Part shown: one piece after another, positions 1-64,000 of the stretch
Layout: every line of letters starts with the position of its first letter
Position numbering within the stretch: position 1 is the first letter of the stretch
Origin: Acidaminococcus hominis
GTDB taxonomy: Bacteria > Bacillota > Negativicutes > Acidaminococcales > Acidaminococcaceae
Assembly: GCF_900291475.1 (NCBI RefSeq)
Contig: NZ_OLMM01000005.1
Coordinates: forward strand, 366,592-430,591
Length of the DNA: 64,000 nucleotides
Direction: 5' to 3'
Made by a program: the position numbers and the translations under genes
The notes under the pieces: model-generated
Seen by the model: only the letters and a program-made list of their open reading frames with translations
Databases searched by the model: none
Told to the model about the DNA's origin: nothing

Positions 1-1
1 G

Positions 2-136
2 GTTATGCCTGGCGACAACGTTGTAATGGACGTTGAACTGATCACCCCGATCGCTATCGAACAAGGTCTGCGTTTCGCTATCCGCGAAGGCGGCCATACG
101 GTAGGCGCTGGCGTTGTTACCGAAATCGAAGGTTAA
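2..136 (+). CDS. tuf: Elongation factor Tu, C-terminal end (partial)
   Basis: Only the last 44 codons are in the window. The translation ([16 protein letters not shown]... [17 protein letters not shown]) is the conserved end of EF-Tu domain 3, the GTPase that delivers aminoacyl-tRNA to the ribosome. The order tuf-rpmG-secE-nusG-rplK-rplA-rplJ-rplL is the usual bacterial one. The gene ends in TAA just before a strong terminator, so it is probably the last gene of the upstream str-type operon. Confidence 0.95.
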
Positions 137-159
137 GAAATATTTGCCAGAATGGCATC

Positions 160-196
160 AAAATTGAGGCCGGTCCCTTATCGGCCTCAATTTTTT
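160..196 (+). terminator. Intrinsic terminator after tuf
   Basis: A 13-bp stem (AAAATTGAGGCCG pairing with CGGCCTCAATTTT) with a short loop runs straight into a T-run. It separates tuf from the rpmG-secE-nusG unit. Confidence 0.9.
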
Positions 197-197
197 G

Positions 198-226
198 TTG
201 ACATTCGGCCTTTTGTATGATAGTCT
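198..226 (+). promoter_or_regulatory. Possible promoter of rpmG-secE-nusG
   Basis: A perfect TTGACA (198-203) lies just after the tuf terminator. The -10 is unclear: 17 nt downstream is TAGTCT (221-226), while a better TATGAT at 216 is spaced too closely. The position is right for the ribosomal operon, but the -10 assignment is uncertain. Confidence 0.45.
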
Positions 227-290
227 TTATAAGCGGCTTTTAGGATTTTTTTGACTTGAGTCTAGTGTAAAGTAAGCGAGGTGTTAAGGA

Positions 291-452
291 ATGGCAGCTG
301 GAAACCGTGTAGGTATTACCCTGGCTTGCACTGAGTGCAAACAGCGTAACTATCAAACTACGAAGAATAAGAAAAACGATACTGAACGGATCGAAATCAA
401 CAAGTATTGCAAATTCTGCAAGAAGCATACGTTGCATAAAGAAACGAAATAA
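291..452 (+). CDS. rpmG: 50S ribosomal protein L33
   Basis: A 53-codon gene for the small zinc-ribbon ribosomal protein L33. It has the two metal-binding knuckles CTEC (residues 13-16) and CKFC (residues 40-43), so this is the zinc-binding (C+) form. The ATG has a purine-rich site (GTTAAGGA) upstream. It is followed closely by secE and nusG, the standard arrangement. Length and sequence are typical. Confidence 0.95.
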
Positions 453-466
453 GGTGGAGAGATAAT

Positions 467-691
467 ATGGCAGCATCTCAATTCACCCCGGATATCAAAA
501 GCTCGTCAGGAGTGACGGGATTCCTCCGGGAAGTGAAGGTCGAAATGAAAAAAGTAGCCTGGCCGAACAAGCGGGAACTCATGGGCTATACCGTAACGGT
601 AATCATGTCCAGCCTGTTTTCTGCATTGCTGATCTGGGCGATCGATGCTATTTTATCCGTACTGTTTCGTTTAGTGATGGGAGTGCAGTAA
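467..691 (+). CDS. secE: Protein translocase subunit SecE
   Basis: A 74-residue SecE, the small clamp subunit of the SecYEG channel in the cytoplasmic membrane. The amphipathic segment with the typical VKVEMKKVAWPNKRE motif (about residues 23-37) is followed by one transmembrane helix (about 42-68), as in the short single-span SecE of Firmicutes. GGTGGAGA lies 7-9 nt before the ATG. It is 3 nt from nusG, so the two are co-transcribed. Confidence 0.96.
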   Translation: MAASQFTPDIKSSSGVTGFLREVKVEMKKVAWPNKRELMGYTVTVIMSSLFSALLIWAIDAILSVLFRLVMGVQ

Positions 692-693
692 GC

Positions 694-1254
694 ATGGAAG
701 GTCAAAAGCACTGGTATGTCATTCATACTTATTCCGGTTACGAGAATAAGGTAAAGATGAATTTGGAAAGCAAAATCCATTCTTTGGGCATGGAGGAGCA
801 GATCTTTCAGGTGCTGGTTCCTATGCAGAATGAAGTGGATGCTAAGGATGACAAGCAGAAGATCATGGCCCGCAAGGTATTTCCCGGCTATGTGCTGATT
901 GAAATGATTGTGGACGATCGGACTTGGTATGCTGTGCGCAACACCCCTGGTGTAACTGGCTTCGTTGGCACCGGCACGAAACCCATTCCCTTATCCGACC
1001 GCGAAGTAGAACGCATCCTCGGAGCTCAACCCAAAGAGGAAGGCGGCAAGGCTGAAGAAGCTCCCGTCATCCGTATGGAGTGCCCTGTAGGTTTGAATGA
1101 TACCGTCCGCATTAAGGCCCCTGGCTTTACCGATATGGTAGGGACGGTAGCGGAGATCAACGACGAACAGCAGAAGGTCAAAGTCATGATTGAAATGTTT
1201 GGTCGGGAAACTCCGATTGAAGTTAAATTCACCCAAGTGGAAGCTATTGATTAA
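694..1254 (+). CDS. nusG: Transcription termination/antitermination protein NusG
   Basis: A 186-residue NusG, which binds RNA polymerase to control pausing and links it to Rho or the ribosome. The NGN domain starts with KHWYVIHTYSGYENKVK (from residue 5). The C-terminal KOW domain is visible around residues 130-185 (VRIKAPGFTDMVGTVAEIN). Length is normal. It follows secE by two bases and precedes rplK by 17 nt, so it is probably in one transcript with them. Confidence 0.97.
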   Translation: MEGQKHWYVIHTYSGYENKVKMNLESKIHSLGMEEQIFQVLVPMQNEVDAKDDKQKIMARKVFPGYVLIEMIVDDRTWYAVRNTPGVTGFVGTGTKPIPLSDREVERILGAQPKEEGGKAEEAPVIRMECPVGLNDTVRIKAPGFTDMVGTVAEINDEQQKVKVMIEMFGRETPIEVKFTQVEAID

Positions 1255-1271
1255 GTAAGGAGGTGTGACAT

Positions 1272-1697
1272 ATGCCAAAGAAAGTTATTAAAATGGTTAA
1301 ATTGCAGGTTCCTGCTGGTAAGGCAACTCCGGCACCTCCCGTAGGCCCGGCCCTCGGCCAAGCTGGTATCAACATTATGGCCTTCGTTAAAGACTTTAAC
1401 GAACGTACTGCAAAACAAGCTGGTCTGATCATTCCTGTTGAGATCACTGTTTTTGAAGACCGTTCCTTTACTTTCATTACGAAGACCCCTCCCGCTGCAG
1501 TTCTGCTGAAAAAGGCCGCTGGTATTGAAAAAGCATCCGGCGAACCCAACAAGAACAAAGTAGCCGTTGTAAAACGGGACAAAATCCGGGAAATCGCAGA
1601 AACCAAAATGAAAGACCTAAACGCTGGCTCTGTTGAAGCTGCTATGCGCATGGTTGAAGGTACTGCCCGCAGCATGGGTATTACTGTAGAAGACTAA
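1272..1697 (+). CDS. rplK: 50S ribosomal protein L11
   Basis: A 141-residue L11, which builds the GTPase-associated centre with 23S rRNA. The N-terminal signature [19 protein letters not shown] is visible at about residues 15-33, and the RNA-binding C-terminal domain ends in [21 protein letters not shown] lies 7 nt before the ATG. It leads the rplK-rplA pair. Confidence 0.97.
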
Positions 1698-1751
1698 GCT
1701 CTTCAATTTACGTGGGAGGCAAAAGCCGTTTGACCACCAGGAGGAAAGTAC

Positions 1752-2453
1752 ATGAAAAAGTTTGGCAAGAAATATTCTGATGCCGCAAAGCTCATCGAAG
1801 CTGGCAAAGCATATTCCCCCAAGGAAGCAGTTGATCTGGTTAAACAGACTTCTGTAACCAAATTCGACAGCACCGTTGAGGTTTCCGTCCGTCTGGGCGT
1901 AGATCCCAAGTATGCTGACCAACAAGTGCGCGGCGCTCTGGTTCTGCCCCATGGTACTGGTAAATCCAAGACCGTGCTGGTATTCGCTAGAGGTGCTAAA
2001 GCACAAGAAGCTGAAGCTGCTGGCGCTGATTTCGTCGGTTCTGATGAACTGGTAGAAAAAATCAAAGGCGGCTGGACTGATTTCGACGTCTGCGTTGCTA
2101 CCCCTGATATGATGGGTACCGTAGGCCGTTTGGGTAAGATTTTGGGCCCCAAGGGCTTGATGCCTAACCCGAAAGTCGGCACTGTTACCATGGATGTAAC
2201 CCGTGCTGTCAACGAAATCAAAGCTGGTAAAATTGAGTACCGTACCGACAAAGCCGGTAACGTACAAGCTGCTATCGGTAAGGCTTCCTTCGATGCTGAA
2301 AAGCTGTTGGAAAACTACCTGACCTTAGTAACCACCCTGATCCGGGTAAAACCCTCCGGTGCCAAAGGACAATACATTAAGAGTGTAACCCTGTCCACCA
2401 CCATGGGCCCTGGCGTACACGTGGATGTACTGAAGGCTGACAGCAACAAATAA
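1752..2453 (+). CDS. rplA: 50S ribosomal protein L1
   Basis: A 233-residue L1, which forms the L1 stalk controlling E-site tRNA release and in many bacteria represses its own operon. The family signature around [21 protein letters not shown] is present at about residues 117-137. AGGAGGAAA precedes the ATG. The 54-nt gap after rplK carries no terminator. The rplJ leader RNA follows directly. Confidence 0.97.
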
Positions 2454-2455
2454 TC

Positions 2456-2577
2456 ACATAGAAAATGACCATCGGACCAGAGACAGCAGGTGCTAACGCA
2501 TAACGATCCTTATCCCCTGCCTAGGTCGGAGTGTTGATAAACATGACCTCCGGCTGACCCGCCGAGAGGTCTTTTCA
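2456..2577 (+). promoter_or_regulatory. Ribosomal protein L10 leader RNA
   Basis: The region between rplA and rplJ has the features of the Firmicutes L10 leader: a GACCAGAGACAGCAGGTGC segment, a GCATAACGATCCTTATCCCCTGC hairpin side and a final ACCTCCGGCTGACCCGCCGAGAGGT hairpin. The L10(L12)4 complex is known to bind such leaders to repress rplJL. The assignment is from sequence pattern and position; no model search was run. Confidence 0.85.
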
Positions 2578-2613
2578 TTGATTATAACTTTTTACGCAAG
2601 GAGGTGTATATTG

Positions 2614-3147
2614 ATGCATGATATTAGACCTGAGAAAGCTAGTAAAGTTGCAGAACTGAAAGAATTACTGGCTGGTTCTAAAGGTGTGGTTCTGGTTGAC
2701 TACTGCGGCCTGTCCGTAGCTGAAGATACCGAACTGAGAAGCAAAATGCGTGAAGCCGGTATTAAATACATGGTTGCCAAGAATACGTTTGTACGTATTG
2801 CTGCGCAGGAAGCTGGTATTGAAGGCCTGGATGCTTATCTGGAACACAATACCGCTCTGGCCTTCGCCCCTGAAGACCCTGTTGCTCCTGCTAAAATCCT
2901 CAACGATTTCAGCAAGGATCATAAAGCTCTGGAACTGAAAGCCGGCATTTTGGACGGCGCCGTAATCGGCGTTGACGAAGTAAAGGCTCTGGCAGAACTG
3001 CCGTCCAGAGAAGAACTGCTGGCCAAACTGGTTGGCAGCATGCAGGCCCCTCTGTCCGGCCTGGTCAACGTTCTCCAAGGCACGATCCGCAATGCCGTAT
3101 ATGTCCTGGAGGCCGTACGTCAAAAGAAAGAGCAGGAAACTGCTTAA
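2614..3147 (+). CDS. rplJ: 50S ribosomal protein L10
   Basis: A 177-residue L10, the base of the L7/L12 stalk. An upstream ATT-initiated reading is possible, but the ATG at 2614 sits about 8 nt behind AAGGAGGTG (2598-2606) and gives the usual start MHDIRPEKASKVAELKELL. The C-terminal helix that holds L12 dimers is residues ~140-175. Expression is likely set by the L10 leader just upstream. Confidence 0.95.
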   Translation: MHDIRPEKASKVAELKELLAGSKGVVLVDYCGLSVAEDTELRSKMREAGIKYMVAKNTFVRIAAQEAGIEGLDAYLEHNTALAFAPEDPVAPAKILNDFSKDHKALELKAGILDGAVIGVDEVKALAELPSREELLAKLVGSMQAPLSGLVNVLQGTIRNAVYVLEAVRQKKEQETA

Positions 3148-3212
3148 TTCACTTGCAGGCTGAATCCGCAGCCTGACAACCATTTCATTTAAAAATTTTG
3201 GAGGTATTTACA

Positions 3213-3578
3213 ATGGATAAAGATCAAATTCTGCAAGCCATCGAAAGCATGACTGTTCTGGAACTGGCTGACCTGGTAAAAGCTATGGAAGAAAAATTCG
3301 GCGTGAGCGCTGCTGCTCCCGTTGCTGTTGCTGCTGCTCCTGCTGCTGGCGCTGCTGCTGCTGAAAAGACCGAATTCAACGTTGTACTGACCGATGTTGG
3401 TGCTAGCAAGATCAACGTTATCAAAGTTGTTCGCGAACTGACCGGCCTGGGCCTGAAGGAAGCTAAAGCTGCTGTTGATGCTGCTCCTAACACCCTGAAA
3501 GAAAACGTTTCCAAAGCTGATGCTGAAGCCATGAAAGCTAAACTGGAAGAAGCTGGCGCTAAAGTAGAACTGAAATAA
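3213..3578 (+). CDS. rplL: 50S ribosomal protein L7/L12
   Basis: A 121-residue L7/L12, the multicopy stalk protein that recruits translation GTPases. It shows the N-terminal dimerisation helices, an Ala-rich hinge (about residues 34-52) and the conserved C-terminal domain ([21 protein letters not shown] is at about 79-99). The ATG at 3213 follows TTGGAGGTA at good spacing, so the in-frame codons upstream were left out. It ends the ribosomal operon. Confidence 0.97.
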
Positions 3579-3590
3579 TTTCTGCTCTTT

Positions 3591-3630
3591 GAAGAAGGAT
3601 TGTCACCTCGGTGATGGTCCTTCTTTTTTT
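3591..3630 (+). terminator. Intrinsic terminator after rplL
   Basis: GAAGGA..TCAC CTCG GTGA..TCCTTC followed by TTTTTTT. It closes the rplJ-rplL transcript. Confidence 0.9.
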
Positions 3631-3709
3631 GTTTGGTTTGAGGGCAACATGTATAACTAAAAAGAATAGCAATTCCACAAATAAATGTGTATTTTTCCTT
3701 TACAGTACC

Positions 3710-3738
3710 TTGACAAAATCCCCCTTGCATAGTAGGAT
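3710..3738 (+). promoter_or_regulatory. Promoter of the metNIQ T-box transcript
   Basis: TTGACA (3710-3715), a 17-nt spacer and TAGGAT (3733-3738). The predicted start near 3745 is just before the T-box leader. The 80 nt before it (3631-3709) hold nothing I recognise. Confidence 0.75.
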
Positions 3739-3744
3739 ATATGC

Positions 3745-3985
3745 ATACGCGAAAAGCAATGACCGGAATAAGTAAGTTTGGGCTAGCCCCACAGAGAGTC
3801 CTGCAAGGGTGAGAGCAGGGCGGTGCAAAACCAGGCCGAATGCCTCCGGGAGCTGAAAGGCCGAAAGTTCCAGTAGGCCTTTACGGGGTGGCAGCCGTTA
3901 TACTGCGCTTGAGGCTGACCTTTGGGCCGGCAAAACAGAGTGGAACCACGGACCACCGTCTCTGCAGACGGGGGTTCTTTTTTTA
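3745..3985 (+). promoter_or_regulatory. T-box riboswitch upstream of metNIQ, probably cysteine-specific
   Basis: The T-box sequence AGAGTGGAACCACGG (3938-3952) is followed by a terminator stem (about 3950-3977) and a T-run. Stem I elements include GAGAG and GGTGAGAG segments in the distal arm. The specifier region reads GAA-TGC-CTCC at 3838-3847. Aligned with the trp leader of this window (AAA-TGG-ACC), the codon is TGC (Cys, 3841-3843); ATG (Met, 3840-3842) is the out-of-register alternative. The TGGA of the T-box would pair with a tRNA ending U73-CCA, which fits tRNA-Cys and not the usual A73 of tRNA-Met. Confidence 0.85.
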
Positions 3986-4038
3986 TACCCTGACGGGTTT
4001 GGTTCCTTCTGAATTTATCTTTTCAGGAGGTGCAGGAA

Positions 4039-4152
4039 TTGAAAAAATGGCATTTGCTTCCCTGCTGCGGGGGAACCCGCTGCTGTAGACAGCAGGACAT
4101 GCGGTCCTGCCTCCAGAAACTATTTGCTGCTGCAGAGGTGTCGGTACAATGA
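4039..4152 (+). CDS. Cys-rich 37-codon leader ORF overlapping metN
   Basis: A TTG codon at 4039 lies 8 nt behind a strong CAGGAGGTG (4024-4032) and opens a 37-codon frame with five cysteines arranged CC (9,10), CC (15,16) and C (24). It ends in a TGA that overlaps the metN ATG as ATGA, so translation of the two is probably coupled. The peptide has no recognisable domain. metN itself has only a weak GAGGTG site, and TGCCTC inside the ORF (about 4112-4117) can pair with it. A role as a cysteine-sensing leader peptide is inferred. Confidence 0.6.
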   Translation: MKKWHLLPCCGGTRCCRQQDMRSCLQKLFAAAEVSVQ

Positions 4153-5174
4153 TTGAATTCCAAGATGTCAGTAAGACATTCCACTTAAAAAATGTTGAAG
4201 TACAGGCTCTTTCCCATGTGAACCTTACGGTAGAGAAGGGGGATATTTTTGGCGTCATCGGTTTCAGCGGCGCTGGAAAATCTACTTTGCTCCGGATGGT
4301 CAACGCTTTGGAAACTCCCACGGAGGGTCATGTGGTGATCAACGGGCAGACCATTGATACCCTGAACCACCAGGACCTGCGTCTGGTGCGGAAGAATGTA
4401 GGGATGATTTTCCAGCAGTTCAACCTGCTGGGTTCCAAAACGGTGTACGAGAATGTGGCCATTCCCCTGCGGCTCAATAAGATTGAGAATGCTGCGGTGG
4501 ACCAAATCGTCAAAACCCTGCTGAAATTTGTCAGCCTGGACGACAAGGCTCATGCTTATCCCGGGCAGCTGTCAGGCGGTCAGAAACAGCGGGTGGGCAT
4601 TGCCCGGGCTCTGGCTACCAATCCGTCCATTCTGTTGTGCGATGAGGCCACCAGTGCCTTGGACCCGGAAACCACGGACCAGATTTTGGACCTGCTGCGA
4701 AAAATCAATAAGGAGCTGAAAATCACCATCTTGTTTGTGACCCACCAGATTCAGGTGATTCAGCAGCTGTGCAACAAGGTGGCGGTTATGGAACTGGGCA
4801 AGGTGGTGGAAAGCGGTTCCGTCCTGGACGTATTCAGCGATCCCCAGCAGCCCATGACCAAGAAGTTCGTTCGGACGGTTATTCCGGATACCATTCCCAA
4901 GAGCATTCAGGAAAAATTAAAGAAGGAAACCCGGCCCTACAAGCTGCTGAAACTGCGGTTTTTGGGAGACCAGGCTTCGGAAGGCACCATTTGGGAACTG
5001 AACCAGAAGTTCGGCTTGCAGACGGATATCGTGTTTGCCAATGTTTGTGAATTGCAGCAGACAGCCCTGGGACTATTTACCCTACAGGTGATTGATGAAG
5101 GGGATAAGCTCCAGAAGGCGGAAGCATATCTGACCCAGCAGGGGATTTTGTGGAAGGAGGTGTCCCTGTCATGA
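4149..5174 (+). CDS. metN: MetNIQ-type ABC importer, ATP-binding subunit
   Basis: A 341-residue ATPase of the methionine-uptake ABC family. Walker A GFSGAGKST is at residues 38-46, the signature LSGGQKQR starts at 141, Walker B LLCDEATSAL is near 160, and a C-terminal NIL ligand-sensing domain (about 265-341) gives feedback inhibition in characterised members. The start overlaps the leader ORF stop and the end overlaps metI by ATGA. The family imports L- and D-methionine, and some members take other sulfur compounds. The apparent cysteine T-box makes cyst(e)ine a candidate substrate here. Confidence 0.92.
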   Translation: MIEFQDVSKTFHLKNVEVQALSHVNLTVEKGDIFGVIGFSGAGKSTLLRMVNALETPTEGHVVINGQTIDTLNHQDLRLVRKNVGMIFQQFNLLGSKTVYENVAIPLRLNKIENAAVDQIVKTLLKFVSLDDKAHAYPGQLSGGQKQRVGIARALATNPSILLCDEATSALDPETTDQILDLLRKINKELKITILFVTHQIQVIQQLCNKVAVMELGKVVESGSVLDVFSDPQQPMTKKFVRTVIPDTIPKSIQEKLKKETRPYKLLKLRFLGDQASEGTIWELNQKFGLQTDIVFANVCELQQTALGLFTLQVIDEGDKLQKAEAYLTQQGILWKEVSLS

Positions 5175-5833
5175 TTGAACAATTGGGCGTACCGGCTTCC
5201 CGCTTGATCCTGGCGGCGGAGCAGACCTTGTACATGGTGTTTATTTCCCTGTTTATCGGCACCGTGATAGCCATGATTTTGGCAGTGACACTGGTGCTTA
5301 CCAATCCCAACGGGATTCTCCATAACCGGGTGATTTCCGGGGTTTTGAATACCATTATCAATGTGATTCGGAGTATTCCTTTCATCATCCTGATGGTGTT
5401 CATTATGCCCCTTACCAAAGCCCTTATAGGGACCCGGATTGGGACCACGGCGGCCCTGGTGCCCCTGGTGATTTTCATCGCCCCCTATCTTACCCGGCTG
5501 TTTGAAAACTCCATTTTGGAGGTGGACCGGGGGATTGTGGAAGCAGCCCAGGCCATGGGAGCCAGCTATTTTGAGATTGTCTGGTACTTCCTATTGCCGG
5601 AAGCCAAGGGATCCCTGATCTTGTCGGTGACCACCGGCACCATCGGACTTATTGGTGCCACGGCCATGGCCGGTGCCATTGGGGCTGGCGGCGTAGGCGA
5701 CCTGGCCTTGACCTACGGCTACGAAAGAATGAATACCCCGCTGATGCTGTTTACAGTGGTGGTCCTGATTATTTTTGTGCAGATTATCCAAACCATCGGC
5801 AATCATTTTGCCTATAAAACAAGAAATCATTAA
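5171..5833 (+). CDS. metI: MetNIQ-type ABC importer, permease
   Basis: A 220-residue MetI-family permease with about five transmembrane helices. The EAA loop that docks to the ATPase is visible (EAAQAMGASYFEIVW, about residues 129-143). The ATG at 5171 overlaps the metN stop as ATGA and follows AAGGAGGTG, so the upstream in-frame codons are not used. metQ follows 22 nt after. Confidence 0.93.
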   Translation: MIEQLGVPASRLILAAEQTLYMVFISLFIGTVIAMILAVTLVLTNPNGILHNRVISGVLNTIINVIRSIPFIILMVFIMPLTKALIGTRIGTTAALVPLVIFIAPYLTRLFENSILEVDRGIVEAAQAMGASYFEIVWYFLLPEAKGSLILSVTTGTIGLIGATAMAGAIGAGGVGDLALTYGYERMNTPLMLFTVVVLIIFVQIIQTIGNHFAYKTRNH

Positions 5834-5855
5834 AAGGGAATATGGAGGCGTTATC

Positions 5856-6686
5856 ATGAAAAACTGGAAAAAGTGGCTGGTTGTGGCCTTGGCGGCAATT
5901 ATGAGCACGGCGGTGCTGGCAGGCTGCGGAGACAGCAGCAAAGATACGGGCAGCAAGAAGGAACTCACCTACAGCAAATCCCAGGGACCCTATTCTGACC
6001 TGTTCGAAAAGGGCGTAAAACCCATTTTGGAAAAGAAGGGGTATAAGATTACCGGTAAGGATATGTCCGACCTGCTCCAGGCCGATATTGCCCTGAATGA
6101 AGGGGAAGTGGACTTTAACGTAGAGCAGCATATAGCCTATATGGATAACTTCAATAAGAAGCAGGGCGGCCATTTGGCAGCCATCACTCCTATTCCCACT
6201 GTTCCGGCTGGCATCTACGCCGGTTCTAAGACCAAGCTGGACCAAGTAGCCGACGGGGATACCATTGCGGTTCCCAACGATGCTTCCAATACGGCAAGAG
6301 CCTATGCGCTGCTGCAAAAAGCTGGGTGGATTAAACTGGATCCCAAAAAGGACCTGTCCACGGTAACCATGCAGGATATTGTGGAGAATCCCCACAATCT
6401 GAAATTCGTGGAAATGAAGTCCCTGAATATCCCGGCTGTACGGGGTGATTTCGACTACATCGTCATTACCGGTTCCATTGTGTACAACGCCAAGATTGAC
6501 CCCTCCACGGCGCTTATGAAGGAAGATATCCTGCCCCATCTGCTACTGCAGCTGGTGGTAGCCGACAAGAACAAGAATGCCCAATGGGTAAAGGACATTG
6601 CGGATGCCTACCATTCCGAAGCCTTCAAGGAATACCTGAAGAAGAACAACAACGGCCTGTGGTATGATCCCGATACGAAAAAATAA
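5856..6686 (+). CDS. metQ: MetQ/NlpA-family substrate-binding lipoprotein
   Basis: A 276-residue lipoprotein that captures substrate outside the membrane for MetNI. The signal peptide ends in a canonical lipobox LAGC with Cys24 as the lipidated residue. The mature domain carries the NlpA fold (KGVKPILEKKGYKITGKDM..., VPNDASNTARAYALLQKAGW). I chose ATG 5856, behind TATGGAGGCG, over an in-frame upstream ATG inside metI. It is the last gene of the metNIQ unit before a hairpin. Confidence 0.93.
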   Translation: MKNWKKWLVVALAAIMSTAVLAGCGDSSKDTGSKKELTYSKSQGPYSDLFEKGVKPILEKKGYKITGKDMSDLLQADIALNEGEVDFNVEQHIAYMDNFNKKQGGHLAAITPIPTVPAGIYAGSKTKLDQVADGDTIAVPNDASNTARAYALLQKAGWIKLDPKKDLSTVTMQDIVENPHNLKFVEMKSLNIPAVRGDFDYIVITGSIVYNAKIDPSTALMKEDILPHLLLQLVVADKNKNAQWVKDIADAYHSEAFKEYLKKNNNGLWYDPDTKK

Positions 6687-6696
6687 CCCATATGGA

Positions 6697-6729
6697 AAGA
6701 CCCTGACGCTGCGGCTGCAGGGTCTTCTT
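6697..6729 (+). terminator. Hairpin after metQ, possible partial terminator
   Basis: AAGACCCTG pairs with CAGGGTCTT across a short loop. The tail CTTTCT is a poor U-run, so some read-through into the amidohydrolase gene 18 nt later is likely. Confidence 0.6.
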
Positions 6730-6747
6730 TCTGAAAAGGAGTAAGCT

Positions 6748-7929
6748 ATGAACGTAGAAGAACAAGTACAGCAGCTTCAGCAGGAACTGGTTACCCTGCG
6801 CCGGGATTTTCATACCCATCCGGAACAGTCCTGGCAGGAATTTGGCACCCAGGAAAAAATCCTGAACTACTTGGAAAAGCTGGGCATTCCTGCAGTAAAG
6901 GCGGCCAAAACCGGCGTTATTGGCACCATCAAAGGGAAAAAAGCTTCGGACAAGATTCTGGGCATCCGGGCAGATATTGATGCCCTGCCCATTACAGAAC
7001 TGAACGAAACGTCCTACAAATCCCAAAACCCCGGCACCATGCACGCCTGCGGCCATGATACCCACATTACCATTCTTTTGGGTACGGCCAAAATTTTGGC
7101 CGGTCTGAAGGATGAATTGCCGGTTACCGTCCGGCTGATTTTCCAGCCGGCAGAAGAATACATTGCGGACAGCGGGGCGGCCCATATGAAAAATGAACCA
7201 TTGGTCAAGGAATGTGACCGGATTATCGCCCTGCATATCTGGGGACTGATTCCTGTAGGGTATGCCTCCCTGCGGGTGGGACCGGTGATGAGTGCAGCGG
7301 ATACCTTTGACATTTACGTAGAAGGGAAGGGGGGCCATGGGGCCCAGCCCCACCAGGCCATCGATCCCATTGTGGCGGCCTCGGAATTTGTGACCACCCT
7401 GCAAACCGTGGTCAGCCGGGAAATCAGTGCCTTAGAGCCGGCTGTACTCAGTGTTACTTCCTTTCAGGCGGGGACCACTTCCAATGTGATTCCGGCGGAG
7501 GCTCATCTACAGGGGACTGCCAGGACCTTTAATCCCCAGCTGCGGCAGGAATACCCGGGAATCCTGGAGCGGGTGGCCAGAGGCGTAGGCGAAGCCTCCC
7601 GGACCCAAATCCGGGTGGACTACCACTTTGGCACGCCGCCCATGATCAACGACAAGGCCTGTGTGGAAACGGGGCTGAAGGCCTGCCAAAAGGTTTTTGA
7701 TCCGGCAAAGATTGTAGAATGGGACCTGCAAATGGGGGGCGAAGATTTCGCCAAGTATGAGGCACCCAAGTGCATCTTGCTGCTGGGGGGCGGCGTGCCC
7801 GACGAGAAGGAACGTCATGCCCAGCACAATCCCTACTTTGATGTAGATGAACGGGCTTTGGGCCTGGGGGTTCAGTACTTTGTGCAATATGTGCTGTGTT
7901 ATGGCGCAGAAACCCAAAACAGTAAATAG
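6748..7929 (+). CDS. M20-family amidohydrolase (N-acyl-amino-acid/hippurate hydrolase type)
   Basis: A 393-residue M20D metal-dependent amidohydrolase that hydrolyses N-acylated amino acids or related amides. Visible signatures are HTHPEQSWQEF (residues ~22-32), ADIDALPITE, the metal site MHACGHDTHIT (~94-104) and QPAEE with the catalytic Glu. There is no signal peptide, so it is cytoplasmic. It lies 61 nt after metQ behind a weak hairpin, which suggests it deacylates a substrate brought in by that transporter; this is inference. Confidence 0.9.
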   Translation: MNVEEQVQQLQQELVTLRRDFHTHPEQSWQEFGTQEKILNYLEKLGIPAVKAAKTGVIGTIKGKKASDKILGIRADIDALPITELNETSYKSQNPGTMHACGHDTHITILLGTAKILAGLKDELPVTVRLIFQPAEEYIADSGAAHMKNEPLVKECDRIIALHIWGLIPVGYASLRVGPVMSAADTFDIYVEGKGGHGAQPHQAIDPIVAASEFVTTLQTVVSREISALEPAVLSVTSFQAGTTSNVIPAEAHLQGTARTFNPQLRQEYPGILERVARGVGEASRTQIRVDYHFGTPPMINDKACVETGLKACQKVFDPAKIVEWDLQMGGEDFAKYEAPKCILLLGGGVPDEKERHAQHNPYFDVDERALGLGVQYFVQYVLCYGAETQNSK

Positions 7930-7966
7930 AATCCCTTTTGTTTACAATTGTAGTAAAATCACGTAA

Positions 7967-8007
7967 AATATGAGTCAGAGCATCGGGCTCTGACTCATAT
8001 TGTTTTT
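7967..8007 (+). terminator. Intrinsic terminator after the M20 gene
   Basis: A perfect 14-bp stem (AATATGAGTCAGAG with CTCTGACTCATATT), loop CATCGGG, then TGTTTTT. Confidence 0.9.
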
Positions 8008-8022
8008 AGAAAGGATTACTCC

Positions 8023-8478
8023 ATGCAGGCATATTTGGTTTTACTGGGTGTCCTGCTGCTGGGCTATTTTTCCCATAACAGCACGGTCACGTATTCTTCG
8101 GCTTTTCTTTTGGTGCTGAAACTGGTGCTGCCCCACGACAAACTGCTGTATTTCGGGGCGCATGGACTGAATTGGGGGGTTATCCTCCTGACGGCTGCCA
8201 TGCTGGTGCCTCTGGCTACCGGTGCCATCGGCTACCACGAAATTGTGGACGTGGTTCGCTCCCCGGAAGGTATCGCTGCCATTGTTACCGGGATTATCGT
8301 AGCCCTTTTGGGCAAATGGGGTGTTGAAGTTATGACCCGGGATCCCCAGATGGTGGTTTCCATTCTGGTGGGGACCATTTTGGGGGTGATTTTCCTGAAG
8401 GGGGTACCTGTGGGCCCCATGATTGCCAGCGGGATTCTCTATGTATTTATGAAAGGGTTCCACGCCCTGTTCCATTAA
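8023..8478 (+). CDS. UPF0756 (DUF441) family membrane protein
   Basis: A 151-residue integral membrane protein with four to five hydrophobic helices and the family's conserved ends (HNSTVTYSSAFLLVLKL near residue 18; KGVPVGPMIASGIL near 127). The family, including YeaL of E. coli, has no known function. It stands alone between two terminators and converges on the flavodoxin operon. Confidence 0.85.
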   Translation: MQAYLVLLGVLLLGYFSHNSTVTYSSAFLLVLKLVLPHDKLLYFGAHGLNWGVILLTAAMLVPLATGAIGYHEIVDVVRSPEGIAAIVTGIIVALLGKWGVEVMTRDPQMVVSILVGTILGVIFLKGVPVGPMIASGILYVFMKGFHALFH

Positions 8479-8522
8479 GAAAGCAAAAAAGGATGTGCCG
8501 GGGCATATCCTTTTTTGCTTTC
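8479..8522. terminator. Bidirectional terminator
   Basis: A long palindrome (AGAAAGCAAAAAAGGAT with ATCCTTTTTTGCTTTCT) between convergent genes. It gives a T-run on both strands, so it can serve UPF0756 (+) and flavodoxin (-). Confidence 0.9.
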
Positions 8523-8535
8523 TTAATGGGGGATT

Positions 8536-8958
8536 TTATACCAGGGCAGCGCCTAGGGTTTTGCATTCACCAAGACCGGCATCATCGGGGGCCCCGTTGA
8601 TGATCAGGGGGTCAGCCGCCAGCACGGCACCGGCCTTTACGCAGTCTTCCTTCCAGTAGTCCATCCACTCACCCGTGCCCCAGCCGTAGGAGCCGAACAG
8701 CACCAGTTTCTTGCCGGACAGGGCCGGTTTTACGTCGTCAAACATGGGCTGGAATTCGGATTCTTCCAGAACTTCTGCCCCCATGGCCGGACAGCCAAAG
8801 GCAATGGCATCAAAACCAGGAACCTGGGCAGCAGAGAATTCCGCAGCCGTAAAGACGGTTACTTCTGCGCCTTTTTCTTTGGCGCCCTCTGCTACAGCTT
8901 GGGCCATAGCTTCCGTATTGCCGGTTCCACTCCAAAATACAACAGCGATTTTACTCAT
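8536..8958 (-). CDS. Short-chain flavodoxin
   Basis: A 140-residue flavodoxin, an FMN-binding electron carrier that often replaces ferredoxin when iron is scarce. The phosphate loop WSGTGNTEAM (residues ~9-18) and the aromatic FMN loop GSYGWGTGEWMDYW (~85-98) are clear. I used the ATG at 8958 (AAAGGATG about 8 nt upstream); a longer in-frame reading has no better site. It is the second gene after the DUF3793 gene, 77 nt downstream, and shares its promoter. Confidence 0.93.
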   Translation of the reverse strand: MSKIAVVFWSGTGNTEAMAQAVAEGAKEKGAEVTVFTAAEFSAAQVPGFDAIAFGCPAMGAEVLEESEFQPMFDDVKPALSGKKLVLFGSYGWGTGEWMDYWKEDCVKAGAVLAADPLIINGAPDDAGLGECKTLGAALV

Positions 8959-9035
8959 AGGGTACATCCTTTCTGCCGGCGGTTCTGCCGGCTGTGGCGA
9001 TAGTAGAAAAACGGCGGTGCCGTTTTTGACAGAAA

Positions 9036-9596
9036 TCAGGCAACGGCCAGGCGGCTGAGAGGCGTTCCTGCACAGTAGCAGCGCCAATAGACCTGGGTGC
9101 ATTTTCGGCATTTGGCAAAGTAGCAGGCAGCCTGCTCCCTATTGCCGTAGGCTTTCCAGCAGCCGGAACAAACGCCTTTCTCCCGGGGAGCGGCCATATA
9201 CGCCTTCACGTCTTCTAAAGGATAGCCAAGCAGCAGGCCAATTTCATGGGGGAAGGAGCCCTTTCTGGACAGGCGCAGGGCCATGGCGTCCAGAATCTCC
9301 TCGCAAGAACCCGTATAGCCCTGGCGTTTTAGGAAGGAGCTGTTGGCCGGTTCCTTTAGAATCTGGTGAAGTTCCCACGGACGGAAGCCATAAAAGAGGG
9401 CTCCCCGGCTGGCAAGGTGATAGGACAGGATTTGGACCCGGATGCCTTTGGGCTCCAGGGCCTGGGTCACTGCAAATAGTGCGCGGGCAGGGTCTTGGCC
9501 GGGGGCAAAGACGTAGCGGAACAGGCTGGCGGGTTTTAGGCCAGCCAAAGTTGGGGCGCATTGCCGTACCAATTCTGTCTCTAAGGAAATTGTCAT
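9036..9596 (-). CDS. DUF3793 family protein
   Basis: A 186-residue protein of a poorly characterised Firmicutes family. The family pattern FPHEIGLLLGYPLEDVKAY (about 121-139) is followed by a Cys-rich tail with eight cysteines spaced C-x2-C, C, C-x2-C and C-x-C (about 147-180), which could bind metal. AAAGGAGGGC precedes the ATG. Such genes commonly neighbour flavodoxin genes, and here the two form an operon. Function unknown; an iron or haem link is plausible from the context only. Confidence 0.8.
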   Translation of the reverse strand: MTISLETELVRQCAPTLAGLKPASLFRYVFAPGQDPARALFAVTQALEPKGIRVQILSYHLASRGALFYGFRPWELHQILKEPANSSFLKRQGYTGSCEEILDAMALRLSRKGSFPHEIGLLLGYPLEDVKAYMAAPREKGVCSGCWKAYGNREQAACYFAKCRKCTQVYWRCYCAGTPLSRLAVA

Positions 9597-9609
9597 GGGA
9601 AGCCCTCCT

Positions 9610-9627
9610 TTAGTTAGTATTAACTAA
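9610..9627. promoter_or_regulatory. Palindromic operator candidate near the DUF3793 start
   Basis: TTAGTTAGTATTAACTAA, an inverted repeat with 8 of 9 positions matching. It lies 14 nt upstream of the DUF3793 start codon. Its TTAG...CTAA ends resemble DtxR/IdeR-type boxes, but the regulator cannot be named. Confidence 0.55.
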
Positions 9628-9646
9628 TTAAAACAGAAAATAAAAA

Positions 9647-9670
9647 AGTGAATTCCTGGATAAATTCACT
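9647..9670. promoter_or_regulatory. Hairpin between the two operators
   Basis: AGTGAATT pairs with AATTCACT around an 8-nt loop in the 5' UTR of the DUF3793-flavodoxin transcript. It has no T-run of terminator type close to the stem in the direction of transcription except TTTTTTA. A leader attenuator is possible. Confidence 0.4.
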
Positions 9671-9676
9671 CTAACA

Positions 9677-9692
9677 GTTAGTTAAAACTAAC
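9677..9692. promoter_or_regulatory. Perfect palindromic operator at the flavodoxin operon start site
   Basis: GTTAGTTAAAACTAAC is a perfect 7-2-7 inverted repeat. It begins 8 nt beyond the -10 box, so it covers the expected transcription start. It shares the GTTAGT/ACTAAC half-site with the second palindrome at 9610-9627. Confidence 0.65.
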
Positions 9693-9699
9693 CAAATGC

Positions 9700-9728
9700 A
9701 GTATAGCAAAAAAATAAATTCCGTGCAA
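9700..9728 (-). promoter_or_regulatory. Promoter of the DUF3793-flavodoxin operon
   Basis: On the minus strand: TTGCAC (9728-9723), a 17-nt spacer and TATACT (9705-9700). Confidence 0.8.
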
Positions 9729-9763
9729 GCTTTTTTTTCAAAAATGGGGGAAAGGGGTTTCGG

Positions 9764-9792
9764 TTGTAAGAACAGGGGGTTTGTATTATAAT
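9764..9792 (+). promoter_or_regulatory. Promoter of the efflux operon
   Basis: TTGTAA (9764-9769), a 17-nt spacer and TATAAT (9787-9792). A second TATAAT follows at 9798-9803. The AT-rich repeat ATTATAATTAGTTTATAATTAA around them could be an operator. Confidence 0.7.
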
Positions 9793-9859
9793 TAGTTTAT
9801 AATTAATTGTGCGAATAATTACCCCTCTGTTTGCGTGGGAGAATGAAGGAGGCATTTCC

Positions 9860-11377
9860 ATGGGTTGGAAAGAAACCGTATTGGTGCTGGCTCTATTGAC
9901 GGAACCGGCCCTTGGCCTGGCGGCAGGCAAGACAAATGGAAAAACAGCCCCTGCCCCGGAAAAAATGGCGGCCTGGACACAGCTGGCCAAGGGGAGCGGG
10001 GTTTATGATAAAACGGTACCTGAGGCGCAGCTGGACGCCCAGCAGCTGGCAGCCTGGTGGAAGGTGTTTCAGGATCCCCAGCTCAACAGGCTCATTGACC
10101 TGACGCTGCAAAACAACCGGGATTTAAAGGCCGGGGCTGCCCGGGTGGAAGAAGCCCGGGCCCAGCTGGGCATCAGCAAAGGAGAAAGCCTTCCCTGGCT
10201 GAATGCCGGCGGTGCCTATATCCGGGGAGAGGTGCCGGACAATGTGGGCAAGGTGGTAACGGATATGAGTCCCGTACCGGGAATGCTCCATGCGCCCAAG
10301 CTGAATAACCAGGCCGCAGGCCTGGGGATTGACGCGTCCTGGGAACTGGATTTCTTTGGCCGGATCAAGGCCGAGAAGCAGGCGGCAGCCCATGGACTGG
10401 CCGCCCAGCAGGGGGCCCTGTACAGTACCTGGGTAACCCTCAGTGCGGAAACGGCCTTGAATTATTTTTCCCTGCGGACCCTGCAGCAGGACCTGGTCCT
10501 GGTAGAAAAACGGGGACAGCTGCAGCAGCAGAAAGCGGATCTTTTGGATACCAATTTTCAGGCGGGACTGATTAGCGCCTACCCGGGTACGGCTATGCGC
10601 ACCCAGGCACAGGCGACTTTGGCAGAAGTTCCCAGCCTGCGGCAGGCCATCAGCGAAACCCTGACCCGGCTGACGGTGCTTACGGGCTCAGAGCCAGGGG
10701 CTTTGGATGAGCTGGTCCAACCGGCGCCCCTGCCGGAGGTGAATCCGCTGCTGTACCATGCCATTCCCGCCAATTCCCTGCGGCAGCGGCCGGATATTTT
10801 TGCGGCGGAACAGCAGGTGGCGGCCCAGGTGGCCAAAACCAAGGAAGCCCGGGCGGCCTTAAAGCCCCGGTTTACGCTGGAAGGTTTCCTGGGGCTGGTG
10901 ACCCTGGGAGGATCCAACCTGTTTTCTGCAGGTTCCCGGGGCTTTGCCCTGGCGCCTTCTATTACCCTGCCTCTCTTTCACGGGGGGCAATTGCGGCAGA
11001 ATGTACGGCTGCAGGATGCACGGGTCAAGGAAGTTCAGGCCCAATACGAAAAGACGGTACTCCAGGCAGCCGGAGAAGTTCGGGATGCCATGACCCAGAT
11101 TGTCCAGGAGAAGGAAAGAAAGGATCAGCTGACCGCAGGCAGGGAAAATGCCCAAAAGGCCCTTTCCCTGGCAGAAAGCCGCTATCAGGCAGGTCTTAGC
11201 GATTACCAAGCGGTGCTGGATAATGAGAGCACCCTTTTGGGGCTGGAACGGCAGGAAAATCGCAGCAAAGGCCAGGAACTGGCCAATCTGATCCACCTCT
11301 TTAAGGCCTTGGGTGGAGGCTGGGAACCGATGGACCAACAGGCAGCTGCGGCAGCGGGAGGAACAAAACATGATTAA
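9860..11377 (+). CDS. Outer-membrane efflux factor (TolC/NodT family)
   Basis: A 505-residue outer-membrane channel of the RND/ABC tripartite efflux type, which implies a second membrane. The N-terminus is a signal peptide (cleavage near GLAAG, about residue 22) without a lipobox cysteine. Two OEP repeats follow, with typical phrases such as WWKVFQDPQLNRLIDLTLQNN (the first is about residues 68-88) and RQRPDIFAAEQQVAA (about 310). I used ATG 9860 behind AAGGAGGCA. It overlaps the HlyD gene by 8 nt and leads a five-gene efflux operon. Confidence 0.9.
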   Translation: MGWKETVLVLALLTEPALGLAAGKTNGKTAPAPEKMAAWTQLAKGSGVYDKTVPEAQLDAQQLAAWWKVFQDPQLNRLIDLTLQNNRDLKAGAARVEEARAQLGISKGESLPWLNAGGAYIRGEVPDNVGKVVTDMSPVPGMLHAPKLNNQAAGLGIDASWELDFFGRIKAEKQAAAHGLAAQQGALYSTWVTLSAETALNYFSLRTLQQDLVLVEKRGQLQQQKADLLDTNFQAGLISAYPGTAMRTQAQATLAEVPSLRQAISETLTRLTVLTGSEPGALDELVQPAPLPEVNPLLYHAIPANSLRQRPDIFAAEQQVAAQVAKTKEARAALKPRFTLEGFLGLVTLGGSNLFSAGSRGFALAPSITLPLFHGGQLRQNVRLQDARVKEVQAQYEKTVLQAAGEVRDAMTQIVQEKERKDQLTAGRENAQKALSLAESRYQAGLSDYQAVLDNESTLLGLERQENRSKGQELANLIHLFKALGGGWEPMDQQAAAAAGGTKHD

Positions 11378-12410
11378 GGAACTTTGGAATACATTGCGGA
11401 CGGATAAGAAAAAAGCGGCTCTGGCGGCAGGGGTGGTGGTATTGGCCCTTTTGGGCGGCTTTGGGTATGAGCGGTATCAGGACCAGAAGGCGGCCCGCAC
11501 CCTGACCCTTTACGGCAACGTAGACGTGCGGGAAGTGGCCCTGGCCTTCCGGCAAAGCGACCGGATTGCGGACGTATTGGTGGAAGAGGGGGACAAGGTG
11601 ACCAAGGACCAGGTGCTGGCCCGGCTGGACACGGACGAACTGAAAATCAAGAAAAGCAAGCTTCAGGCCCAGGTAGCCGCCCAGCAGGCGGTGGTGGACA
11701 AGCTCCATAACGGTACCCGGGCAGAAGATCTGGCCGAAGCCAAGTCCAAGGCCGATGAGGCGGCGGCCCAGGCGGAGCAGGCCAAACAGGACCTGGACCG
11801 GGCCCAGACGGCCTACCGGAATTCCTTGGGGCTTTCCGTCAGCAAGCAGGATTTGGATGCAGCAAGGACCAAGGCGGATGTAGCGGCGGCCCAGGCCGAG
11901 GCAGCGTCCCAGTCCTATGCCAAGGCCCAGGCCGGGCCCCGGGAGGAAGATGTTGCTGCCGGGGAGGCCCAGCTGCGGGCCCTCCAGGAAGAGGTAAACC
12001 AGGTGAATTATCTGCTGGGGCAGGCAGAGCTTCGGGCGCCGTCAGACGGCGTTATCCGGTCCCGGCTTTTGGAACCGGGGGATATGGCCTCTCCCCAGAA
12101 GCCTGTCTTTAAGCTGTCCCTCAATGAGAAAAAATGGGTGCGGGTCTATGTCAGCGAACAGGACTTGGGCCGCATTTATGAAGGAATGGAAGCCAAGGTC
12201 TACACCGACAGCTTCCCCAATGACCCGGTAACGGGCCAGGTAGGGTACATTTCCTCCACTGCGGAGTTTACGCCTAAAACGGTAGAAACCTCGGACCTGC
12301 GTACTGCCCTGCTGTACGAGGTTCGGGTCTACGTAACGGATACCCGGAACCGGCTGCGGATGGGTATGCCGGTAACGGTCAAATTGGAAACGGAGACCCG
12401 CCATGGCTGA
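11370..12410 (+). CDS. HlyD/YbhG-type periplasmic adaptor
   Basis: A 346-residue membrane-fusion protein linking an inner-membrane ABC exporter to the outer-membrane channel. It has an N-terminal membrane anchor (about residues 17-34), a biotinyl-lipoyl-like half (EVALAFRQSDRIADVLVEEGD), a long Ala/Gln-rich coiled-coil hairpin (about 95-205) and the second lipoyl half with a beta-barrel (LRAPSDGVIRSRLLEPGD). The ATG overlaps the preceding stop, and the ABC gene overlaps its end, so translation is coupled. Confidence 0.92.
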   Translation: MIKELWNTLRTDKKKAALAAGVVVLALLGGFGYERYQDQKAARTLTLYGNVDVREVALAFRQSDRIADVLVEEGDKVTKDQVLARLDTDELKIKKSKLQAQVAAQQAVVDKLHNGTRAEDLAEAKSKADEAAAQAEQAKQDLDRAQTAYRNSLGLSVSKQDLDAARTKADVAAAQAEAASQSYAKAQAGPREEDVAAGEAQLRALQEEVNQVNYLLGQAELRAPSDGVIRSRLLEPGDMASPQKPVFKLSLNEKKWVRVYVSEQDLGRIYEGMEAKVYTDSFPNDPVTGQVGYISSTAEFTPKTVETSDLRTALLYEVRVYVTDTRNRLRMGMPVTVKLETETRHG

Positions 12411-14166
12411 TTGGGTGGTCCGGGCCCAGGGGTTGGAGAAATTATTTGACGATAAGCAGGGACGGACCCTGGCCCTGAATCAAGTGGATTTTCAGGCAGC
12501 AGCAGGCAAAATGACGGCTCTCATAGGGCCGGATGGGGCGGGGAAAACCACCACCCTGCGGCTGCTGTGCGGACTCTTGTCCCCTACAGGGGGCAAACTG
12601 GAAGTGCTGGGGTTAGATGCAGTGCAGCAAGCACCAGAAATTCAAACGAGAATCAATTATATGCCCCAAAAATTTGGCCTCTATGAAGATTTGACGGTCC
12701 AGGAAAACCTGGACTTGTATGCAGACCTTTTTGGCGTAGAGGGGGAAAAGCGGCGGCAGCGGTTTGCCAAGCTCCTTTCTATGACGGGACTGGAAGCTTT
12801 TACCGGACGGTTGGCCGGGAACTTGTCCGGGGGCATGAAACAGAAGCTGGGTCTTGCCTGCACCCTGGTACGTTCTCCGGAACTGCTGCTTTTGGATGAG
12901 CCTACGGTGGGGGTGGACCCCCTGTCCCGGCAGGAACTTTGGGTAATCATCAAACAGCTGGTCCAGGAAGAACACCTCAGTGTTATTGTATGTACGGCCT
13001 ATATGAACGAGGCCGCCATGTGTGACGATGTGTATGTATTGAACCAGGGAAAAATCCTTTTTCAGGGTACCCCCGAGAGTCTTCAGAACGTAGCCCAGGG
13101 CCGGTGTTTTGAAGTGGTGCCGCCCCAGGGACTGCCCTGTCGGGTTATCCAGGGGGCTCTTTTGGACGATCCGGACGTGGTAGATGCCGTGCCCCAAAGC
13201 GGTCTGGTCCGGTATATTGCCCTGCGGCCGGAAAAGCTGCCGGCTACCCTTGGCAAGTGGCAACTGGCCGCCCAGCCCGCTGCGCCCCGGCTGGAGGATG
13301 GCTTTATGATTCTCCTGCATCGGGACGCCAAGCCGGAGGATAAGCAGTTGGAACTGACGCCCCTGGAGCCGGGAACCTACCAGCCCGTTTCTCCTGAGGT
13401 CAGCATCAAGGTGGAAAATCTGGTGAAGAAATTCGGAGATTTTACCGCCGTTTCCCATACTTCCTTCCAGGTGCATCGGGGGGAGGTATTTGGCCTTTTG
13501 GGCCCTAACGGCGCAGGGAAAACCACCACCTTCCGGATGCTCTGCGGCCTTTTGCCGGCTACGGAAGGGGTGCTCAGCGTGGCTGGGGAGAACCTGCGGA
13601 CGGCCAGAACCCAGGCCAGGGCCAAAATAGGCTACGTGGCCCAGAAATTCTCCTTGTACAGCAAGCTGAGCGTCTTGGATAATCTACAGTTTTTCGGAGG
13701 AATTTACGGAATACCACCCAAAAAATTAAAGGAGCGCATCAAACTTATCTTGGAAGAATTCCGTTTGGAGGGAATGCAGGACAAAAATGCCGGGGACCTG
13801 CCCGGCGGCTATAAGCAGCGCCTTTCCATGGCCTGCGCCCTGCTCCAGGAGCCGGAAATCCTGTTCCTGGATGAGCCCACCAGCGGCATCGATCCCCTGG
13901 CCCGGCGGCTGTTCTGGCGGCAGATTACGGATTTGGCCATGAAGGGGACCACCATTATTGTTACCACCCATTTTATGGAAGAAGCGGAGTACTGTGACCG
14001 GATCATGATTCAGGACCGGGGCGAAATGCTGATTGTAGGCTCGGCAGAAGAAATCCGGCAGCAGCTCCACAAACCCCGGGGAAATATGGATGAGCTGTTT
14101 ATCGATATTGTCCACCGGGCACGGGCAGCAAAGGGGGAGGAGAACCATGCAGGACACCATCAATGA
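12403..14166 (+). CDS. ABC exporter ATPase with two fused nucleotide-binding domains (YbhF type)
   Basis: A 587-residue protein with two ATPase domains in tandem. Walker A is GPDGAGKTT (about residue 42) and GPNGAGKTT (about 367). Signatures are LSGGMKQK (about 141) and LPGGYKQR (about 467), where Pro replaces the usual Ser in the second half. Walker B is LLLDEPTVGVD and LFLDEPTSGID. This is the YbhF arrangement, here with its adaptor, two permeases and outer-membrane factor in one operon. The substrate is unknown; related systems export drugs or cations. Confidence 0.92.
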   Translation: MADWVVRAQGLEKLFDDKQGRTLALNQVDFQAAAGKMTALIGPDGAGKTTTLRLLCGLLSPTGGKLEVLGLDAVQQAPEIQTRINYMPQKFGLYEDLTVQENLDLYADLFGVEGEKRRQRFAKLLSMTGLEAFTGRLAGNLSGGMKQKLGLACTLVRSPELLLLDEPTVGVDPLSRQELWVIIKQLVQEEHLSVIVCTAYMNEAAMCDDVYVLNQGKILFQGTPESLQNVAQGRCFEVVPPQGLPCRVIQGALLDDPDVVDAVPQSGLVRYIALRPEKLPATLGKWQLAAQPAAPRLEDGFMILLHRDAKPEDKQLELTPLEPGTYQPVSPEVSIKVENLVKKFGDFTAVSHTSFQVHRGEVFGLLGPNGAGKTTTFRMLCGLLPATEGVLSVAGENLRTARTQARAKIGYVAQKFSLYSKLSVLDNLQFFGGIYGIPPKKLKERIKLILEEFRLEGMQDKNAGDLPGGYKQRLSMACALLQEPEILFLDEPTSGIDPLARRLFWRQITDLAMKGTTIIVTTHFMEEAEYCDRIMIQDRGEMLIVGSAEEIRQQLHKPRGNMDELFIDIVHRARAAKGEENHAGHHQ

Positions 14167-15268
14167 CCGGCTGCGCCGGATGCGGGCTCTGACCCATAAA
14201 GAATTTTTGGAAGTGGGCCGGGACAAGAGCAGTCTGATGATGGGAATTTTGCTGCCCATTATCCTGATTCTGGTCATCGGCTTTGGCATCAGCCTGGACG
14301 TAAAGAATGCGCCCATTGCGGTGGTGCTGGAGGATAATGCCCCGGAAGCCCGGCAGATGGTGAATTTTGTGGATGGGTCGGAATATTTTAAGCCGGTGTA
14401 TATGACGGATATCTACCAGGCTGTCCAGGCTTTTGAAACCCGAAAGGTGGACGCCATTCTCCGGGTCCCTCCGGATTTCAGCCGGCAGCTGCACCAGAAC
14501 AATGCCCGGCTCCAGCTGATTTTATATGGGGTGGATACCACTACTGCCATGACCCTGCAATCCTATGTGGAGGCAGGAGTCAGCCAGTGGACGGGGGAGT
14601 ATCTGGCGGCTCAGGGGCTGGGCGGAGTTACCCTGGAAAGCCGGCTGTGGTTCAACGATGCCCATGCCAGTACCTGGGTTTTTGTGCCGGGGCTGATCCT
14701 GATGATTGTGACGCTGGTAGGGGTGCTGCTTACCGCCGGGGTAATGGCCCGGGAGTATGAGCGGGGCACCTTTGAATCCCTGTTTGTAACTCCGGTGCGG
14801 AAGGGAGAGCTGATTGTAGCCAAAATTATTCCGTATTTCTGCATTGCCATGCTGGGGGTATTGATCTGTCTGGTATTGTCCCGGTATTTATTCCAGGTGC
14901 CCCTGGTGGGCTCCCTGGCCCTGATTCTTTTGGTAACCATCTTGTATCTGTTGGCTGCCCTGGGGGCGGGAATCCTGATTTCCGTAGTGACCAAGGGGCA
15001 GTTCATGGCTACCCAGGTGGCCATGTTGGTAAGCTTTCTGCCCAGCATTATGGTGTCGGGCTTTCTGTTTGACCTGCGCAGCACTCCCCTGGTGGTACAG
15101 CTGTCCGGGGAAATCCTGCCCTTCAGCCATTACCTGACGGTATTGAAAACCCTGTTTTTGGCCGGAAATATCTGGCCGGTAATCTGGAAGCAGGGGGCCA
15201 TCTTGGTGTTTTTTGCCATTCTGTTTACGGAACTGGCCTTCCATATCATCCGAAAGAAGGTGGAATGA
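14147..15268 (+). CDS. ABC-2 type exporter permease (YbhS type)
   Basis: A 373-residue ABC-2 permease: one N-terminal helix (LMMGILLPIILILVIGFGIS, about residues 26-45), a large extracytoplasmic domain (about 50-180) and five C-terminal helices. The motif MAREYERGTFESLFVTPVR (~200-218) is typical of the YbhS/YbhR family. ATG 14147 follows GGGGGAGGAG; upstream in-frame codons lie inside the ATPase gene. It pairs with the next gene as a heterodimer. Confidence 0.9.
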   Translation: MQDTINDRLRRMRALTHKEFLEVGRDKSSLMMGILLPIILILVIGFGISLDVKNAPIAVVLEDNAPEARQMVNFVDGSEYFKPVYMTDIYQAVQAFETRKVDAILRVPPDFSRQLHQNNARLQLILYGVDTTTAMTLQSYVEAGVSQWTGEYLAAQGLGGVTLESRLWFNDAHASTWVFVPGLILMIVTLVGVLLTAGVMAREYERGTFESLFVTPVRKGELIVAKIIPYFCIAMLGVLICLVLSRYLFQVPLVGSLALILLVTILYLLAALGAGILISVVTKGQFMATQVAMLVSFLPSIMVSGFLFDLRSTPLVVQLSGEILPFSHYLTVLKTLFLAGNIWPVIWKQGAILVFFAILFTELAFHIIRKKVE

Positions 15269-16383
15269 TGACGGGCTGGAAACTTTTCTGGTATCAGGTA
15301 AAGTGCATCTGCCGCAAGGAATTTCTGGCCATTATGAAGGACAAAGCCTTCCGGCGGATTTTGGTGATTCCGGTGATTTTTACGGGAATCCTTTTTGGCT
15401 ACGCCGCCACCTTCAATGTAACCTATATTTCCTACGGGGTATTGGACCAGAGCCATTCGGAAGCCTCTGCCTCCCTTTTGGCAAGGCTGGACGGCACGGG
15501 CTTTTTCCACCGGGCAGCCACCCTCCAAAACGCTTCCCAGATTGCGGCTATTATGGATACGGAACAGGCCATGATGGTGCTGGCTATTCCCCAAGATTTT
15601 ACCCAAAGGCTGGAGCGGGGAGAGAAGGCCAGGCTCCAGCTGATTACCGACGGCCGCAATACCATGACGGCCAGCCTGGCGTCCGCTTATACGGGCCGGG
15701 TGGTGGCCAGCTGGGCCAGCGCCCGGACGGGGCAGCCCCTGCCGGTTACCCTGGAACCCAGAACCTGGTTTAACCCCAACCAGTCCACCCGCTGGTACTT
15801 TGCACCGGGCATTATGGGGCTCATGAGCTTTGCCCAGGTTATTTTATTGTCCGGTATGTCCGTAGCCCGGGAACGGGAGGAGGGAACCTTTGAGCAGCTG
15901 CTGGTTACCCCGGCATCGCCTTTGGTACTGCTGATTGGCAAGGCATTTCCTCCTGTGGTGGTGGGTCTGATGCAGGCCACCATTCTGCTGCTGATTGACC
16001 TGTTTTGGTTCCGGGTGCCTTTTGCCGGCTCTTATCCTACCTTGTACCTGGTTCTGCTGGTGTATTTTCTCAGTTCCACCGGGATTGGCCTTAGTATTTC
16101 CTCGGTCTGCTCCAGTATGCAGCAGGTCCAGGTCTATACCTATGTGTACCTGATTCCCAATGCCTTACTGTCCGGGGTAGCTACTCCGGTGCGGAATATG
16201 CCCCAATTTCTCCAGCTGCTGACCTACGTGGATCCCCTGCGTTTTGCCCTGGATGCCATGCGGCGGATCTATTTTGAGGGGGCGGGGCTTTCCACTATTG
16301 CTTTTGATTTTGTGCCCATGGTGATTGTGGCCATTCTGACTTTGGCTTTGGCGGCCCACCTGTTTCGGGAGAATCTTAGCTAG
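15265..16383 (+). CDS. ABC-2 type exporter permease (YbhR type)
   Basis: A 372-residue paralogue of the preceding permease with the same layout. The matching motif is AREREEGTFEQLLVTPASP (about residues 202-220). The start codon overlaps the previous stop (ATGATGA), so either of two adjacent ATGs may be used. It is the last gene of the efflux operon. No clear terminator follows; the next gene has its own -10 box 20 nt downstream. Confidence 0.9.
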   Translation: MMTGWKLFWYQVKCICRKEFLAIMKDKAFRRILVIPVIFTGILFGYAATFNVTYISYGVLDQSHSEASASLLARLDGTGFFHRAATLQNASQIAAIMDTEQAMMVLAIPQDFTQRLERGEKARLQLITDGRNTMTASLASAYTGRVVASWASARTGQPLPVTLEPRTWFNPNQSTRWYFAPGIMGLMSFAQVILLSGMSVAREREEGTFEQLLVTPASPLVLLIGKAFPPVVVGLMQATILLLIDLFWFRVPFAGSYPTLYLVLLVYFLSSTGIGLSISSVCSSMQQVQVYTYVYLIPNALLSGVATPVRNMPQFLQLLTYVDPLRFALDAMRRIYFEGAGLSTIAFDFVPMVIVAILTLALAAHLFRENLS

Positions 16384-16400
16384 GGTACCTGGGCGGAGTA

Positions 16401-16409
16401 TGGTATAAT
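16401..16409 (+). promoter_or_regulatory. Extended -10 promoter of the M20 peptidase gene
   Basis: TGGTATAAT is an extended -10 element (TGnTATAAT) 31 nt before the ATG. No good -35 is visible at 17 nt. Confidence 0.55.
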
Positions 16410-16439
16410 CAAAAAGACAATGCCAAATGGAGGTGCAGC

Positions 16440-17555
16440 ATGAACGAAGTATTGCGGAAACTGGTCAACGATTATATTGACCATAATATGGCGGATTATA
16501 TCCAGTTGTTATACGATGTAACGTCCCTGCCGTCTCCCACCGGGGAGGAAGGGAAAAAAGCCCAATGGATTCTGGAACAGCTGAAAGCCCTGGGGGCAGA
16601 AGGTTCCTACATTGACGAAGCAGGAAATGTGGTGTATCCCTGCCATATTGACGGGGCAGAGAAGTTTCCCCTGTATACGGCCCACATGGATACGGTGTTC
16701 GCAGGGGTTACCCACATTGTGCCGGAAATCGCCGGCCATGTGATGAAGGCCCCTTCCTGCGGGGATAACAGCTCCGACGTGGCTGCCCTGCTGTTTCTCA
16801 TCAAAATGATGCATACCATGAAGCTCCACACCCCGGCCATTTTTGCTTTTAATACTGGGGAAGAGGGACTGGGCAACCTGAAGGGCAGCCGCTATCTGAC
16901 GGATACCTGGGGGGATCGGCTCACCTATTTCCTGGCAGTGGATGGGTTTAATGACCGGTTCGTCAACCTGGCGGTAGGATCCCGGCGTTATGCGGTTCAT
17001 GTGGTGACCCCCGGAGGGCACAGCTTCGGGGCGTTTGGCAATGCCAACGCCATTGCAGAGGCGTCCGCCATCATCCAGGAATTTTACCAGCTGACGGTAC
17101 CCAAGGACCCCAAGACCACCTACAATGTGGGCACCATTCAGGGCGGAACCACGGTAAATTCCATTGCAGAAGAAGTGGAATTCACGGTGGATATGCGTTC
17201 GGTTTCCCATACGGAACTGTTGAAGCTGGATGCGGCCTTCCAGGCCATCCTGGACCAGCATAGACGGGAAGACGTGCAGATTGAAACCCTGCTTTTGGGA
17301 GAACGGCCCTGCAGCGAGGGCGCTTTGGAGAACGAGATTTATGACCGGATTCAGGCTATTCGGAAGCGGGAGGGGCTGTCCACCCATTTTGACTGCGGCA
17401 GTACCGATGCCAACATTCCCCTGAGCCGGCACATTCCGGCCATGGCTTTTGGCATCAGCAAGGGTACTGGCCTCCATACGGTCCATGAGGAACTGGATAT
17501 GACCAGCCTGGCGCCGGGTCTGAAGCAGCTGGCTGCCTTTATCTGGAAGCTGTAA
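16440..17555 (+). CDS. M20-family metallopeptidase (PepT-like)
   Basis: A 371-residue zinc exopeptidase of the M20 group, cytoplasmic by lack of a signal peptide. The metal and catalytic motifs are YTAHMDTVF (about residues 80-88), CGDNSSDVAAL (~107-117, the bridging Asp) and FNTGEEGLGN (~138-147), with the dimerisation-domain phrase TPGGHSFGAFGNANAIAEAS. The family includes tripeptidases and other di/tripeptide or amide hydrolases, and the substrate cannot be told. It is monocistronic, flanked by a promoter and a terminator. Confidence 0.87.
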   Translation: MNEVLRKLVNDYIDHNMADYIQLLYDVTSLPSPTGEEGKKAQWILEQLKALGAEGSYIDEAGNVVYPCHIDGAEKFPLYTAHMDTVFAGVTHIVPEIAGHVMKAPSCGDNSSDVAALLFLIKMMHTMKLHTPAIFAFNTGEEGLGNLKGSRYLTDTWGDRLTYFLAVDGFNDRFVNLAVGSRRYAVHVVTPGGHSFGAFGNANAIAEASAIIQEFYQLTVPKDPKTTYNVGTIQGGTTVNSIAEEVEFTVDMRSVSHTELLKLDAAFQAILDQHRREDVQIETLLLGERPCSEGALENEIYDRIQAIRKREGLSTHFDCGSTDANIPLSRHIPAMAFGISKGTGLHTVHEELDMTSLAPGLKQLAAFIWKL

Positions 17556-17605
17556 GGCCGGAAAGCAGCTTAGAAAGCGTAATACTCAAAAATAAAGAAA
17601 TTTAT

Positions 17606-17643
17606 AAAACCACTCCATAGAAAAATGGGGTGGTTTTGTTTCA
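17606..17643 (+). terminator. Intrinsic terminator after the M20 peptidase
   Basis: AAAACCACTCCAT pairs with ATGGGGTGGTTTT, followed by GTTT. Confidence 0.85.
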
Positions 17644-17687
17644 ATGTTACAATTTCCTTTAGCATAAAAAGTTTTTTAGAATTTTTG

Positions 17688-17717
17688 TTGACAGCCCTGG
17701 ACTCAGGGTGGTATCCT
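17688..17717 (+). promoter_or_regulatory. Promoter of the trp operon
   Basis: TTGACA (17688-17693), an 18-nt spacer and TATCCT (17712-17717), just upstream of the T-box leader. Confidence 0.8.
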
Positions 17718-17723
17718 AAGGGC

Positions 17724-18002
17724 ACAATTTCAAATGACTACTGAAACCATTGAAGTGGAGATAACGTCAGAGGATGTGCTTACAGAGAGTCCGGGGTGCT
17801 GGAAACCGGATAGCGGCAGACTGGCAAATGGACCACTGAGGGCGCGATGAAATCGAAAGAAAGTATCCCGCGACGCAGCACCTGCGTTATTGGTGAGGAA
17901 TGTGTTGGCATTCTGCTGAGCGTACAATGTGAAAGCATTGTAATACGGGGTGGTACCGCAGGTTATAACACCTGTCCTTGTAGAAGGACAGGTGTTTTTT
18001 GT
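17724..18002 (+). promoter_or_regulatory. Tryptophan T-box riboswitch
   Basis: A full-length T-box leader of about 280 nt. The T-box sequence GGGGTGGTACCGCAGG lies at 17947-17962. The terminator stem ACCTGTCCT/AGGACAGGT (about 17969-17993) is followed by GTTTTTTG. The specifier is TGG (17829-17831) in the context AAA-TGG-ACC. Uncharged tRNA-Trp should favour the antiterminator and allow read-through into trpE. Confidence 0.92.
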
Positions 18003-18021
18003 TACTTTACTTTGCGGCTTC

Positions 18022-18063
18022 ACGGATATCCAGGCGGATTGACCAACGGGATATCCGTTTTTT
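18022..18063 (+). terminator. Second terminator-like hairpin between T-box and trpE
   Basis: ACGGATATCC (18022-18031) pairs perfectly with GGATATCCGT (18049-18058) and is followed by a run of Ts. It sits only 20 nt before the trpE start, so any transcript passing the T-box must also pass this hairpin. I see no competing antiterminator. Confidence 0.7.
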
Positions 18064-18081
18064 CATGTGAGGAGGAGCATT

Positions 18082-19545
18082 ATGAAACAACAAACTTTGG
18101 AAGAATTACAACATAGCGCAAAAAATTATCCGGCGGTGCCGGTGGTACGGGAAATCCTGGCAGATACCCTGACCCCTATTGGGCTGGTGAGCCTGCTGCG
18201 CAGGGACCGGAATCGGTACTTTCTGTTGGAGAGTCTGGAGAAGGAGGACCCTTCCGGCCGGTATTCCTTCATTGGCTGTGATCCCCGGCTGCGGCTGACT
18301 GCCAAGGCTGGAAAAGCCCAGCTGGAAGGGGAGAACGGGCAGGTGGAAACCCTTGCGGAGGATCCCCTGACGGCACTCCGCCGGCTGCTGAAGGAATACG
18401 CCATTCCTTCCCTGCCGGACCTGCCGCCCTTTACCGGAGGCCTGGTGGGATACTTCTCCTATGATTTTATCCAGTACTGTGAACCCAGTCTGCATTTCGA
18501 TCCGAAAAAGGCCACACCCTTCCCAGATTTTGACCTGATGCTTTTTGACAAAATCATCGCCTTTGATAGTTTCAAACAAAAACTGTACTTAGCAGTAACC
18601 ATTAAAACTGACCACCTGGCAGATAATTACCAGAAAGCACAGGTAGAATTGGACAAGCTGGAAGCCTTGACCCGGCAGCCGGTGGTACCGCCCCAGCTTG
18701 AGAAAGCGGTGCTGGGACCCATTACCAGCAACCAAAGCAAGGAAACCTACCGGCGCAATGTGGAAACCATCAAGGAACATATCCGCTGCGGCGATATTTT
18801 CCAGGCGGTATACTCCCAGCGGTTTTCCGCAGACTACGACCAGGATCTGTTTTCTATGTACCGGATTCTCCGGACCACCAATCCTTCCCAGTACATGGTG
18901 CTGCTCAGCACCGGGGAAGTGGAACTGGCGGGTTCTTCTCCGGAAACCCTGATTCAGGTCAAGGGCCGGACCATTACCTCCATGCCCATTGCCGGGACCC
19001 GGAAAAGGGGCCGTACGGAGGCTGAGGACAAGGCCCTGGAGCAGGACCTGCTTCAGGATCCCAAAGAGCTCAGCGAGCACAATATGCTGGTGGACCTGGC
19101 CCGGAATGATGTGGGCAAAACGGCGGAATTCGGTTCTGTCCAGGTGTCGGATTACCTGCTGGTGAAGAAGTTCTCCCATGTGATGCACCTTACCAGCAAG
19201 GTAACGGGAACCCTCCGGGCGGACAAGGATTGCGTGGACACCCTGTGTGCTGCCTTTCCGGCAGGTACCCTGTCCGGAGCGCCCAAGGTCAGGGCCTGTG
19301 AAATCATCGATGCATTGGAACCGGAGCGGCGGGGCCCCTACGGAGGCGGCATGGGGTACCTGGACTTTGCCGGGAACATGGATATCTGCATTACCATTCG
19401 CACAGCCCTGAAATACGGCGGCCGGGTGTACTTCCAAGCCGGCGGCGGTATTGTGGCGGATTCCCAGGTGGAAAATGAATTTGCCGAAACGGTGAACAAG
19501 TCGGCGGCCATTCGGGCAGCCCTGGAAGCAGCAGCGGAGGAATAA
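18082..19545 (+). CDS. trpE: Anthranilate synthase component I
   Basis: A 487-residue TrpE that converts chorismate and ammonia to anthranilate with TrpG. The Trp feedback site LLESLEKEDPSGRYSF (about residues 49-64) and the catalytic core (AGTRKRGRTEAED; PAGTLSGAPKVRACEIID; GPYGGGMGYLDF) are intact. I chose ATG 18082 behind GAGGAGGAG; the earlier in-frame ATG at 18067 lies inside the ribosome site. It is the first of seven tightly packed trp genes under the T-box. Confidence 0.96.
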   Translation: MKQQTLEELQHSAKNYPAVPVVREILADTLTPIGLVSLLRRDRNRYFLLESLEKEDPSGRYSFIGCDPRLRLTAKAGKAQLEGENGQVETLAEDPLTALRRLLKEYAIPSLPDLPPFTGGLVGYFSYDFIQYCEPSLHFDPKKATPFPDFDLMLFDKIIAFDSFKQKLYLAVTIKTDHLADNYQKAQVELDKLEALTRQPVVPPQLEKAVLGPITSNQSKETYRRNVETIKEHIRCGDIFQAVYSQRFSADYDQDLFSMYRILRTTNPSQYMVLLSTGEVELAGSSPETLIQVKGRTITSMPIAGTRKRGRTEAEDKALEQDLLQDPKELSEHNMLVDLARNDVGKTAEFGSVQVSDYLLVKKFSHVMHLTSKVTGTLRADKDCVDTLCAAFPAGTLSGAPKVRACEIIDALEPERRGPYGGGMGYLDFAGNMDICITIRTALKYGGRVYFQAGGGIVADSQVENEFAETVNKSAAIRAALEAAAEE

Positions 19546-19548
19546 ATC

Positions 19549-20127
19549 ATGATTTTACTGATTGACAATTACGATAGTTTTACCTATAACCTGTACCAAT
19601 TGGTGGGAACCTTGCAGCCGGACGTAAAAGTGGTGCGCAACGATGCCCTGACTGTGGCGGATATCCGCCAAATGGCCCCCACCCACCTGATTTTGTCCCC
19701 GGGTCCGGGGCGGCCGGAGGATGCCGGTATCTGCGAAGAGGCGCTGCGGGAGCTGAAAGGGGAACTGCCCATCCTGGGGGTCTGCCTGGGGCACCAAGCC
19801 TTGGGAGAAGTCTTCGGCGGCCGGGTGATTCGGGCACCCCAGCTGGTCCACGGCAAGCAGAGCCAGGTACACATTGCCAATGGTTCCGCCCTGTTCCAGG
19901 GGCTGGCACCTATTATTCCGGCAGCCCGGTACCATTCGCTCCTAGTGGAAAAAGCCACCCTGCCGGACGAACTCCTGGTAATTGCGGAAACGGACCAGGG
20001 AGAAATCATGGGGCTGAAGCATCGGGATTACAATTTGTATGGTTTGCAGTTCCATCCGGAATCCATTCTGACCCCGGACGGCAAGCAGATCATCCAGAAT
20101 TTCTTACAGATTGAAGGAGGGAAATGA
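19549..20127 (+). CDS. trpG: Anthranilate synthase component II (glutamine amidotransferase)
   Basis: A 192-residue class I glutamine amidotransferase giving ammonia to TrpE. The oxyanion and nucleophile motifs are LSPGPGRPEDAG (about residues 50-61) and GVCLGHQAL with Cys near 79. The His/Glu of the triad are in LQFHPESILT (about 168-177). It is a separate gene, not fused to trpD or trpE, three bases after trpE, and its end overlaps the ribosome site of trpD. Confidence 0.96.
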   Translation: MILLIDNYDSFTYNLYQLVGTLQPDVKVVRNDALTVADIRQMAPTHLILSPGPGRPEDAGICEEALRELKGELPILGVCLGHQALGEVFGGRVIRAPQLVHGKQSQVHIANGSALFQGLAPIIPAARYHSLLVEKATLPDELLVIAETDQGEIMGLKHRDYNLYGLQFHPESILTPDGKQIIQNFLQIEGGK

Positions 20128-20128
20128 C

Positions 20129-21145
20129 ATGCTGGAAATACAGAATGCCCTGCTGAAAGCAGCAGATGGCTATGATTTGAGCCTTGAGGAGACCCGGGGC
20201 GTTATGGATACCATTATGAGCGGCCAGGCTACGGATGCCCAAATTGCCAGCTTCATTACCGCCATGCGGATGAAGGGGGAAACGGTGGAGGAAATTACCG
20301 CCTGTGCCCTGGTGCTTCGGGATAAATGCCAACGGCTGGAGCCCCAACAGGATGTGCTGGATATTGTTGGGACCGGCGGCGACCGGGCCAATACCTTCAA
20401 CATCTCCACCACCAGCGCCTTTGTGATTGCCTCTGCCGGGGTGCCCGTAGCCAAGCATGGGAACCGCAGTGTGTCCAGCAAATGCGGTGCCGCAGATTGC
20501 CTGGAAGCCCTGGGCGCCCGGTTGGACGTGCCCCGACAGCGGAGCGAAGCAATTTTGCAGGAGCTGGGCTTCTGCTTCCTGTTTGCGCCCCTGTACCATT
20601 CTTCCATGAAATACGCCGGCCCGGTGCGCAAGCAGCTGGGGCTGCGGACCCTGTTCAACATCATTGGGCCCTTGACCAACCCGGCTGGTGCTACCATGCA
20701 GCTGCTGGGCGTTTACGACGAAAACCTGGTGGAACCTATGGCCAAGGTGCTGGCCAATCTGGGAGTGAAACGAGCCATGGTGGTCCATGGTCATGACGGC
20801 CTGGACGAGGCCACCCTGACTACTTCCTCCACCCTTTGTGAGCTCATTGACGGCCGCATGAACAGCTTCTTTCTGGATCCGGCCCAGTTGGGATTGAAAC
20901 GCTGCCAAAAGGAAGACCTGGTGGGCGGCAGCCCAGCAGAAAATGCCCAGCTGACCCTGGATATTTTAAGCGGCCGGGACCGGGGTCCAAAACGGGATGC
21001 GGTGCTGTTAAACTCCGCCCTGTGCATTTACCTGGGCAAAGGGCAAAAGGTGCTCCGGGACTGCCTTGCGGAAGCGGCGGATATCATTGACAGCGGCAAG
21101 GCCCTGGCCAAGCTGCAGCGCTTTGTGGAGCTGACCCAGGCATGA
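20129..21145 (+). CDS. trpD: Anthranilate phosphoribosyltransferase
   Basis: A 338-residue TrpD that joins anthranilate to PRPP. The PRPP-binding GTGGDRANTFNIST (about residues 79-92), KHGNRSVSSKCGAAD and GPLTNPAG motifs are present. I used ATG 20129 after GGAGGGAAATGAC, one base past the trpG stop, rather than the in-frame upstream reading. The end overlaps trpC as ATGA. Confidence 0.96.
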   Translation: MLEIQNALLKAADGYDLSLEETRGVMDTIMSGQATDAQIASFITAMRMKGETVEEITACALVLRDKCQRLEPQQDVLDIVGTGGDRANTFNISTTSAFVIASAGVPVAKHGNRSVSSKCGAADCLEALGARLDVPRQRSEAILQELGFCFLFAPLYHSSMKYAGPVRKQLGLRTLFNIIGPLTNPAGATMQLLGVYDENLVEPMAKVLANLGVKRAMVVHGHDGLDEATLTTSSTLCELIDGRMNSFFLDPAQLGLKRCQKEDLVGGSPAENAQLTLDILSGRDRGPKRDAVLLNSALCIYLGKGQKVLRDCLAEAADIIDSGKALAKLQRFVELTQA

Positions 21146-21936
21146 TTTTGGACCAGCTGGCACAGGCCGCCCGGCAGCGAGTGGCCGCAGAGCGCCAAAA
21201 AGAAAGCGAAGCAAAACTCCTGGCCAGGGCCGAAGCCCTGGGCCGGGAACGGGCCGGCTGCTTTTACCGGGCACTTACCCAGCCGGGCCTGCAGATCATT
21301 GCGGAAGTGAAAAAGGCTTCCCCTTCCAAGGGCTTGATTGCCCCAAACTTTCCCTACCTGGAAATTGCCCGGACCTACGAAAAAGCCGGTGCGGCAGCCA
21401 TATCGGTGCTGACGGAACCGACCCGGTTTCTGGGCAGCGACCAGTACCTGAAAGAAATCCGGCAGGTGGTTCAGCTGCCCCTGCTGCGGAAAGATTTCAC
21501 GGTGGATCCCTACCAGATCCTCCAGGCCAAATGCCTGGGAGCCGATGCAGTGCTGCTTATTGCGGCGCTGCTGGGGGAGGAGGAACTGCGGGAATTTCGC
21601 CAGCTGGCGGAGCACTTAGGGTTAGATGCCCTGGTGGAAGTCCACGATGCAAAAGAGCTGGAACGGGCCCTGGGGTCCGGCGCCCGGATTTTGGGCGTTA
21701 ACAATAGGAACCTGAAGAATTTCACGGTAAATGTACGCAACAGCCTCCAGCTGCGGAAGCTGGCTCCCCGGGAACTGCCCTTTGTGGCGGAAAGCGGTAT
21801 TACAGGAAGGGCTCAGACCAGGGAACTGGAACAGGCCGGGGTCAGCGCCGTCCTGGTAGGGGAGCTGCTGATGCGCAGCGGGAATCCAGGAAGGACCCTG
21901 AGGCAATTAAAAGGAGAACAAGATGACCCGGTGTAA
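21142..21936 (+). CDS. trpC: Indole-3-glycerol phosphate synthase
   Basis: A 264-residue TIM-barrel enzyme of tryptophan synthesis. Key motifs are IIAEVKKASPSKG (about residues 52-64), ISVLTEPTRFLGS, LLRKDFTVDPYQI and VAESGI near 214. The gene is monofunctional; trpF is separate. It starts at an ATGA overlap with trpD and overlaps trpF by 14 nt. Confidence 0.96.
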   Translation: MILDQLAQAARQRVAAERQKESEAKLLARAEALGRERAGCFYRALTQPGLQIIAEVKKASPSKGLIAPNFPYLEIARTYEKAGAAAISVLTEPTRFLGSDQYLKEIRQVVQLPLLRKDFTVDPYQILQAKCLGADAVLLIAALLGEEELREFRQLAEHLGLDALVEVHDAKELERALGSGARILGVNNRNLKNFTVNVRNSLQLRKLAPRELPFVAESGITGRAQTRELEQAGVSAVLVGELLMRSGNPGRTLRQLKGEQDDPV

Positions 21937-22549
21937 GCTTTGCGGACTTCGTACCCTGGAAGCTATCCAAATGGTGAATGCCTGCCGGCCGGACTATGCA
22001 GGCTTTGTCTTTGCCCCGGGCCGCAGGCAGGTAACCTCAGAGCAGGCCCGCCAATTGCGGCAGGCCCTGGACCCCCAAATTCCGGCAGTGGGCGTCTTTG
22101 TACAGGAGCCCCTGGAAAGGGTTGCCGCCCTGGTGCAGCAAGGCATTATCCAAGGGGTGCAGCTTCACGGGGAGGAATCCCCGGACTACTGCCGGGCTCT
22201 GAGAAAGCGGGTACAGGTACCCATTATCAAGGTGCTGCGGGTAAAGGGCCCCGAAAGCCTGGCGCATGCAGATGCCTATCCCTGTGATTATTTTCTGCTG
22301 GATGCCTACAGTCCCGAAGGCTATGGCGGTCTGGGCAAGACCATTGCTCCGGGCCTGCTGGAAAAGCTTAGCCTGCCCCGGCCCTTTTTCCTGGCCGGAG
22401 GCCTTACCCCCGCCAATGTGGGAGAGGCCATTGCCCAATTCCACCCCTGGGGCGTGGATACCAGCAGCGGCGTAGAAATAGACGGAAAGAAAAATTTAGA
22501 AAAAATCCGGTCCTTTGTGGATGCGGTTAGAAAAGAGGAATTCAAATGA
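21923..22549 (+). CDS. trpF: Phosphoribosylanthranilate isomerase
   Basis: A 208-residue TrpF with the catalytic KLCGLRT start (Cys near residue 6), a [12 protein letters not shown] phosphate-site segment, the [17 protein letters not shown] stretch (about 116-132) and [11 protein letters not shown] near the end. AAAAGGAGAAC precedes the ATG inside the end of trpC. The stop overlaps the trpB start as ATGA. Confidence 0.95.
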
Positions 22550-23730
22550 GTAAAGGAAGATACGGCCGGCACGGCGGCCAATACGTACCGGAAACCCTGA
22601 TGAATGCAGTCCAGGAACTGGAACGGGCTTACGAACAATATAAGAACGACCCGGAATTTTTGGCAGAACTCCAAACCTTGTACCATGACTACGCCAATCG
22701 GCCCAGCCTGCTGTACAAGGCAGAGAAAATGAGCCAGGATCTGGGGGGCGCCACCATTTACCTGAAACGGGAAGATTTGAACCATACTGGGGCCCACAAA
22801 ATCAACAATGTGCTGGGCCAGTGCCTTCTGGCTAAGAAAATGGGCAAAAAACGGATCATTGCAGAAACTGGGGCCGGCCAGCACGGGGTGGCAGCTGCTA
22901 CGGTGGCTGCCCTGATGGGCATGGAATGTGTGGTATACATGGGCAAGGAAGATACTATCCGCCAGGCCCTGAATGTTTACCGAATGGAGCTTTTGGGCGC
23001 CAAGGTGGTGCCTGTAACTACGGGCACCGGCACCCTGAAGGATGCAGTCAGCGAGGCCATGCGGGAATGGAGCGCACGGGTAGAGGATACCTTCTACGTG
23101 CTGGGCTCTGTTATGGGCCCCCACCCTTACCCGGCCATGGTCCGGGATTTCCAAAAGGTCATCGGAGAAGAAGTAAAGGCCCAGATGCTGGAAAAGGAAG
23201 GCCGGCTGCCGGATATTCTTATGGCCTGTGTAGGCGGTGGCAGTAATGCCATGGGCCTGTTCTATGATTTCATTCCGGATACCCAGGTACAGCTTATCGG
23301 GGTGGAAGCGGCCGGCCGGGGCGTGAATACGGCAGAAACCGCCGCTACCATAGCCCGGGGCAAACCCGGTATCTTCCACGGCATGGAATCCTATTTTCTT
23401 CAGGACCAGGATGGGCAGATTGCCCCGGTGTACTCCATTTCTGCCGGCCTGGATTATCCGGGCATTGGACCGGAGCATGCGGACCTGTACGACAAGGGCC
23501 GGGCCCAGTACGTATCTATCACCGACGATGAAGCGGTGGAGGCTTTTGAGTACCTGTCCCGGACCGAGGGCATCATTCCGGCCATCGAAAGTGCCCACGC
23601 CGTTGCCTATGCCATGAAACTGGCACCCACCCTTCCCAAGGAAAAACTCCTGGTGGTGAACCTTTCCGGCCGGGGAGACAAGGATGTGGCTGCCATTGCC
23701 AGATATAAGGGGGTTGACCTTCATGAGTAG
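22546..23730 (+). CDS. trpB: Tryptophan synthase beta chain
   Basis: A 394-residue PLP enzyme condensing indole with serine. The PLP lysine is in [11 protein letters not shown] (about residues 79-89), and the catalytic GAGQHG and phosphate-binding [10 protein letters not shown] motifs are intact. It belongs to the canonical TrpB1 class that pairs with TrpA. It overlaps trpF by 4 nt and trpA by 8 nt. Confidence 0.97.
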
Positions 23731-24502
23731 AATTACCGCTGCATTTGCCAAACAGAAAAAAGTATTTATTCCCTTTGTGACCGCAGGGGATCCGGATTTA
23801 GATACCACGGAACAATTGATTTACGCCATGGAAGAAGCGGGGGCCGGCATTATTGAGCTGGGCATTCCCTTTTCCGATCCTACGGCGGAAGGGCCGGTAA
23901 TCCAGGAAGCGGATAACCGGGCCCTGGCCAGTGGGGTCAAAACCCGGGACCTTTTTGAACTGGTAGCCAAGGTCCGCAAGCACACCCAGATTCCCCTGGT
24001 TTTCCTGACCTACGCCAATCCGGTATTTACCTATGGAGCTGAGAAATTCTTCCAGGACTGCCGGGACTGCGGGGTGGACGGGGTAATCATTCCCGACGTG
24101 CCCTTTGAAGAACGGGAGACCTTTGGACCGGTAGCTGCCCAGTACGGGGTGGAATTGATTTCCCTGATTGCCCCCACCTCCCACCAGCGGGTGAAAGAAA
24201 TTGCCCAAGCTGCCCAGGGGTACATCTACCTGGTTTCCTCTTTGGGGGTTACCGGGGTGCGCCAGGAAATTACCACCAATCTGGCGCCTATTGTAGAACA
24301 GATCCGGCAGGTGACGGACAAGCCGGTGGCCGTGGGCTTTGGCATCTCTACACCGGAGCAGGCCCGGGAATTGGCAGGCATCAGCGATGGAGCCATTGTG
24401 GGCAGTGCCATTGTGAAGCTGTGCGCCCAGTATGGGAAGGCTGCGGTGCCGCCTGTGCGGGAGTATGTGAAGCGTATGGTGGAAGCCCTGGAAAATGCCT
24501 AG
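23723..24502 (+). CDS. trpA: Tryptophan synthase alpha chain
   Basis: A 259-residue TrpA that releases indole from indole-3-glycerol phosphate for TrpB. The catalytic Glu is in [11 protein letters not shown] (about residues 45-55). The following segment reads TAEGPVIQ where E. coli has LADGPTIQ, so Glu sits at the place of catalytic Asp60. I believe this variant occurs in other Firmicutes, so it need not mean loss of function. ATG 23723 lies inside the end of trpB. Last gene of the operon. Confidence 0.95.
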
Positions 24503-24505
24503 GCT

Positions 24506-24545
24506 GGGCCCTGGAAGCTGGCGGCAGCCGGCCCCAGGGCCTTTT
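24506..24545 (+). terminator. Terminator of the trp operon
   Basis: GGGCCCTGG pairs with CCAGGGCC, with an inner GCTGGC/GCCGGC-like arm, followed by CTTTTG. Confidence 0.75.
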
Positions 24546-24559
24546 GCGCGCCTGGGCAA

Positions 24560-24589
24560 TTGTGCGGGGGCTGAAAAATAGGGTATAAT
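24560..24589 (+). promoter_or_regulatory. Promoter of the LCP gene
   Basis: TTGTGC (24560-24565), an 18-nt spacer and TATAAT (24584-24589). Confidence 0.7.
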
Positions 24590-24621
24590 GGAACCAGAAT
24601 TTATGCTTGGAGGAAGCTTCC

Positions 24622-26016
24622 ATGTTCACAAGACTTACCCAATATAAAGGCCTGGCAGCCCTTCTTGCCGCCATTGTTTTGGCAGCGGCCGGCCTGATTT
24701 ATGCCTTGACGCCCCCAGCGGTGAAAAAGGAGCAGGTTCCCATGTATCAGGGCAAACGGAATATTATGGTGCTGGGGGTGGATCGGCGGATCGATGATGT
24801 GGGTCGTTCCGATACCCTGTTTGTGGCCATGCTGGACACCCAGAAAAACCGGATTTCCCTGCTTTCCGTGCCCCGGGATACCCTGGTGAAAATTCCCGGT
24901 CATGGCTGGGACAAGGTCAACCATGCCTATGCCTTTGGCGGGCACGCCCTGAGCCAGAAAACCCTGGAAGGCTTTTTGGGTATTCCCATCAACAACTATC
25001 TTTTGGTGGATTTTCGGGGCTTTGTGGACCTGGTCAATGCCATTGGCGGAGTGGATATTGATGTGGAAAAGCCCATGCAGTACCAGGACCCCTACGATGA
25101 CAACGGCGGGCTGGTGATTAACCTCCAGCCCGGCCGCCAGCATATGGATGGTACCACAGCTATCCAATACGTGCGTTACCGGGACGAGGAAGGGGATATT
25201 GGCCGGGTACGCCGGCAGCAGAAGTTTATGCAGGCCATTTTTGCCAAGCTGCGGGGCACCAATCTGGTGACCAAGGCTCCGGAAATTGCCCAAGCCCTGT
25301 ACAAAAGTGTGGAAACGGATCTGTCCGCCGGGGATCTGCTGTCCCTCCTGGTAACCTTTACCAAGAACGTGTCGGGTACCTCCCGGCTGGAAACGGCCAT
25401 GGTCCAGGGGAGTCCGGCCTACCTGGATGATATCAGCTACTGGATTCCCAATATGACAGCCCTGCGGCAGCAGCTGGCTCTGCTGTCCGGGGTCCAGGCC
25501 ACGGAGACCTACCGCCAAAAGGCTCTTGCCGCCAAGCGGGAATATGACGAATTGCTGGGTACCAACAGCGCAGCTGCTGGGGCTGATGGGAAGCAGCAGC
25601 TGCCAATCAAGACGGAAGCCCTGAAACAGGCGGTGGAACGGACAAGGAAAATGGAACAGGAAAGCAAGGAAACCCCTGCGGTTTCCCCTAGTACGGAAAA
25701 TGACAAGCCCCAGGAACCGGTGGGTATGCCGCCCCAGCCGGTACGGCAGCCCCTGCGGGTATCCATTGTCAATTGCAGCGAGAAGCCCCAGAATGGGGAA
25801 CGGGCCGCTGAAGAGGTGCGCAGCGCCGGTTTTACGGTGGTGAGCACCAGTACGGGCAGCCCCGTGGACCACACCCAGGTGCTGATCAATGCGTCCAGCT
25901 CCCTGGCGGCCAGCCGGGCCCAGAGCCTGCCTTTTGCCTACCAGCTGCTGCGGGGCTCCGTCAGTCCGGCAACAGGGGATATGATCATCTATCTGGGCCG
26001 GGACTATGAGAAATAA
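24622..26016 (+). CDS. LytR-CpsA-Psr (LCP) family protein with LytR_C domain
   Basis: A 464-residue membrane-anchored LCP protein. These enzymes transfer lipid-linked glycopolymers to peptidoglycan or related carriers. There is one N-terminal helix (about residues 11-30). The LCP domain (about 50-240) holds the phosphate-binding acidic and Arg residues in VLGVDRRIDD, SDTLFVAMLD and LLSVPRDTLV. A Gln/Pro-rich linker leads to a C-terminal LytR_C domain (about 380-464). I used ATG 24622 after TTGGAGGAA. It is monocistronic. Confidence 0.9.
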   Translation: MFTRLTQYKGLAALLAAIVLAAAGLIYALTPPAVKKEQVPMYQGKRNIMVLGVDRRIDDVGRSDTLFVAMLDTQKNRISLLSVPRDTLVKIPGHGWDKVNHAYAFGGHALSQKTLEGFLGIPINNYLLVDFRGFVDLVNAIGGVDIDVEKPMQYQDPYDDNGGLVINLQPGRQHMDGTTAIQYVRYRDEEGDIGRVRRQQKFMQAIFAKLRGTNLVTKAPEIAQALYKSVETDLSAGDLLSLLVTFTKNVSGTSRLETAMVQGSPAYLDDISYWIPNMTALRQQLALLSGVQATETYRQKALAAKREYDELLGTNSAAAGADGKQQLPIKTEALKQAVERTRKMEQESKETPAVSPSTENDKPQEPVGMPPQPVRQPLRVSIVNCSEKPQNGERAAEEVRSAGFTVVSTSTGSPVDHTQVLINASSSLAASRAQSLPFAYQLLRGSVSPATGDMIIYLGRDYEK

Positions 26017-26045
26017 GAGAATAAAAAGAAAAAACAGAAAACATA

Positions 26046-26074
26046 TTGCACATTGTATACAAAGGTGGTATAAT
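26046..26074 (+). promoter_or_regulatory. Strong promoter in the LCP-ArnT gap
   Basis: TTGCAC (26046-26051), a 17-nt spacer and TATAAT (26069-26074). Transcription from it would start near 26081 and meet a terminator about 40 nt later. Confidence 0.8.
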
Positions 26075-26080
26075 GCACTC

Positions 26081-26132
26081 GTAAGTTAAAGATGCCCCTC
26101 ATTTGGCCCTTGTTCTACAAGGGCTTTTTTTT
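26081..26132 (+). ncRNA. Candidate small RNA or attenuated leader, about 52 nt
   Basis: A near-consensus promoter is followed by a short non-coding stretch and a strong terminator: GCCCTTG (26106-26112), loop TTCTA, CAAGGGC (26118-26124) and eight Ts. The single-stranded part holds a C-rich GCCCCTC. No ORF fits. It may be a stand-alone small RNA or an attenuator for the ArnT-like gene 120 nt downstream. An AGGGGC at 26140-26145 could pair with GCCCCT at 26093-26098 across the terminator. Confidence 0.5.
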
Positions 26133-26253
26133 ATGCCCAGGGGCGCAAGAAGGCAATTTGCCTATTATTCACCGGAGTTTTCATTGTCATTCCCCGTTGA
26201 ATATGGTAAGGTATGATATTGTACAGCAGTTATGATTTGGAGGTACTAACCTG

Positions 26254-27891
26254 ATGAAAAAAAAATACTGGATCTGTTTTTGGGCAGCGGCCATTTTTCT
26301 GCTTTTCTTTCTCAATGGCTCCCTGCCTTTAACGGACAGCGTTGAAGGAAATTATGCCCTGACGGCCAAGGAAATGGTGCTCAGCGGGGATTATCTTTCT
26401 CCTCAGATTTACGGCCGGTACTGGTTCGACAAACCGGTTTTTTCCTACTGGATGATTGCCCTGGGCTTTAAGATTTTCGGGTTCAGCGAGTTCGGCGCCC
26501 GGTTTTTCCCATCCCTGTTTGGCTTGGGAGGCCTAGGACTGACGGTTTGGGCCGGGAAAAAGCTGTATTCAGAAGAAACCGCCTTTATGAGCGGGCTGCT
26601 TCTGATGATGACTTTGGAATTCTTTACCATTTCCAAGTCCGTCCTTACCGATGGCATGCTGTTCCTGTTTTTGAACGGGGCGCTGGTGTTCTTCTACCTG
26701 GGCTACAGCACCAAGGAAAAAAGTTATTACTACGGCACCTACCTGCTCGCTGGGCTGGCAACCTTGACCAAAGGCCCCATCGGCTTTTTGATGCCGGGGC
26801 TGATTATTGTGCTGTTCCTGCTGTGGCGGCGAGATGCCAAATGCCTCCAGCGGGCCAAGCTGCCTTCTGGCATTTTGCTGTTTCTATTGGTAACCGCTCC
26901 CTGGTATGTGGCCATGATCCATTATCATCCAGATTTTCTGGCCAGTTTCATTGGTACCCATAACTTTTTGCGGGCCACTGTGTCGGAACATCCCCGGGAT
27001 AATGTGATTTATTACTATACGGCAGTGAACCTTTTGAACGCCTATGCCTGGGTGGGCTTTGTGCCCGGCATGCTGTGGAACCTGCTGCGCAAACAGGGCC
27101 ATTGGGTGAAGCCAGCCGCCAAGGAAGGCTTCCTGCTCATCTGGATGGTGACCATTTTTGTGTTCTTCCAATGCATGGCCACCAAGTACATTACCTATAC
27201 CTATCCTTTGCTGCTGCCCCTGTGCCTGCTTACAGGTTCCTACATCGTGAAAAAGGGCAGAAGCCTGACCATGAAATGGATGCTCCTGGGCAACGTGTTG
27301 TTTTACGGAGCCCTGTCCGTGGCCGCCTATCAGCTGCCCAAGCTGGCTCCAGGCGTGGTGCCGGGCAGCCGGAACGTATTTTTCTTCATGCTGATCTACT
27401 GTGCCTGCATGGTGGTGCTGGGCGTTCATAAATACCGTGGCAAGAGCAATCAGGAAGTTTGGACCACGGTCATCATGCTGACCATCGTGTTCCACTGCTG
27501 CATTTTGGAACTGTTGGCTAAACCTCTGATGTATGATGTGAGCGGCAAGCCTTCCGCCCAATTTATCAGCCAATATGTGCCGGAAAATGTCCCCATCTAC
27601 GTCCGGGGCGGCGGCTATCCTACCAGCGGCGTCTTCTACACTGGCCGGGAAATGGTCATGCTGGTTCCTGATGACGAAGCAGCGGATTTTGCCCCCAAAG
27701 AAGGCAGCTGGTCAGCCAAAAACATCATGCCCTGGACCACCTTCTCCCAGGTAAAGGACAAGTCCCAGGCTGTGGTGCTGGTGGATACCAAAACCAAGAA
27801 AATCAAGAATAAGGTAGAAGTGGATTGGCCCGGAGTTTGGAAAAAGGTGAAACTGCCGGGACAATGGATGGTTATGATTAAAGAAAAGTGA
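26254..27891 (+). CDS. ArnT-like glycosyltransferase, family 39 (lipid-linked sugar transfer)
   Basis: A 545-residue polytopic membrane protein with about 11-12 helices and a C-terminal soluble part (about 430-545). The first loop carries the PMT/ArnT catalytic acidic region (DSVEGNYALTAKEMVLSGDY, about residues 28-47) and GRYWFDKPVFSYWM. Relatives move a sugar from a polyprenyl phosphate to lipid A, lipoprotein or other envelope acceptors; the substrate here is unknown. TTTGGAGGT precedes the ATG. A small unknown gene follows 10 nt later. Confidence 0.85.
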   Translation: MKKKYWICFWAAAIFLLFFLNGSLPLTDSVEGNYALTAKEMVLSGDYLSPQIYGRYWFDKPVFSYWMIALGFKIFGFSEFGARFFPSLFGLGGLGLTVWAGKKLYSEETAFMSGLLLMMTLEFFTISKSVLTDGMLFLFLNGALVFFYLGYSTKEKSYYYGTYLLAGLATLTKGPIGFLMPGLIIVLFLLWRRDAKCLQRAKLPSGILLFLLVTAPWYVAMIHYHPDFLASFIGTHNFLRATVSEHPRDNVIYYYTAVNLLNAYAWVGFVPGMLWNLLRKQGHWVKPAAKEGFLLIWMVTIFVFFQCMATKYITYTYPLLLPLCLLTGSYIVKKGRSLTMKWMLLGNVLFYGALSVAAYQLPKLAPGVVPGSRNVFFFMLIYCACMVVLGVHKYRGKSNQEVWTTVIMLTIVFHCCILELLAKPLMYDVSGKPSAQFISQYVPENVPIYVRGGGYPTSGVFYTGREMVMLVPDDEAADFAPKEGSWSAKNIMPWTTFSQVKDKSQAVVLVDTKTKKIKNKVEVDWPGVWKKVKLPGQWMVMIKEK

Positions 27892-27901
27892 GGGTTGCAG
27901 A

Positions 27902-28393
27902 ATGGAAGAAGCACAAATGAAAGCATATTTGGACCGGCAGCCGTTTATCCGGTTCCAGGTTTCCCAGGCAGAGCTTGCGGCGCCTCAGGGCACGGACCGG
28001 TATGGGGAGCTGCTGGCCTATGTGGGCAGCCAGGTGGAGTACGCCCGGAAGTTCTGCGGCAAATGGTCCCTGTCCTTCCAGGCAGACTGCGGCCCCTATC
28101 TGTGGGAAAATCCCCAGGCAGTGGCCTTTGTGCGGCAGTTGGGGGACACTTTCCCCTATCTGTTCTACCTGGCCGAAAAGGAAGGGGAAACCCTGAAGCT
28201 CTTGGTGATGCTGAATTGTATGTCGGATAAGCTGGAAGGGGATAATCTATCCCTGGACAAGGCTAAGTTCAATGTTTTCCTGAAGACCCAGCTAAAGGGC
28301 CTGCTGCTGATGAGTGAGCGGGCCGGGCTCAGTCCGGAAAATGCCCAAAGCCAAATCCAGTCCGTATACGAGTACTTTGGCCTTGCTGACTAA
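27902..28393 (+). CDS. Protein of unknown function, 163 residues
   Basis: I do not recognise this family. The protein is soluble, with no signal peptide or membrane helix. It is rich in aromatic and acidic residues in the first half and has an amphipathic C-terminal half (KFNVFLKTQLKGLLLMSERA, about residues 122-141). The codon use resembles that of its neighbours and GAGGGTTGCAG precedes the ATG. It lies 10 nt after the ArnT-like gene, so it is probably co-transcribed and may accompany it. Confidence 0.7.
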   Translation: MEEAQMKAYLDRQPFIRFQVSQAELAAPQGTDRYGELLAYVGSQVEYARKFCGKWSLSFQADCGPYLWENPQAVAFVRQLGDTFPYLFYLAEKEGETLKLLVMLNCMSDKLEGDNLSLDKAKFNVFLKTQLKGLLLMSERAGLSPENAQSQIQSVYEYFGLAD

Positions 28394-28428
28394 ACAGTCA
28401 GATTCACATTTTTTTCAAGGATTCGCCC

Positions 28429-28456
28429 TTGCTTTGCCATAGTATTTCAGTATACT
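28429..28456 (+). promoter_or_regulatory. Possible promoter of a small RNA
   Basis: TTGCTT (28429-28434), a 16-nt spacer and TATACT (28451-28456), in a gap with no gene. Confidence 0.5.
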
Positions 28457-28462
28457 AATTCA

Positions 28463-28566
28463 CGTAACAGGGATCACCCCTCCTTGTTACATCTTCCCCA
28501 TCAAATCATCATAAACAACTTCCTTTCAGAAAAGACCTTCTGCCACCCCAGCAGAAGGTCTTTTCC
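28463..28566 (+). ncRNA. Candidate small RNA, about 104 nt
   Basis: Starting at the expected site of the 28429 promoter, the RNA would hold a hairpin GTAACA/TGTTAC (28464-28490) whose loop shows CCCCTCC, complementary to a Shine-Dalgarno core. A C/U-rich unpaired stretch (CATCTTCCCCATC) comes next, and a perfect terminator stem (28530-28564) ends it. No ORF fits. The design resembles Firmicutes trans-acting small RNAs. It could also be the 3' UTR of the upstream gene. Confidence 0.45.
28530..28566 (+). terminator. Intrinsic terminator
   Basis: AAAAGACCTTCTG pairs with CAGAAGGTCTTTT around CCACCCCAG. It ends the ArnT-unknown transcript or the candidate small RNA. Confidence 0.88.
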
Positions 28567-28576
28567 CTATATAGAG

Positions 28577-28607
28577 AAAGCCCTGCAGCGTTGCTGCAGG
28601 GCTTTTG
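28577..28607 (-). terminator. Terminator of the first LysR gene (also palindromic on +)
   Basis: AAAGCCCTGCAGC pairs with GCTGCAGGGCTTT. On the minus strand it follows the LysR stop by about 30 nt. Confidence 0.75.
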
Positions 28608-28636
28608 TGATAACCGTAATTAGGGGCCAGCCAGCC

Positions 28637-29503
28637 TTAAAAATGCTCCTTGGCATAGGTCAGGAAGGCATTGACGCTGTCATAGGCTGCGGTGTTCTTC
28701 CGCCAAATCATTTCAATATCGTAGAGCATGGGGGGATCCAGGGAAATGGGTACCAGGTCCGGTTCTTTTTCGGCAATTTCCCGGTACAGGAAACCATTGG
28801 CCATGCCGGATTTGATAATCTGAATCTTGGTATACAGCTGGTCCGTGGTCCACAGCAGCCGGGGGGTACAGCCTGCTTCCTGGTACTGCTGGAGAATCTG
28901 CTCCCGGAAATGGAAGCTTTCCTTGATTTCGACCAAGGGCTCCAGGGCCGTTTTCACTAACGGCAGCGTCTTTTCCTGGGCAAAGGGATGCCGGGGATTC
29001 ACGCAGTAGACAATCTCGCTGCGGCGCAGGGGAATGCATTCCGGATTGTCCCCGTCCGGATCGGCTCCGTTGACGATAATCACATCCAGGCGTTCTTCCT
29101 GGAGGGCCCGGCGCAGGCTCAGGGAACTGCTGGAAGTGAGCTCAATCTGGATGTCCGGATATTCCTTGGAAAAGGACGCCAAAAGGGGAACGGACAGGGC
29201 TCCAATCATGGGCGGCAGACCCAGCCGGATGTCCGTAGATTTCTTCTTCAGCCGGTTCATATCCTCCCCAATCTGTTCTGCCTTGCGCAGCAGATCTTCC
29301 ACTTCCAAGAGAAAGTAGGAGCCTTCCTTGGTGAGAATCAGATTCTTTCGGGAACGGTTGAACAGCATCAGGCCAAATTCATCTTCCAGTTCCCGGATGG
29401 ATGCGGACACCGCGGGCTGGGAAATATGAAGCACTTCGGCAGCTTTGGTAATGCTGTGCTGTCGGCAGACTTCGCGGAAATATTGCAATTGGTGTAGTTT
29501 CAT
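28637..29503 (-). CDS. LysR-family transcriptional regulator
   Basis: A 288-residue LysR regulator. The winged-helix domain MKLHQLQYFREVCRQHSITK (from residue 1) is followed by a typical AAEVLHISQPAVSASIRELEDEFG recognition region. The effector domain (about 90-288) is normal. I used the ATG at 29503, 7 nt after GGGAGG; the longer reading adds 14 unsupported residues. No divergent gene faces it, since the next gene is another LysR on the same strand, so its target is not evident. Confidence 0.88.
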   Translation of the reverse strand: MKLHQLQYFREVCRQHSITKAAEVLHISQPAVSASIRELEDEFGLMLFNRSRKNLILTKEGSYFLLEVEDLLRKAEQIGEDMNRLKKKSTDIRLGLPPMIGALSVPLLASFSKEYPDIQIELTSSSSLSLRRALQEERLDVIIVNGADPDGDNPECIPLRRSEIVYCVNPRHPFAQEKTLPLVKTALEPLVEIKESFHFREQILQQYQEAGCTPRLLWTTDQLYTKIQIIKSGMANGFLYREIAEKEPDLVPISLDPPMLYDIEMIWRKNTAAYDSVNAFLTYAKEHF

Positions 29504-29646
29504 AATGCCTCCCTGGTTTGTACCGTTGGTCAATGGGGGCTCCAACGGACTTATTCCTTTTTATTATAATCCGTAGAGGCAAGAATCACAAATATTAATT
29601 CAATTCTGTCAAATTTTCTTAAAAGTCACTATAAAAAAAATAAATC

Positions 29647-30564
29647 TTACTCTCTTGGCCAAGTGATCTTTGCTTTTCCCTGTTGGGGAATCCAAGCCAG
29701 CAAAAACTCCCGAAAATGGCGAATTGCTTTGGTCGGCAGGGCGTTCCGCAGGGCTGCCAGGTAAATTTCCTGACCCTGTTCGGGAACCGAGAGGGTGCGA
29801 AGCACAATATCCGGGTGGGATTGCAGGCAGGCAATGTAATCATAAGATAAATTAATACCATTCCCTTTCAGAATCAGGTCTTGGACCACGGTGGAGTCCG
29901 TGGTTTCAGCCAGAATGTTCACCGTAAGCCCTGGAAGCAGCATATCCCGGTTCATATGCTCTCGGAAGCAGCGATAGGCCCGGCCTTTACTGATGAGGGG
30001 CAGCCCTGCCAAGTCCTGGAAAGTGATTTCCTTTTGGGCAGCCAGGGGATGGTCCCGGCGCAGTTGGATGCAGTACCGGGAAAAAAACAGGGGTTCTGCT
30101 GTAAACTGGGACGGATCCAAGGGACCGGTCACCAGAGCCAGGTCACAATCCTGGGTCAATAGGCCATTTAGGGCGGCTTCGTCCGTACACTCTACCAGGC
30201 TGGGGATGATGGCCGGATAGGCTTTTTTGAAGTCCAACAAGAAGTCAGCAGATAGATAGGCCAGCACGTGATCCAAGGCATAAACCGTAACCAGATTTTG
30301 TTTCTGGCCAGCCAGACTGTTCATGCCTTCAATATAGGCATATTCGTCCAGCAGCCTTCGGGCATGGGGCAGCAGGCCTGCTGCAAAGTCCGTGGGTTCC
30401 AGGCCCTGGGCTGTACGCAAAAATAAGGGCTGTCCCAATTCCTGCTCCAGCTGGCGCAGGGTTTTGCTGACGCCCTGCCGGCTGATATGGAGTTTGTCTG
30501 CCGCCTGCTGGATATTACAGGTTTGGTATACTTCCCAAAAATAGCGCAGTTGTTTTTGATTCAT
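29647..30564 (-). CDS. LysR-family transcriptional regulator
   Basis: A 305-residue LysR regulator starting MNQKQLRYFWEVYQTCNIQQ at the ATG behind AAGGGAGG; the much longer open frame upstream is not used. DNA-binding domain about 1-60, effector domain about 90-295. It is divergent from the UlaG-like hydrolase gene, with 126 nt between start codons, and LysR genes often control such a neighbour. Confidence 0.88.
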   Translation of the reverse strand: MNQKQLRYFWEVYQTCNIQQAADKLHISRQGVSKTLRQLEQELGQPLFLRTAQGLEPTDFAAGLLPHARRLLDEYAYIEGMNSLAGQKQNLVTVYALDHVLAYLSADFLLDFKKAYPAIIPSLVECTDEAALNGLLTQDCDLALVTGPLDPSQFTAEPLFFSRYCIQLRRDHPLAAQKEITFQDLAGLPLISKGRAYRCFREHMNRDMLLPGLTVNILAETTDSTVVQDLILKGNGINLSYDYIACLQSHPDIVLRTLSVPEQGQEIYLAALRNALPTKAIRHFREFLLAWIPQQGKAKITWPRE

Positions 30565-30690
30565 GGGAAAACCTCCCTTCTTGCTGATTGTACCGCATCT
30601 AAATGGTTGCGGCAAGCAGAGAAAATTCTGTTTTTTTTCGAGGGTGTTTCCACCTACAATAAAGACAGAAACGAAAAGGAGGAAATGCGC

Positions 30691-31488
30691 ATGCTGAAAA
30701 TTCAACAGATCAGAAACGCTGCCAATAAAATTCATTACGGGAAAGTGACCTTTTTGCTGGATCCCTGGCTGCAGCCTAAGGGGGAAATGGGAACCTTGGG
30801 CGAATTGCCAGGTCATCCGTTCTCTGTGCCTGATCCGGTGAAGGAACAGCTGCCCATGCCCATCTACAATCTGCCGGAACCAGTAGAGCAGATTCTCCAG
30901 GGTGTGGATGCCTATATTGTGACCCATGTACACCCCGATCATGTGGATGTAGCGGCTGATGGTACGGTAGGGAAAAGCCTGCATAAGGAAATTCCGGTGT
31001 TCGTTCAAAACCAAGAAGACCAGGAGATTTTCCGCCGGTCCGGTTTCCAAGATGTTCGGGTTTTGACGCCCGAGGGCAGCGAATTTCAAGGGGTTACCCT
31101 GACCAAGACCCCAGCCCGGCATGGGACGGTGGTTCCCTGCGGTAATTCCTGCGGGGTAGTATTCCAGGCACCTGGGGAAAAGACCCTATATGTGACCGGG
31201 GATACGGTTTGGTTTTCCGGCGTGCAGGAAACCCTGGCAAAATTCCAGCCCCAGGTGGTGACGGTAAATGCCTGTGCGGCTGAACTGGTGGAGTGTGGGC
31301 GCCTGATCATGAACGATGAAGATGTGGCCTGTGTCCGGGCAGCAGCTCCTAAGGCAAAAATTTTTGTAACCCATATGGACAATGTGGCCCATGCTTCCTT
31401 GACTCGGCACACCCTGCGGGGCCGTTTGGCTACTCGGGGCGTCAGCAATTATGTGATGCCGGAAGATGGGGAAATCGTAACTTTATAA
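30691..31488 (+). CDS. Metallo-beta-lactamase-fold hydrolase (UlaG-like)
   Basis: A 265-residue metallo-hydrolase related to UlaG and other MBL-fold enzymes. The metal motif is THVHPDHVD (about residues 77-85), followed by GTVVPCGNSCGVVF and the later metal ligands in VTGDTVWFSG (about 167-176) and FVTHMDNVAH. ATG 30691 is 8 nt behind GGAGG, a better fit than the ATG at 30685. It has its own terminator and lies opposite a LysR gene. Substrate unknown. Confidence 0.82.
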   Translation: MLKIQQIRNAANKIHYGKVTFLLDPWLQPKGEMGTLGELPGHPFSVPDPVKEQLPMPIYNLPEPVEQILQGVDAYIVTHVHPDHVDVAADGTVGKSLHKEIPVFVQNQEDQEIFRRSGFQDVRVLTPEGSEFQGVTLTKTPARHGTVVPCGNSCGVVFQAPGEKTLYVTGDTVWFSGVQETLAKFQPQVVTVNACAAELVECGRLIMNDEDVACVRAAAPKAKIFVTHMDNVAHASLTRHTLRGRLATRGVSNYVMPEDGEIVTL

Positions 31489-31498
31489 GCTGTCCCAG

Positions 31499-31541
31499 TT
31501 AGCTCCTGTTTTTGGCTTAGCCAAAGCGGGAGCTTATTTAT
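31499..31541 (+). terminator. Terminator after the UlaG-like gene
   Basis: AGCTCC..GTTTTTGGC TTA GCCAAAGC..GGAGCT, followed by a T-rich tail. Confidence 0.8.
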
Positions 31542-31570
31542 TTGACAAATTTTCCGGTTTTCCGTATAAC
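31542..31570 (+). promoter_or_regulatory. Promoter of the threonine synthase gene
   Basis: TTGACA (31542-31547), a 17-nt spacer and TATAAC (31565-31570). Confidence 0.85.
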
Positions 31571-31632
31571 GTAAGAGAACAGACTTTTGGCTTGGCAAGA
31601 AGCATCATGGGGCATCCCAAGGAGGCAGAAAC

Positions 31633-32727
31633 ATGGAATTTGTATGTACGGCCTGCGGCAAAAGAGAACCGATAACTACGTTGAAACCCTGCTGTGACTG
31701 CGGCGGGCTGTGGGAGCTGGAAGCAGAGCTGCCGGATTTTTCTCTGGAAGCCATTGACCGGGAACAGTGGAACCAGTTCCGGTACCATCAGTTCATGGCC
31801 CTGGAGGACGATACCTGGCGGAGCATTACCCTGGGAGAGGGGCTAAGCCCCATTGTACCCTTTAACCAGGACATTCTCCTGAAGATGGATTATTTCATGC
31901 CCACCCTGTCTTTTAAGGACCGGGGCGCAGCCGTTTTGGTGGCCCACTGCAAGGCTCTGGGAGTGGACCGGGTGGTTCAGGATTCCAGCGGCAACGCCGG
32001 CAATGCGGTGGCAGCCTATTGCGGCCGGGCCGGTATTGCCTGCGAGATTTTTGTCCCGGAAGGCACGTCTCCCAAGAAAATTACCATGATTCAGGCCCAT
32101 GGGGCCAAGGTCAACGTGGTGCCCGGCTCCCGGGACCACTGCGCCCAGGTGTGCCGGGAAAAGGTGGCTCGGGAAGGGGTGTACTATGCCAACCATGTGT
32201 ACAATCCCTTCTTCTACGAAGGCACCAAAACCTATATTTACGAAACCTATGAACAGCTGCACCGGATTCCGGAAAACCTGGTGGTGCCCGTGGGAAATGG
32301 CACCTTGTTTTTGGGGGTAATCCGGGGGCTGGAACATCTGCTGAAAAGCGGCTGCATTTCCCATATGCCCCAGATTATTGCCGTCCAAAGCGAAAACTGC
32401 GCCCCCCTGCTAAAGGCGGCGGAAACCGGCGCCCAGGAACCGGTCCAGCTGGTGCCGGAGCCTACCCTGGCTGAGGGCATTGCCATTGGCCAGCCCCGGC
32501 GGGGGAAGGAAATCCTCCAGGCTGCCCAAAAATACCACATCCGTTTTGTGGCCGCTCCGGAGGCGGGAATCCTGCCTGCCCGGGAGAAACTGGCCCGGCA
32601 GGGCATCTACTGCGAGCATACCACCGCAGCGAACCTGGCAGCCTACGAAGCCTACTGCAAGCAATACGGTCCTACGCCGGACTGCCTGATTACCATGTGT
32701 GGGGCAGGGCTGAAGTCCGACCACTAA
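31633..32727 (+). CDS. thrC: Threonine synthase or close PLP-lyase relative
   Basis: A 364-residue fold-type II PLP enzyme. Threonine synthase makes L-threonine from O-phosphohomoserine. A zinc-ribbon-like start (Cys5, Cys8 and Cys20/21/23), the PLP lysine in LSFKDRGAA (about residues 93-101) and the phosphate loop SSGNAGNAVAAY are seen. CAAGGAGGC precedes the ATG. It stands alone, without hom or thrB, so a related activity on another amino acid is possible. Confidence 0.8.
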   Translation: MEFVCTACGKREPITTLKPCCDCGGLWELEAELPDFSLEAIDREQWNQFRYHQFMALEDDTWRSITLGEGLSPIVPFNQDILLKMDYFMPTLSFKDRGAAVLVAHCKALGVDRVVQDSSGNAGNAVAAYCGRAGIACEIFVPEGTSPKKITMIQAHGAKVNVVPGSRDHCAQVCREKVAREGVYYANHVYNPFFYEGTKTYIYETYEQLHRIPENLVVPVGNGTLFLGVIRGLEHLLKSGCISHMPQIIAVQSENCAPLLKAAETGAQEPVQLVPEPTLAEGIAIGQPRRGKEILQAAQKYHIRFVAAPEAGILPAREKLARQGIYCEHTTAANLAAYEAYCKQYGPTPDCLITMCGAGLKSDH

Positions 32728-32737
32728 AGCAAAGACA

Positions 32738-32784
32738 AAACCGCAGTATTTCTCTTTTTCAGGGGAAATACTGCGGTTCTTTTT
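32738..32784. terminator. Bidirectional terminator
   Basis: AACCGCAGTATTTC pairs with GAAATACTGCGGTT around a pyrimidine-rich loop, then CTTTTT. It lies between the convergent thrC and LysR genes and overlaps the LysR stop. Confidence 0.88.
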
Positions 32785-33715
32785 AGGGTAGCGGAGGGTA
32801 CACTTCCTGAGCTGTTTCCCTAAACCGCTCCAGCATGGACCATTGGTAGGCCTGGTCCTGCCAGACAAAATCCAGGGAACAGGTAAGGGCGGGGCCCAGG
32901 TCTATAAAAAACAATTGGTCCTGCTGGGCCGGGGTCAGGAAGCCACGGGCCAAATTGTCCGGGCAGAAGCAGCAGCCGGCCCCTTGGACGCAGAGCTCCA
33001 GCAGCAGTTCCATGTTGTGGGACTGGGTCTGGACCTTGGGGGTAAAACGCAGCTTGTTCAGGTAGGCCAGGGCCAGTGAGACGGCTATATCGTCCGGATA
33101 ATTCAGCAAAAAAGGGCACTCTTTTACCAGCCGGGGATCCTGGGTCTGTTCAAGCTGGGTCAGCCGCTGTACCGCTTCCGCCCCATAGGTTTTGGCCAGC
33201 AGCGATTTGGGCAGAAGCAGCAGAACTTTTTCCTGGTAAAAGGGCCGTGCCGCAAGACCGGGGATACTTCCTGGCAGATGGGCGATAATCAGGTCTGTTT
33301 CTCCTTTTTGCAGTCTTTTCACCAAGGCTTCATTGGTATCTTCTGTAATCTCCAACGTCACGGCGGGATATTTTTTCTGGAAGGCCTGAAGAATGGGCGG
33401 CAGGAGAATCCGCCCCCGGGTATAGGCAATGCCCAGGCGCAGGCAGCCTTTTTCCTGGCCAGTCAGGTCCTGGAATTCCTTTTGGAGGGCTTCGTACGTT
33501 TCCTGAAGGGAACGGGCATACCCCAGAAACACACGCCCGCCATAGGTAAGCTCCAGGGGCACGTGCCGTACAAACAGGGGCGTCCCCAGTTCCTTTTCCA
33601 AGTACCCAAGCCGGCCGCTAAGGGTCTGCTGGGTTACGTGGAGCTTTTCCGCTGCCCGGGAGATACTCCGTTCCCGGTATATGATGAGAAAATCCTGAAT
33701 ATGGGTAAAGTTCAT
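32783..33715 (-). CDS. LysR-family transcriptional regulator
   Basis: A 310-residue LysR regulator. The DNA-binding part MNFTHIQDFLIIYRERSISR... QQTLSGRLGYLEKELGTP occupies residues 1-50, and the effector domain covers about 90-300. AGGAGGCAG precedes the ATG. It diverges from the AEC transporter gene across 105 nt that contain a perfect 11-bp inverted repeat, so control of that transporter is likely. Confidence 0.9.
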   Translation of the reverse strand: MNFTHIQDFLIIYRERSISRAAEKLHVTQQTLSGRLGYLEKELGTPLFVRHVPLELTYGGRVFLGYARSLQETYEALQKEFQDLTGQEKGCLRLGIAYTRGRILLPPILQAFQKKYPAVTLEITEDTNEALVKRLQKGETDLIIAHLPGSIPGLAARPFYQEKVLLLLPKSLLAKTYGAEAVQRLTQLEQTQDPRLVKECPFLLNYPDDIAVSLALAYLNKLRFTPKVQTQSHNMELLLELCVQGAGCCFCPDNLARGFLTPAQQDQLFFIDLGPALTCSLDFVWQDQAYQWSMLERFRETAQEVYPPLP

Positions 33716-33725
33716 GACTGCCTCC

Positions 33726-33753
33726 TATAATACAGGTTATATCCTGTATTATA
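33726..33753. promoter_or_regulatory. Operator between LysR and the AEC transporter
   Basis: TATAATACAGG (33726-33736), spacer TTATAT, CCTGTATTATA (33743-33753): a perfect 11-bp inverted repeat. A third AATACAG half-site is at 33762-33768. It overlaps the likely LysR promoter, which fits autoregulation and control of the divergent gene. Confidence 0.75.
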
Positions 33754-33820
33754 TACGCAAAAATACAGTTAGGAAATGGTATGTTTTTCTGCTACAATAA
33801 ATTTGCGAAGAAAGTAGGGA

Positions 33821-34744
33821 ATGGCTATGGAACTGCTGCGGCTGGCCAATTTGCAGCTTACCCTGTTTCTGATGATTCTATTGGGGCTGGGGCTGAAACG
33901 CTGGGGCATTTTGGATGCTCCTGGCATCAAAAGCCTGACTGCCCTGTGCGTGGATGTGGTGATTCCCTTTAATATTCTGAAGTCCTGTTTGGCGCCCCTG
34001 GGAGATGATGTCCTGGCCACGGCGGGAAAAATCCTTTTGGCTGGGTTTTTGATGCAGCTGCTGTATCTGGTACTGAACCAGTTCTTGTACAACCGCTTTG
34101 CCCTCCAGCGGAAAAAGGTGCTTCAGTACTGCACCATTGTGTCCAATGGGGGCTTTTTGGGAAATCCGGTAGCAGAAGGGGTTTATGGCCCCCTGGGCCT
34201 GCTGTACGCCTCTGTGTACCTGATTCCCATGCGGATCATCATGTGGTCCGTGGGTACGTCCTACTTTATCGCCGGTCAGCACACGGACCGGAAGCAGGTG
34301 CTGAAAAAAGTCCTGACCCATCCCTGTCTGGTGGCTATTTACCTGGGCATGCTTCTCATGGTGACTGGCTGGCAGCTGCCAGGCTTTCTCCAGCTTACGG
34401 TGGGCTATATTGGAAACTGCAACGCCGCCCTGACCATGTTTATTATTGGGACCATTCTGGCCGATGTGCCTTTGAAGTCCATTTTTAACCGGGACAGCTT
34501 CCTGTTCAGCTTTCTGCGGCTGGGGGTGCTGCCCGCCCTGTCCTGGCTGATTTGCAGGGTTGCAGGCCTGGATGCCCTGGGTACCGGGGTGGGCGTCATG
34601 ATGACCGGGATGCCGGCTGGGGCCACAGCAGCTATCTTCGCTGCCCAGTACCACAGCGATGCTCCCTTTGCCACCCAGGTGGTGATTTTGTCCACCCTGC
34701 TTTCCATGGTGACCATTCCTCTTTGGTGTTATCTCATCGGGTAA
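33821..34744 (+). CDS. AEC-family (auxin efflux carrier-like) transporter
   Basis: A 307-residue membrane protein with about ten helices in the bile-acid/AEC layout. Bacterial members move dicarboxylates such as malate or malonate, among other substrates. Typical parts are LCVDVVIPFNILKSCLAPL (about residues 42-60) and SNGGFLGNPVAEGVYG (~107-122). The start is ATG 33821 or 33827; AGTAGGGA lies just before. A -10 TACAAT at 33793 is the likely promoter element. Control by the divergent LysR protein is probable. Confidence 0.88.
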   Translation: MAMELLRLANLQLTLFLMILLGLGLKRWGILDAPGIKSLTALCVDVVIPFNILKSCLAPLGDDVLATAGKILLAGFLMQLLYLVLNQFLYNRFALQRKKVLQYCTIVSNGGFLGNPVAEGVYGPLGLLYASVYLIPMRIIMWSVGTSYFIAGQHTDRKQVLKKVLTHPCLVAIYLGMLLMVTGWQLPGFLQLTVGYIGNCNAALTMFIIGTILADVPLKSIFNRDSFLFSFLRLGVLPALSWLICRVAGLDALGTGVGVMMTGMPAGATAAIFAAQYHSDAPFATQVVILSTLLSMVTIPLWCYLIG

Positions 34745-34798
34745 TTAGTACGCGCCAATGCCATGAGCGGAAGCTTTTCCCCAAGAGAAACATACAGT

Positions 34799-34837
34799 GC
34801 CGCACGCCAGGTTTTGCCTCCTGGGGTGCGGCCCTTT
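34799..34837 (+). terminator. Terminator after the AEC transporter
   Basis: GCCGCACGCCAGG pairs with CCTGGGGTGCGGC, followed by CCTTTT. Confidence 0.8.
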
Positions 34838-34927
34838 TGTCTAAAGGAATTTGGCATAAAAGGGCGAATAGTATCATAAACGGCTGCTGGCGGGAGCGCC
34901 TAGGTGCTTTCGGGAAAGGAGAATAAA

Positions 34928-35671
34928 ATGGCTCTGTATGCCTTGGGAGATCTGCATTTGGCCTTTCAGGTGAAAGGGAAATCCATGGATTCTTTGGGAC
35001 CGGTCTGGAAGCACCATGAAGAAAAAATTGCCCGGAACTGCCGGGAATTGGTTAAACCGGAGGATACCCTGGTGCTGACCGGGGATCATTCCTGGGGGCG
35101 CAAGCTGAACCAGTGCACCAAGGACCTGGCCTTTATTGAAGCCCTGCCCGGCCGGAAAATTCTGCTGCGGGGCAACCACGATATGTTCTGGGACACGGCC
35201 AAAACCGGAAAGCTCAATGCCCTGTTCCAGGGCCGGCTTTCCTTCCTCCAAAACAATTTTTATGCCTACGGGGATTATGCCCTGGTAGGGACCAAGGGGT
35301 TTACCTTTGAAGGACCCTTCTATTTGGACCGGTACGGCCGGATTATGGGCTGGGACCAGGAAAAGGCGGCGCACGCAGAAAAACTGGTGGTCCGGGAAGC
35401 CCGGCGGTTGGAAATCTCTTTTGCGGCGGCCAAAAAGGCCGGGTATCACAAGTTCATTATGTTCCTTCATTATCCGCCCACCAATATTCTTCAGCAGGAC
35501 AGCATCTTCACCCAGCTGGCCGAGGAGAATGGGGTGGAGCAGGTGGTGTATTCCCACTGCCACGGGAAGGAACAGTTCCACGACAGCCATTTGGGGGACT
35601 ACCATGGCATCCAGTACCATTTGGTATCCGGGGACTATTTGGATTTTCGCCCGATCAAGCTTTTGGACTGA
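34928..35671 (+). CDS. Calcineurin-like metallophosphoesterase
   Basis: A 247-residue dinuclear metallophosphoesterase. The motifs are GDLHLAF (about residues 7-13), GDHSWG with His where many have Asn (~53-58), LRGNHDMFW (~80-88), FLHYPP (~176-181) and YSHCHGK (~206-212). ATG 34928 follows GGAAAGGAGAA. It is a predicted cytoplasmic phosphoesterase of unknown substrate, next to the tRNA genes and likely monocistronic. Confidence 0.87.
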   Translation: MALYALGDLHLAFQVKGKSMDSLGPVWKHHEEKIARNCRELVKPEDTLVLTGDHSWGRKLNQCTKDLAFIEALPGRKILLRGNHDMFWDTAKTGKLNALFQGRLSFLQNNFYAYGDYALVGTKGFTFEGPFYLDRYGRIMGWDQEKAAHAEKLVVREARRLEISFAAAKKAGYHKFIMFLHYPPTNILQQDSIFTQLAEENGVEQVVYSHCHGKEQFHDSHLGDYHGIQYHLVSGDYLDFRPIKLLD

Positions 35672-35707
35672 CCGGAGAAAAAAATGAAAAAAAGTTGTAA
35701 AAAGTAC

Positions 35708-35736
35708 TTGCATTTTTTTCAGGAAAACTCTATACT
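35708..35736 (+). promoter_or_regulatory. Promoter of the tRNA-Gln/tRNA-Glu unit
   Basis: TTGCAT (35708-35713), a 17-nt spacer and TATACT (35731-35736), about 30 nt before tRNA-Gln. Confidence 0.8.
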
Positions 35737-35766
35737 ATAACAGTACTACCGATGAGGTAGATTTAC

Positions 35767-35840
35767 TCCGGGATGGTGTAATGGTAGCACAGGAGATTCT
35801 GGATCTTCTAGTCTGGGTTCGAGCCCTAGTCCCGGAGCCA
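35767..35840 (+). tRNA. tRNA-Gln (anticodon CTG)
   Basis: A complete cloverleaf: acceptor TCCGGGA/TCCCGGA, D arm GTG..CAC, anticodon stem GGAGA/TCTTC with loop TTCTGGA, T arm CTGGGTTCGAGCCCTAG, discriminator G and encoded CCA. Confidence 0.93.
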
Positions 35841-35851
35841 TTTTTTTATCT

Positions 35852-35926
35852 GGCGCCATGGTCAAGAGGCTAAGACGTCGCCCTCTCAAGGCGAAATCAC
35901 GAGTTCAATTCTCGTTGGCGCTACCA
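35852..35926 (+). tRNA. tRNA-Glu (anticodon CTC)
   Basis: Acceptor GGCGCCA/TGGCGCT, D arm GTC..GAC, anticodon stem TCGCC/GGCGA with loop CTCTCAA, T arm ACGAGTTCAATTCTCGT, discriminator A and encoded CCA. It lies 11 nt after tRNA-Gln in the same transcript. CTC is the rarer Glu anticodon and reads GAG. Confidence 0.93.
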
Positions 35927-35980
35927 CGAAAGCACGTGGAATTCCCGCAATTGAGAACTTCACTTATAGTTATATAGATT

Positions 35981-36016
35981 GACGCTGTGGAATCGGTTTC
36001 CAAGGCGTCTTTTTTT
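35981..36016 (+). terminator. Terminator of the tRNA unit
   Basis: GACGC..GGAA and TTCC..GCGTC with a small loop, followed by TTTTTTT. It ends 21 nt before the FecCD permease start. Confidence 0.85.
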
Positions 36017-36037
36017 GTATCTGAAAGGAGGCCAGCC

Positions 36038-37015
36038 GTGCACCAGAAACGGAAGAAAGGCTTACTATTGCTGCTGCTTATGCTTCTGGCAGCCTGTCTG
36101 TTTTCGCTTTTTGCAGGCTTGGTAGGGGTATCTCCGGTCCATTTCTTTTTGGGGAAGCTGACCCCTCTGGAAGAAAATGTGTTATGGAACCTGCGGCTTC
36201 CCCGGCTGCTTTTGGGCTTGGGGGCAGGCAGCGCCCTGGCCGTGTCCGGAGCGGTGCTCCAGGGCATTTTCGGCAATCCCCTGGCGGACCCCGGCCTGCT
36301 GGGGGTGTCTGGAGGCGGCGCCCTGGGGGCGGTGGCGGTACTCCTTTTGGGACTGCCCCAAAAACAGTATCTGTTTCTCCCGCTGGGGGCGTTTTTGGGA
36401 GCCCTTTTGGCTTCCGGTACCGTGGGGGCTCTGGGCCGGCGGGGCGGCAGCGGCCAAAGTGTCCGGCTGCTGCTGGCTGGGGCGGCAGTGAGCCTGTTTT
36501 GCGGGGCCCTTACGGCGGGCCTGCTTTCCTTTGCGCCTGAACCGGTGCTTCGCCAGTATTTTTTCTGGACCCTGGGGGGCCTTTCTTCCGGCACCTGGCA
36601 GCAGGTCCACTGGATTTTGCCGCCTCTTTTTGCCGTACTGCTTCTGCTGTGCCTGTGGGGCCGGCAGCTAAACGTCCTTAGCCTGGGGGAGGAACAAGCC
36701 CTGGCTGTGGGCATGGATGCCGGCCGGTGGCGCAATGGTCTTTTGGCCGTGGTTTCCCTGCTGCTGGGGCTGGCCGTATGCGCCGGGGGCAATATCGGTT
36801 TTATCGGGCTTATGGTGCCCCATATCCTGCGGCTGCAGCTGGGGCCCGACCACCGTTTCCTCCTGCCCCTAAGCGCCCTGGGCGGGGCCGGGCTGCTTAC
36901 TTTCTGTGACAGTCTGGGCCGGCTTGTGGTACCGGGGACGGAAGTGCGGGTAGGGGTGATTACGTCCCTTTTGGGCGCTCCCTATTTTCTCTTTTTGTTA
37001 AGGAAACACTTGTGA
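36038..37015 (+). CDS. FecCD/BtuC-family ABC permease without partners
   Basis: A 325-residue permease of the iron-siderophore/haem/cobalamin import family with about nine to ten helices. The family phrases RLPRLLLGLGAGSALAVSGA (about residues 52-71), NPLADPGLLGVSGGGALGA and GNIGFIGLMVPHILR (~252-266) are intact. I chose GTG 36038, 6 nt after AAGGAGG; the longer open frame runs back through the tRNA terminator. No ATPase or binding protein is nearby, so its partners must be encoded elsewhere. Confidence 0.87.
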   Translation: MHQKRKKGLLLLLLMLLAACLFSLFAGLVGVSPVHFFLGKLTPLEENVLWNLRLPRLLLGLGAGSALAVSGAVLQGIFGNPLADPGLLGVSGGGALGAVAVLLLGLPQKQYLFLPLGAFLGALLASGTVGALGRRGGSGQSVRLLLAGAAVSLFCGALTAGLLSFAPEPVLRQYFFWTLGGLSSGTWQQVHWILPPLFAVLLLLCLWGRQLNVLSLGEEQALAVGMDAGRWRNGLLAVVSLLLGLAVCAGGNIGFIGLMVPHILRLQLGPDHRFLLPLSALGGAGLLTFCDSLGRLVVPGTEVRVGVITSLLGAPYFLFLLRKHL

Positions 37016-37051
37016 AATGGTATAATATAAAGGTTAAGGAGAGTGAGTTTT

Positions 37052-37618
37052 ATGCGTAAAAGTTTTGGAGCAAAACCGTTAAGCTATCCGCTGCCGGTAT
37101 ACATCATCGGCACCTATGATGAAAAGGGCACGCCTGACGCCATGAATGCGGCCTGGGGCGGTATCAGCAATGACCAGGAGATTTCCTTCTGCCTGGCCCG
37201 GACCCATAAGACGGTAGCCAATCTGAAGGCTACAGGCGCCTTCACGGTAAGTATTGCCGTGGAAGCCCAGCTCAAGGCCTGCGATCATGTAGGCGTGGTT
37301 TCTGGCAATAAGGTGCCGGACAAGGTGGCCCAAGCTGGCTTGACGCCGGTAAAATCCACCCTGGTGAACGCACCCTTGTTCCAGGAACTGCCCATGGCCC
37401 TGGAATGCAAGGTCCTGTCCTACGATGAGGAAAGCGAACGGCTGGTAGGGGAAATTGTCAACGTCAGCGCTGACGAAAGCGTCCTGACGGATGGGGTGAT
37501 TGACCCGGCCAAGCTGCGGCCGTTGGTTTACGATCCGGCCAACCACACCTATCTGGTAGCCTGGGAAACGGTGGGCAAAGCCTTCCAGAAACCGGAACTG
37601 ACGGCGGTGAAAAAATAA
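37052..37618 (+). CDS. Flavin reductase-like FMN-binding protein
   Basis: A 188-residue protein of the flavin reductase/FlaRed family, split-barrel FMN binders acting as reductases or flavoproteins. The FMN-site stretch NAAWGGISNDQEISFCLA (about residues 27-44), the TVANLKATGAFTVS loop and a C-terminal YLVAWETVGKAF are typical. An extended -10 TGGTATAAT lies about 30 nt upstream. ATG 37052 is better spaced from AAGGAGA than the in-frame GTG at 37043. It is 3 nt from the phosphodiesterase gene. Confidence 0.85.
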   Translation: MRKSFGAKPLSYPLPVYIIGTYDEKGTPDAMNAAWGGISNDQEISFCLARTHKTVANLKATGAFTVSIAVEAQLKACDHVGVVSGNKVPDKVAQAGLTPVKSTLVNAPLFQELPMALECKVLSYDEESERLVGEIVNVSADESVLTDGVIDPAKLRPLVYDPANHTYLVAWETVGKAFQKPELTAVKK

Positions 37619-37621
37619 TTC

Positions 37622-38167
37622 ATGAAATACCTGATTGCTTCGGATATTCATGGCTCCGCCTATTACTGTGCCCGGCTGCTCCAGGACTTTGCCCGGGAGC
37701 AGGCGGACCGGCTGGTGCTCCTGGGAGATATCCTGTACCACGGCCCTCGGAATGACCTGCCCAGGGAATATGCTCCCAAGCGGGTCATTGATTTGTTAAA
37801 TGGCATCCGGCAGCATATTTTCTGCGTCCGGGGCAATTGCGACGCGGAAGTGGACCAGCTGGTGCTGCACTTTCCCATCTTGGCAGACTATGCCCTTTTG
37901 GAAGCCGGTGGCCGTCTGATTTTTGCTACCCACGGCCACCACTATAACCTGGAACATTTGCCGCCCCTGCAGCCCGGGGACGTGCTGCTCCATGGCCATA
38001 CCCATGTACCGGCCTGGGTACCTTTTGGCCAGAACAACCTGTACCTGAATCCTGGGTCCGTGTCCCTGCCCAAGGGCGGCAGCACCCAGGGGTACCTGCT
38101 TCTGGACGGCAGCACTGCCATCTGGAAAGAACTGGGCGGCCAAACGCTGCACCAGCTGACCCTGTGA
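37622..38167 (+). CDS. yfcE: YfcE-family phosphodiesterase
   Basis: A 181-residue metallophosphodiesterase of the YfcE/MJ0936 family. The metal motifs are SDIHGS (about residues 7-12), LGDILYHGPRND (~34-45), VRGNCDAEVD (~69-78), THGH (~100-103) and LHGHTHVP (~122-129). It starts 3 nt after the flavin reductase-like gene, so the two share a transcript ending at the next hairpin. The physiological substrate is not known. Confidence 0.9.
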   Translation: MKYLIASDIHGSAYYCARLLQDFAREQADRLVLLGDILYHGPRNDLPREYAPKRVIDLLNGIRQHIFCVRGNCDAEVDQLVLHFPILADYALLEAGGRLIFATHGHHYNLEHLPPLQPGDVLLHGHTHVPAWVPFGQNNLYLNPGSVSLPKGGSTQGYLLLDGSTAIWKELGGQTLHQLTL

Positions 38168-38170
38168 AAC

Positions 38171-38207
38171 CTACCTGACAGACCTAAAGTCTGCCAGGTA
38201 TTTTTTT
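38171..38207 (+). terminator. Terminator after yfcE
   Basis: TACCTGACAGAC pairs with GTCTGCCAGGTA around CTAAA, followed by TTTTTTT. Confidence 0.9.
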
Positions 38208-38261
38208 GCTGTTTTTGGGACAGGTACAAAGAAATCTTGCGGTATTTTTGGCGGGTACTGC

Positions 38262-38290
38262 TTGAATATGACGCATGATGGTGATATAGT
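38262..38290 (+). promoter_or_regulatory. Promoter of ppsA
   Basis: TTGAAT (38262-38267), a 17-nt spacer and TATAGT (38285-38290). The -10 box lies inside a perfect palindrome. Confidence 0.75.
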
Positions 38291-38301
38291 ATACACTATA
38301 T
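38284..38301. promoter_or_regulatory. Operator palindrome over the ppsA -10 box
   Basis: ATATAGT (38284-38290), ATAC, ACTATAT (38295-38301): a perfect 7-4-7 inverted repeat covering the -10 and the start site. The adjacent CcpN-like gene product is the obvious candidate to bind it. Confidence 0.65.
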
Positions 38302-38343
38302 TAAAGATAAACAACGCAATAGCGTGGGGTAAAGGAGTAGAAA

Positions 38344-40737
38344 ATGGACAAATCTAAAGAATATCTGTTGTGGTTTGAGCAGCTCGAAAGAAAAGACGTG
38401 GACATTGTCGGCGGCAAATCTTCTTCTTTGGGGGAAATGACTTCCAAAACGGATGTACCCGTTCCCTATGGGTTCGCAACTACGGCTTATGCCTACCGCT
38501 ATTTTATGAAATCCACTGGGCTGGATGAAAAGATCCGCACCCTGCTGGCTGGGCTCACCGATGTGGAAAACAGCGACCAGCTGAGCCGTATCTGCGGCCA
38601 GGTCCGGGCAGCCATTATGGAACAGGAAATGCCCCAGGATTTACAGGAAGCCATCCGCAAGGCCTATCAGGAACTGGCGGACAAAATGGGGGAACAGGAT
38701 CCCTACGTAGCCGTGCGTTCCAGTGCGACCGCAGAAGACCTGCCTGACGCCAGCTTTGCCGGCCAGCAGGATACCTACCTGAACATCCAGGGTGCCGACC
38801 GGGTGACTGCCAAGGTAAAGGAATGCTACGCTTCCTGCTTTACGGACCGGGCTGTGTACTACCGGGAAAAACAGGGCTTTGACCATCTGTCCCTGGCACT
38901 GTCCGCAGTTATCCAAATGATGGTCTTCTCCAAGGCTGCTGGCGTAATGTTTACGGTAAATGTGGCCAACGGGGACGACAAGAATATCATGATTGAAGGG
39001 GCCTATGGCCTGGGCGAATACGTAGTGGGCGGTACCGTTACCCCCGACAGCTACATTGTGTCCAAAGCTGATATGAAAATCCTGTCCGCTACGGTCAATG
39101 AACAGGACGTAATGCTGATCCGCAAAAAGGGTGGGGACTGTGAAGAAGTGCCGGTGCCGGAAGCGGACCGGAAGAAGCAGACCCTGACCAACAGCCAGAT
39201 TTTGGAACTGGCCGGGTACGCCAAGAAAATCGAAGCCCATTACGGCTGCTATATGGATATGGAATGGGGCATTGACGAACGGGACGGCAAGATCTGGATT
39301 CTCCAAGCTCGCCCGGAAACGGTCTGGTCCCGGAGAAACAAACAAAAGAAGGTGGAAGCCGTGCAGGAAGAAAACGCTGGGGAAAACGCCAAGGTTCTGG
39401 TCAAAGGCCTGCCCTCCAGCCCGGGTATGGGCTACGGCAAGGTCCATGTGATTGCGGACCCCAAGGATATTGATGAATTCAAGGACGGGGAAATCCTGGT
39501 AACGGAAATGACCGCGCCTGACTGGGTACCGGCCATGAAAAAGGCCCAGGCCATTGTGACCGACAGCGGCGGCATGACCTGCCACGCTTCCATTGTCAGC
39601 CGGGAACTGGGGATTCCCTGTATTGTAGGTACCAAGAGCCGGGGCCAGGCCGCCACGGAAGTGCTGAAAACCGGGGAAGAAGTTACGGTGGACGCTTCCA
39701 ACGGGGTGGTCTTTGCCGGCAACCTGCAAGTGAAGAAGGCAGCGGCTACTACGGCTGCGGTACAGCCCCAGGTGGTGGCCCAGGAAACCTTCCCGGTAAC
39801 GGGTACCAAAATCTATATGAACCTGGGTGATCCGGCTTTGGCCGAAAAATACGCTTCCCTGCCCTGCGACGGTATTGGCCTCATGCGGGAAGAATTCATT
39901 TGGACCACCTACATTCATGAACATCCCTTATATTTAATCAAAACTGGTCATCCGGAAAAAGTGGTGGAATCCTTGGCTGAAGGCTTCCGGAAGGTCTGCG
40001 CTGCCATGGCTCCCCGGCCGGTTACCCTGCGCTTCAGCGACTTTAAGTCCAGCGAATACCGGGATCTGAAAGGCGGCGAAGAATTTGAACCCCATGAATC
40101 CAGTGCCTTGCTGGGCTGGAGAGGTGCTTCCCGTTACTATGATCCCAAGTACACCGCCGCCTTCCGGCTGGAAATTGCTGCCGTACGGAAGGTCCGGGAA
40201 GAATATGGCCTGAAGAACCTGAACGTAATGATTCCTTTCTGCCGCACCGTGGACGAAGCCCGAAAAGTGGTGGAAATCATGGCCGAAGAAGGGCTGCACA
40301 GAGGGCCGGACTTTAAGGTTTGGCTGATGGCAGAAATCCCTGCCAACATTATCCTGGCTGACCAATTCAACCGGTTTGTGGACGGCTACTCCATCGGTTC
40401 CAACGACCTGACCATGCTGACCTTGGGCTGCGACCGTGACAATGATGCCATTGCCCATCTGTTTGACGAACGGAACCTGGCAGTAAAACGGGCTGTCCGT
40501 CACCTGATTGAAGTGGCCCACAAGGACGGCAAGACCGTTTCCATCTGCGGCCAGGCTCCCAGCGTATATCCGGAATTTGCCGAATTCCTGGTACAATGCG
40601 GCATTGACAGTATGTCCGTGAACCCGGATACGGTGAAGTTCACCAAGAAAATGGTGGCCCAGGTGGAACAGCGCTTGATTCTGGACCAGTTGACGGGACG
40701 GGGCCGGAACCGCCACGAGGAAGAACTGGCCTGGTAA
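38344..40737 (+). CDS. ppsA: Phosphoenolpyruvate synthase (pyruvate, water dikinase)
   Basis: A 797-residue enzyme making PEP from pyruvate, ATP and water. The N-terminal ATP-grasp part has VGGKSSSLGEM (about residues 22-32) and VRSSATAEDLPDASFAGQQD. The swivelling phosphohistidine domain has GGMTCHAS with His414 and neighbouring Thr412, the residue that PpsR-type regulators modify. The C-terminal PEP domain has GSNDLTMLTLGCDRDN and a catalytic Cys near 735 (SICGQAPS). Length and motifs fit PpsA rather than the longer PpdK. Its regulator genes follow. Confidence 0.93.
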   Translation: MDKSKEYLLWFEQLERKDVDIVGGKSSSLGEMTSKTDVPVPYGFATTAYAYRYFMKSTGLDEKIRTLLAGLTDVENSDQLSRICGQVRAAIMEQEMPQDLQEAIRKAYQELADKMGEQDPYVAVRSSATAEDLPDASFAGQQDTYLNIQGADRVTAKVKECYASCFTDRAVYYREKQGFDHLSLALSAVIQMMVFSKAAGVMFTVNVANGDDKNIMIEGAYGLGEYVVGGTVTPDSYIVSKADMKILSATVNEQDVMLIRKKGGDCEEVPVPEADRKKQTLTNSQILELAGYAKKIEAHYGCYMDMEWGIDERDGKIWILQARPETVWSRRNKQKKVEAVQEENAGENAKVLVKGLPSSPGMGYGKVHVIADPKDIDEFKDGEILVTEMTAPDWVPAMKKAQAIVTDSGGMTCHASIVSRELGIPCIVGTKSRGQAATEVLKTGEEVTVDASNGVVFAGNLQVKKAAATTAAVQPQVVAQETFPVTGTKIYMNLGDPALAEKYASLPCDGIGLMREEFIWTTYIHEHPLYLIKTGHPEKVVESLAEGFRKVCAAMAPRPVTLRFSDFKSSEYRDLKGGEEFEPHESSALLGWRGASRYYDPKYTAAFRLEIAAVRKVREEYGLKNLNVMIPFCRTVDEARKVVEIMAEEGLHRGPDFKVWLMAEIPANIILADQFNRFVDGYSIGSNDLTMLTLGCDRDNDAIAHLFDERNLAVKRAVRHLIEVAHKDGKTVSICGQAPSVYPEFAEFLVQCGIDSMSVNPDTVKFTKKMVAQVEQRLILDQLTGRGRNRHEEELAW

Positions 40738-40801
40738 CAACGACTATACAGCGGACGGAAGCTGAGACCTTTCCGTCAAAGCGGAACAGGGGCAAAAGCA
40801 T

Positions 40802-40830
40802 TTGCGGCGGCCCCTGCTTTGCTTTATAAT
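40802..40830 (+). promoter_or_regulatory. Promoter of the CcpN-like gene
   Basis: TTGCGG (40802-40807), a 17-nt spacer and TATAAT (40825-40830). A hairpin without a good T-run (GACGGAA/TTCCGTC, 40755-40779) lies between ppsA and this promoter. Confidence 0.75.
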
Positions 40831-40872
40831 AGAAAGCCAGACGGCAGGGCCGGAAAAAGGAGATGAGCCCCC

Positions 40873-41529
40873 ATGCCTCTTAGTGAGCGGCAAAAGAAGA
40901 TAGCAGAAATCGTACGACAAACTGGACCGGTGGCAGGGGAAACCATTGCCCGGGAACTGGGCCTGAGCAGGGCTGCCCTGCGGTCCGATCTGGCCATTTT
41001 GACCATGAGCGGCATTTTGGATGCCCGGCCCCGGGTGGGGTATTTCTATACGGGAAAGAACACCCTGGGTATGCTTCAGGAGGAACTGTCCTCCATTACC
41101 GTGGAGGATATCAAGTCGGTGCCCATTGTTATCGGCAGCGACAAAAGCGCTTACGATGCGGTGCTGACCATGTTTCTGGAAGACGTGGGCACGGTGTTTG
41201 TGGTGGAGCCTCCGGACGGGCTGCTTTACGGGGTGGTTTCCCGGAAGGATTTGCTGAAGGCAGCCCTGAATGCAGGCTCCGACCTAAGCCATATGCCCAT
41301 TGCCATGGTCATGACCCCGCTGAGCAAAATGATTTGTGCCGATCCGGAAGAACCGGCGGCCCAGGCGGCCCGGCGGCTTATGGACCACGAAATCGACTGT
41401 TTGCCGGTAGTTCGGAAAGTGGAAGAGGACCCCAAGCGGCTGCAGTTGATTGGCCGGGTCAGCAAAACAAATTTTACCCGTCTGCTGGTAGAACTGGCAG
41501 AGGGGAAGGGAGGCAACTATCATAGCTAA
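40873..41529 (+). CDS. ccpN: CcpN-like regulator: HTH plus two CBS domains
   Basis: A 218-residue protein with an N-terminal helix-turn-helix (LSERQKKIAEIVRQTGPVAG... LSRAALRSDLAILTM, residues 3-50) and a CBS pair (about 75-210), the domain plan of CcpN, the Bacillus repressor of gluconeogenic genes that senses adenylate levels. AAAAAGGAGATG precedes the ATG. In Bacillus ccpN is followed by the PPDK regulator gene, as here. Its likely targets are ppsA and itself; the end overlaps ppsR. Confidence 0.87.
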   Translation: MPLSERQKKIAEIVRQTGPVAGETIARELGLSRAALRSDLAILTMSGILDARPRVGYFYTGKNTLGMLQEELSSITVEDIKSVPIVIGSDKSAYDAVLTMFLEDVGTVFVVEPPDGLLYGVVSRKDLLKAALNAGSDLSHMPIAMVMTPLSKMICADPEEPAAQAARRLMDHEIDCLPVVRKVEEDPKRLQLIGRVSKTNFTRLLVELAEGKGGNYHS

Positions 41530-42343
41530 GGCACCGATTATCTACGCAATTTCTGACTCCATTGGAGAAACGTCGGAATCGGTGGTGCGCGCCACCACCA
41601 GCCAATTTGTGCAGGAAAAGTTTGACATCATCCGGGTTCCTTACGTCAAGAGCACGGAACAGATTGAGAAAATCCTGGCGGAAGCCAAGGAACAGAATGC
41701 CATTGTATGCTATACCATGGTTTCTCCGGAAATGCGGGAAGCCATTGCCCAAAAAGCTATGGAGCTGGATGTGGAAGTGGTGGATATCCTGGGGCCGGTG
41801 CTGAAGGCCATTGAAAAGACCTCCGGCCTCCTGCCCAAGAACCAGCCGGGGCTGATTCACGCTTTGGACCACGAGTATTTCAAACGGGTGGCCGCTGTGG
41901 AATTTGCCATCAAGTACGATGATGGGAAAAATCCCTGGGGCTTGGCCAAGGCTGACCTGGTTATTATCGGGGTATCCCGGACGTCCAAGACGCCGCTTTC
42001 CATGTACCTGGCCAACAAGCAGCTGAAGGTAGCCAACGTGCCCCTGGTGCCGGAGATTCCGCCGCCGGAGGAACTGTTCAAGGTGCCCTCCAATCGGATT
42101 ATCGGGCTTCTGATTGATCCCCATAAGCTCAACGAAATCCGCATAGCACGGCTCAAGGCCATGGGGCTAACGGACGGAGCCAATTATGCCGACCTGCGCC
42201 GGATCCAGGAAGAACTGGACTACGCCCGGGCCATTATGCAGCGGCTCCACTGCATGGTAATCAATGTGTCCAACCGGGCTATTGAAGAAACGGCCAGCCT
42301 GATTTTGGAATATCTGCGGAAGCGGTTTGGCTACGACTATTAA
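41522..42343 (+). CDS. ppsR: PEP synthase regulatory kinase/phosphotransferase (DUF299), non-standard start
   Basis: A DUF299 bifunctional regulator that inactivates PEP synthase by ADP-dependent threonine phosphorylation and restores it by Pi-dependent dephosphorylation. Read from ATA 41522 it has 273 residues, the family length, beginning MAKAPIIYAISDSIGETSES. The nucleotide loop GVSRTSKTPLS is at about 156-166. No ATG, GTG or TTG exists in frame between the upstream stop (41489) and GTG 41582, which would remove the conserved ISDSIGET strand. GGGAGG ends 8 nt before the ATA. The start is inferred. Confidence 0.82.
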   Translation: MAKAPIIYAISDSIGETSESVVRATTSQFVQEKFDIIRVPYVKSTEQIEKILAEAKEQNAIVCYTMVSPEMREAIAQKAMELDVEVVDILGPVLKAIEKTSGLLPKNQPGLIHALDHEYFKRVAAVEFAIKYDDGKNPWGLAKADLVIIGVSRTSKTPLSMYLANKQLKVANVPLVPEIPPPEELFKVPSNRIIGLLIDPHKLNEIRIARLKAMGLTDGANYADLRRIQEELDYARAIMQRLHCMVINVSNRAIEETASLILEYLRKRFGYDY

Positions 42344-42367
42344 GCCAACGAAAAGTGAAAATGTCAG

Positions 42368-42410
42368 AAAAAAGGGTTTCCTTGTAAAAAGAAGGAAATC
42401 CTTTTTTTTT
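42368..42410 (+). terminator. Terminator after ppsR
   Basis: AAAAGGGTTTCCTT pairs with AAGGAAATCCTTTT, with a long T-run. Confidence 0.9.
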
Positions 42411-42452
42411 GTCGAATACATATATTATCGTGGAAAAAAGGATGAACACTGC

Positions 42453-44270
42453 ATGGATGACATGAAAGAGAAATACGCCAATTTCAAAGAGCAGGTACGG
42501 CAGGCAGCGGATTTGGTATCCATTGTTTCTGAAACCGTCAATTTGAAGCGCAAGGGCAGCCGCTATTGGGGCTGCTGTCCTTTTCATGGGGAGAAAACAC
42601 CGTCCTTTACCGTGGACCCGGCCAAGGGGCTGTTTCACTGCTTTGGCTGCGGAGCAGGCGGGGACGTATTTTCTTTTGTGATGAAGCGGGACCATGTGGA
42701 GTTTCCCGAGGCATTGAAATTACTGGCCCAGAAGTATGGGATTCCCATTCCGGAGCGGGCCAAGACGGCCCGGGAAATTGCCCGGGAGCAGGAAACCAAG
42801 GAAGTGCTGAGCGCCAACACCCTGGCGGCCAAGTTCTTCCATTCCTGTCTGATCAATACCCAATATGGCAAGCAGGGCCTGGCCTATCTGGCCGGCCGGG
42901 GCATTGGGGATGCCATAATTGCCTCCTTTGAACTGGGCATGGCACCGCCTGACTTCTCCACCCTCCATGAGGCTTTGGAGCAGCGGGGCGTAAAGGAAGC
43001 TGTGCTGCTGAAGGCGGGCCTGGTGGTGGCAAGAAGCCACAGTTCCGGCGTCTACGACAAGTTCCGGGAGAGAATCATGATTCCCATCAAGGACCCCCGG
43101 GGTCATGTAGTGGGCTTTACCGGACGGATTCTTAATGCAGAAGCCTCGCCGGCCAAATATATGAATACTGGGGAAACGGCCTGGTTCCATAAGGGAAGGC
43201 TGCTGTTTGGCCTGGACCGGGCGGCGTCTCCCATTCGGCAGCGGCAGCAGGCGCTGGTGGTGGAAGGCCATATGGATGCCATCAGCCTGCACGCAGCCGG
43301 CATTGACTGGGCGGTGGCCTCCATGGGGACGGCCTTTACCCAGCAGCAGGCCGAACTGTTAAAGCGGCTTACCCCTGAAGTGGTGTTCTGTTTCGACAGT
43401 GACCGGGCTGGCCGGGAAGCGGCCCTTCGGGCCATTCCCCTGGCTCTCCAGGCAGGCCTAAAATGCCGGGTGATGCACGTAACCGACGGAAAGGACCCGG
43501 ATGAATTTATCCGGAAGGAAGGCCGGGACGCCTTTGCAAAGCTCATTGAAAATGCCCAAACCGGCATGGATTATCAGGTGGAAGCCACCCTGGCCCAGTG
43601 CGACCTGGAAACCCTGGGGGGTAAGGCAGAAGCGGTGTCCAAGGTGCTGCCCTTTTTCCGGCTGTGCCGCAGCGAGGTGGAGGCGGGAGAACGGATCCGG
43701 CTCCTTGCCCGGCGCCTGACCATTGACGAAGGGCTGATCCAAAGCGAGTACCGGAAACTGACCCATCAGGAGGGACAGCGGAAATACAATCCGGAGTGGC
43801 TGCTGCAGCAAAAGGTCAAGGTCACCAGCCCTACGGAGCAGGCGGAACGCCATGTGCTCCGGGCTCTGCTGAGCGGGGTGCTGCCCCAGCCCGGGCAGGA
43901 AGGGATTGTGCATACCGAGGCCTTTACCACCCCGGGCCGTCAGGAAATCTTTCTTTTGTGGCTGAAAAGCTGCCAGGAGGGAACCTACCGGGATCCCCGG
44001 GACCTGTTTGCCGGTTTGTCGGAAGACGGCAGTGCCGAACTGACCCGGATTCTCAGCCTGAACCTGCCGGAAGCCAGTCTGCCCTCCATTTTGCGGGATT
44101 GCCTGAACCGGCTGCAGATTGCGGCCTTGGAAAAGGAATATGAAAAACATAGCCAACTAGCGGAAAAGTATGAAAAAGAGCGCAATGAAAAATTTTTGCA
44201 GGAATTGGCAGAATGCCGGCGAATAAAATTGGAAGTAGAGAACTTGACAAAATTGGCCCAACACCAATAA
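42453..44270 (+). CDS. dnaG: DNA primase
   Basis: A 605-residue primase that makes RNA primers at the replication fork. The zinc-binding domain holds [12 protein letters not shown] and [11 protein letters not shown] (about residues 40-75). The catalytic core with Toprim motifs [11 protein letters not shown] (about 268-278) and [11 protein letters not shown] follows. The C-terminal part (about 470-605) is the helicase-interacting region. ATG 42453 is supported by AAAAGGATG; a longer frame upstream is inside the terminator. rpoD follows 40 nt later, as in the classic macromolecular synthesis operon. Confidence 0.94.
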
Positions 44271-44310
44271 TATAGTTTTTCTGAATAGCAGGAAAGGAGG
44301 GAACGCCCCG

Positions 44311-46089
44311 ATGACCGAGAAAAAGAAAGTCGAAATGGACCCGCAGGTGTTGGCTGCAAAGGCAGCAGAAAACAAAACAGCGGACGACAATACCCCGGAA
44401 ACGGGTAAAGCCAAGGCCGTTCCGAAAAAGAAAAGGGCGGCAAAAACCACGGGAAAGGCGGAATCAAGTACGAAAGTGAAAAGCAAGAGCGGTAAGAAAG
44501 AAAAAGCAAAGACCGTGGCCGAATACATAGCTGAGTTTGAAGCACTGGCCCACAAGAACGCAGGCGTTCTCACCTATAAAGAGATTCAAGACCGGCTGCA
44601 GAATGTGGACAGCGTATCCGTGGACGAAATGGATGCCATCTACTCCAAATTGGCCGAGAAGAACATTGAAGTGGTGGATGATGGCTCCGAAGAAGAAGAA
44701 CCGCCCACCATTGACGAAGATGAACTGAAAGTGGACGAAGCCGAACTGAGCAACCTGTCGGTGCCGGAAGGCGTCATTGTAGATGACCCGGTTCGGATGT
44801 ACCTAAAAGAAATCGGCCGGGTGCCTCTGCTGGCTGGTGACGATGAAGTCAAACTGGCCAAGAGAGCCGATAAGGGCAATCAGGCCAAAGCTATTTTGAA
44901 AGGCGACAAGCCCGACGGAGAATTCCCGCCGGTGAACAAACGTCTGGCCCCTGCCAAACTGCTTGCAGAAGCCAATGAGCTGATTACCAAGGAAGGTGCC
45001 TGGTGTGACAACCGGGCTATCAACCTGGTGTACAAGAAAATCCAGATGATTACCGGTGATTCCCATGTGCTGGAGATGGACCAATACCAAGCCCTGACCA
45101 GTGCTTTCACCATGGACGAGAAAAAGCGTCTGCACCGGCTGCTGCTGGAAAACAAGTACAAGATTGCCCATGTAACCCGGAATGCTCCGGATCCTTCTGC
45201 AGATGAAGCCGAGGAAAGCTGCCTGGGCACCATCCAAGAAATCCTTACGGTGGTGGAAGATAAGCTGTCCAAGGCCAAGGAAGAAGATACGGAACTCCAG
45301 GCCCAGTTGGATAAGACCAAAAAGCGTTTTACCCAAATGCTGCACCGGATGGAATACTGCGGCGAAAACGCCAAAAACTGCCTGTCTGAAGCCAACCTGC
45401 GGCTGGTAGTCAGCATTGCCAAACGGTATGTAGGCCGTGGTATGCTGTTTTTGGACCTGATTCAGGAAGGCAACCTGGGGTTAATCAAGGCCGTAGAAAA
45501 ATTCGACTATAACAAGGGCTTTAAATTCAGTACGTACGCAACCTGGTGGATTCGCCAGGCCATTACCCGGGCCATTGCCGACCAGGCGCGGACCATCCGG
45601 ATTCCTGTCCACATGGTAGAAACCATCAACAAGCTGGTACGGGTATCCCGCCAGCTGCTGCAGGAACTGGGCCGGGAACCGACCCCAGAAGAAATTGCCA
45701 AGGAAATGGATGTGCCTGTGGAACGGGTGCGGGAAATCCAAAAGATTGCCCAGGAACCGGTTTCCCTGGAAACTCCTATTGGCGAAGAAGAAGATTCCCA
45801 TTTGGGTGACTTTATCGAAGACCAGGAAGCTCCCTCCCCGGCGGATGCGGCGTCCTATACCCTGCTGCAGGAACAGCTGCAAAAGGTGCTGCAGGAGCAT
45901 TTGAGCCCCAGAGAGCGCCGGGTACTGGAACTGCGCTTTGGCCTTTTGGACGGCCGGACCCGGACCCTGGAAGAGGTAGGACAGTACTTTGGGGTTACCC
46001 GTGAGCGCATCCGGCAGATTGAAGCCAAGGCCCTGCGTAAGCTGAGAAGTCCCAAACGGAGCAAGCCTCTGAAGGAATTCCTGGAATAG
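44311..46089 (+). CDS. rpoD: Primary RNA polymerase sigma factor (sigma-70), with a large insertion
   Basis: A 592-residue primary sigma factor. A Lys/Ala-rich N-terminal extension (about 1-65) precedes a region 1.1-like part (~70-120). Region 1.2 begins [16 protein letters not shown] (159). Regions 2 to 4 (361-592) are canonical: [33 protein letters not shown] and [18 protein letters not shown]. Between 1.2 and 2.1 lie about 165 extra residues (192-358), absent from Bacillus SigA and placed like the non-conserved region of E. coli sigma-70. GGAAAGGAGGG precedes the ATG. Confidence 0.95.
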
Positions 46090-46095
46090 GCTTTA

Positions 46096-46124
46096 TTGAC
46101 AGCCTCCAGGTCCTGTTATATAAT
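46096..46124 (+). promoter_or_regulatory. Consensus promoter of the tRNA-Met gene
   Basis: TTGACA (46096-46101), exactly 17 nt, TATAAT (46119-46124): full consensus, starting only 6 nt after the rpoD stop. Confidence 0.92.
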
Positions 46125-46134
46125 CTTCACGATT

Positions 46135-46209
46135 GGGCCTATAGCTCAGCGGTAGAGCCCCCGGCTCATAACCGGTTGGTCCAAGGTTCGAATCCTTGTG
46201 GGCCCACCA
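46135..46209 (+). tRNA. tRNA with anticodon CAT (elongator Met, or Ile2)
   Basis: Acceptor GGGCCTA/TGGGCCC, D arm GCTC..GAGC, anticodon loop CTCATAA, T arm CAAGGTTCGAATCCTTG, discriminator A and encoded CCA. It lacks the three G-C pairs of an initiator anticodon stem. Elongator Met and lysidine-modified Ile cannot be told apart from sequence alone. The outermost anticodon-stem pair is a C-T mismatch. Confidence 0.9.
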
Positions 46210-46221
46210 ACCTAATCCTTT

Positions 46222-46279
46222 ACGAACCCTCTTGCCAGGGATCGGCTTTGCGCCGGTACCGGGCAGGGGGTTCGTTTTG
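46222..46279 (+). terminator. Terminator after the tRNA gene
   Basis: ACGAACCCTCTTGCC pairs with GGCAGGGGGTTCGT, with an inner hairpin, followed by TTTTG. Confidence 0.8.
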
Positions 46280-46391
46280 TATTTCCGGCAGTTTATCAGT
46301 CGTTGTGCCAAGGTTCCAGCGTGACGGAAGGCGGGAAATCGTGTACAATACAACAGGGAACTGGAAAGCCAGCTGCCCAAAGGAGGTTACT

Positions 46392-48419
46392 GTGTTTAGT
46401 GTATTTTTTCACCTGCTGCAGCAGGATGTGAAACTGTTTTTGTTCTTTCCAATTTTGTGCGCGGTGTTCCGTGCCCTGTTTATCCGGGCGTACCAACCCT
46501 ACAAAAGTCTGGCCGGAAAGGGACCGGTGCTTTGGCACTGCTTCCGCTACGGTTTTTGGTGGGGAATGGATTTTAACGCCTATGTTTTTCTAATTCCCCT
46601 GGTGCTGCTGTCCCTGCCCGGCGCCTTTTTCCCGGCCTACGCGGCCTGGGGGGACAGCCTGCGGCTATTAGGGGGCCTAATCTACAGTCTGGTGCTGTAC
46701 CTGGCCTTTACAGGAAAGATGCTGTTCTATAAGCATTTCCACGACATCTACAACCAGACGCTGAAGCTGGGCGCCAAAGCGGAAAAACATAACCTGGTGG
46801 ATATTTTTTTCCATCAGGACCATGGCTTGCAGCTTCTCCTGCTGCTTTTGCCCTATCTGGCTCTGTGCGGCCTGTGCATTACCGGGCTGCTGCACCTGCC
46901 CAGCCTGCCCTATCCGGAAATCCCAAATCCAGTACTCCGGTACGGCTTTAATACCCTGGTGTTCCTGGGCTGCATTGCCGCCTTTTACTGGTTCCGCTAC
47001 GGGGGCACTTTTTGGCACGATGACAAGCCCGAGTGGGATACCATTCCCAGTGTGGTAAAAAAAGACATCTTTTTTGCCAAGGCTACGGTGGACGACCTGG
47101 TGGCACTGGAGCAGGTCCTGAAGCACAAGCTGAACCCCGCCTACGAGCATACGGACGAGGAAGACCTGTCTTCCCTGGAACCCTTTGTGACCACCCAAAA
47201 GCCCCTAAGGGAGCTGCCGGAACCGGCTTATGGCTTTCCCCGGACGGCCCAGGGACCCCGGATTACCAAGCCCACCCATATATTCCTGTTTGTAGGGGAA
47301 ACCTATTTGCAGCAGCTGTTTGATCCCCAGTTTGCCTGCCTGAATCTGGTCAGCGGCGGCCGGCAGCTGATGGATAATCCCCATACGGCGGCCCTGACCA
47401 GCGCCCTGTCCGCCGGCATTATTTCCCGGCCTTCTATCGTGAGCCTGATGAGCGGCATTTTTGATGCAGGCCTGGAACTGAACGAAAAGGAAAGCTTCTG
47501 GCAAAATGACCTGCCCACGGCCCTGCCCCGACAGCTAAAAAAGCTGGGCTACCATTCCACCTATTGGTATGGGGGCAACGTGACCTACGGCAATTTCAAC
47601 CGGTTTGCCCCGGCCTGCGGCTTTGACCAGGTGATGACGGCTACGGACTTCTGCGGTCCGGAGGCTCCCAAAACCTGGGTGGGGGTGTACGACAATGTAT
47701 TCCTGGAAAAGGCGGCGGAATTAATCCTCCAGCAGGAAGAAACCAGCGGCCCTTACCAGTTCCATTTCCTCTATACCACCAGCTATCACGGGCCCTTTAA
47801 GATTCCGCTGGCCAAATACGGCTATGATCCGGAACAGGTGATGCCGGACGCCCCGGAAGATATTCGGAAAAACAAGGAAATCCAAAAGAACCTGGGTACC
47901 TTCTGGTTCTCCGACCAGGCAGTGGGCAAGTTCATCCGCACCATGCAGGAAGCGTACCCGGACTGCCTGTTTATCCTGACCGGGGACCATTCCATCGATA
48001 TGAGCCCGGTGCTCAGCAAAACCTCCCTGATGGGCCGGGACTGCAATCTCCGGGAGCGGCACAGTCCGGTGCTGCTGTTTAACCATCGGGAGCTCAACGC
48101 CCACAGTTTGGCAGATAATACCATCGGGGGACATATGAACATTGCTCCCACCATTTTTGAACTGATTGCCCCCAAGGGCTTTACCTATTATTCGCTCTGC
48201 CCGTCCCTTCTGGAACCGGTGGACCACGTGGTATCTCCCTACCACTGGCTGCGCAGGGACGCTTTTGGCAGTTATTCCCACCATTTTTATCAGCCTCTGG
48301 GGCCGGGCCTTGATCCCAGCGCCCTGGAAGAAGGGGAGCCGCCCTATACCAAGGAGCGGGCAGCCTATATGAACTTGACCGGTTATCTGGTACGGCATCC
48401 GGAAGTGTTCCGGAGCTAA
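46392..48419 (+). CDS. LTA synthase/phosphoethanolamine transferase-like sulfatase-fold membrane protein
   Basis: A 675-residue envelope enzyme with about five N-terminal helices (to about residue 205) and an extracytoplasmic alkaline phosphatase/sulfatase domain (about 290-600). Metal and catalytic motifs are FLFVGETYL (about 297-305), ISRPSI with the nucleophile (~345-350), LTGDHSID (~530-537) and ERHSPVLLFN (~555-564). Relatives transfer glycerol-phosphate or phosphoethanolamine to envelope glycans. GTG 46392 follows AAAGGAGG; the long upstream frame overlaps the tRNA. It pairs with an LPS-type glycosyltransferase gene. Confidence 0.82.
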   Translation: MFSVFFHLLQQDVKLFLFFPILCAVFRALFIRAYQPYKSLAGKGPVLWHCFRYGFWWGMDFNAYVFLIPLVLLSLPGAFFPAYAAWGDSLRLLGGLIYSLVLYLAFTGKMLFYKHFHDIYNQTLKLGAKAEKHNLVDIFFHQDHGLQLLLLLLPYLALCGLCITGLLHLPSLPYPEIPNPVLRYGFNTLVFLGCIAAFYWFRYGGTFWHDDKPEWDTIPSVVKKDIFFAKATVDDLVALEQVLKHKLNPAYEHTDEEDLSSLEPFVTTQKPLRELPEPAYGFPRTAQGPRITKPTHIFLFVGETYLQQLFDPQFACLNLVSGGRQLMDNPHTAALTSALSAGIISRPSIVSLMSGIFDAGLELNEKESFWQNDLPTALPRQLKKLGYHSTYWYGGNVTYGNFNRFAPACGFDQVMTATDFCGPEAPKTWVGVYDNVFLEKAAELILQQEETSGPYQFHFLYTTSYHGPFKIPLAKYGYDPEQVMPDAPEDIRKNKEIQKNLGTFWFSDQAVGKFIRTMQEAYPDCLFILTGDHSIDMSPVLSKTSLMGRDCNLRERHSPVLLFNHRELNAHSLADNTIGGHMNIAPTIFELIAPKGFTYYSLCPSLLEPVDHVVSPYHWLRRDAFGSYSHHFYQPLGPGLDPSALEEGEPPYTKERAAYMNLTGYLVRHPEVFRS

Positions 48420-48435
48420 AGAAGGAGATTTTGTC

Positions 48436-49200
48436 ATGGGAACATTGACCGCAGTGATACTCACCTGCAACGAAGCAAAAAATATCCGGGGCGTCATCCG
48501 CTCGGCCAAACTGGTGGCGGACCAGGTACTGATTGTGGACTCCGGCAGCAGCGATGAAACCGTGGCGCTGGCGGAAAAACTGGGGGCCCAGGTAATTTAT
48601 CGGGCCTGGGACCAGGACTTTGCGGCCCAGCGGAATTTTGCCCTGACAGGGGTAAGCTGCGACTGGGTGCTGTATCTGGATGCCGATGAACGGCTTACGG
48701 CAGCAGCTGTGGAAAAAATCAAGGCCATTAAGGCAGGGCCGCTGGACCACCAGTATTCCCTGGAGCGAATCAACATTGCCTTTGGCCACGAATTTCATCG
48801 GGGCGCCTTTGGCCCCGACCGGGTTACCCGGCTGTTTCCTGCCGGACAGGTCCGGTGGGAACACAAGGTGCATGAGCGGCCGGTGTGTCCCCTGCCGCTG
48901 ACGGCGCTGACGGAAAGCCTGCGGCATTTTACCTACGATTCCTTCCAGCAGTGGTGGGATAAGGCTGGACACTACACCACCATTTGGGCCCGGGACGCTT
49001 TTGAGCAGGGCCGCCGGGCCACCGCTGCCCAGGCCGCCCGCCATGCCCTGGGAGGGATGTTCAAGGTATACCTGCTGGAAGGGGGCATCCTGGAAGGCAG
49101 CATGGGCTTTATCGCCACCCTCCAGCACGGCATCTATACGGCCATGAAATACATGAAGCTGGTGGAGCGGGGGAGCCTGAAGAAAAAGGAGAAGTCTTGA
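48436..49200 (+). CDS. Glycosyltransferase family 2, WaaE/KdtX-like
   Basis: A 254-residue GT-A glycosyltransferase resembling the WaaE/KdtX group that adds glucose to the LPS inner core. The nucleotide-sugar motifs LTAVILTCNEAKNIRGVI (about residues 4-21), VDSGSSDETV (~35-44) and the DADER metal motif (~78-82) are present. AGAAGGAGATT precedes the ATG. It follows the sulfatase-like gene by 16 nt and ends where the glyQS promoter starts. With the ArnT-like gene it supports an LPS-bearing cell. Confidence 0.87.
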   Translation: MGTLTAVILTCNEAKNIRGVIRSAKLVADQVLIVDSGSSDETVALAEKLGAQVIYRAWDQDFAAQRNFALTGVSCDWVLYLDADERLTAAAVEKIKAIKAGPLDHQYSLERINIAFGHEFHRGAFGPDRVTRLFPAGQVRWEHKVHERPVCPLPLTALTESLRHFTYDSFQQWWDKAGHYTTIWARDAFEQGRRATAAQAARHALGGMFKVYLLEGGILEGSMGFIATLQHGIYTAMKYMKLVERGSLKKKEKS

Positions 49201-49225
49201 CAACTGCCCCGGGATTTGTTATAGT
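49197..49225 (+). promoter_or_regulatory. Promoter of glyQS
   Basis: TTGACA (49197-49202), a 17-nt spacer and TATAGT (49220-49225). The -35 overlaps the stop codon of the preceding gene. The start is expected near 49232. Confidence 0.88.
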
Positions 49226-49231
49226 TGCCAC

Positions 49232-49380
49232 GTAACGCGCAATGAAGGGGATGGCATCCCAGAGCGCCCGTTTTACAAGAGAGGCTGCGCAGTGCAGCAA
49301 GCAGGGTGGAACCGCGGAAGTGTACTCCCGTCCCTGTAATGTAGATAATCCTGTCTATATTACAGAGACGGGAGTTTTTG
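49232..49380 (+). promoter_or_regulatory. Glycine T-box riboswitch with an ultrashort Stem I
   Basis: The T-box sequence AGGGTGGAACCGCGG is at 49303-49317. Its TGGA suits the U73 of tRNA-Gly. Stem III is GCTGC/GCAGC (49284-49298) and the terminator stem spans about 49324-49374 with a T-run. Stem I has room for only about 45 nt (49232-49276): GTAACG-CGC pairs with GCG-cc-CG-ttTTAC, then CGC-AAT-GA facing GA-GCG makes a kink-turn. GGG-ATGGCAT-CCC caps it with the glycine codon GGC in the loop. The distal arm of normal T-boxes is missing. Confidence 0.87.
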
Positions 49381-49396
49381 TATAGGAGGAGAAAAC

Positions 49397-50275
49397 ATGA
49401 ATTTTCAAACCATCATTTTGACGCTCCAGGCCTACTGGGGCAAGCAGAAATGCATTATGGCCCAGCCCTATGATATTGAAAAGGGCGCCGGCACCATGAA
49501 CCCTTCGACTTTTTTACGGGTACTGGGACCTGAACCTTGGAACGTTTGCTACGTAGAACCGTCCCGCCGCCCGGCTGACGGCCGCTACGGGGACAACCCC
49601 AACCGGCTGTTCCAGCACCATCAGTTCCAGGTCATTATGAAACCCTCCCCGTCCAATATCCAGGAACTGTACCTGGAAAGCCTGCGGGAACTGGGCATTC
49701 ACCCGGAAGAACACGATATCCGCTTTGTAGAAGACAACTGGGAATCTCCTACCCTGGGTGCCTGGGGCATGGGCTGGGAAGTATGGCTGGACGGCATGGA
49801 AATCACCCAATTCACCTACTTCCAGCAAGTGGGCAGCCTGGACATCAAACCGGTGGCTGTAGAAATCACGTACGGCCTGGAACGGCTGGCCATGTACATC
49901 CAGGGCGTGGAAAACGTCTACGACATCAACTGGGTGGATAATGTAACCTATGGAGATGTGTTCCACACCAACGAAGTGGAACAGTCCCGCTACAGTTTCG
50001 AACTGGCCGATATCGACCTGCTGTTTGACCTGTTCGACAAGTACGAAAAGGAAGCCAAACGGATTATCCTTACCGGCAACATCCGTCCGGCCTACGACTA
50101 CGTGCTGAAATGCTCCCACACCTTCAACCTTCTGGATTCCCGGGGCGCCATCAGCGTCAGTGAACGGACCAACTACATTTCCCGGGTACGGGCCCTGGCC
50201 AGACTGTGTGCTGCGGCTTATGTGGAACAACGGGCAAATCTGGGATTCCCCCTGCTGAAAAGAGGTAAAAAATAA
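49397..50275 (+). CDS. glyQ: Glycine-tRNA ligase alpha subunit
   Basis: A 292-residue GlyQ, the catalytic class II core of the (alpha-beta)2 glycyl-tRNA synthetase. The typical start [35 protein letters not shown] (about residues 55-70) and [15 protein letters not shown] (about 156-170) are intact. ATAGGAGGAG precedes the ATG, and the T-box terminator lies just before. Its TAA overlaps the glyS ATG by one base. Confidence 0.97.
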
Positions 50276-52335
50276 TGGCGAACTTGTTATATGAAATCGG
50301 AACGGAAGAAATGCCGGCCCAATACATGCCCGGCATTCTGAAAGAATACGGCGAATTGGCCGGCAAAAAACTCCAGGAAGCCCGGATTCCCTTTGGCTCC
50401 CTGAAAGTCTACGGTACTCCCCGGCGCATGGCCTTCCTGGCCAGCGAAGTGGCAGACCAGCAGCAGGATATGACCACGGAAAGCAAGGGCCCGGCCCTGA
50501 AGATTGCTTTTGACGCAGAGGGCAAACCCACCCGGGCCGCCCAGGGCTTTGCCCGGGGCCAGGGCGTGGACGTGGCGGACCTGGTGCAGCGGGACGGCTA
50601 CGTATATGCCGTGAAACATTTGGCCGGCCAAAAGACCGTGGATCTGCTGCCCGGCATTTTGGACGATATTCTGCATTCTCTGAACTTCCCCAAAACCATG
50701 CGTTGGGCTGACTACGACTTTGGCTTTGTCCGTCCCTTCCGCTGGCTGTGCGCCCTTCTGGACGACCAGGTAATCCCGGTGGAAGCCAACGATGTAAAAA
50801 GCGGGAACCAGGTGCGGGGCCATCGTTTTCTCAGCAACCATTTGATTACCATTCCTACGGCTTCCGCCTATGAAAAGACCCTGGAAGACAATTTCATTAT
50901 TGTGGATCCGGACAAGAGACGGGCTATGATCAAAAAGCAGATTGAGGAGCTGGCTGCCAAGGAAGGCGGCAAAGCAGCGATTTCTCCGGACCTGCTGGAA
51001 GAAGTGCTCTACCTGGTGGAATACCCCACGGCGCTGTGCGGCCATATTGACGACCGTTATCTGAAGCTGCCCAAGGAAGCCATCATCACCCCCATGCGGG
51101 ATCATCAGAGATACTTCCCCATGTTTGATGCGGCCGGCAAGCTGATGCCCAAATTCATCACCGTCCGCAACGGCGGCGCTGAACATCTGGATATTGTAAC
51201 CCACGGCAACGAACGGGTGCTGCGGGCTCGGCTGGACGATGCGGTCTTCTTCTTTGAAGGGGACAGAAAGAAAACTCTGGAACAGCACCGGGCTTCCCTG
51301 CATACGGTGGCCTTCCAGCATGGTTTGGGTAATATGTACGACAAGACCGAACGGCTGCGCAAACTGTGCGCTGCCCTGCTTCAAACCACCAATCTGCCCG
51401 CTGACGGCGCTGCCCTGGACCGGGCCGCTGCCCTGTGCAAGGCCGACCTGGTTACCGGCATGGTAACCGAGTTTACGGAACTCCAAGGTACCATGGGCCG
51501 GGAATATGCCCTGTTAGATGGGGAAGGCCAAGCTGTGGCCCAAGCCATTGGGGAACAATATATGCCCCGGTTTGCCGGCGATGAACTGCCCCAAAGCAAC
51601 GAAGGCCGCATTCTGGCCATTGCCGATAAATTGGACAACATTATGGCTACCTTCAGCCGGGGCATGGCGCCCACCGGCTCCCAGGATCCCTATGCCCTGC
51701 GGCGTCAGGCTCTGGGTATCCTGAACATCCTTTCCGACGGCAATGTACACTTCCCCCTGGGTAAGATTTTGGAAGTTACTCTGAAGAACCTGCCGGTGGA
51801 AGTGGAAAATCTGGCCAAACTCATCGACAGCGTAAAAGACTTCTTTGCCCAAAGAGCCAAGAATATGCTGTTAGACAAGGGCCTGCGCTACGATGTGGTA
51901 GATGCAGTGCTGGCAGTGCCGGTCGGCGATGATCTGGCCAATGTATTTGTGCAGGCTGACGACCTGACTGCTTACCTGGAAATGCCCCAGGCTGCGGACA
52001 GCATCCAGGCTTTTACCCGGGTAGAAAATATCAGCAAGAACCACGAAGTGGAAAATGGGGTGGATGCTGCCCTGTTCCAGGATCCTGCGGAAAAAGCCCT
52101 GTGGGAAGTGCTGCAAAAAGTGGAAGTGACTACGGTGCCCCTGGAAGCGGCCTGTGCCTTTAAGAAGGTACTGGAAGCCAACGATGTGCTGGCGGCTCCG
52201 GTGAATGCCTTCTTTGATGCAGTAATGGTTATGGACAAGGACGAAGCGGTGAAAAACAACCGTCTGGCCCTGATGCAGGAAGTAAAGCGTCAGGTAAACC
52301 AAACGGCGGACCTGAGCCAGCTGATCATGAAATAA
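50275..52335 (+). CDS. glyS: Glycine-tRNA ligase beta subunit
   Basis: A 686-residue GlyS that binds tRNA-Gly and supports GlyQ. The start LLYEIGTEEMPAQYMPGIL is typical, and the HD-like central part (HTVAFQHGLGNMYDKTERLRKL, about residues 343-364) and C-terminal DALR-type anticodon-binding domain (about 570-686) are present. TAATG coupling to glyQ suggests balanced synthesis. The operon ends in two consecutive hairpins. Confidence 0.97.
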   Translation: MANLLYEIGTEEMPAQYMPGILKEYGELAGKKLQEARIPFGSLKVYGTPRRMAFLASEVADQQQDMTTESKGPALKIAFDAEGKPTRAAQGFARGQGVDVADLVQRDGYVYAVKHLAGQKTVDLLPGILDDILHSLNFPKTMRWADYDFGFVRPFRWLCALLDDQVIPVEANDVKSGNQVRGHRFLSNHLITIPTASAYEKTLEDNFIIVDPDKRRAMIKKQIEELAAKEGGKAAISPDLLEEVLYLVEYPTALCGHIDDRYLKLPKEAIITPMRDHQRYFPMFDAAGKLMPKFITVRNGGAEHLDIVTHGNERVLRARLDDAVFFFEGDRKKTLEQHRASLHTVAFQHGLGNMYDKTERLRKLCAALLQTTNLPADGAALDRAAALCKADLVTGMVTEFTELQGTMGREYALLDGEGQAVAQAIGEQYMPRFAGDELPQSNEGRILAIADKLDNIMATFSRGMAPTGSQDPYALRRQALGILNILSDGNVHFPLGKILEVTLKNLPVEVENLAKLIDSVKDFFAQRAKNMLLDKGLRYDVVDAVLAVPVGDDLANVFVQADDLTAYLEMPQAADSIQAFTRVENISKNHEVENGVDAALFQDPAEKALWEVLQKVEVTTVPLEAACAFKKVLEANDVLAAPVNAFFDAVMVMDKDEAVKNNRLALMQEVKRQVNQTADLSQLIMK

Positions 52336-52341
52336 AAAACG

Positions 52342-52401
52342 GCGGAGCCCAGCTCCGCCTATAGGAAAAGGGACTGTGCCGCGGCACAGTCCCTTTTCCT
52401 A
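52342..52401. terminator. Tandem terminator hairpins between glyS and the acetyltransferase
   Basis: GGCGGAGC/GCTCCGCC is followed by a perfect AGGAAAAGGGACTGTGCC/GGCACAGTCCCTTTTCCT. The second works on both strands and abuts the stop of the convergent gene. Confidence 0.88.
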
Positions 52402-52689
52402 TTCTTCCTTGTACAATACGTCTTCGTATTCTTTTTTGCGTTTGAAAACCCCGGCTGCATAGGAGCATTGGGGAATGATTTTGGCCTGCTGCTGCCGGGC
52501 CATTTCTGCCACGCTGTAGACCAGCTGGCCGGCGATGCCCTGGCCGCCGTAATTGGGATCCACGATGGTATGGTCCAGGGTCCAGACCTTTCCTTCCGGT
52601 ACAAAGGTACAGGTGCCAATCACCTTGTCCCCGTCGTAGGCTGCGGCCCGTTTATGGGTGAGTTCCTGAATGATTTCAATAGCTGCCAT
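52399..52689 (-). CDS. Small GNAT-family N-acetyltransferase (YjdJ-like)
   Basis: A 96-residue single-domain GNAT protein of the short YjdJ/YidJ type. Strands and the acetyl-CoA loop are visible (GTCTFVPEGKVWTLDHTIVDPNYGGQGIAGQL contains the P-loop GGQGIAG, about residues 49-55) and the end is CSYAAGVFKRKKEYEDVLY. I used the ATG at 52689 behind GAGGAAG; the longer frame upstream has no ribosome site. The acceptor is unknown. It is transcribed towards glyS. Confidence 0.85.
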   Translation of the reverse strand: MAAIEIIQELTHKRAAAYDGDKVIGTCTFVPEGKVWTLDHTIVDPNYGGQGIAGQLVYSVAEMARQQQAKIIPQCSYAAGVFKRKKEYEDVLYKEE

Positions 52690-52804
52690 AGTATCTTCCT
52701 CCTTGTGCTGACAGTAGTTCATAGCTCTAGTATAGTACAGAATGGCAAAAAAAGCGGGCATTTTTTCGCTGTCCGCTTTTTCAAGAGAAAAGTAATTCAA
52801 TTTG

Positions 52805-53941
52805 TTACAGTTTTGCCAGGACTTGGGCCAGATCATCCCGCAGATCTTCCCAGTCTTCCAGGCCTACGGAGAAACGCAGCAGGGTATGGGTAATGCCCTT
52901 TTCTTCCGCTTCTTCCGGGGTCAGGTCCGCATGGGTCTGGGTAATGGGATAGGTAATCAGGCTTTCTGCGCCTCCCAGGCTTTCTGCAAACTGGATCAGT
53001 TTTACGCTTTCCAGAACCGTTTTGGCGGCTTCTGCGGTTTTTACGTAGAAGGAAATCATGCCGCCGAAGCCAGAAGCCTGCTTTTTCTGGATTGCATAGC
53101 CCGGATGGTCCGGCAGGCCGGGGTACAGCACCTTGACAATCTGGGGCTGCTCCTGCAGCCACTTGGCCAGGTGCTGGGCATTGTTTTCGTGCTGCTTCAT
53201 GCGCAGGGGCAGGGTGCGCAGGCTGCGGAGCATCAGCCAGGCGTCAAACACGCTGAGCATGGCGCCGGTGGTCTTGTAGATCAGGCGCAGCCGGGCAGCA
53301 ATTTCCGGGTCCTTGCTGATAACGAAGCCGGCCAGGATGTCGTTGTGGCCAGCCAGATATTTGGTGCCGCTGTGGAGCACAATATCGGCGCCCAGTTCCA
53401 GGGGACGCTGGAAGTAGGGGGTCAGGAACGTATTGTCTACAATCACCAGAAGGTTGTGGGCCGCTGCCAGTTCGTGAAGGGCTTTAAGGTCCGTAATTTC
53501 CATGGTGGGATTGGTGGGGGTTTCCAGGTAAATGGCTTTGGTAGCCGGGGTAATGGCTGCTTCCACCGCTTTCAGATCGCTGGTGTGGACGGCGGAGAAG
53601 GAAAGGCCCAGGGGTTCGTACACGGAACGGAACATCCGGAAGGAACCGCCGTACAGGTCAAAGCCGGTGATGATGTGGTCCCCGGTTCCAAACAGGCGCA
53701 TTACGGCGTCAATGGCGGCCATGCCGGTGGAAAAGCACAGGGCATCCACGCCGCCTTCCAGGGTAGTCATTACTTTTTCCAGGCGTTCGTGGGTGGGGTT
53801 GGATTCCCGGGTGTAGGCATAGCCCGTGGACTTGCCCAGTCCCGGATGGGCAAAGGTAGAAGTACAGTAGATGGCCGGGGATACGGCTCCCAGTGCATCG
53901 TTGGGGCCGTCCCCGTGGATACAGGCAGTGTTAAATTTCAT
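52805..53941 (-). CDS. Cys/Met-metabolism PLP enzyme (cystathionine gamma-synthase/lyase or methionine gamma-lyase)
   Basis: A 378-residue fold-type I PLP enzyme of the trans-sulfuration family. Motifs are YTRESNPTHERLEKV (about residues 43-57), CFSTGMAAIDAV, DNTFLTPYFQRPLELGAD and the PLP lysine in LHSGTKYLAGHND (about 192-204). The family includes MetB, MetC, MGL and O-acetylhomoserine sulfhydrylase, which sequence alone does not separate. ATG 53941 follows AAGGAGGAAAC. A small hairpin (TTCACC/GGTGAA, 53961-53975) lies just upstream of that site. Confidence 0.88.
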   Translation of the reverse strand: MKFNTACIHGDGPNDALGAVSPAIYCTSTFAHPGLGKSTGYAYTRESNPTHERLEKVMTTLEGGVDALCFSTGMAAIDAVMRLFGTGDHIITGFDLYGGSFRMFRSVYEPLGLSFSAVHTSDLKAVEAAITPATKAIYLETPTNPTMEITDLKALHELAAAHNLLVIVDNTFLTPYFQRPLELGADIVLHSGTKYLAGHNDILAGFVISKDPEIAARLRLIYKTTGAMLSVFDAWLMLRSLRTLPLRMKQHENNAQHLAKWLQEQPQIVKVLYPGLPDHPGYAIQKKQASGFGGMISFYVKTAEAAKTVLESVKLIQFAESLGGAESLITYPITQTHADLTPEEAEEKGITHTLLRFSVGLEDWEDLRDDLAQVLAKL

Positions 53942-54016
53942 GGCAGTTTCCTCCTTAGAATTCACCTGGGGTGAAGACAATACATAGTTAATTAATATAC
54001 TTTTAACGATGCCTAT

Positions 54017-54045
54017 ACATTACTGTTTTCCTGTAGGTTTGTCAA
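54017..54045 (-). promoter_or_regulatory. Promoter of the trans-sulfuration enzyme gene
   Basis: Minus strand: TTGACA (54045-54040), a 17-nt spacer and TAATGT (54022-54017). The leader of about 70 nt has no T-box or SAM riboswitch pattern. Confidence 0.65.
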
Positions 54046-54090
54046 GGTGGAACGGACCCTTATAGAATGGGGCTGGCAGGGGTAAAGTGG

Positions 54091-54119
54091 TTTTCTAATC
54101 CCGGCGGCTGTGATATAAT
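54091..54119 (+). promoter_or_regulatory. Promoter of gatCAB
   Basis: Extended -10 TGATATAAT (54111-54119) with a weak -35 TTTTCT 17 nt upstream. Confidence 0.65.
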
Positions 54120-54165
54120 CTTTGGGTACAAATGATTTTAAAAGATTTCGATAGGCGGTGAAGAA

Positions 54166-54453
54166 ATGAGCGTAACAGTAAGTGATGTAAAGCATATCGC
54201 AAATCTGTCCCGGCTGAATGTACCGGCGGACGAAATGGACAAGTTTGTAGAGCAGTTTAACCAAATCTTGAATTATGCTGAAATCTTAAAGAAAGTGGAT
54301 ACCGAAGGAATTGAACCTTCTCCCTACGTACTCCCCATCAGCAATGTGCTGCGGGAAGACGTGCCCCAGCACGGCGTAAGTCATGAAGAGGCAATGGAGA
54401 ATGCTCCGGAAGAATACGAGGGCGGTTTTAAGGTTCCTCGGGTCATCGAATAA
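54166..54453 (+). CDS. gatC: Asp/Glu-tRNA(Asn/Gln) amidotransferase subunit C
   Basis: A 95-residue GatC, the clamp between GatA and GatB. The start [20 protein letters not shown] and the end [15 protein letters not shown] are family hallmarks. GGCGGTGAAGAA precedes the ATG. It is the first gene of the gatCAB operon, 14 nt before gatA. The presence of GatCAB implies indirect synthesis of Gln-tRNA and/or Asn-tRNA. Confidence 0.95.
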
Positions 54454-54467
54454 GAGGAGGCAGAACA

Positions 54468-55934
54468 GTGGCTTTATATAACGAAACAGCACACGAGCTT
54501 CATGAGAAGCTGGTGAAAAAAGAAATCAGCTCCGTTGAGCTGACCAAAGCCGTTTATGACCGGATTGACGCAGTGGAAGATCAGGTCAAGGCTTACCTGA
54601 CTTTGGATAAGGAAAACGCCCTGGCACAGGCTGCCAAGGTGGATGCCAAAATTGCAGCGGGAGAAACCCTTCGGCCTTTGGCTGGGGTGCCCGGCGCCAT
54701 CAAAGACAATATCAGCACCAAAGGCCTGCGCACCACCTGCGCTTCCAAGATGCTGGAAAACTTTATTCCTGTTTACGATGCCCATGTCATCGAAAAACTG
54801 AGACAGGACGAAACCATTTTCCTGGGCAAGACCAACATGGACGAATTTGCCATGGGCTCTACCACGGAAACTTCCCATTTCCAAATTACCCACAATCCCT
54901 GGGATCTGTCCCGGGTACCGGGCGGTTCTTCCGGCGGCAGCGCTGCTGCCATTGCAGCCGGCGAAGCCATTTGGAGCCTGGGCAGTGATACCGGCGGTTC
55001 CATCCGTCAGCCCGCTTCCTTCAACGGCTGCGTAGGGATTAAACCCACCTATGGCCGGGTTTCCCGTTATGGCTGTGTAGCTTTTGCTTCTTCCCTGGAC
55101 CAGATTGGACCCATTACCCGGGACGTCACCGACGCTGCCCTGGTACTGAACACCATCTGCGGGGTAGATGCCCACGATTCCACCTCCTACAACGCCCCGG
55201 TGCCTGATTTCACCAAGGCTCTGCGGCAGGATGTAAAGGGTCTGACCATTGGTCTGCCCAAGGAATATTTCGGTCAGGGCACGGATCCCAAGGTTGCTGA
55301 ACAGATCCGCCTGGCTGCCAAGAAATACGAAGAACTGGGTGCCAAGGTCATTGAAGTGTCCCTGCCCCATACGGAATATGCCGTAATTACCTATTACATC
55401 ATTGCTCCGGCTGAAGCTTCCGCCAACCTGGGCCGTTACGACGGCGTACGGTATGGTTTCCGGGATGCCCAAGCGGAATCCGCTCCGGAAATGATGCGCA
55501 AGAGCCGTACCGAAGGCTTCGGCCAGGAAGTACGCCGCCGCATTATGCTGGGCACCTACGTACTCAGCTCCGGTTACTATGATGCCTACTACAACAAGGC
55601 CATGCAGGTACGGACCCTGATCCGCCGGGACTTTGACGAAGCCTTCAAGCAATGCGATGTACTGATGACTCCCACTTCCCCTGTGGTTGCTTATCCTCTG
55701 GATGGGAAAATGGATCCCCTGACGGTCTACATGCTGGACGTAACCACCATCCCGGTGAATATGGCCGGCCTGCCCGGTATTTCCATTCCCTGCGGCTTTG
55801 TGGATGGGATGCCGGTAGGTGCGCAGCTGATCGGCAAGGCCCTGGATGAGGAAACCCTGCTGCGGGCTGCTTACACCTTTGAACAGGCTACGGATTTCCA
55901 TAAATCTGTGGCGTCCCTGGGAGGTAAGAAATAA
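54468..55934 (+). CDS. gatA: Asp/Glu-tRNA(Asn/Gln) amidotransferase subunit A
   Basis: A 488-residue amidase that frees ammonia from glutamine or asparagine. The Ser-cisSer-Lys triad is visible in [11 protein letters not shown] (Lys near residue 78), [14 protein letters not shown] (~150-163) and [14 protein letters not shown] (nucleophile Ser near 177). The start is GTG, 7 nt after AGAGGAGGC. It overlaps gatB by one base (TAATG). Confidence 0.96.
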
Positions 55935-57382
55935 TGACAGAATATATTACCGTAATCGGTTTGGAAGTCCATGCAGAACTGAAAACCAAAACCAAGGCTT
56001 TCTGCTCCTGCTCTACGGAATTCGGCGGCGCCCCCAACACCCATGTGTGCCCGGTTTGCCTGGGCATGCCCGGTGCCCTGCCCGTAATCAATAAACAAAT
56101 GGTGGAATTTGCCCTGCGTTTTGGCCTGGCCGTGAACTGCGACATCCAACACTACAGCAAATTCGACAGAAAGAACTACTTCTATCCGGATTTGGCCAAA
56201 GCCTACCAGATTTCCCAATTCTATCAGCCCATCTGCCTGAACGGCCATGTGGACATCAACGTGGATGGGGAAACCAAACGCATTGGCATTACCCGGATCC
56301 ATATGGAAGAAGATGCCGGCAAACTGGTGCACTCCGGTGCCTCCATCAGCACTTCCGATTTCTCCGCCGTGGACTACAACCGTGCCGGCGTACCCCTGAT
56401 TGAAATCGTATCCGAACCGGATATGCGCAGTGCCGCTGAAGCCCGGGCCTATATGGAAAAACTGCGTTCCTATTTGCAGTACACCGAAGTCTGCGATGGG
56501 AAAATGCAGGAAGGCAGCATGCGCTGCGATGCCAACATTTCCATTATGCCTGTAGGCGCCAAGAAATTCGGCACCCGTGCAGAAATCAAGAACCTGAACT
56601 CCTTCAAAGCCCTGGAAAGAGCCATTGAATACGAAGTAGAACGCCAGAAGGAAATCCTGGAAGACGGCGGCCATGTGGTACAGGAAACCCGTACCTGGGA
56701 CGATGCCCAAGGCATGACCTTCTCCATGCGTTCCAAGGAAGAAGCCCACGATTACCGCTACTTCCCGGAACCGGACCTGGCTCCCATCATCATTGATGAT
56801 GCCTGGATCGAACGGGCCAGAAAAGCCCTGCCGGAACTGCCGGATGCCCGGAAGGAACGGCTGATCAAGGAAAAAGGTTTGCAGGAATACGATGCAGAAC
56901 TGTTGGTAGCCGACAAGAAAATGGCCGAGTACTTCGATGCTGCCATTGAAGGCGTGGAAGACGTAAAAGGTGTAGCCAACTGGATGCTGGGTGACGTTTC
57001 CGCCTACCTGAATGCCAACAACTGCACCATCAGCGAGTTCCCCATTTCTGCCAAGCATTTGGGCGAAATGGTCAACCTGATCAAAAAAGGCGTTCTGTCC
57101 AGCAAGCTGGCCAAGAAGGTCTTTGCAGAAATGCTCAAGAGTGATAAAGCTCCTTCCGTACTGGTGAAGGAACTGGGCCTGGAACAAGTCAGCGATGCTG
57201 GTGCCATCCAAGCCATGGTGGATGAAGTGATTGCAGCCAACCCGCAGTCCGTTGCCGACTTCAAGGCCGGCAAGGATAAGGCCATTGGCTTCCTGGTAGG
57301 CCAGATCATGAAGAAATCCCGTGGGAAAGCCAACCCGGGCATGGTCAACCAGCTGATCATCAAAACCATCAAAGGGGAATAA
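55934..57382 (+). CDS. gatB: Asp/Glu-tRNA(Asn/Gln) amidotransferase subunit B
   Basis: A 482-residue GatB that activates the misacylated Glu or Asp on the tRNA. The start [18 protein letters not shown], the zinc cysteines CSC..CPVC (about residues 18-41) and the kinase-like [17 protein letters not shown] are present. The YqeY-like tRNA-binding tail covers about 400-482. The operon ends at the large hairpin that begins 32 nt later. Confidence 0.96.
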
Positions 57383-57414
57383 GAAAAACTGACCTGGCTT
57401 GCCAGGCAGTGCGG

Positions 57415-57538
57415 AAAGTCTGAAGTCTAAGCCTGTAGGGATACTTTGCTTAGAATTTGCCGCAGGGCGGTGCCTAGGTGCCGCCGGCGGGGAATATAAG
57501 CGAAGGGATGCCTGCGGGCTGGACTTCGGACTTTTTTT
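57415..57538 (+). repeat. Large near-palindrome (about 58 nt per arm) after gatB
   Basis: Bases 57415-57474 and 57478-57534 form one long imperfect inverted repeat, followed by Ts. Pairs include AAAGTCTGAAGTC with GACTTCGGACTTT, AGCCTGTAGGGAT with ATGCCTGCGGGCT, GCTTA with TAAGC, GCCGC with GCGGG, and an apical GGCGG with CCGCC. Most differences between the arms are T against C, which keep G-U pairs in RNA. It may be an unusually large terminator, a structured RNA or a MITE-like remnant. The rest of 57383-57628 shows only a CCTGGC/GCCAGG hairpin. Confidence 0.75.
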
Positions 57539-57620
57539 GTGGAAAATTTTGGCGTCAGGCGCTTGGGGTGGGCAGGGCAGTTCACAAACTATTCGCTTTT
57601 GGCATAGAAGTAAATGATAG

Positions 57621-57657
57621 ATAGGTATTTTACATTTTTGAACAAACAAGGTAGTAT
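57621..57657 (+). promoter_or_regulatory. Promoter of the SGNH-lipoprotein unit with shared motif
   Basis: TTTACA (57629-57634), a 17-nt spacer and TAGTAT (57652-57657). The -35 lies in ATAGGTATTTTACATT (57621-57636), identical to 60660-60675. TAGGTATTTTACA has the T-N11-A form of LysR sites. Confidence 0.65.
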
Positions 57658-57747
57658 GATGACAAGAAAGAACCAAAACCTGCAAACCCTATGGCAGTTA
57701 TTGCCATTGCTTGTCCGGCTGCTTGGCCGCAGAAAGGAGTGCTGAAT

Positions 57748-59079
57748 ATGCTGCACCAACGGGCCCCCAGACCCTTACTGGGAAAAGTATTGATGATGTT
57801 TTTGCTGCCCGCCCTGCTGCTGGGGACGTTTACCGCCCAGCGGCTGAAAAGCAGCCCGGCTGCGGCCCTTTCCTCAGAGGAAGAACCGGTTCAGCAGGAA
57901 CTGGGCATGATCCAATGGCCTCAGAACCTGAACGCGGTCCGCTACGAAGTGGAAATTTTCCCGGCGGACAAAACTTCCCCGGATCCCCAAAAGCCGGCAC
58001 CCCAGGCGGTGTACCGGAATGAGCAGGTGTTTACCAGCAACCTGCTTTTGCCGGAGCAGCAATTTGCCCAGGAGCGGAAGCAGAACATTCCCCTTTTGTG
58101 GCGGGTCCGGGCCTTTGACCTGGACGGCAACCCCATTACCCCCTACTCTCAGCCCCAAAGCCTGACCCAGAGCTGGCGGAAGGTGGACCGGGATGCTCCT
58201 CTGCCCCGGCCCAGTGCCACCAAGGGCAATGCTACGGTGCTGCTGTACCCGGTATATGCCTATACGGGCAACCCGGGGGCAGAAAAATACGAAGTGGAAG
58301 TGACGGACCGGTATCCGGAAAATCCCGAGGGCTACCTGACTTCCCGCTACCGGGTCTATGCAGAAGAAACGGTGCTGACGGACCTGTATGATGCAGAGCC
58401 CCGGATTGGGGAATTCTACTGGCGGGTCCGGGGCATGGATAAGAACGGCCGGCCGGTAGGGATTTGGAGTGAACCCCAGAAGATTACCAACAACCCGGAT
58501 AAGAAATGGGTGGCGGGAATTTACGGGGACAGCATTTCCCACGGGGGCGGGCACCTGTCCTTTAGTCCCGTGGACTACGCCTACAGCTATGGGCACTATC
58601 TGAATTTCCCGGTAATCAACCTGTCCCAAAGCGGGGATACCAGTGAAATGATGGTGGACCGGTTTGATCAGGACGTGACGCCCTTTCATATCCAGTATCT
58701 GCTGATTATGGGCGGCAGCAACAGCCTTCGGGCTGGGGTGCCCGCAGAAGACGTGATTGCAGACCTGAAAACCCTGCAGCAGAAGGCCCGGGAACGGGGA
58801 ATTATGCCCATCCTGCTGACCCTTCCGCCCATCAATCCGGCCAACATTCAAAAGGCTTTTGATGAACCTACGGACGAAAACTGGCAGGCTGCCTTTGCTG
58901 AAGTAAACCGGTTTATCCGTACCCAGCCCCATATTGATGTGGCGGCGCCCTTTGAGGCAATGGGGGACGAGCTTCCCACCAATTTGGCCCTGGACGGCAT
59001 CCATGGGGACTGGAACATGAAAAAAATCATGGGCCGGGTCATCAACCAGCATATCGGAGAATTCAAACCGTTATCATGA
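57748..59079 (+). CDS. SGNH/GDSL-family hydrolase, exported or membrane-anchored
   Basis: A 443-residue protein with an N-terminal hydrophobic segment (about residues 11-29), a long extracytoplasmic region with two fibronectin-like repeats (ending near WRVRAFDLDG and WRVRGMDKNG) and a C-terminal SGNH hydrolase domain (about 250-443). The catalytic blocks are IYGDSISHGGG (Ser), MGGSNSL (Asn) and LDGIHGDW (Asp/His). ATG 57748 follows AGAAAGGAGTG. It is an esterase or deacetylase acting on envelope or extracellular glycans by inference, co-transcribed with the next lipoprotein gene. Confidence 0.82.
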   Translation: MLHQRAPRPLLGKVLMMFLLPALLLGTFTAQRLKSSPAAALSSEEEPVQQELGMIQWPQNLNAVRYEVEIFPADKTSPDPQKPAPQAVYRNEQVFTSNLLLPEQQFAQERKQNIPLLWRVRAFDLDGNPITPYSQPQSLTQSWRKVDRDAPLPRPSATKGNATVLLYPVYAYTGNPGAEKYEVEVTDRYPENPEGYLTSRYRVYAEETVLTDLYDAEPRIGEFYWRVRGMDKNGRPVGIWSEPQKITNNPDKKWVAGIYGDSISHGGGHLSFSPVDYAYSYGHYLNFPVINLSQSGDTSEMMVDRFDQDVTPFHIQYLLIMGGSNSLRAGVPAEDVIADLKTLQQKARERGIMPILLTLPPINPANIQKAFDEPTDENWQAAFAEVNRFIRTQPHIDVAAPFEAMGDELPTNLALDGIHGDWNMKKIMGRVINQHIGEFKPLS

Positions 59080-59098
59080 GCTAAGGGGGAAAGGAAGA

Positions 59099-59626
59099 AT
59101 GTTTATGCAGAAAAAACGGTGTTTGGCCGGACTGGCAGGACTGCTTTGCTGCCTTTCTTTGGCGGCCTGCGGGTCAGTGGCGTCTACAGGAACGGGCAGC
59201 AGCACGGCCCAGGAAACCAAAACGGCGGCTACGGAGAAAACGGCTTCCGCCAGCGCATCACAGAAGACGATGCCAATTAGGCTAACCGTAAATGGAAAGC
59301 AGGTGAAAGCCCATTTCAATGACTCAGCTCCTGCCCAGGAACTTTTGGGACAGCTGCCCAAAACGGTTACCCTGAATCCGTCGGACAACGATTTTTGTGG
59401 GGATACCCTGGACCTGTCCTATAAAGCCAGCGATGTGCAAAGCGGATATAAAAACGGGGACCTGGCTTACTGGCCGCCGGCCAAGAACTTTGTCATATTC
59501 GTAAAGGACGAGGAAAAATCTGCGTCCATTGGCAATCTGGTAATTTTGGGCCATGTGGATGAACCCCAAGCCGTCCTGAACGCCTTGCAGGGAACCTTAA
59601 AAGTTGAAATAGCCAAAGCCCAGTGA
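59099..59626 (+). CDS. Cyclophilin-like fold lipoprotein
   Basis: A 175-residue lipoprotein. The signal peptide ends in a canonical LAAC with Cys24 lipidated, followed by a Thr/Ala/Ser-rich linker (about 27-57). The domain (about 59-173) fits the cyclophilin-like (Cyclophil_like2) family: IRLTVNGKQVKAHFNDSAPAQ... GYKNGDLAYWPPAKNFVIFV... ILGHVDEP. It is the most divergent of the three copies here. ATG 59105 is an alternative start. It lies 19 nt after the SGNH gene. No enzyme activity is known. Confidence 0.78.
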   Translation: MFMQKKRCLAGLAGLLCCLSLAACGSVASTGTGSSTAQETKTAATEKTASASASQKTMPIRLTVNGKQVKAHFNDSAPAQELLGQLPKTVTLNPSDNDFCGDTLDLSYKASDVQSGYKNGDLAYWPPAKNFVIFVKDEEKSASIGNLVILGHVDEPQAVLNALQGTLKVEIAKAQ

Positions 59627-59638
59627 GCTGGGCACAGC

Positions 59639-59670
59639 GGAGACTGCTTCCCAGGGAGCAGTCTCTCTTG
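59639..59670 (+). terminator. Hairpin after the first lipoprotein gene
   Basis: GGAGACTGCT pairs with AGCAGTCTC around TCCCAGGG; the tail CTCTTG is a weak T-run. Confidence 0.5.
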
Positions 59671-59706
59671 CGTACCTGAAACTTTCCGCAGACAGGAGGA
59701 ATTACT

Positions 59707-60588
59707 ATGGAACTGCGCCTGTTACAATATTTCCTGATGGTGGCTCAGGAAGAAAATATCACCAAAGCAGCGGAACTGCTGCACCTGACCCAGCCCACCC
59801 TGTCCCGGCAGCTGGCCCAACTGGAAAAAGAACTGGGAGAGAAATTGTTTGTCCGGGGACGCCATTTTCATTTAACCGAAACCGGGGTAATCCTGCGTCA
59901 TCAGGCCCTGGAAATCGTGTCCATGATGGACAAGCTGGAAAATGATATACATCACCATGGGGAAGTTGCCGGCAATATCCGCATCGGCTGCGGAGGCCTG
60001 AAATGTGTCCAGTTTTTGATGCGGTGCATGACGGAGTTCCAGCAGGAATATCCGGAGGTGACCTTTGACCTCCAAAACAGCAATGCGGTGGACATTAAGG
60101 AACAGCTGGAGCATGGCACCCTGGATTTGGGCGTCATGATGGAGCCGGTGGATACTTCTTCCTTTGATTACATCCGCATGAAGGATGTGGATTATTGGGG
60201 ACTGCTGATGGCGGCGGACTGCCCTTTGGCCCAGAAGGAATACATTACGGAAAAGGACTTGAAGGATCTGCCCATTATTGTCAGCAACCGGCAGATTCTC
60301 CGGGGGGAGCTCCAGCATTGGCTGAAGGGAAGGCTGAACATCAGGGCTACCTACAATATCATTACCAATGTGGCCAATGTAGTCAGGGAGGGCTATCTGA
60401 AGGCCCTGACCATTGATGGGGTGGTATCCCTGTATGATCCCCAAAAGGTGGTGTTCCGCCGGTTGGAACCGGTCCTTCCGGCTACTTCTGTGCTGGCCTG
60501 GAAGCGGTTCACCCCGGAGCTTCATGCGGTAGAAAAATTTTTGGAGTTCTTCCGGAAAAAGCACGATGCATATACGCCCCAAGACTAA
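59707..60588 (+). CDS. LysR-family transcriptional regulator of the lipoprotein cluster
   Basis: A 293-residue LysR regulator. The DNA-binding start MELRLLQYFLMVAQEENITK and TQPTLSRQLAQLEKELGEKL are typical, with an effector domain at about 90-290. CAGGAGGAATT precedes the ATG. It sits in the middle of the SGNH/lipoprotein/flavodoxin cluster with its own terminator, and the promoters on both sides share a T-N11-A motif, so it probably controls them. LysR genes next to flavodoxin and cyclophilin-like genes are common in Firmicutes. Confidence 0.88.
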   Translation: MELRLLQYFLMVAQEENITKAAELLHLTQPTLSRQLAQLEKELGEKLFVRGRHFHLTETGVILRHQALEIVSMMDKLENDIHHHGEVAGNIRIGCGGLKCVQFLMRCMTEFQQEYPEVTFDLQNSNAVDIKEQLEHGTLDLGVMMEPVDTSSFDYIRMKDVDYWGLLMAADCPLAQKEYITEKDLKDLPIIVSNRQILRGELQHWLKGRLNIRATYNIITNVANVVREGYLKALTIDGVVSLYDPQKVVFRRLEPVLPATSVLAWKRFTPELHAVEKFLEFFRKKHDAYTPQD

Positions 60589-60592
60589 TGGC

Positions 60593-60618
60593 AGCGCTGG
60601 CTTTCCAGCGCTTTTTTT
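60593..60618 (+). terminator. Terminator after the LysR gene
   Basis: AGCGCTGG, loop CTTT, CCAGCGCT, then TTTTTTT. Confidence 0.92.
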
Positions 60619-60624
60619 GCATCG

Positions 60625-60696
60625 TTAGAATGCCTTTCAGGCATTGGATGCAAGCTGAAATAGGTATTTTACATTCTAATGGGAAAAAGGTAGAGT
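60625..60696 (+). promoter_or_regulatory. Operator-promoter region of the lipoprotein-flavodoxin unit
   Basis: The promoter is TTTACA (60668-60673), 17 nt, TAGAGT (60691-60696), with the 16-base ATAGGTATTTTACATT at 60660-60675. TTAGAATG (60625-60632) pairs with CATTCTAA (60672-60679), and ATGCCT/AGGCAT forms a small palindrome between them. This suggests looping or multi-site binding by the LysR protein. Confidence 0.6.
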
Positions 60697-60736
60697 AGAA
60701 GCAGAAAGCAAACATAACTGATAGGGAGGAACGCAT

Positions 60737-61261
60737 ATGAAAGGAAAATGGATGCTGGTTACCGGTGTATTGCTGGTGGTGGGAATGCTGGCAGGAGGCT
60801 GCGGCAGTGCCCAGTCGTCCCAAGGCGGGCAAAGCCAGCCGGCCGCCCAGCCGGGAAAAACAGCGGCAGCCCAGGAAAATACGGCAAAAGGTCCGGTGGA
60901 CCTGAAACACGCCAAACTGAAAATTACGGTAGGGGATCAGGTGCTGTGGGCTACGGTGGAAGACAATGCCACCATGCGCGCCCTGGCCCAGAAACTGCCG
61001 CTGACCCTGGATATGCAAAATCTGTACGGCCGGGAAATGTGCTATCGGTTTGGCGCCGGTACTTTCCCTACAGAAAAGACCCGGTCCGACCGCTACGCTG
61101 TAGGGGATCTGGTGTACTGGGCTCCCCGGGGAAGCTTTGTGATTCTCTACAAGCAGAATGGGGAAGAATTTGAACGGCAGCAATTGGGCCATATTGACCA
61201 GGGCGTAGAGCTTTTTGACGGGGCCGGGGACAAGAAGGTTACCTTTGAGCTGCAGCAGTAG
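60737..61261 (+). CDS. Cyclophilin-like fold lipoprotein
   Basis: A 174-residue predicted lipoprotein. The signal sequence ends AGGC, so Cys22 would be lipidated, with Ala rather than Leu at -3. A Gln/Ala-rich linker (about 25-55) leads to the cyclophilin-like domain: LKITVGDQVLWATVEDNATM... ALAQKLPLTLDMQNLYGREM... YAVGDLVYWAPRGSFVILYK... LGHID. It is closely related to the copy at 62043. GGGAGGAACGC precedes the ATG. The flavodoxin-like lipoprotein gene follows 17 nt later in the same transcript. Confidence 0.8.
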   Translation: MKGKWMLVTGVLLVVGMLAGGCGSAQSSQGGQSQPAAQPGKTAAAQENTAKGPVDLKHAKLKITVGDQVLWATVEDNATMRALAQKLPLTLDMQNLYGREMCYRFGAGTFPTEKTRSDRYAVGDLVYWAPRGSFVILYKQNGEEFERQQLGHIDQGVELFDGAGDKKVTFELQQ

Positions 61262-61278
61262 ACTGGAGGCAGGACGCT

Positions 61279-61890
61279 ATGCAAAAAAGAAACTGGAAGG
61301 GCCTGTGGGCCCTGATACTGGGACTGGTACTGCTTTTCGCTGCAGGCTGCGGGGAGAGTTCTTCTGCCAGCCAGCCGGCTGCCCAGGCAGCCAAGGCTGT
61401 AAATCAACAGAGTGCCGGCAGCCATATCCTCATCGCTTATTATTCCCATACGGGAACTACCCGGGCAGCTGCAGAGAAAATTCATCAGCTGGTGGGCGGG
61501 GACCTGGTAGAATTGCAGCCGGAGAAACCCTATCCGGCCGACCATCAGGAGCATCTGCAAATGGTCATCAAGGAAATTGAAAGCAATGCCCGGCCCAAGC
61601 TGAAAACCAAAATCGACCATATGGAACAGTACGATACCGTATTTGTGGGCTATCCCATCTGGGATTATCAGGCACCGTTGATGATGAACACCTTTTTGGA
61701 ATCCTACGACCTTTCCGGGAAAAAAGTGGTGCCCTTTTGTACCAGCGGCGGCTATCCCATTGAAAAAAGTGTGGGCATCCTAGAGGCTTCGGCCAAAGGA
61801 GCCCAAGTGACAGAGGGCCTGCGCTACAGCGGCAGTGAGCAGGAATTGCGGGATTGGCTGGCCAAGGTTGGCGTTCCCCTCAAAAAATAA
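61279..61890 (+). CDS. Flavodoxin-like lipoprotein
   Basis: A 203-residue flavodoxin with an export signal. The signal sequence ends AAGC with Cys24 as the likely lipidation site, and a short linker (to about 46) follows. The FMN phosphate loop YYSHTGTTRAAAEKI (about 54-68), VFVGYPIWDYQAPLMMNTF (about 118-136) and FCTSGGYPIEKSVG resemble the long-chain-like flavodoxins linked to quinone or disulfide reduction. TGGAGGCAGG precedes the ATG. Placing a flavodoxin outside the membrane raises the question of its electron donor. Confidence 0.85.
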   Translation: MQKRNWKGLWALILGLVLLFAAGCGESSSASQPAAQAAKAVNQQSAGSHILIAYYSHTGTTRAAAEKIHQLVGGDLVELQPEKPYPADHQEHLQMVIKEIESNARPKLKTKIDHMEQYDTVFVGYPIWDYQAPLMMNTFLESYDLSGKKVVPFCTSGGYPIEKSVGILEASAKGAQVTEGLRYSGSEQELRDWLAKVGVPLKK

Positions 61891-61917
61891 AAACAGTGCC
61901 GGAGACAGCGCAAAAAT

Positions 61918-61950
61918 TGGCAGGAGGGAATTTACCCTCCTGCTTTTTTT
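61918..61950 (+). terminator. Terminator after the flavodoxin-like lipoprotein gene
   Basis: GCAGGAGGG, loop AATTTA, CCCTCCTGC, then TTTTTTT. Confidence 0.92.
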
Positions 61951-61975
61951 GCGAAATTGTCTGGGAAAATCGGGA

Positions 61976-62004
61976 TTTACAACGGGCTTGAGAAGGCGTA
62001 CTCT
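61976..62004 (+). promoter_or_regulatory. Promoter of the third cyclophilin-like lipoprotein gene
   Basis: TTTACA (61976-61981), a 17-nt spacer and TACTCT (61999-62004). The preceding ATCGGGATTTACA is a weaker version of the motif at the other two promoters. Confidence 0.5.
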
Positions 62005-62042
62005 ATGGCTGTAAAGGTTTCTTTCAGCAGGAGGGGAACAAC

Positions 62043-62564
62043 ATGGAAAGAAAATGGGGCGGCGCTTTACTAGGAGCGCTGCTGGCGCTGAGCCTTATGG
62101 CAGCAGGCTGTGCCGGTGAAAAAACGGCCAAGGCGGACCAGAAACAGACGGGCATCAAACAGGCTGCCCGGGTGCAGCAGAAGAATTGGCCGGGCGGCGT
62201 AATTAATCTCAGCCGGGCCCGGGTGCGGATTACCCTGGGGGACAAGGTGCTGTGGGCCTCGGTGGAGGATAATGCCACCACCCATGCCCTGGTAGGGGAA
62301 CTGCCCATCACCCTGGCCTTAAAGGACCTGGACGGGCAGACGGCGGTGTACTACCAGGATGTGGACCAGTTTCCCACGGACAATCTCCAGATGGGAGGCT
62401 ACAAGGCGGGGGATATCGTCTTCTGGCCGGAAAAGGACCGGTTTGTGCTGTTCTACAAAAGCGGCGGACCCCAGTTTACCGGGCAGGTACTGGGTCACGT
62501 AGAAGGCGATTTGCAGCTTTTGGCAGGAAATCAGCTGGCCACCTTTGATCTGTTTCTGCAATAG
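62043..62564 (+). CDS. Cyclophilin-like fold lipoprotein
   Basis: A 173-residue predicted lipoprotein with a signal ending AAGC (Cys23), a charged linker and the cyclophilin-like domain at about 55-172: VRITLGDKVLWASVEDNATTH... LPITLALKDLDGQ... YKAGDIVFWPEKDRFVLFYK... LGHVEGD. It is clearly a paralogue of the 60737 gene, so the pair looks like a local duplication. AGGAGGGGAAC precedes the ATG. It is the last gene of the cluster, under its own promoter. Confidence 0.8.
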   Translation: MERKWGGALLGALLALSLMAAGCAGEKTAKADQKQTGIKQAARVQQKNWPGGVINLSRARVRITLGDKVLWASVEDNATTHALVGELPITLALKDLDGQTAVYYQDVDQFPTDNLQMGGYKAGDIVFWPEKDRFVLFYKSGGPQFTGQVLGHVEGDLQLLAGNQLATFDLFLQ

Positions 62565-62579
62565 GTACCAAAGGCGCTG

Positions 62580-62616
62580 CAACGGGAGAAGTCTGCGTTG
62601 ACTTTTCCCGTTTTTT
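62580..62616 (+). terminator. Terminator after the third lipoprotein gene
   Basis: AACGGGAGAAGTC pairs with GACTTTTCCCGTT, then TTTTT. Its 3' arm holds the -35 of the rplU promoter. Confidence 0.88.
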
Positions 62617-62626
62617 GTTGTATAGT
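62598..62626 (+). promoter_or_regulatory. Promoter of rplU-prp-rpmA
   Basis: TTGACT (62598-62603), a 17-nt spacer and TATAGT (62621-62626), overlapping the preceding terminator. Confidence 0.8.
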
Positions 62627-62642
62627 ATAAAAAATAGTGTGA

Positions 62643-62704
62643 AACTCGCACTACCGCCCGGAGGGGTTCCTGAAACTCCGGAAGGAGTACCGTATTCGGC
62701 GAGT
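62643..62704 (+). promoter_or_regulatory. Ribosomal protein L21 leader RNA
   Basis: A closing stem AACTCGC/GCGAGTC encloses CCGCCCGGAGGGG and ACTCCGGAAGGAGT hairpins just before rplU. Shape and place match the L21 leader of Firmicutes, thought to allow autoregulation by L21. Assigned by pattern only. Confidence 0.7.
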
Positions 62705-62726
62705 CTTGGATGAGGGAGGTGCAAAC

Positions 62727-63038
62727 ATGTACGCAATTATTCGTACCGGCGGCAAACAATACCGCGTCAGTGAAGGTGATGTGCTGAACATCGAAAAACT
62801 GAACGTTGAAGAAGGCCAGGAAGTCGTTTTTGACGATGTTCTGACTGTAGTCAACGACGGCGATGTAAAGGTAGGCAATCCTACTGTTGCAGGCGCTAAA
62901 GTAACTGCTAAAGTTGCTAAACAAGGCAAAGCTGATAAGATTTTTGTTTTCAAATACAGAGCAAAATCCAACTATCGCAAACGCCAGGGTCATCGTCAAC
63001 CGTATACTCAGGTTGAGATCACTTCTATCGAAGCATAA
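62727..63038 (+). CDS. rplU: 50S ribosomal protein L21
   Basis: A 103-residue L21. The start [18 protein letters not shown] and the end [19 protein letters not shown] are conserved. ATG 62727 lies 7 nt behind GAGGGAGGTG, so the earlier in-frame codons are excluded. It precedes prp by three bases, in the Firmicutes order rplU-prp-rpmA. Confidence 0.96.
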
Positions 63039-63041
63039 GTC

Positions 63042-63368
63042 ATGATTCAAGTAGATATTTACTACAACGATCAGGACAAAATCAGCGGGTACCGGGTTTC
63101 TGGACATGCCGATTCTAATCCGGAAGGGTTCGATCAGGTATGTGCGCTGGTATCCCTGGATACGCAGCTTCCCGTACTGGGCATGGAGCGTGTGCTCCGC
63201 CATAAAGTGCAGTGCGCTGTCGATGAGGCAGACGGAACGCTGGAAGTAAGACTGGAGGATGCTCCCAATGAGCAAACGGAAGTCCTGCTAAAGACCATGG
63301 TCTGCGGGCTTCAAGAGCTGAAACGGTATTATCCCCAGTATCTGACTACTGAAGAACACAGGAGGTGA
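63042..63368 (+). CDS. prp: Ribosomal-processing cysteine protease Prp
   Basis: A 108-residue cysteine protease that removes the N-terminal extension of ribosomal protein L27. The catalytic His is in [11 protein letters not shown] (about residue 21) and the Cys in [13 protein letters not shown] (about residue 33). There is no clear ribosome site; the start is 3 nt after rplU, so it relies on coupling. Its stop lies inside the ribosome site of rpmA. Confidence 0.92.
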
Positions 63369-63373
63369 GCAAA

Positions 63374-63664
63374 GTGTTCGAATTGATTCTTCAATTACAC
63401 GCCCATAAAAAAGGTTCTGGTTCCACCCACAACGGCCGTGACTCCAACGCACAGCGTCTGGGTACGAAAGCTCATGATGGTCAGCTGGTAACTGCTGGTT
63501 CCATCATCGTTCGTCAACGTGGGACCCGTTTCCATATGGGTCAAAACGTAGGCATGGGTAAAGATTACACCATCTATGCAAAAGTTGCCGGCAAGGTTGC
63601 TTTTGAAAGAAGCGGTAAAGATCGTCGCTTGATCAGCGTTTACCCGGTTGAAGCCGAAGCATAA
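63374..63664 (+). CDS. rpmA: 50S ribosomal protein L27 with cleavable N-terminus
   Basis: A 96-residue L27 starting at GTG 63374, 8 nt after GGAGG; an in-frame GTG at 63365 lies inside that site. The start [20 protein letters not shown] carries the Prp target of the LQ-F/L-A type (here ILQLHA before HKKG). Cleavage there exposes the N-terminus that reaches the peptidyl transferase centre. The adjacent prp gene supports this. Confidence 0.95.
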
Positions 63665-63670
63665 AATAAG

Positions 63671-63714
63671 AGAGGGGCTGCTGCAGAAAGCTTTTTGCAG
63701 TGGCTCCCTTTTTG
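63671..63714 (+). terminator. Terminator after rpmA
   Basis: AGAGGGGC..CTGCA pairs with TGCAG..GCTCCCT, followed by TTTTTG. Confidence 0.82.
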
Positions 63715-63747
63715 TCATGCTGCAGAAGCAGGGGAAAGGGAAGGATT

Positions 63748-64000
63748 ATGGAAGCCAAAGAACGGGAACAGGTACGCGCCTATGTGGGCGCAGGCTTGCA
63801 GAGCCTATGGCAGGATAATACGGAAGATGCCCAGGGCAATGTAATGTGGGCCCAGCTGGCCCTTCAGGATCTGACCCAAGCCAAGCTCCTTCTGCCAGCC
63901 CAAGAGCTGGCGGCGCTGGACAAAACCCTTGAGAAATTGGGCAGGACCCCCAAACTGGCGGCCAATGCCCAGGACTCCCTTTTGGATCTGGAAGGCGTCC
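63748..64000 (+). CDS. Unknown protein, 5' part only
   Basis: An open frame from ATG 63748 behind GGGAAGGA runs off the window after 84 codons. The visible part is helical, rich in Ala, Leu and Gln (MEAKEREQVRAYVGAGLQSL..., AQELAALDKTLEKLGRTPKL), with no motif I recognise. Its place after rpmA is where Bacillus has spo0B and then obg, but I see no clear Spo0B similarity. Confidence 0.6.
   Translation, partial: MEAKEREQVRAYVGAGLQSLWQDNTEDAQGNVMWAQLALQDLTQAKLLLPAQELAALDKTLEKLGRTPKLAANAQDSLLDLEGV

Follow-up and report, generated by a model that had tools for sequence, protein, structure and literature searches.

Cysteine-specific T-boxes on transporter genes and tandem T-boxes on metNIQ are both already known, as far as the available portions of three papers go (PMC2940859, PMC6004538, PMC12452182). 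In Clostridium perfringens, Cys T-boxes precede cysK, cysP1, cysP2 and ubiG (PMC2940859). Lactobacillus paracasei has a Cys T-box before the ABC importer glnP2-glnM2-artM2-glnH4, expression of which is higher in cysteine-deficient than in methionine-deficient medium (PMC6004538). Tandem T-boxes have been described before metN-metI-metQ in Bacillota, where close to a third of the operons, though not quite that many, contain amhX, encoding a COG1473 amidohydrolase (PMC12452182). A search by title, run without two comparative T-box surveys, returned no paper on a Cys T-box before metNIQ in the genus studied here. Short ORFs have been connected with cysteine as well: in 2020 Canestrari et al. reportedly described mycobacterial polycysteine leaderless short ORFs that respond to cysteine.

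We have analyzed a 64,000-nt stretch of Acidaminococcus hominis DNA (NZ_OLMM01000005.1, positions 366,592-430,591 of the forward strand), referred to below as the window; coordinates are those of the window unless another locus is named, and the operon and the parts of its leader lie on the plus strand of the window. The operon under study has the make-up of a MetNIQ system, with an ATPase carrying a NIL domain, a permease and an NlpA-type lipoprotein encoded together: a metN-like gene for an ABC ATPase with a C-terminal NIL domain (4149-5174; PF00005, PF09383), a metI-like permease gene that overlaps metN through an ATGA (5171-5833; PF00528), and a metQ-like gene for a binding lipoprotein with an altered methionine pocket (5856-6686; PF03180). 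The next gene downstream, at 6748-7929, encodes an M20 family amidohydrolase (TIGR01891, 335.9 bits, above the cut-off; PF01546). In NCBIfam scoring MetN reaches 348 bits of the 499.7 required by the TIGR02314 equivalog model, MetI 175.3 of 212 (NF008049) and MetQ 108.5 of 228.85 (TIGR00363). As controls we used a MetN linked to a SAM riboswitch (L029), which also misses the cut-off (439.8 of 499.7), and a paralogous MetQ (L197), which passes (238.1). Since the SAM-riboswitch-linked MetN fails too, only the MetQ result discriminates, and we have dropped the NCBIfam cut-offs as proof against a methionine-type MetN.

Upstream of metN, the T-box covariance model (Rfam RF00230) matches over its whole length, model positions 1-219 of 219, at 3750-3966 with 104.3 bits (gathering score 93) and an E-value of 5.9e-22. 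A sequence-only reading of this locus had recognized a T-box by a GAA-TGC-CTCC specifier region and a TGGA, and so it proved: the UGC specifier codon for Cys lies at 3841-3843, the same position as in the calibrated T-boxes of this genome (see below), and at 3941-3944 the T-box sequence has its UGGA, the complement of the UCCA of tRNA-Cys (U73-CCA). An intrinsic terminator (stem plus T run) with an antiterminator alternative extends over 3943-3984, 5' of metN, with terminator-like sites at 3956-3971 and 3958-3975 and an outer GAACC/GGTTC pairing that was read from the sequence. Directly 5' of the leader is a promoter-like pair, TTGACA-17-TAGGAT (3710-3738), which is weak by itself: the consensus scan found one such pair against 0.7 expected in shuffles. 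The window also contains an L10 ribosomal leader at 2459-2585 (RF00557, 45.2 bits; cut-off 44), located 5' of an rplJ-looking ORF.

We consider it very likely that an ordinary transcriptional tRNA-Cys T-box controls this MetNIQ-type operon and that a Cys-containing ORF located between the T-box and metN is, most probably, a by-product of the spacer. Going by established T-box knowledge, uncharged tRNA-Cys would pair through its GCA anticodon with the UGC specifier and through its UCCA end with UGGA; binding would favor the antiterminator and allow transcription of metNIQ, while charged tRNA-Cys would leave the terminator at 3943-3984 to form.

The specifier assignment was calibrated on the T-boxes of the same genome. 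There are 13 besides that of the window, and 11 were usable: L014 (glyQ-like by sequence) is a short 106-nt match without a visible specifier, and L012, a second Cys-type T-box, has no downstream gene of known amino acid. The rule applied was that the specifier is followed by one base and then by the basal helix strand, with downstream genes named via NCBIfam. Wherever the specifier could be read and the amino acid of the gene was known, the two were cognate (11/11): ilvC AUC, ilvB CUC, valS GUC, pheS UUC, thrS ACC, leuA CUG, metA AUG, ileS AUC, serA UCC, leuC CUC and trpE UGG. They were read by eye; for leuA the specifier columns of the Rfam alignment contain AAC, CUG being the rule-based reading, and those of leuC and trpE likewise come from the rule. 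Applied to the window T-box, the rule yields UGC, that is, Cys. Typing of 59/59 tRNA matches in the genome identified a single tRNA-Cys, with anticodon GCA and a U73-CCA end, which was recovered by the tRNA family search and gave no match in the pattern search. In 11 of 12 other T-boxes of this genome (the 11 calibrated ones and L014), UGGN is Watson-Crick complementary to the cognate discriminator, the exception being trpE with a wobble pair (UGGU vs G73). The UGGA of the window fits the U73-CCA end of tRNA-Cys, as expected for Cys and unlike Met. Could the T-box nevertheless sense tRNA-Met, with the ATG one base upstream of TGC as the specifier? The operon type bears the name of methionine, and ATG is indeed contained in GAATGCC. 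However, the Met T-box before metA (L008) in the same genome carries AUG at the calibrated position together with UGGU; tRNA-Met has A73 in the discriminator table, at odds with UGGA; and in the orthologous leader L022 the specifier context reads AAGTGCA (AAG-TGC-A), in which the surrounding bases have changed and ATG is gone, and TGC is retained. Calibration, U73 and L022 together rule out the Met specifier, to which we give practically no chance, and bear out the choice of TGC over ATG made from the sequence. A cysteine-specific T-box is thus strongly supported by the own-genome calibration, by the U73 of tRNA-Cys and by the orthologous Cys T-boxes.

This metN is present in eight of nine genomes of the genus that were searched, the ninth (G007) being 85% complete, and in all eight the orthologous metN is preceded by a Cys T-box; that of L022 scores 80 bits, below the gathering score of 93, with an E-value of 1.2e-15. 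Two of the eight loci carry tandem T-box pairs before the orthologous metNIQ. In L019 the Cys T-boxes lie at 2624-2843 and 3030-3248 (minus), in L020 at 829-1048 and 1177-1396, each with its own terminator-like T run. The TGC specifier and the TGGA T-box were seen in 14/14 T-boxes inspected: ten from the eight genus loci, three from a second genus, g17, and L012. Of 14 g17 genomes, 7 carry a metN closely related to this one (52-63% identity). At three of these loci (L032-L034) a T-box precedes an M20-like gene upstream of metN, the one in L034 scoring 88 bits and thus falling below the gathering score; at the other four (L035-L038) we found no T-box within 1.1-1.5 kb upstream of metN. Among 20 more distant MetN loci from other groups there was no T-box at gathering score and one SAM riboswitch. 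That only 3/7 g17 loci, and none of the 20 distant ones, have the T-box counts against the Cys T-box explanation.

The paralogous metN of the genus (L023-L031) has a SAM riboswitch at 9/9 loci. With a Cys T-box on one metN and a SAM riboswitch on its paralogue, the two importers appear to be wired to different signals: one of the two MetN paralogues is assigned cysteine, not methionine, as its regulatory signal. At the paralogous locus of A. hominis (L193) a metQ gene was not seen adjoining metNI, and in G005 (L025) group II intron pieces lie at 611-869 and 239-313 (minus), upstream of the SAM-riboswitch metN. The second Cys T-box of the A. hominis genome (L012:1501-1720; also L194) precedes a gene with a weak match to MtaA/CmuA-type methyltransferases (TIGR01463, 50.7 bits), 3' of which are genes that, by sequence alone, resemble a polar amino-acid ABC importer.

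What does the importer carry? Neisseria meningitidis MetQ contacts methionine through Y81, F98, H100, Y103, R156, N213 and N238, and its N238A variant binds L-methionine more than 10^5-fold more weakly (PMC6739813, available portion). At these positions the window MetQ has L, E, H, Y, R, T and L. This pattern is found in 10/10 T-box-linked MetQs compared, with M at the last site in L018, and at least four of the seven methionine-contact residues are changed in the T-box-linked group; the MetQ set included L224 and L225, second copies of two T-box-linked genes. In G003 (L226, C4:277500-286000; the locus of L022) two MetQ genes adjoin the T-box-linked metN. Both proteins have S at Y81, D at F98, W at Y103, R at R156 and R at N213; H100 is H in one and N in the other, and the Asn at N238 is missing. 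An acid at F98 combined with loss of the N213 and N238 asparagines is accordingly seen in 12/12 T-box-linked MetQs (window, L016-L021, L032-L034 and the two at L226), and the 27 other MetQ-like proteins compared within the genus show neither an acid at F98 nor L at Y81. Nine of these 27 (L196-L204) keep the canonical contact set, except that F98 is Met in L201; in these nine the N238 asparagine is one column off in the alignment (SPYANI). The pocket change is not wholly unique, since the T at N213 and the missing Asn at N238 are shared, in the alignment, by the eight members of one paralogue group (L206-L209, L212, L214-L216).

Loss of N238 together with an acid at F98 speaks against the usual mode of methionine binding, and the acid could hold the second ammonium group of cystine; as judged from the aligned residues, the altered pocket suggests a ligand other than methionine, for instance cyst(e)ine. 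Considered jointly with the Cys T-box and the neighboring amidohydrolase of the M20 family (TIGR01891), it points to cysteine, cystine or an N-acylated form as the compound taken up. Family names alone would point to a methionine (or metal) importer; the cysteine signal makes cysteine, cystine or a related sulfur compound the predicted cargo of this MetNIQ-type importer, and import of cysteine or cystine by the operon is what we infer.

Beyond the terminator, the sequence-only reading had noted a 37-codon ORF with Cys at codons 9, 10, 15, 16 and 24 (CC..CC), and it is there, starting with TTG, at 4039-4152; its TGA runs over the metN ATG in an ATGA overlap, likewise as described. Conservation of the ORF was a different matter. 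Measured from the T-box match to the start of the MetN match, the spacer of the window is 182 nt long, the longest among the leaders compared. In L016, L017 and L018, the three nearest relatives (MetN 77-79% identical), it is 45, 49 and 43 nt, and in L022, L019, L020 and L021 it is 52, 106, 104 and 133 nt, respectively; as the match to MetN starts at query residue 2 in L019 and L020, metN begins a few bases earlier there. Scanning the orthologous spacers for open frames of 8-150 codons with ATG, GTG or TTG as start codon, we found a counterpart in 0/7, the three nearest relatives included: ORF, frame and CC..CC codons are all missing. The highest Cys count in these spacers is three, reached in L020 by a frame of 54 codons extending into metN; the others have 0-1. 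When the leader peptide was searched against 59 family genomes in six frames, 21 of them gave a match with E no higher than 10, of which only the self-match is meaningful; the next best has E 0.016 at 38% identity. As there is no match in Pfam or NCBIfam and the best hit outside the own genome is this one, we rejected membership of a known peptide family. We also rejected the idea that the spacer (3970-4150) is a mobile repeat: its only full match in the genome is itself, and the 14 other matches listed are short or weak (best E 0.063).

The Cys content of the ORF is, taken alone, at most mildly unusual. In dinucleotide shuffles of its 114 nt, at least five Cys codons arise in the same frame in 7.8%, in any frame in 19% and in an open frame in 4.3% of cases, and 5 of 167 window ORFs of 30-45 codons, the leader ORF included, have five or more Cys. 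The ORF is most likely a by-product of a GC-rich, CTGCTG-rich spacer rather than a sensor, and probably without function. Its TTG follows a GAGGTG by 6 nt, as does the metN TTG in L016-L018, and the ORF start might derive from an old metN start, as a remnant or a copy, although the resemblance is very short.

Ribosome access was considered next to sequence. The strong ribosome site claimed for the ORF exists as a sequence, AGGAGG (4025-4030) placed 8 nt before the TTG, but is predicted to be buried: folding puts it in the 3' arm of a 9-bp hairpin (4005-4030; 4005-4013 paired with 4022-4030, -12.1 kcal/mol), with a computed probability of approximately 2e-6 that its six bases are free in free RNA. 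The metN Shine-Dalgarno, AGAGGTG (4134-4140), had been called weak, which its sequence contradicts: GAGGTG stands 8 nt from the ATG and also precedes metN in the three nearest relatives (L016-L018). In the predicted fold it is partly paired, all seven bases being free at 7.5e-4. The proposed pairing of TGCCTC, inside the ORF, with this site is feasible as an isolated duplex (-10.5 kcal/mol for CUGCCUC) but missing from the predicted folds, which place the CCUGC of that stretch into a local hairpin. By these predictions, spacer structure is mildly beyond chance. The segment 3980-4038 is more stable than 1976 of 2000 shuffles, with 24/2000 as good, and the stretch 3990-4190 has a z-score of -2.12, with 4/200 shuffles folding as well; the ORF-to-metN part alone (4046-4165) is ordinary (z -0.28). 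Because these stretches fold better than most shuffles, the spacer is perhaps not wholly functionless, a point against regarding spacer and ORF as incidental.

The sequence-only reading had joined these elements into two cysteine sensors in series, a T-box acting on transcription and a leader ORF in which stalling at Cys codons frees the metN ribosome site. The transcriptional half stands, by sequence; the translational half does not, given its absence from all seven orthologous leaders, an outcome that this reading had itself listed as refuting. An open frame with CC..CC, a well-placed AGGAGG, the ATGA overlap, the energetically feasible duplex and the partial pairing of the metN site speak for such a device. 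Yet in the other 58 family genomes the peptide finds nothing better than E 0.016, 7.8% of shuffles reach its Cys count, the ORF's own ribosome site is buried, the pairing does not appear in the predicted folds and the metN site is not weak by sequence, which makes the double sensor very improbable. An equally slim chance attaches to a hairpin-masked, Cys-rich ORF and long spacer added in this species alone as a second, translational cysteine check; here it matters that the nearest relatives available for comparison are 77-79% identical in MetN. Somewhat better placed, though still unlikely, is an ORF that is translated and senses nothing, a species-specific spacer peptide that couples translation into metN. 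The ATGA overlap, a junction seen between metN and metI as well, would serve this purpose, and in L020, too, an ORF of 16 codons, with one Cys and preceded by a Shine-Dalgarno, runs over the metN start; against it, the Shine-Dalgarno of the leader ORF is buried and metN has a GAGGTG of its own. We therefore retain the single tRNA-Cys T-box with an incidental ORF as the preferred explanation and have removed the double-sensor claim, attractive as it is, as unsupported.

How does this locus compare with the known systems? With the mycobacterial polycysteine ORFs it shares a Cys-rich upstream ORF; those are leaderless according to the title of the report, whereas the ORF of the window follows a T-box, its Shine-Dalgarno is predicted to be buried, and the relatives examined lack a counterpart. 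The Cys T-boxes of C. perfringens, in the text available, resemble that of the window in the AGAGTGGAACC motif, in the terminator and in having cyst(e)ine uptake genes among their targets, but the transporters there are the symporters CysP1 and CysP2, and here a MetNIQ-type ABC importer (PMC2940859). In L. paracasei, too, a TGC specifier lies 5' of an ABC amino-acid importer; that importer is of the polar amino-acid type, and the metQ genes of that organism carry Met T-boxes (PMC6004538, available portion). The metNIQ operons of Bacillota likewise combine T-box control with an amidohydrolase neighbor, and their tandem arrangement recurs in L019 and L020. In the available text those operons are termed metal-ion transport and the specifier is unstated (PMC12452182), whereas the window carries just one T-box, and Cys is the reading in all 14 that we inspected.
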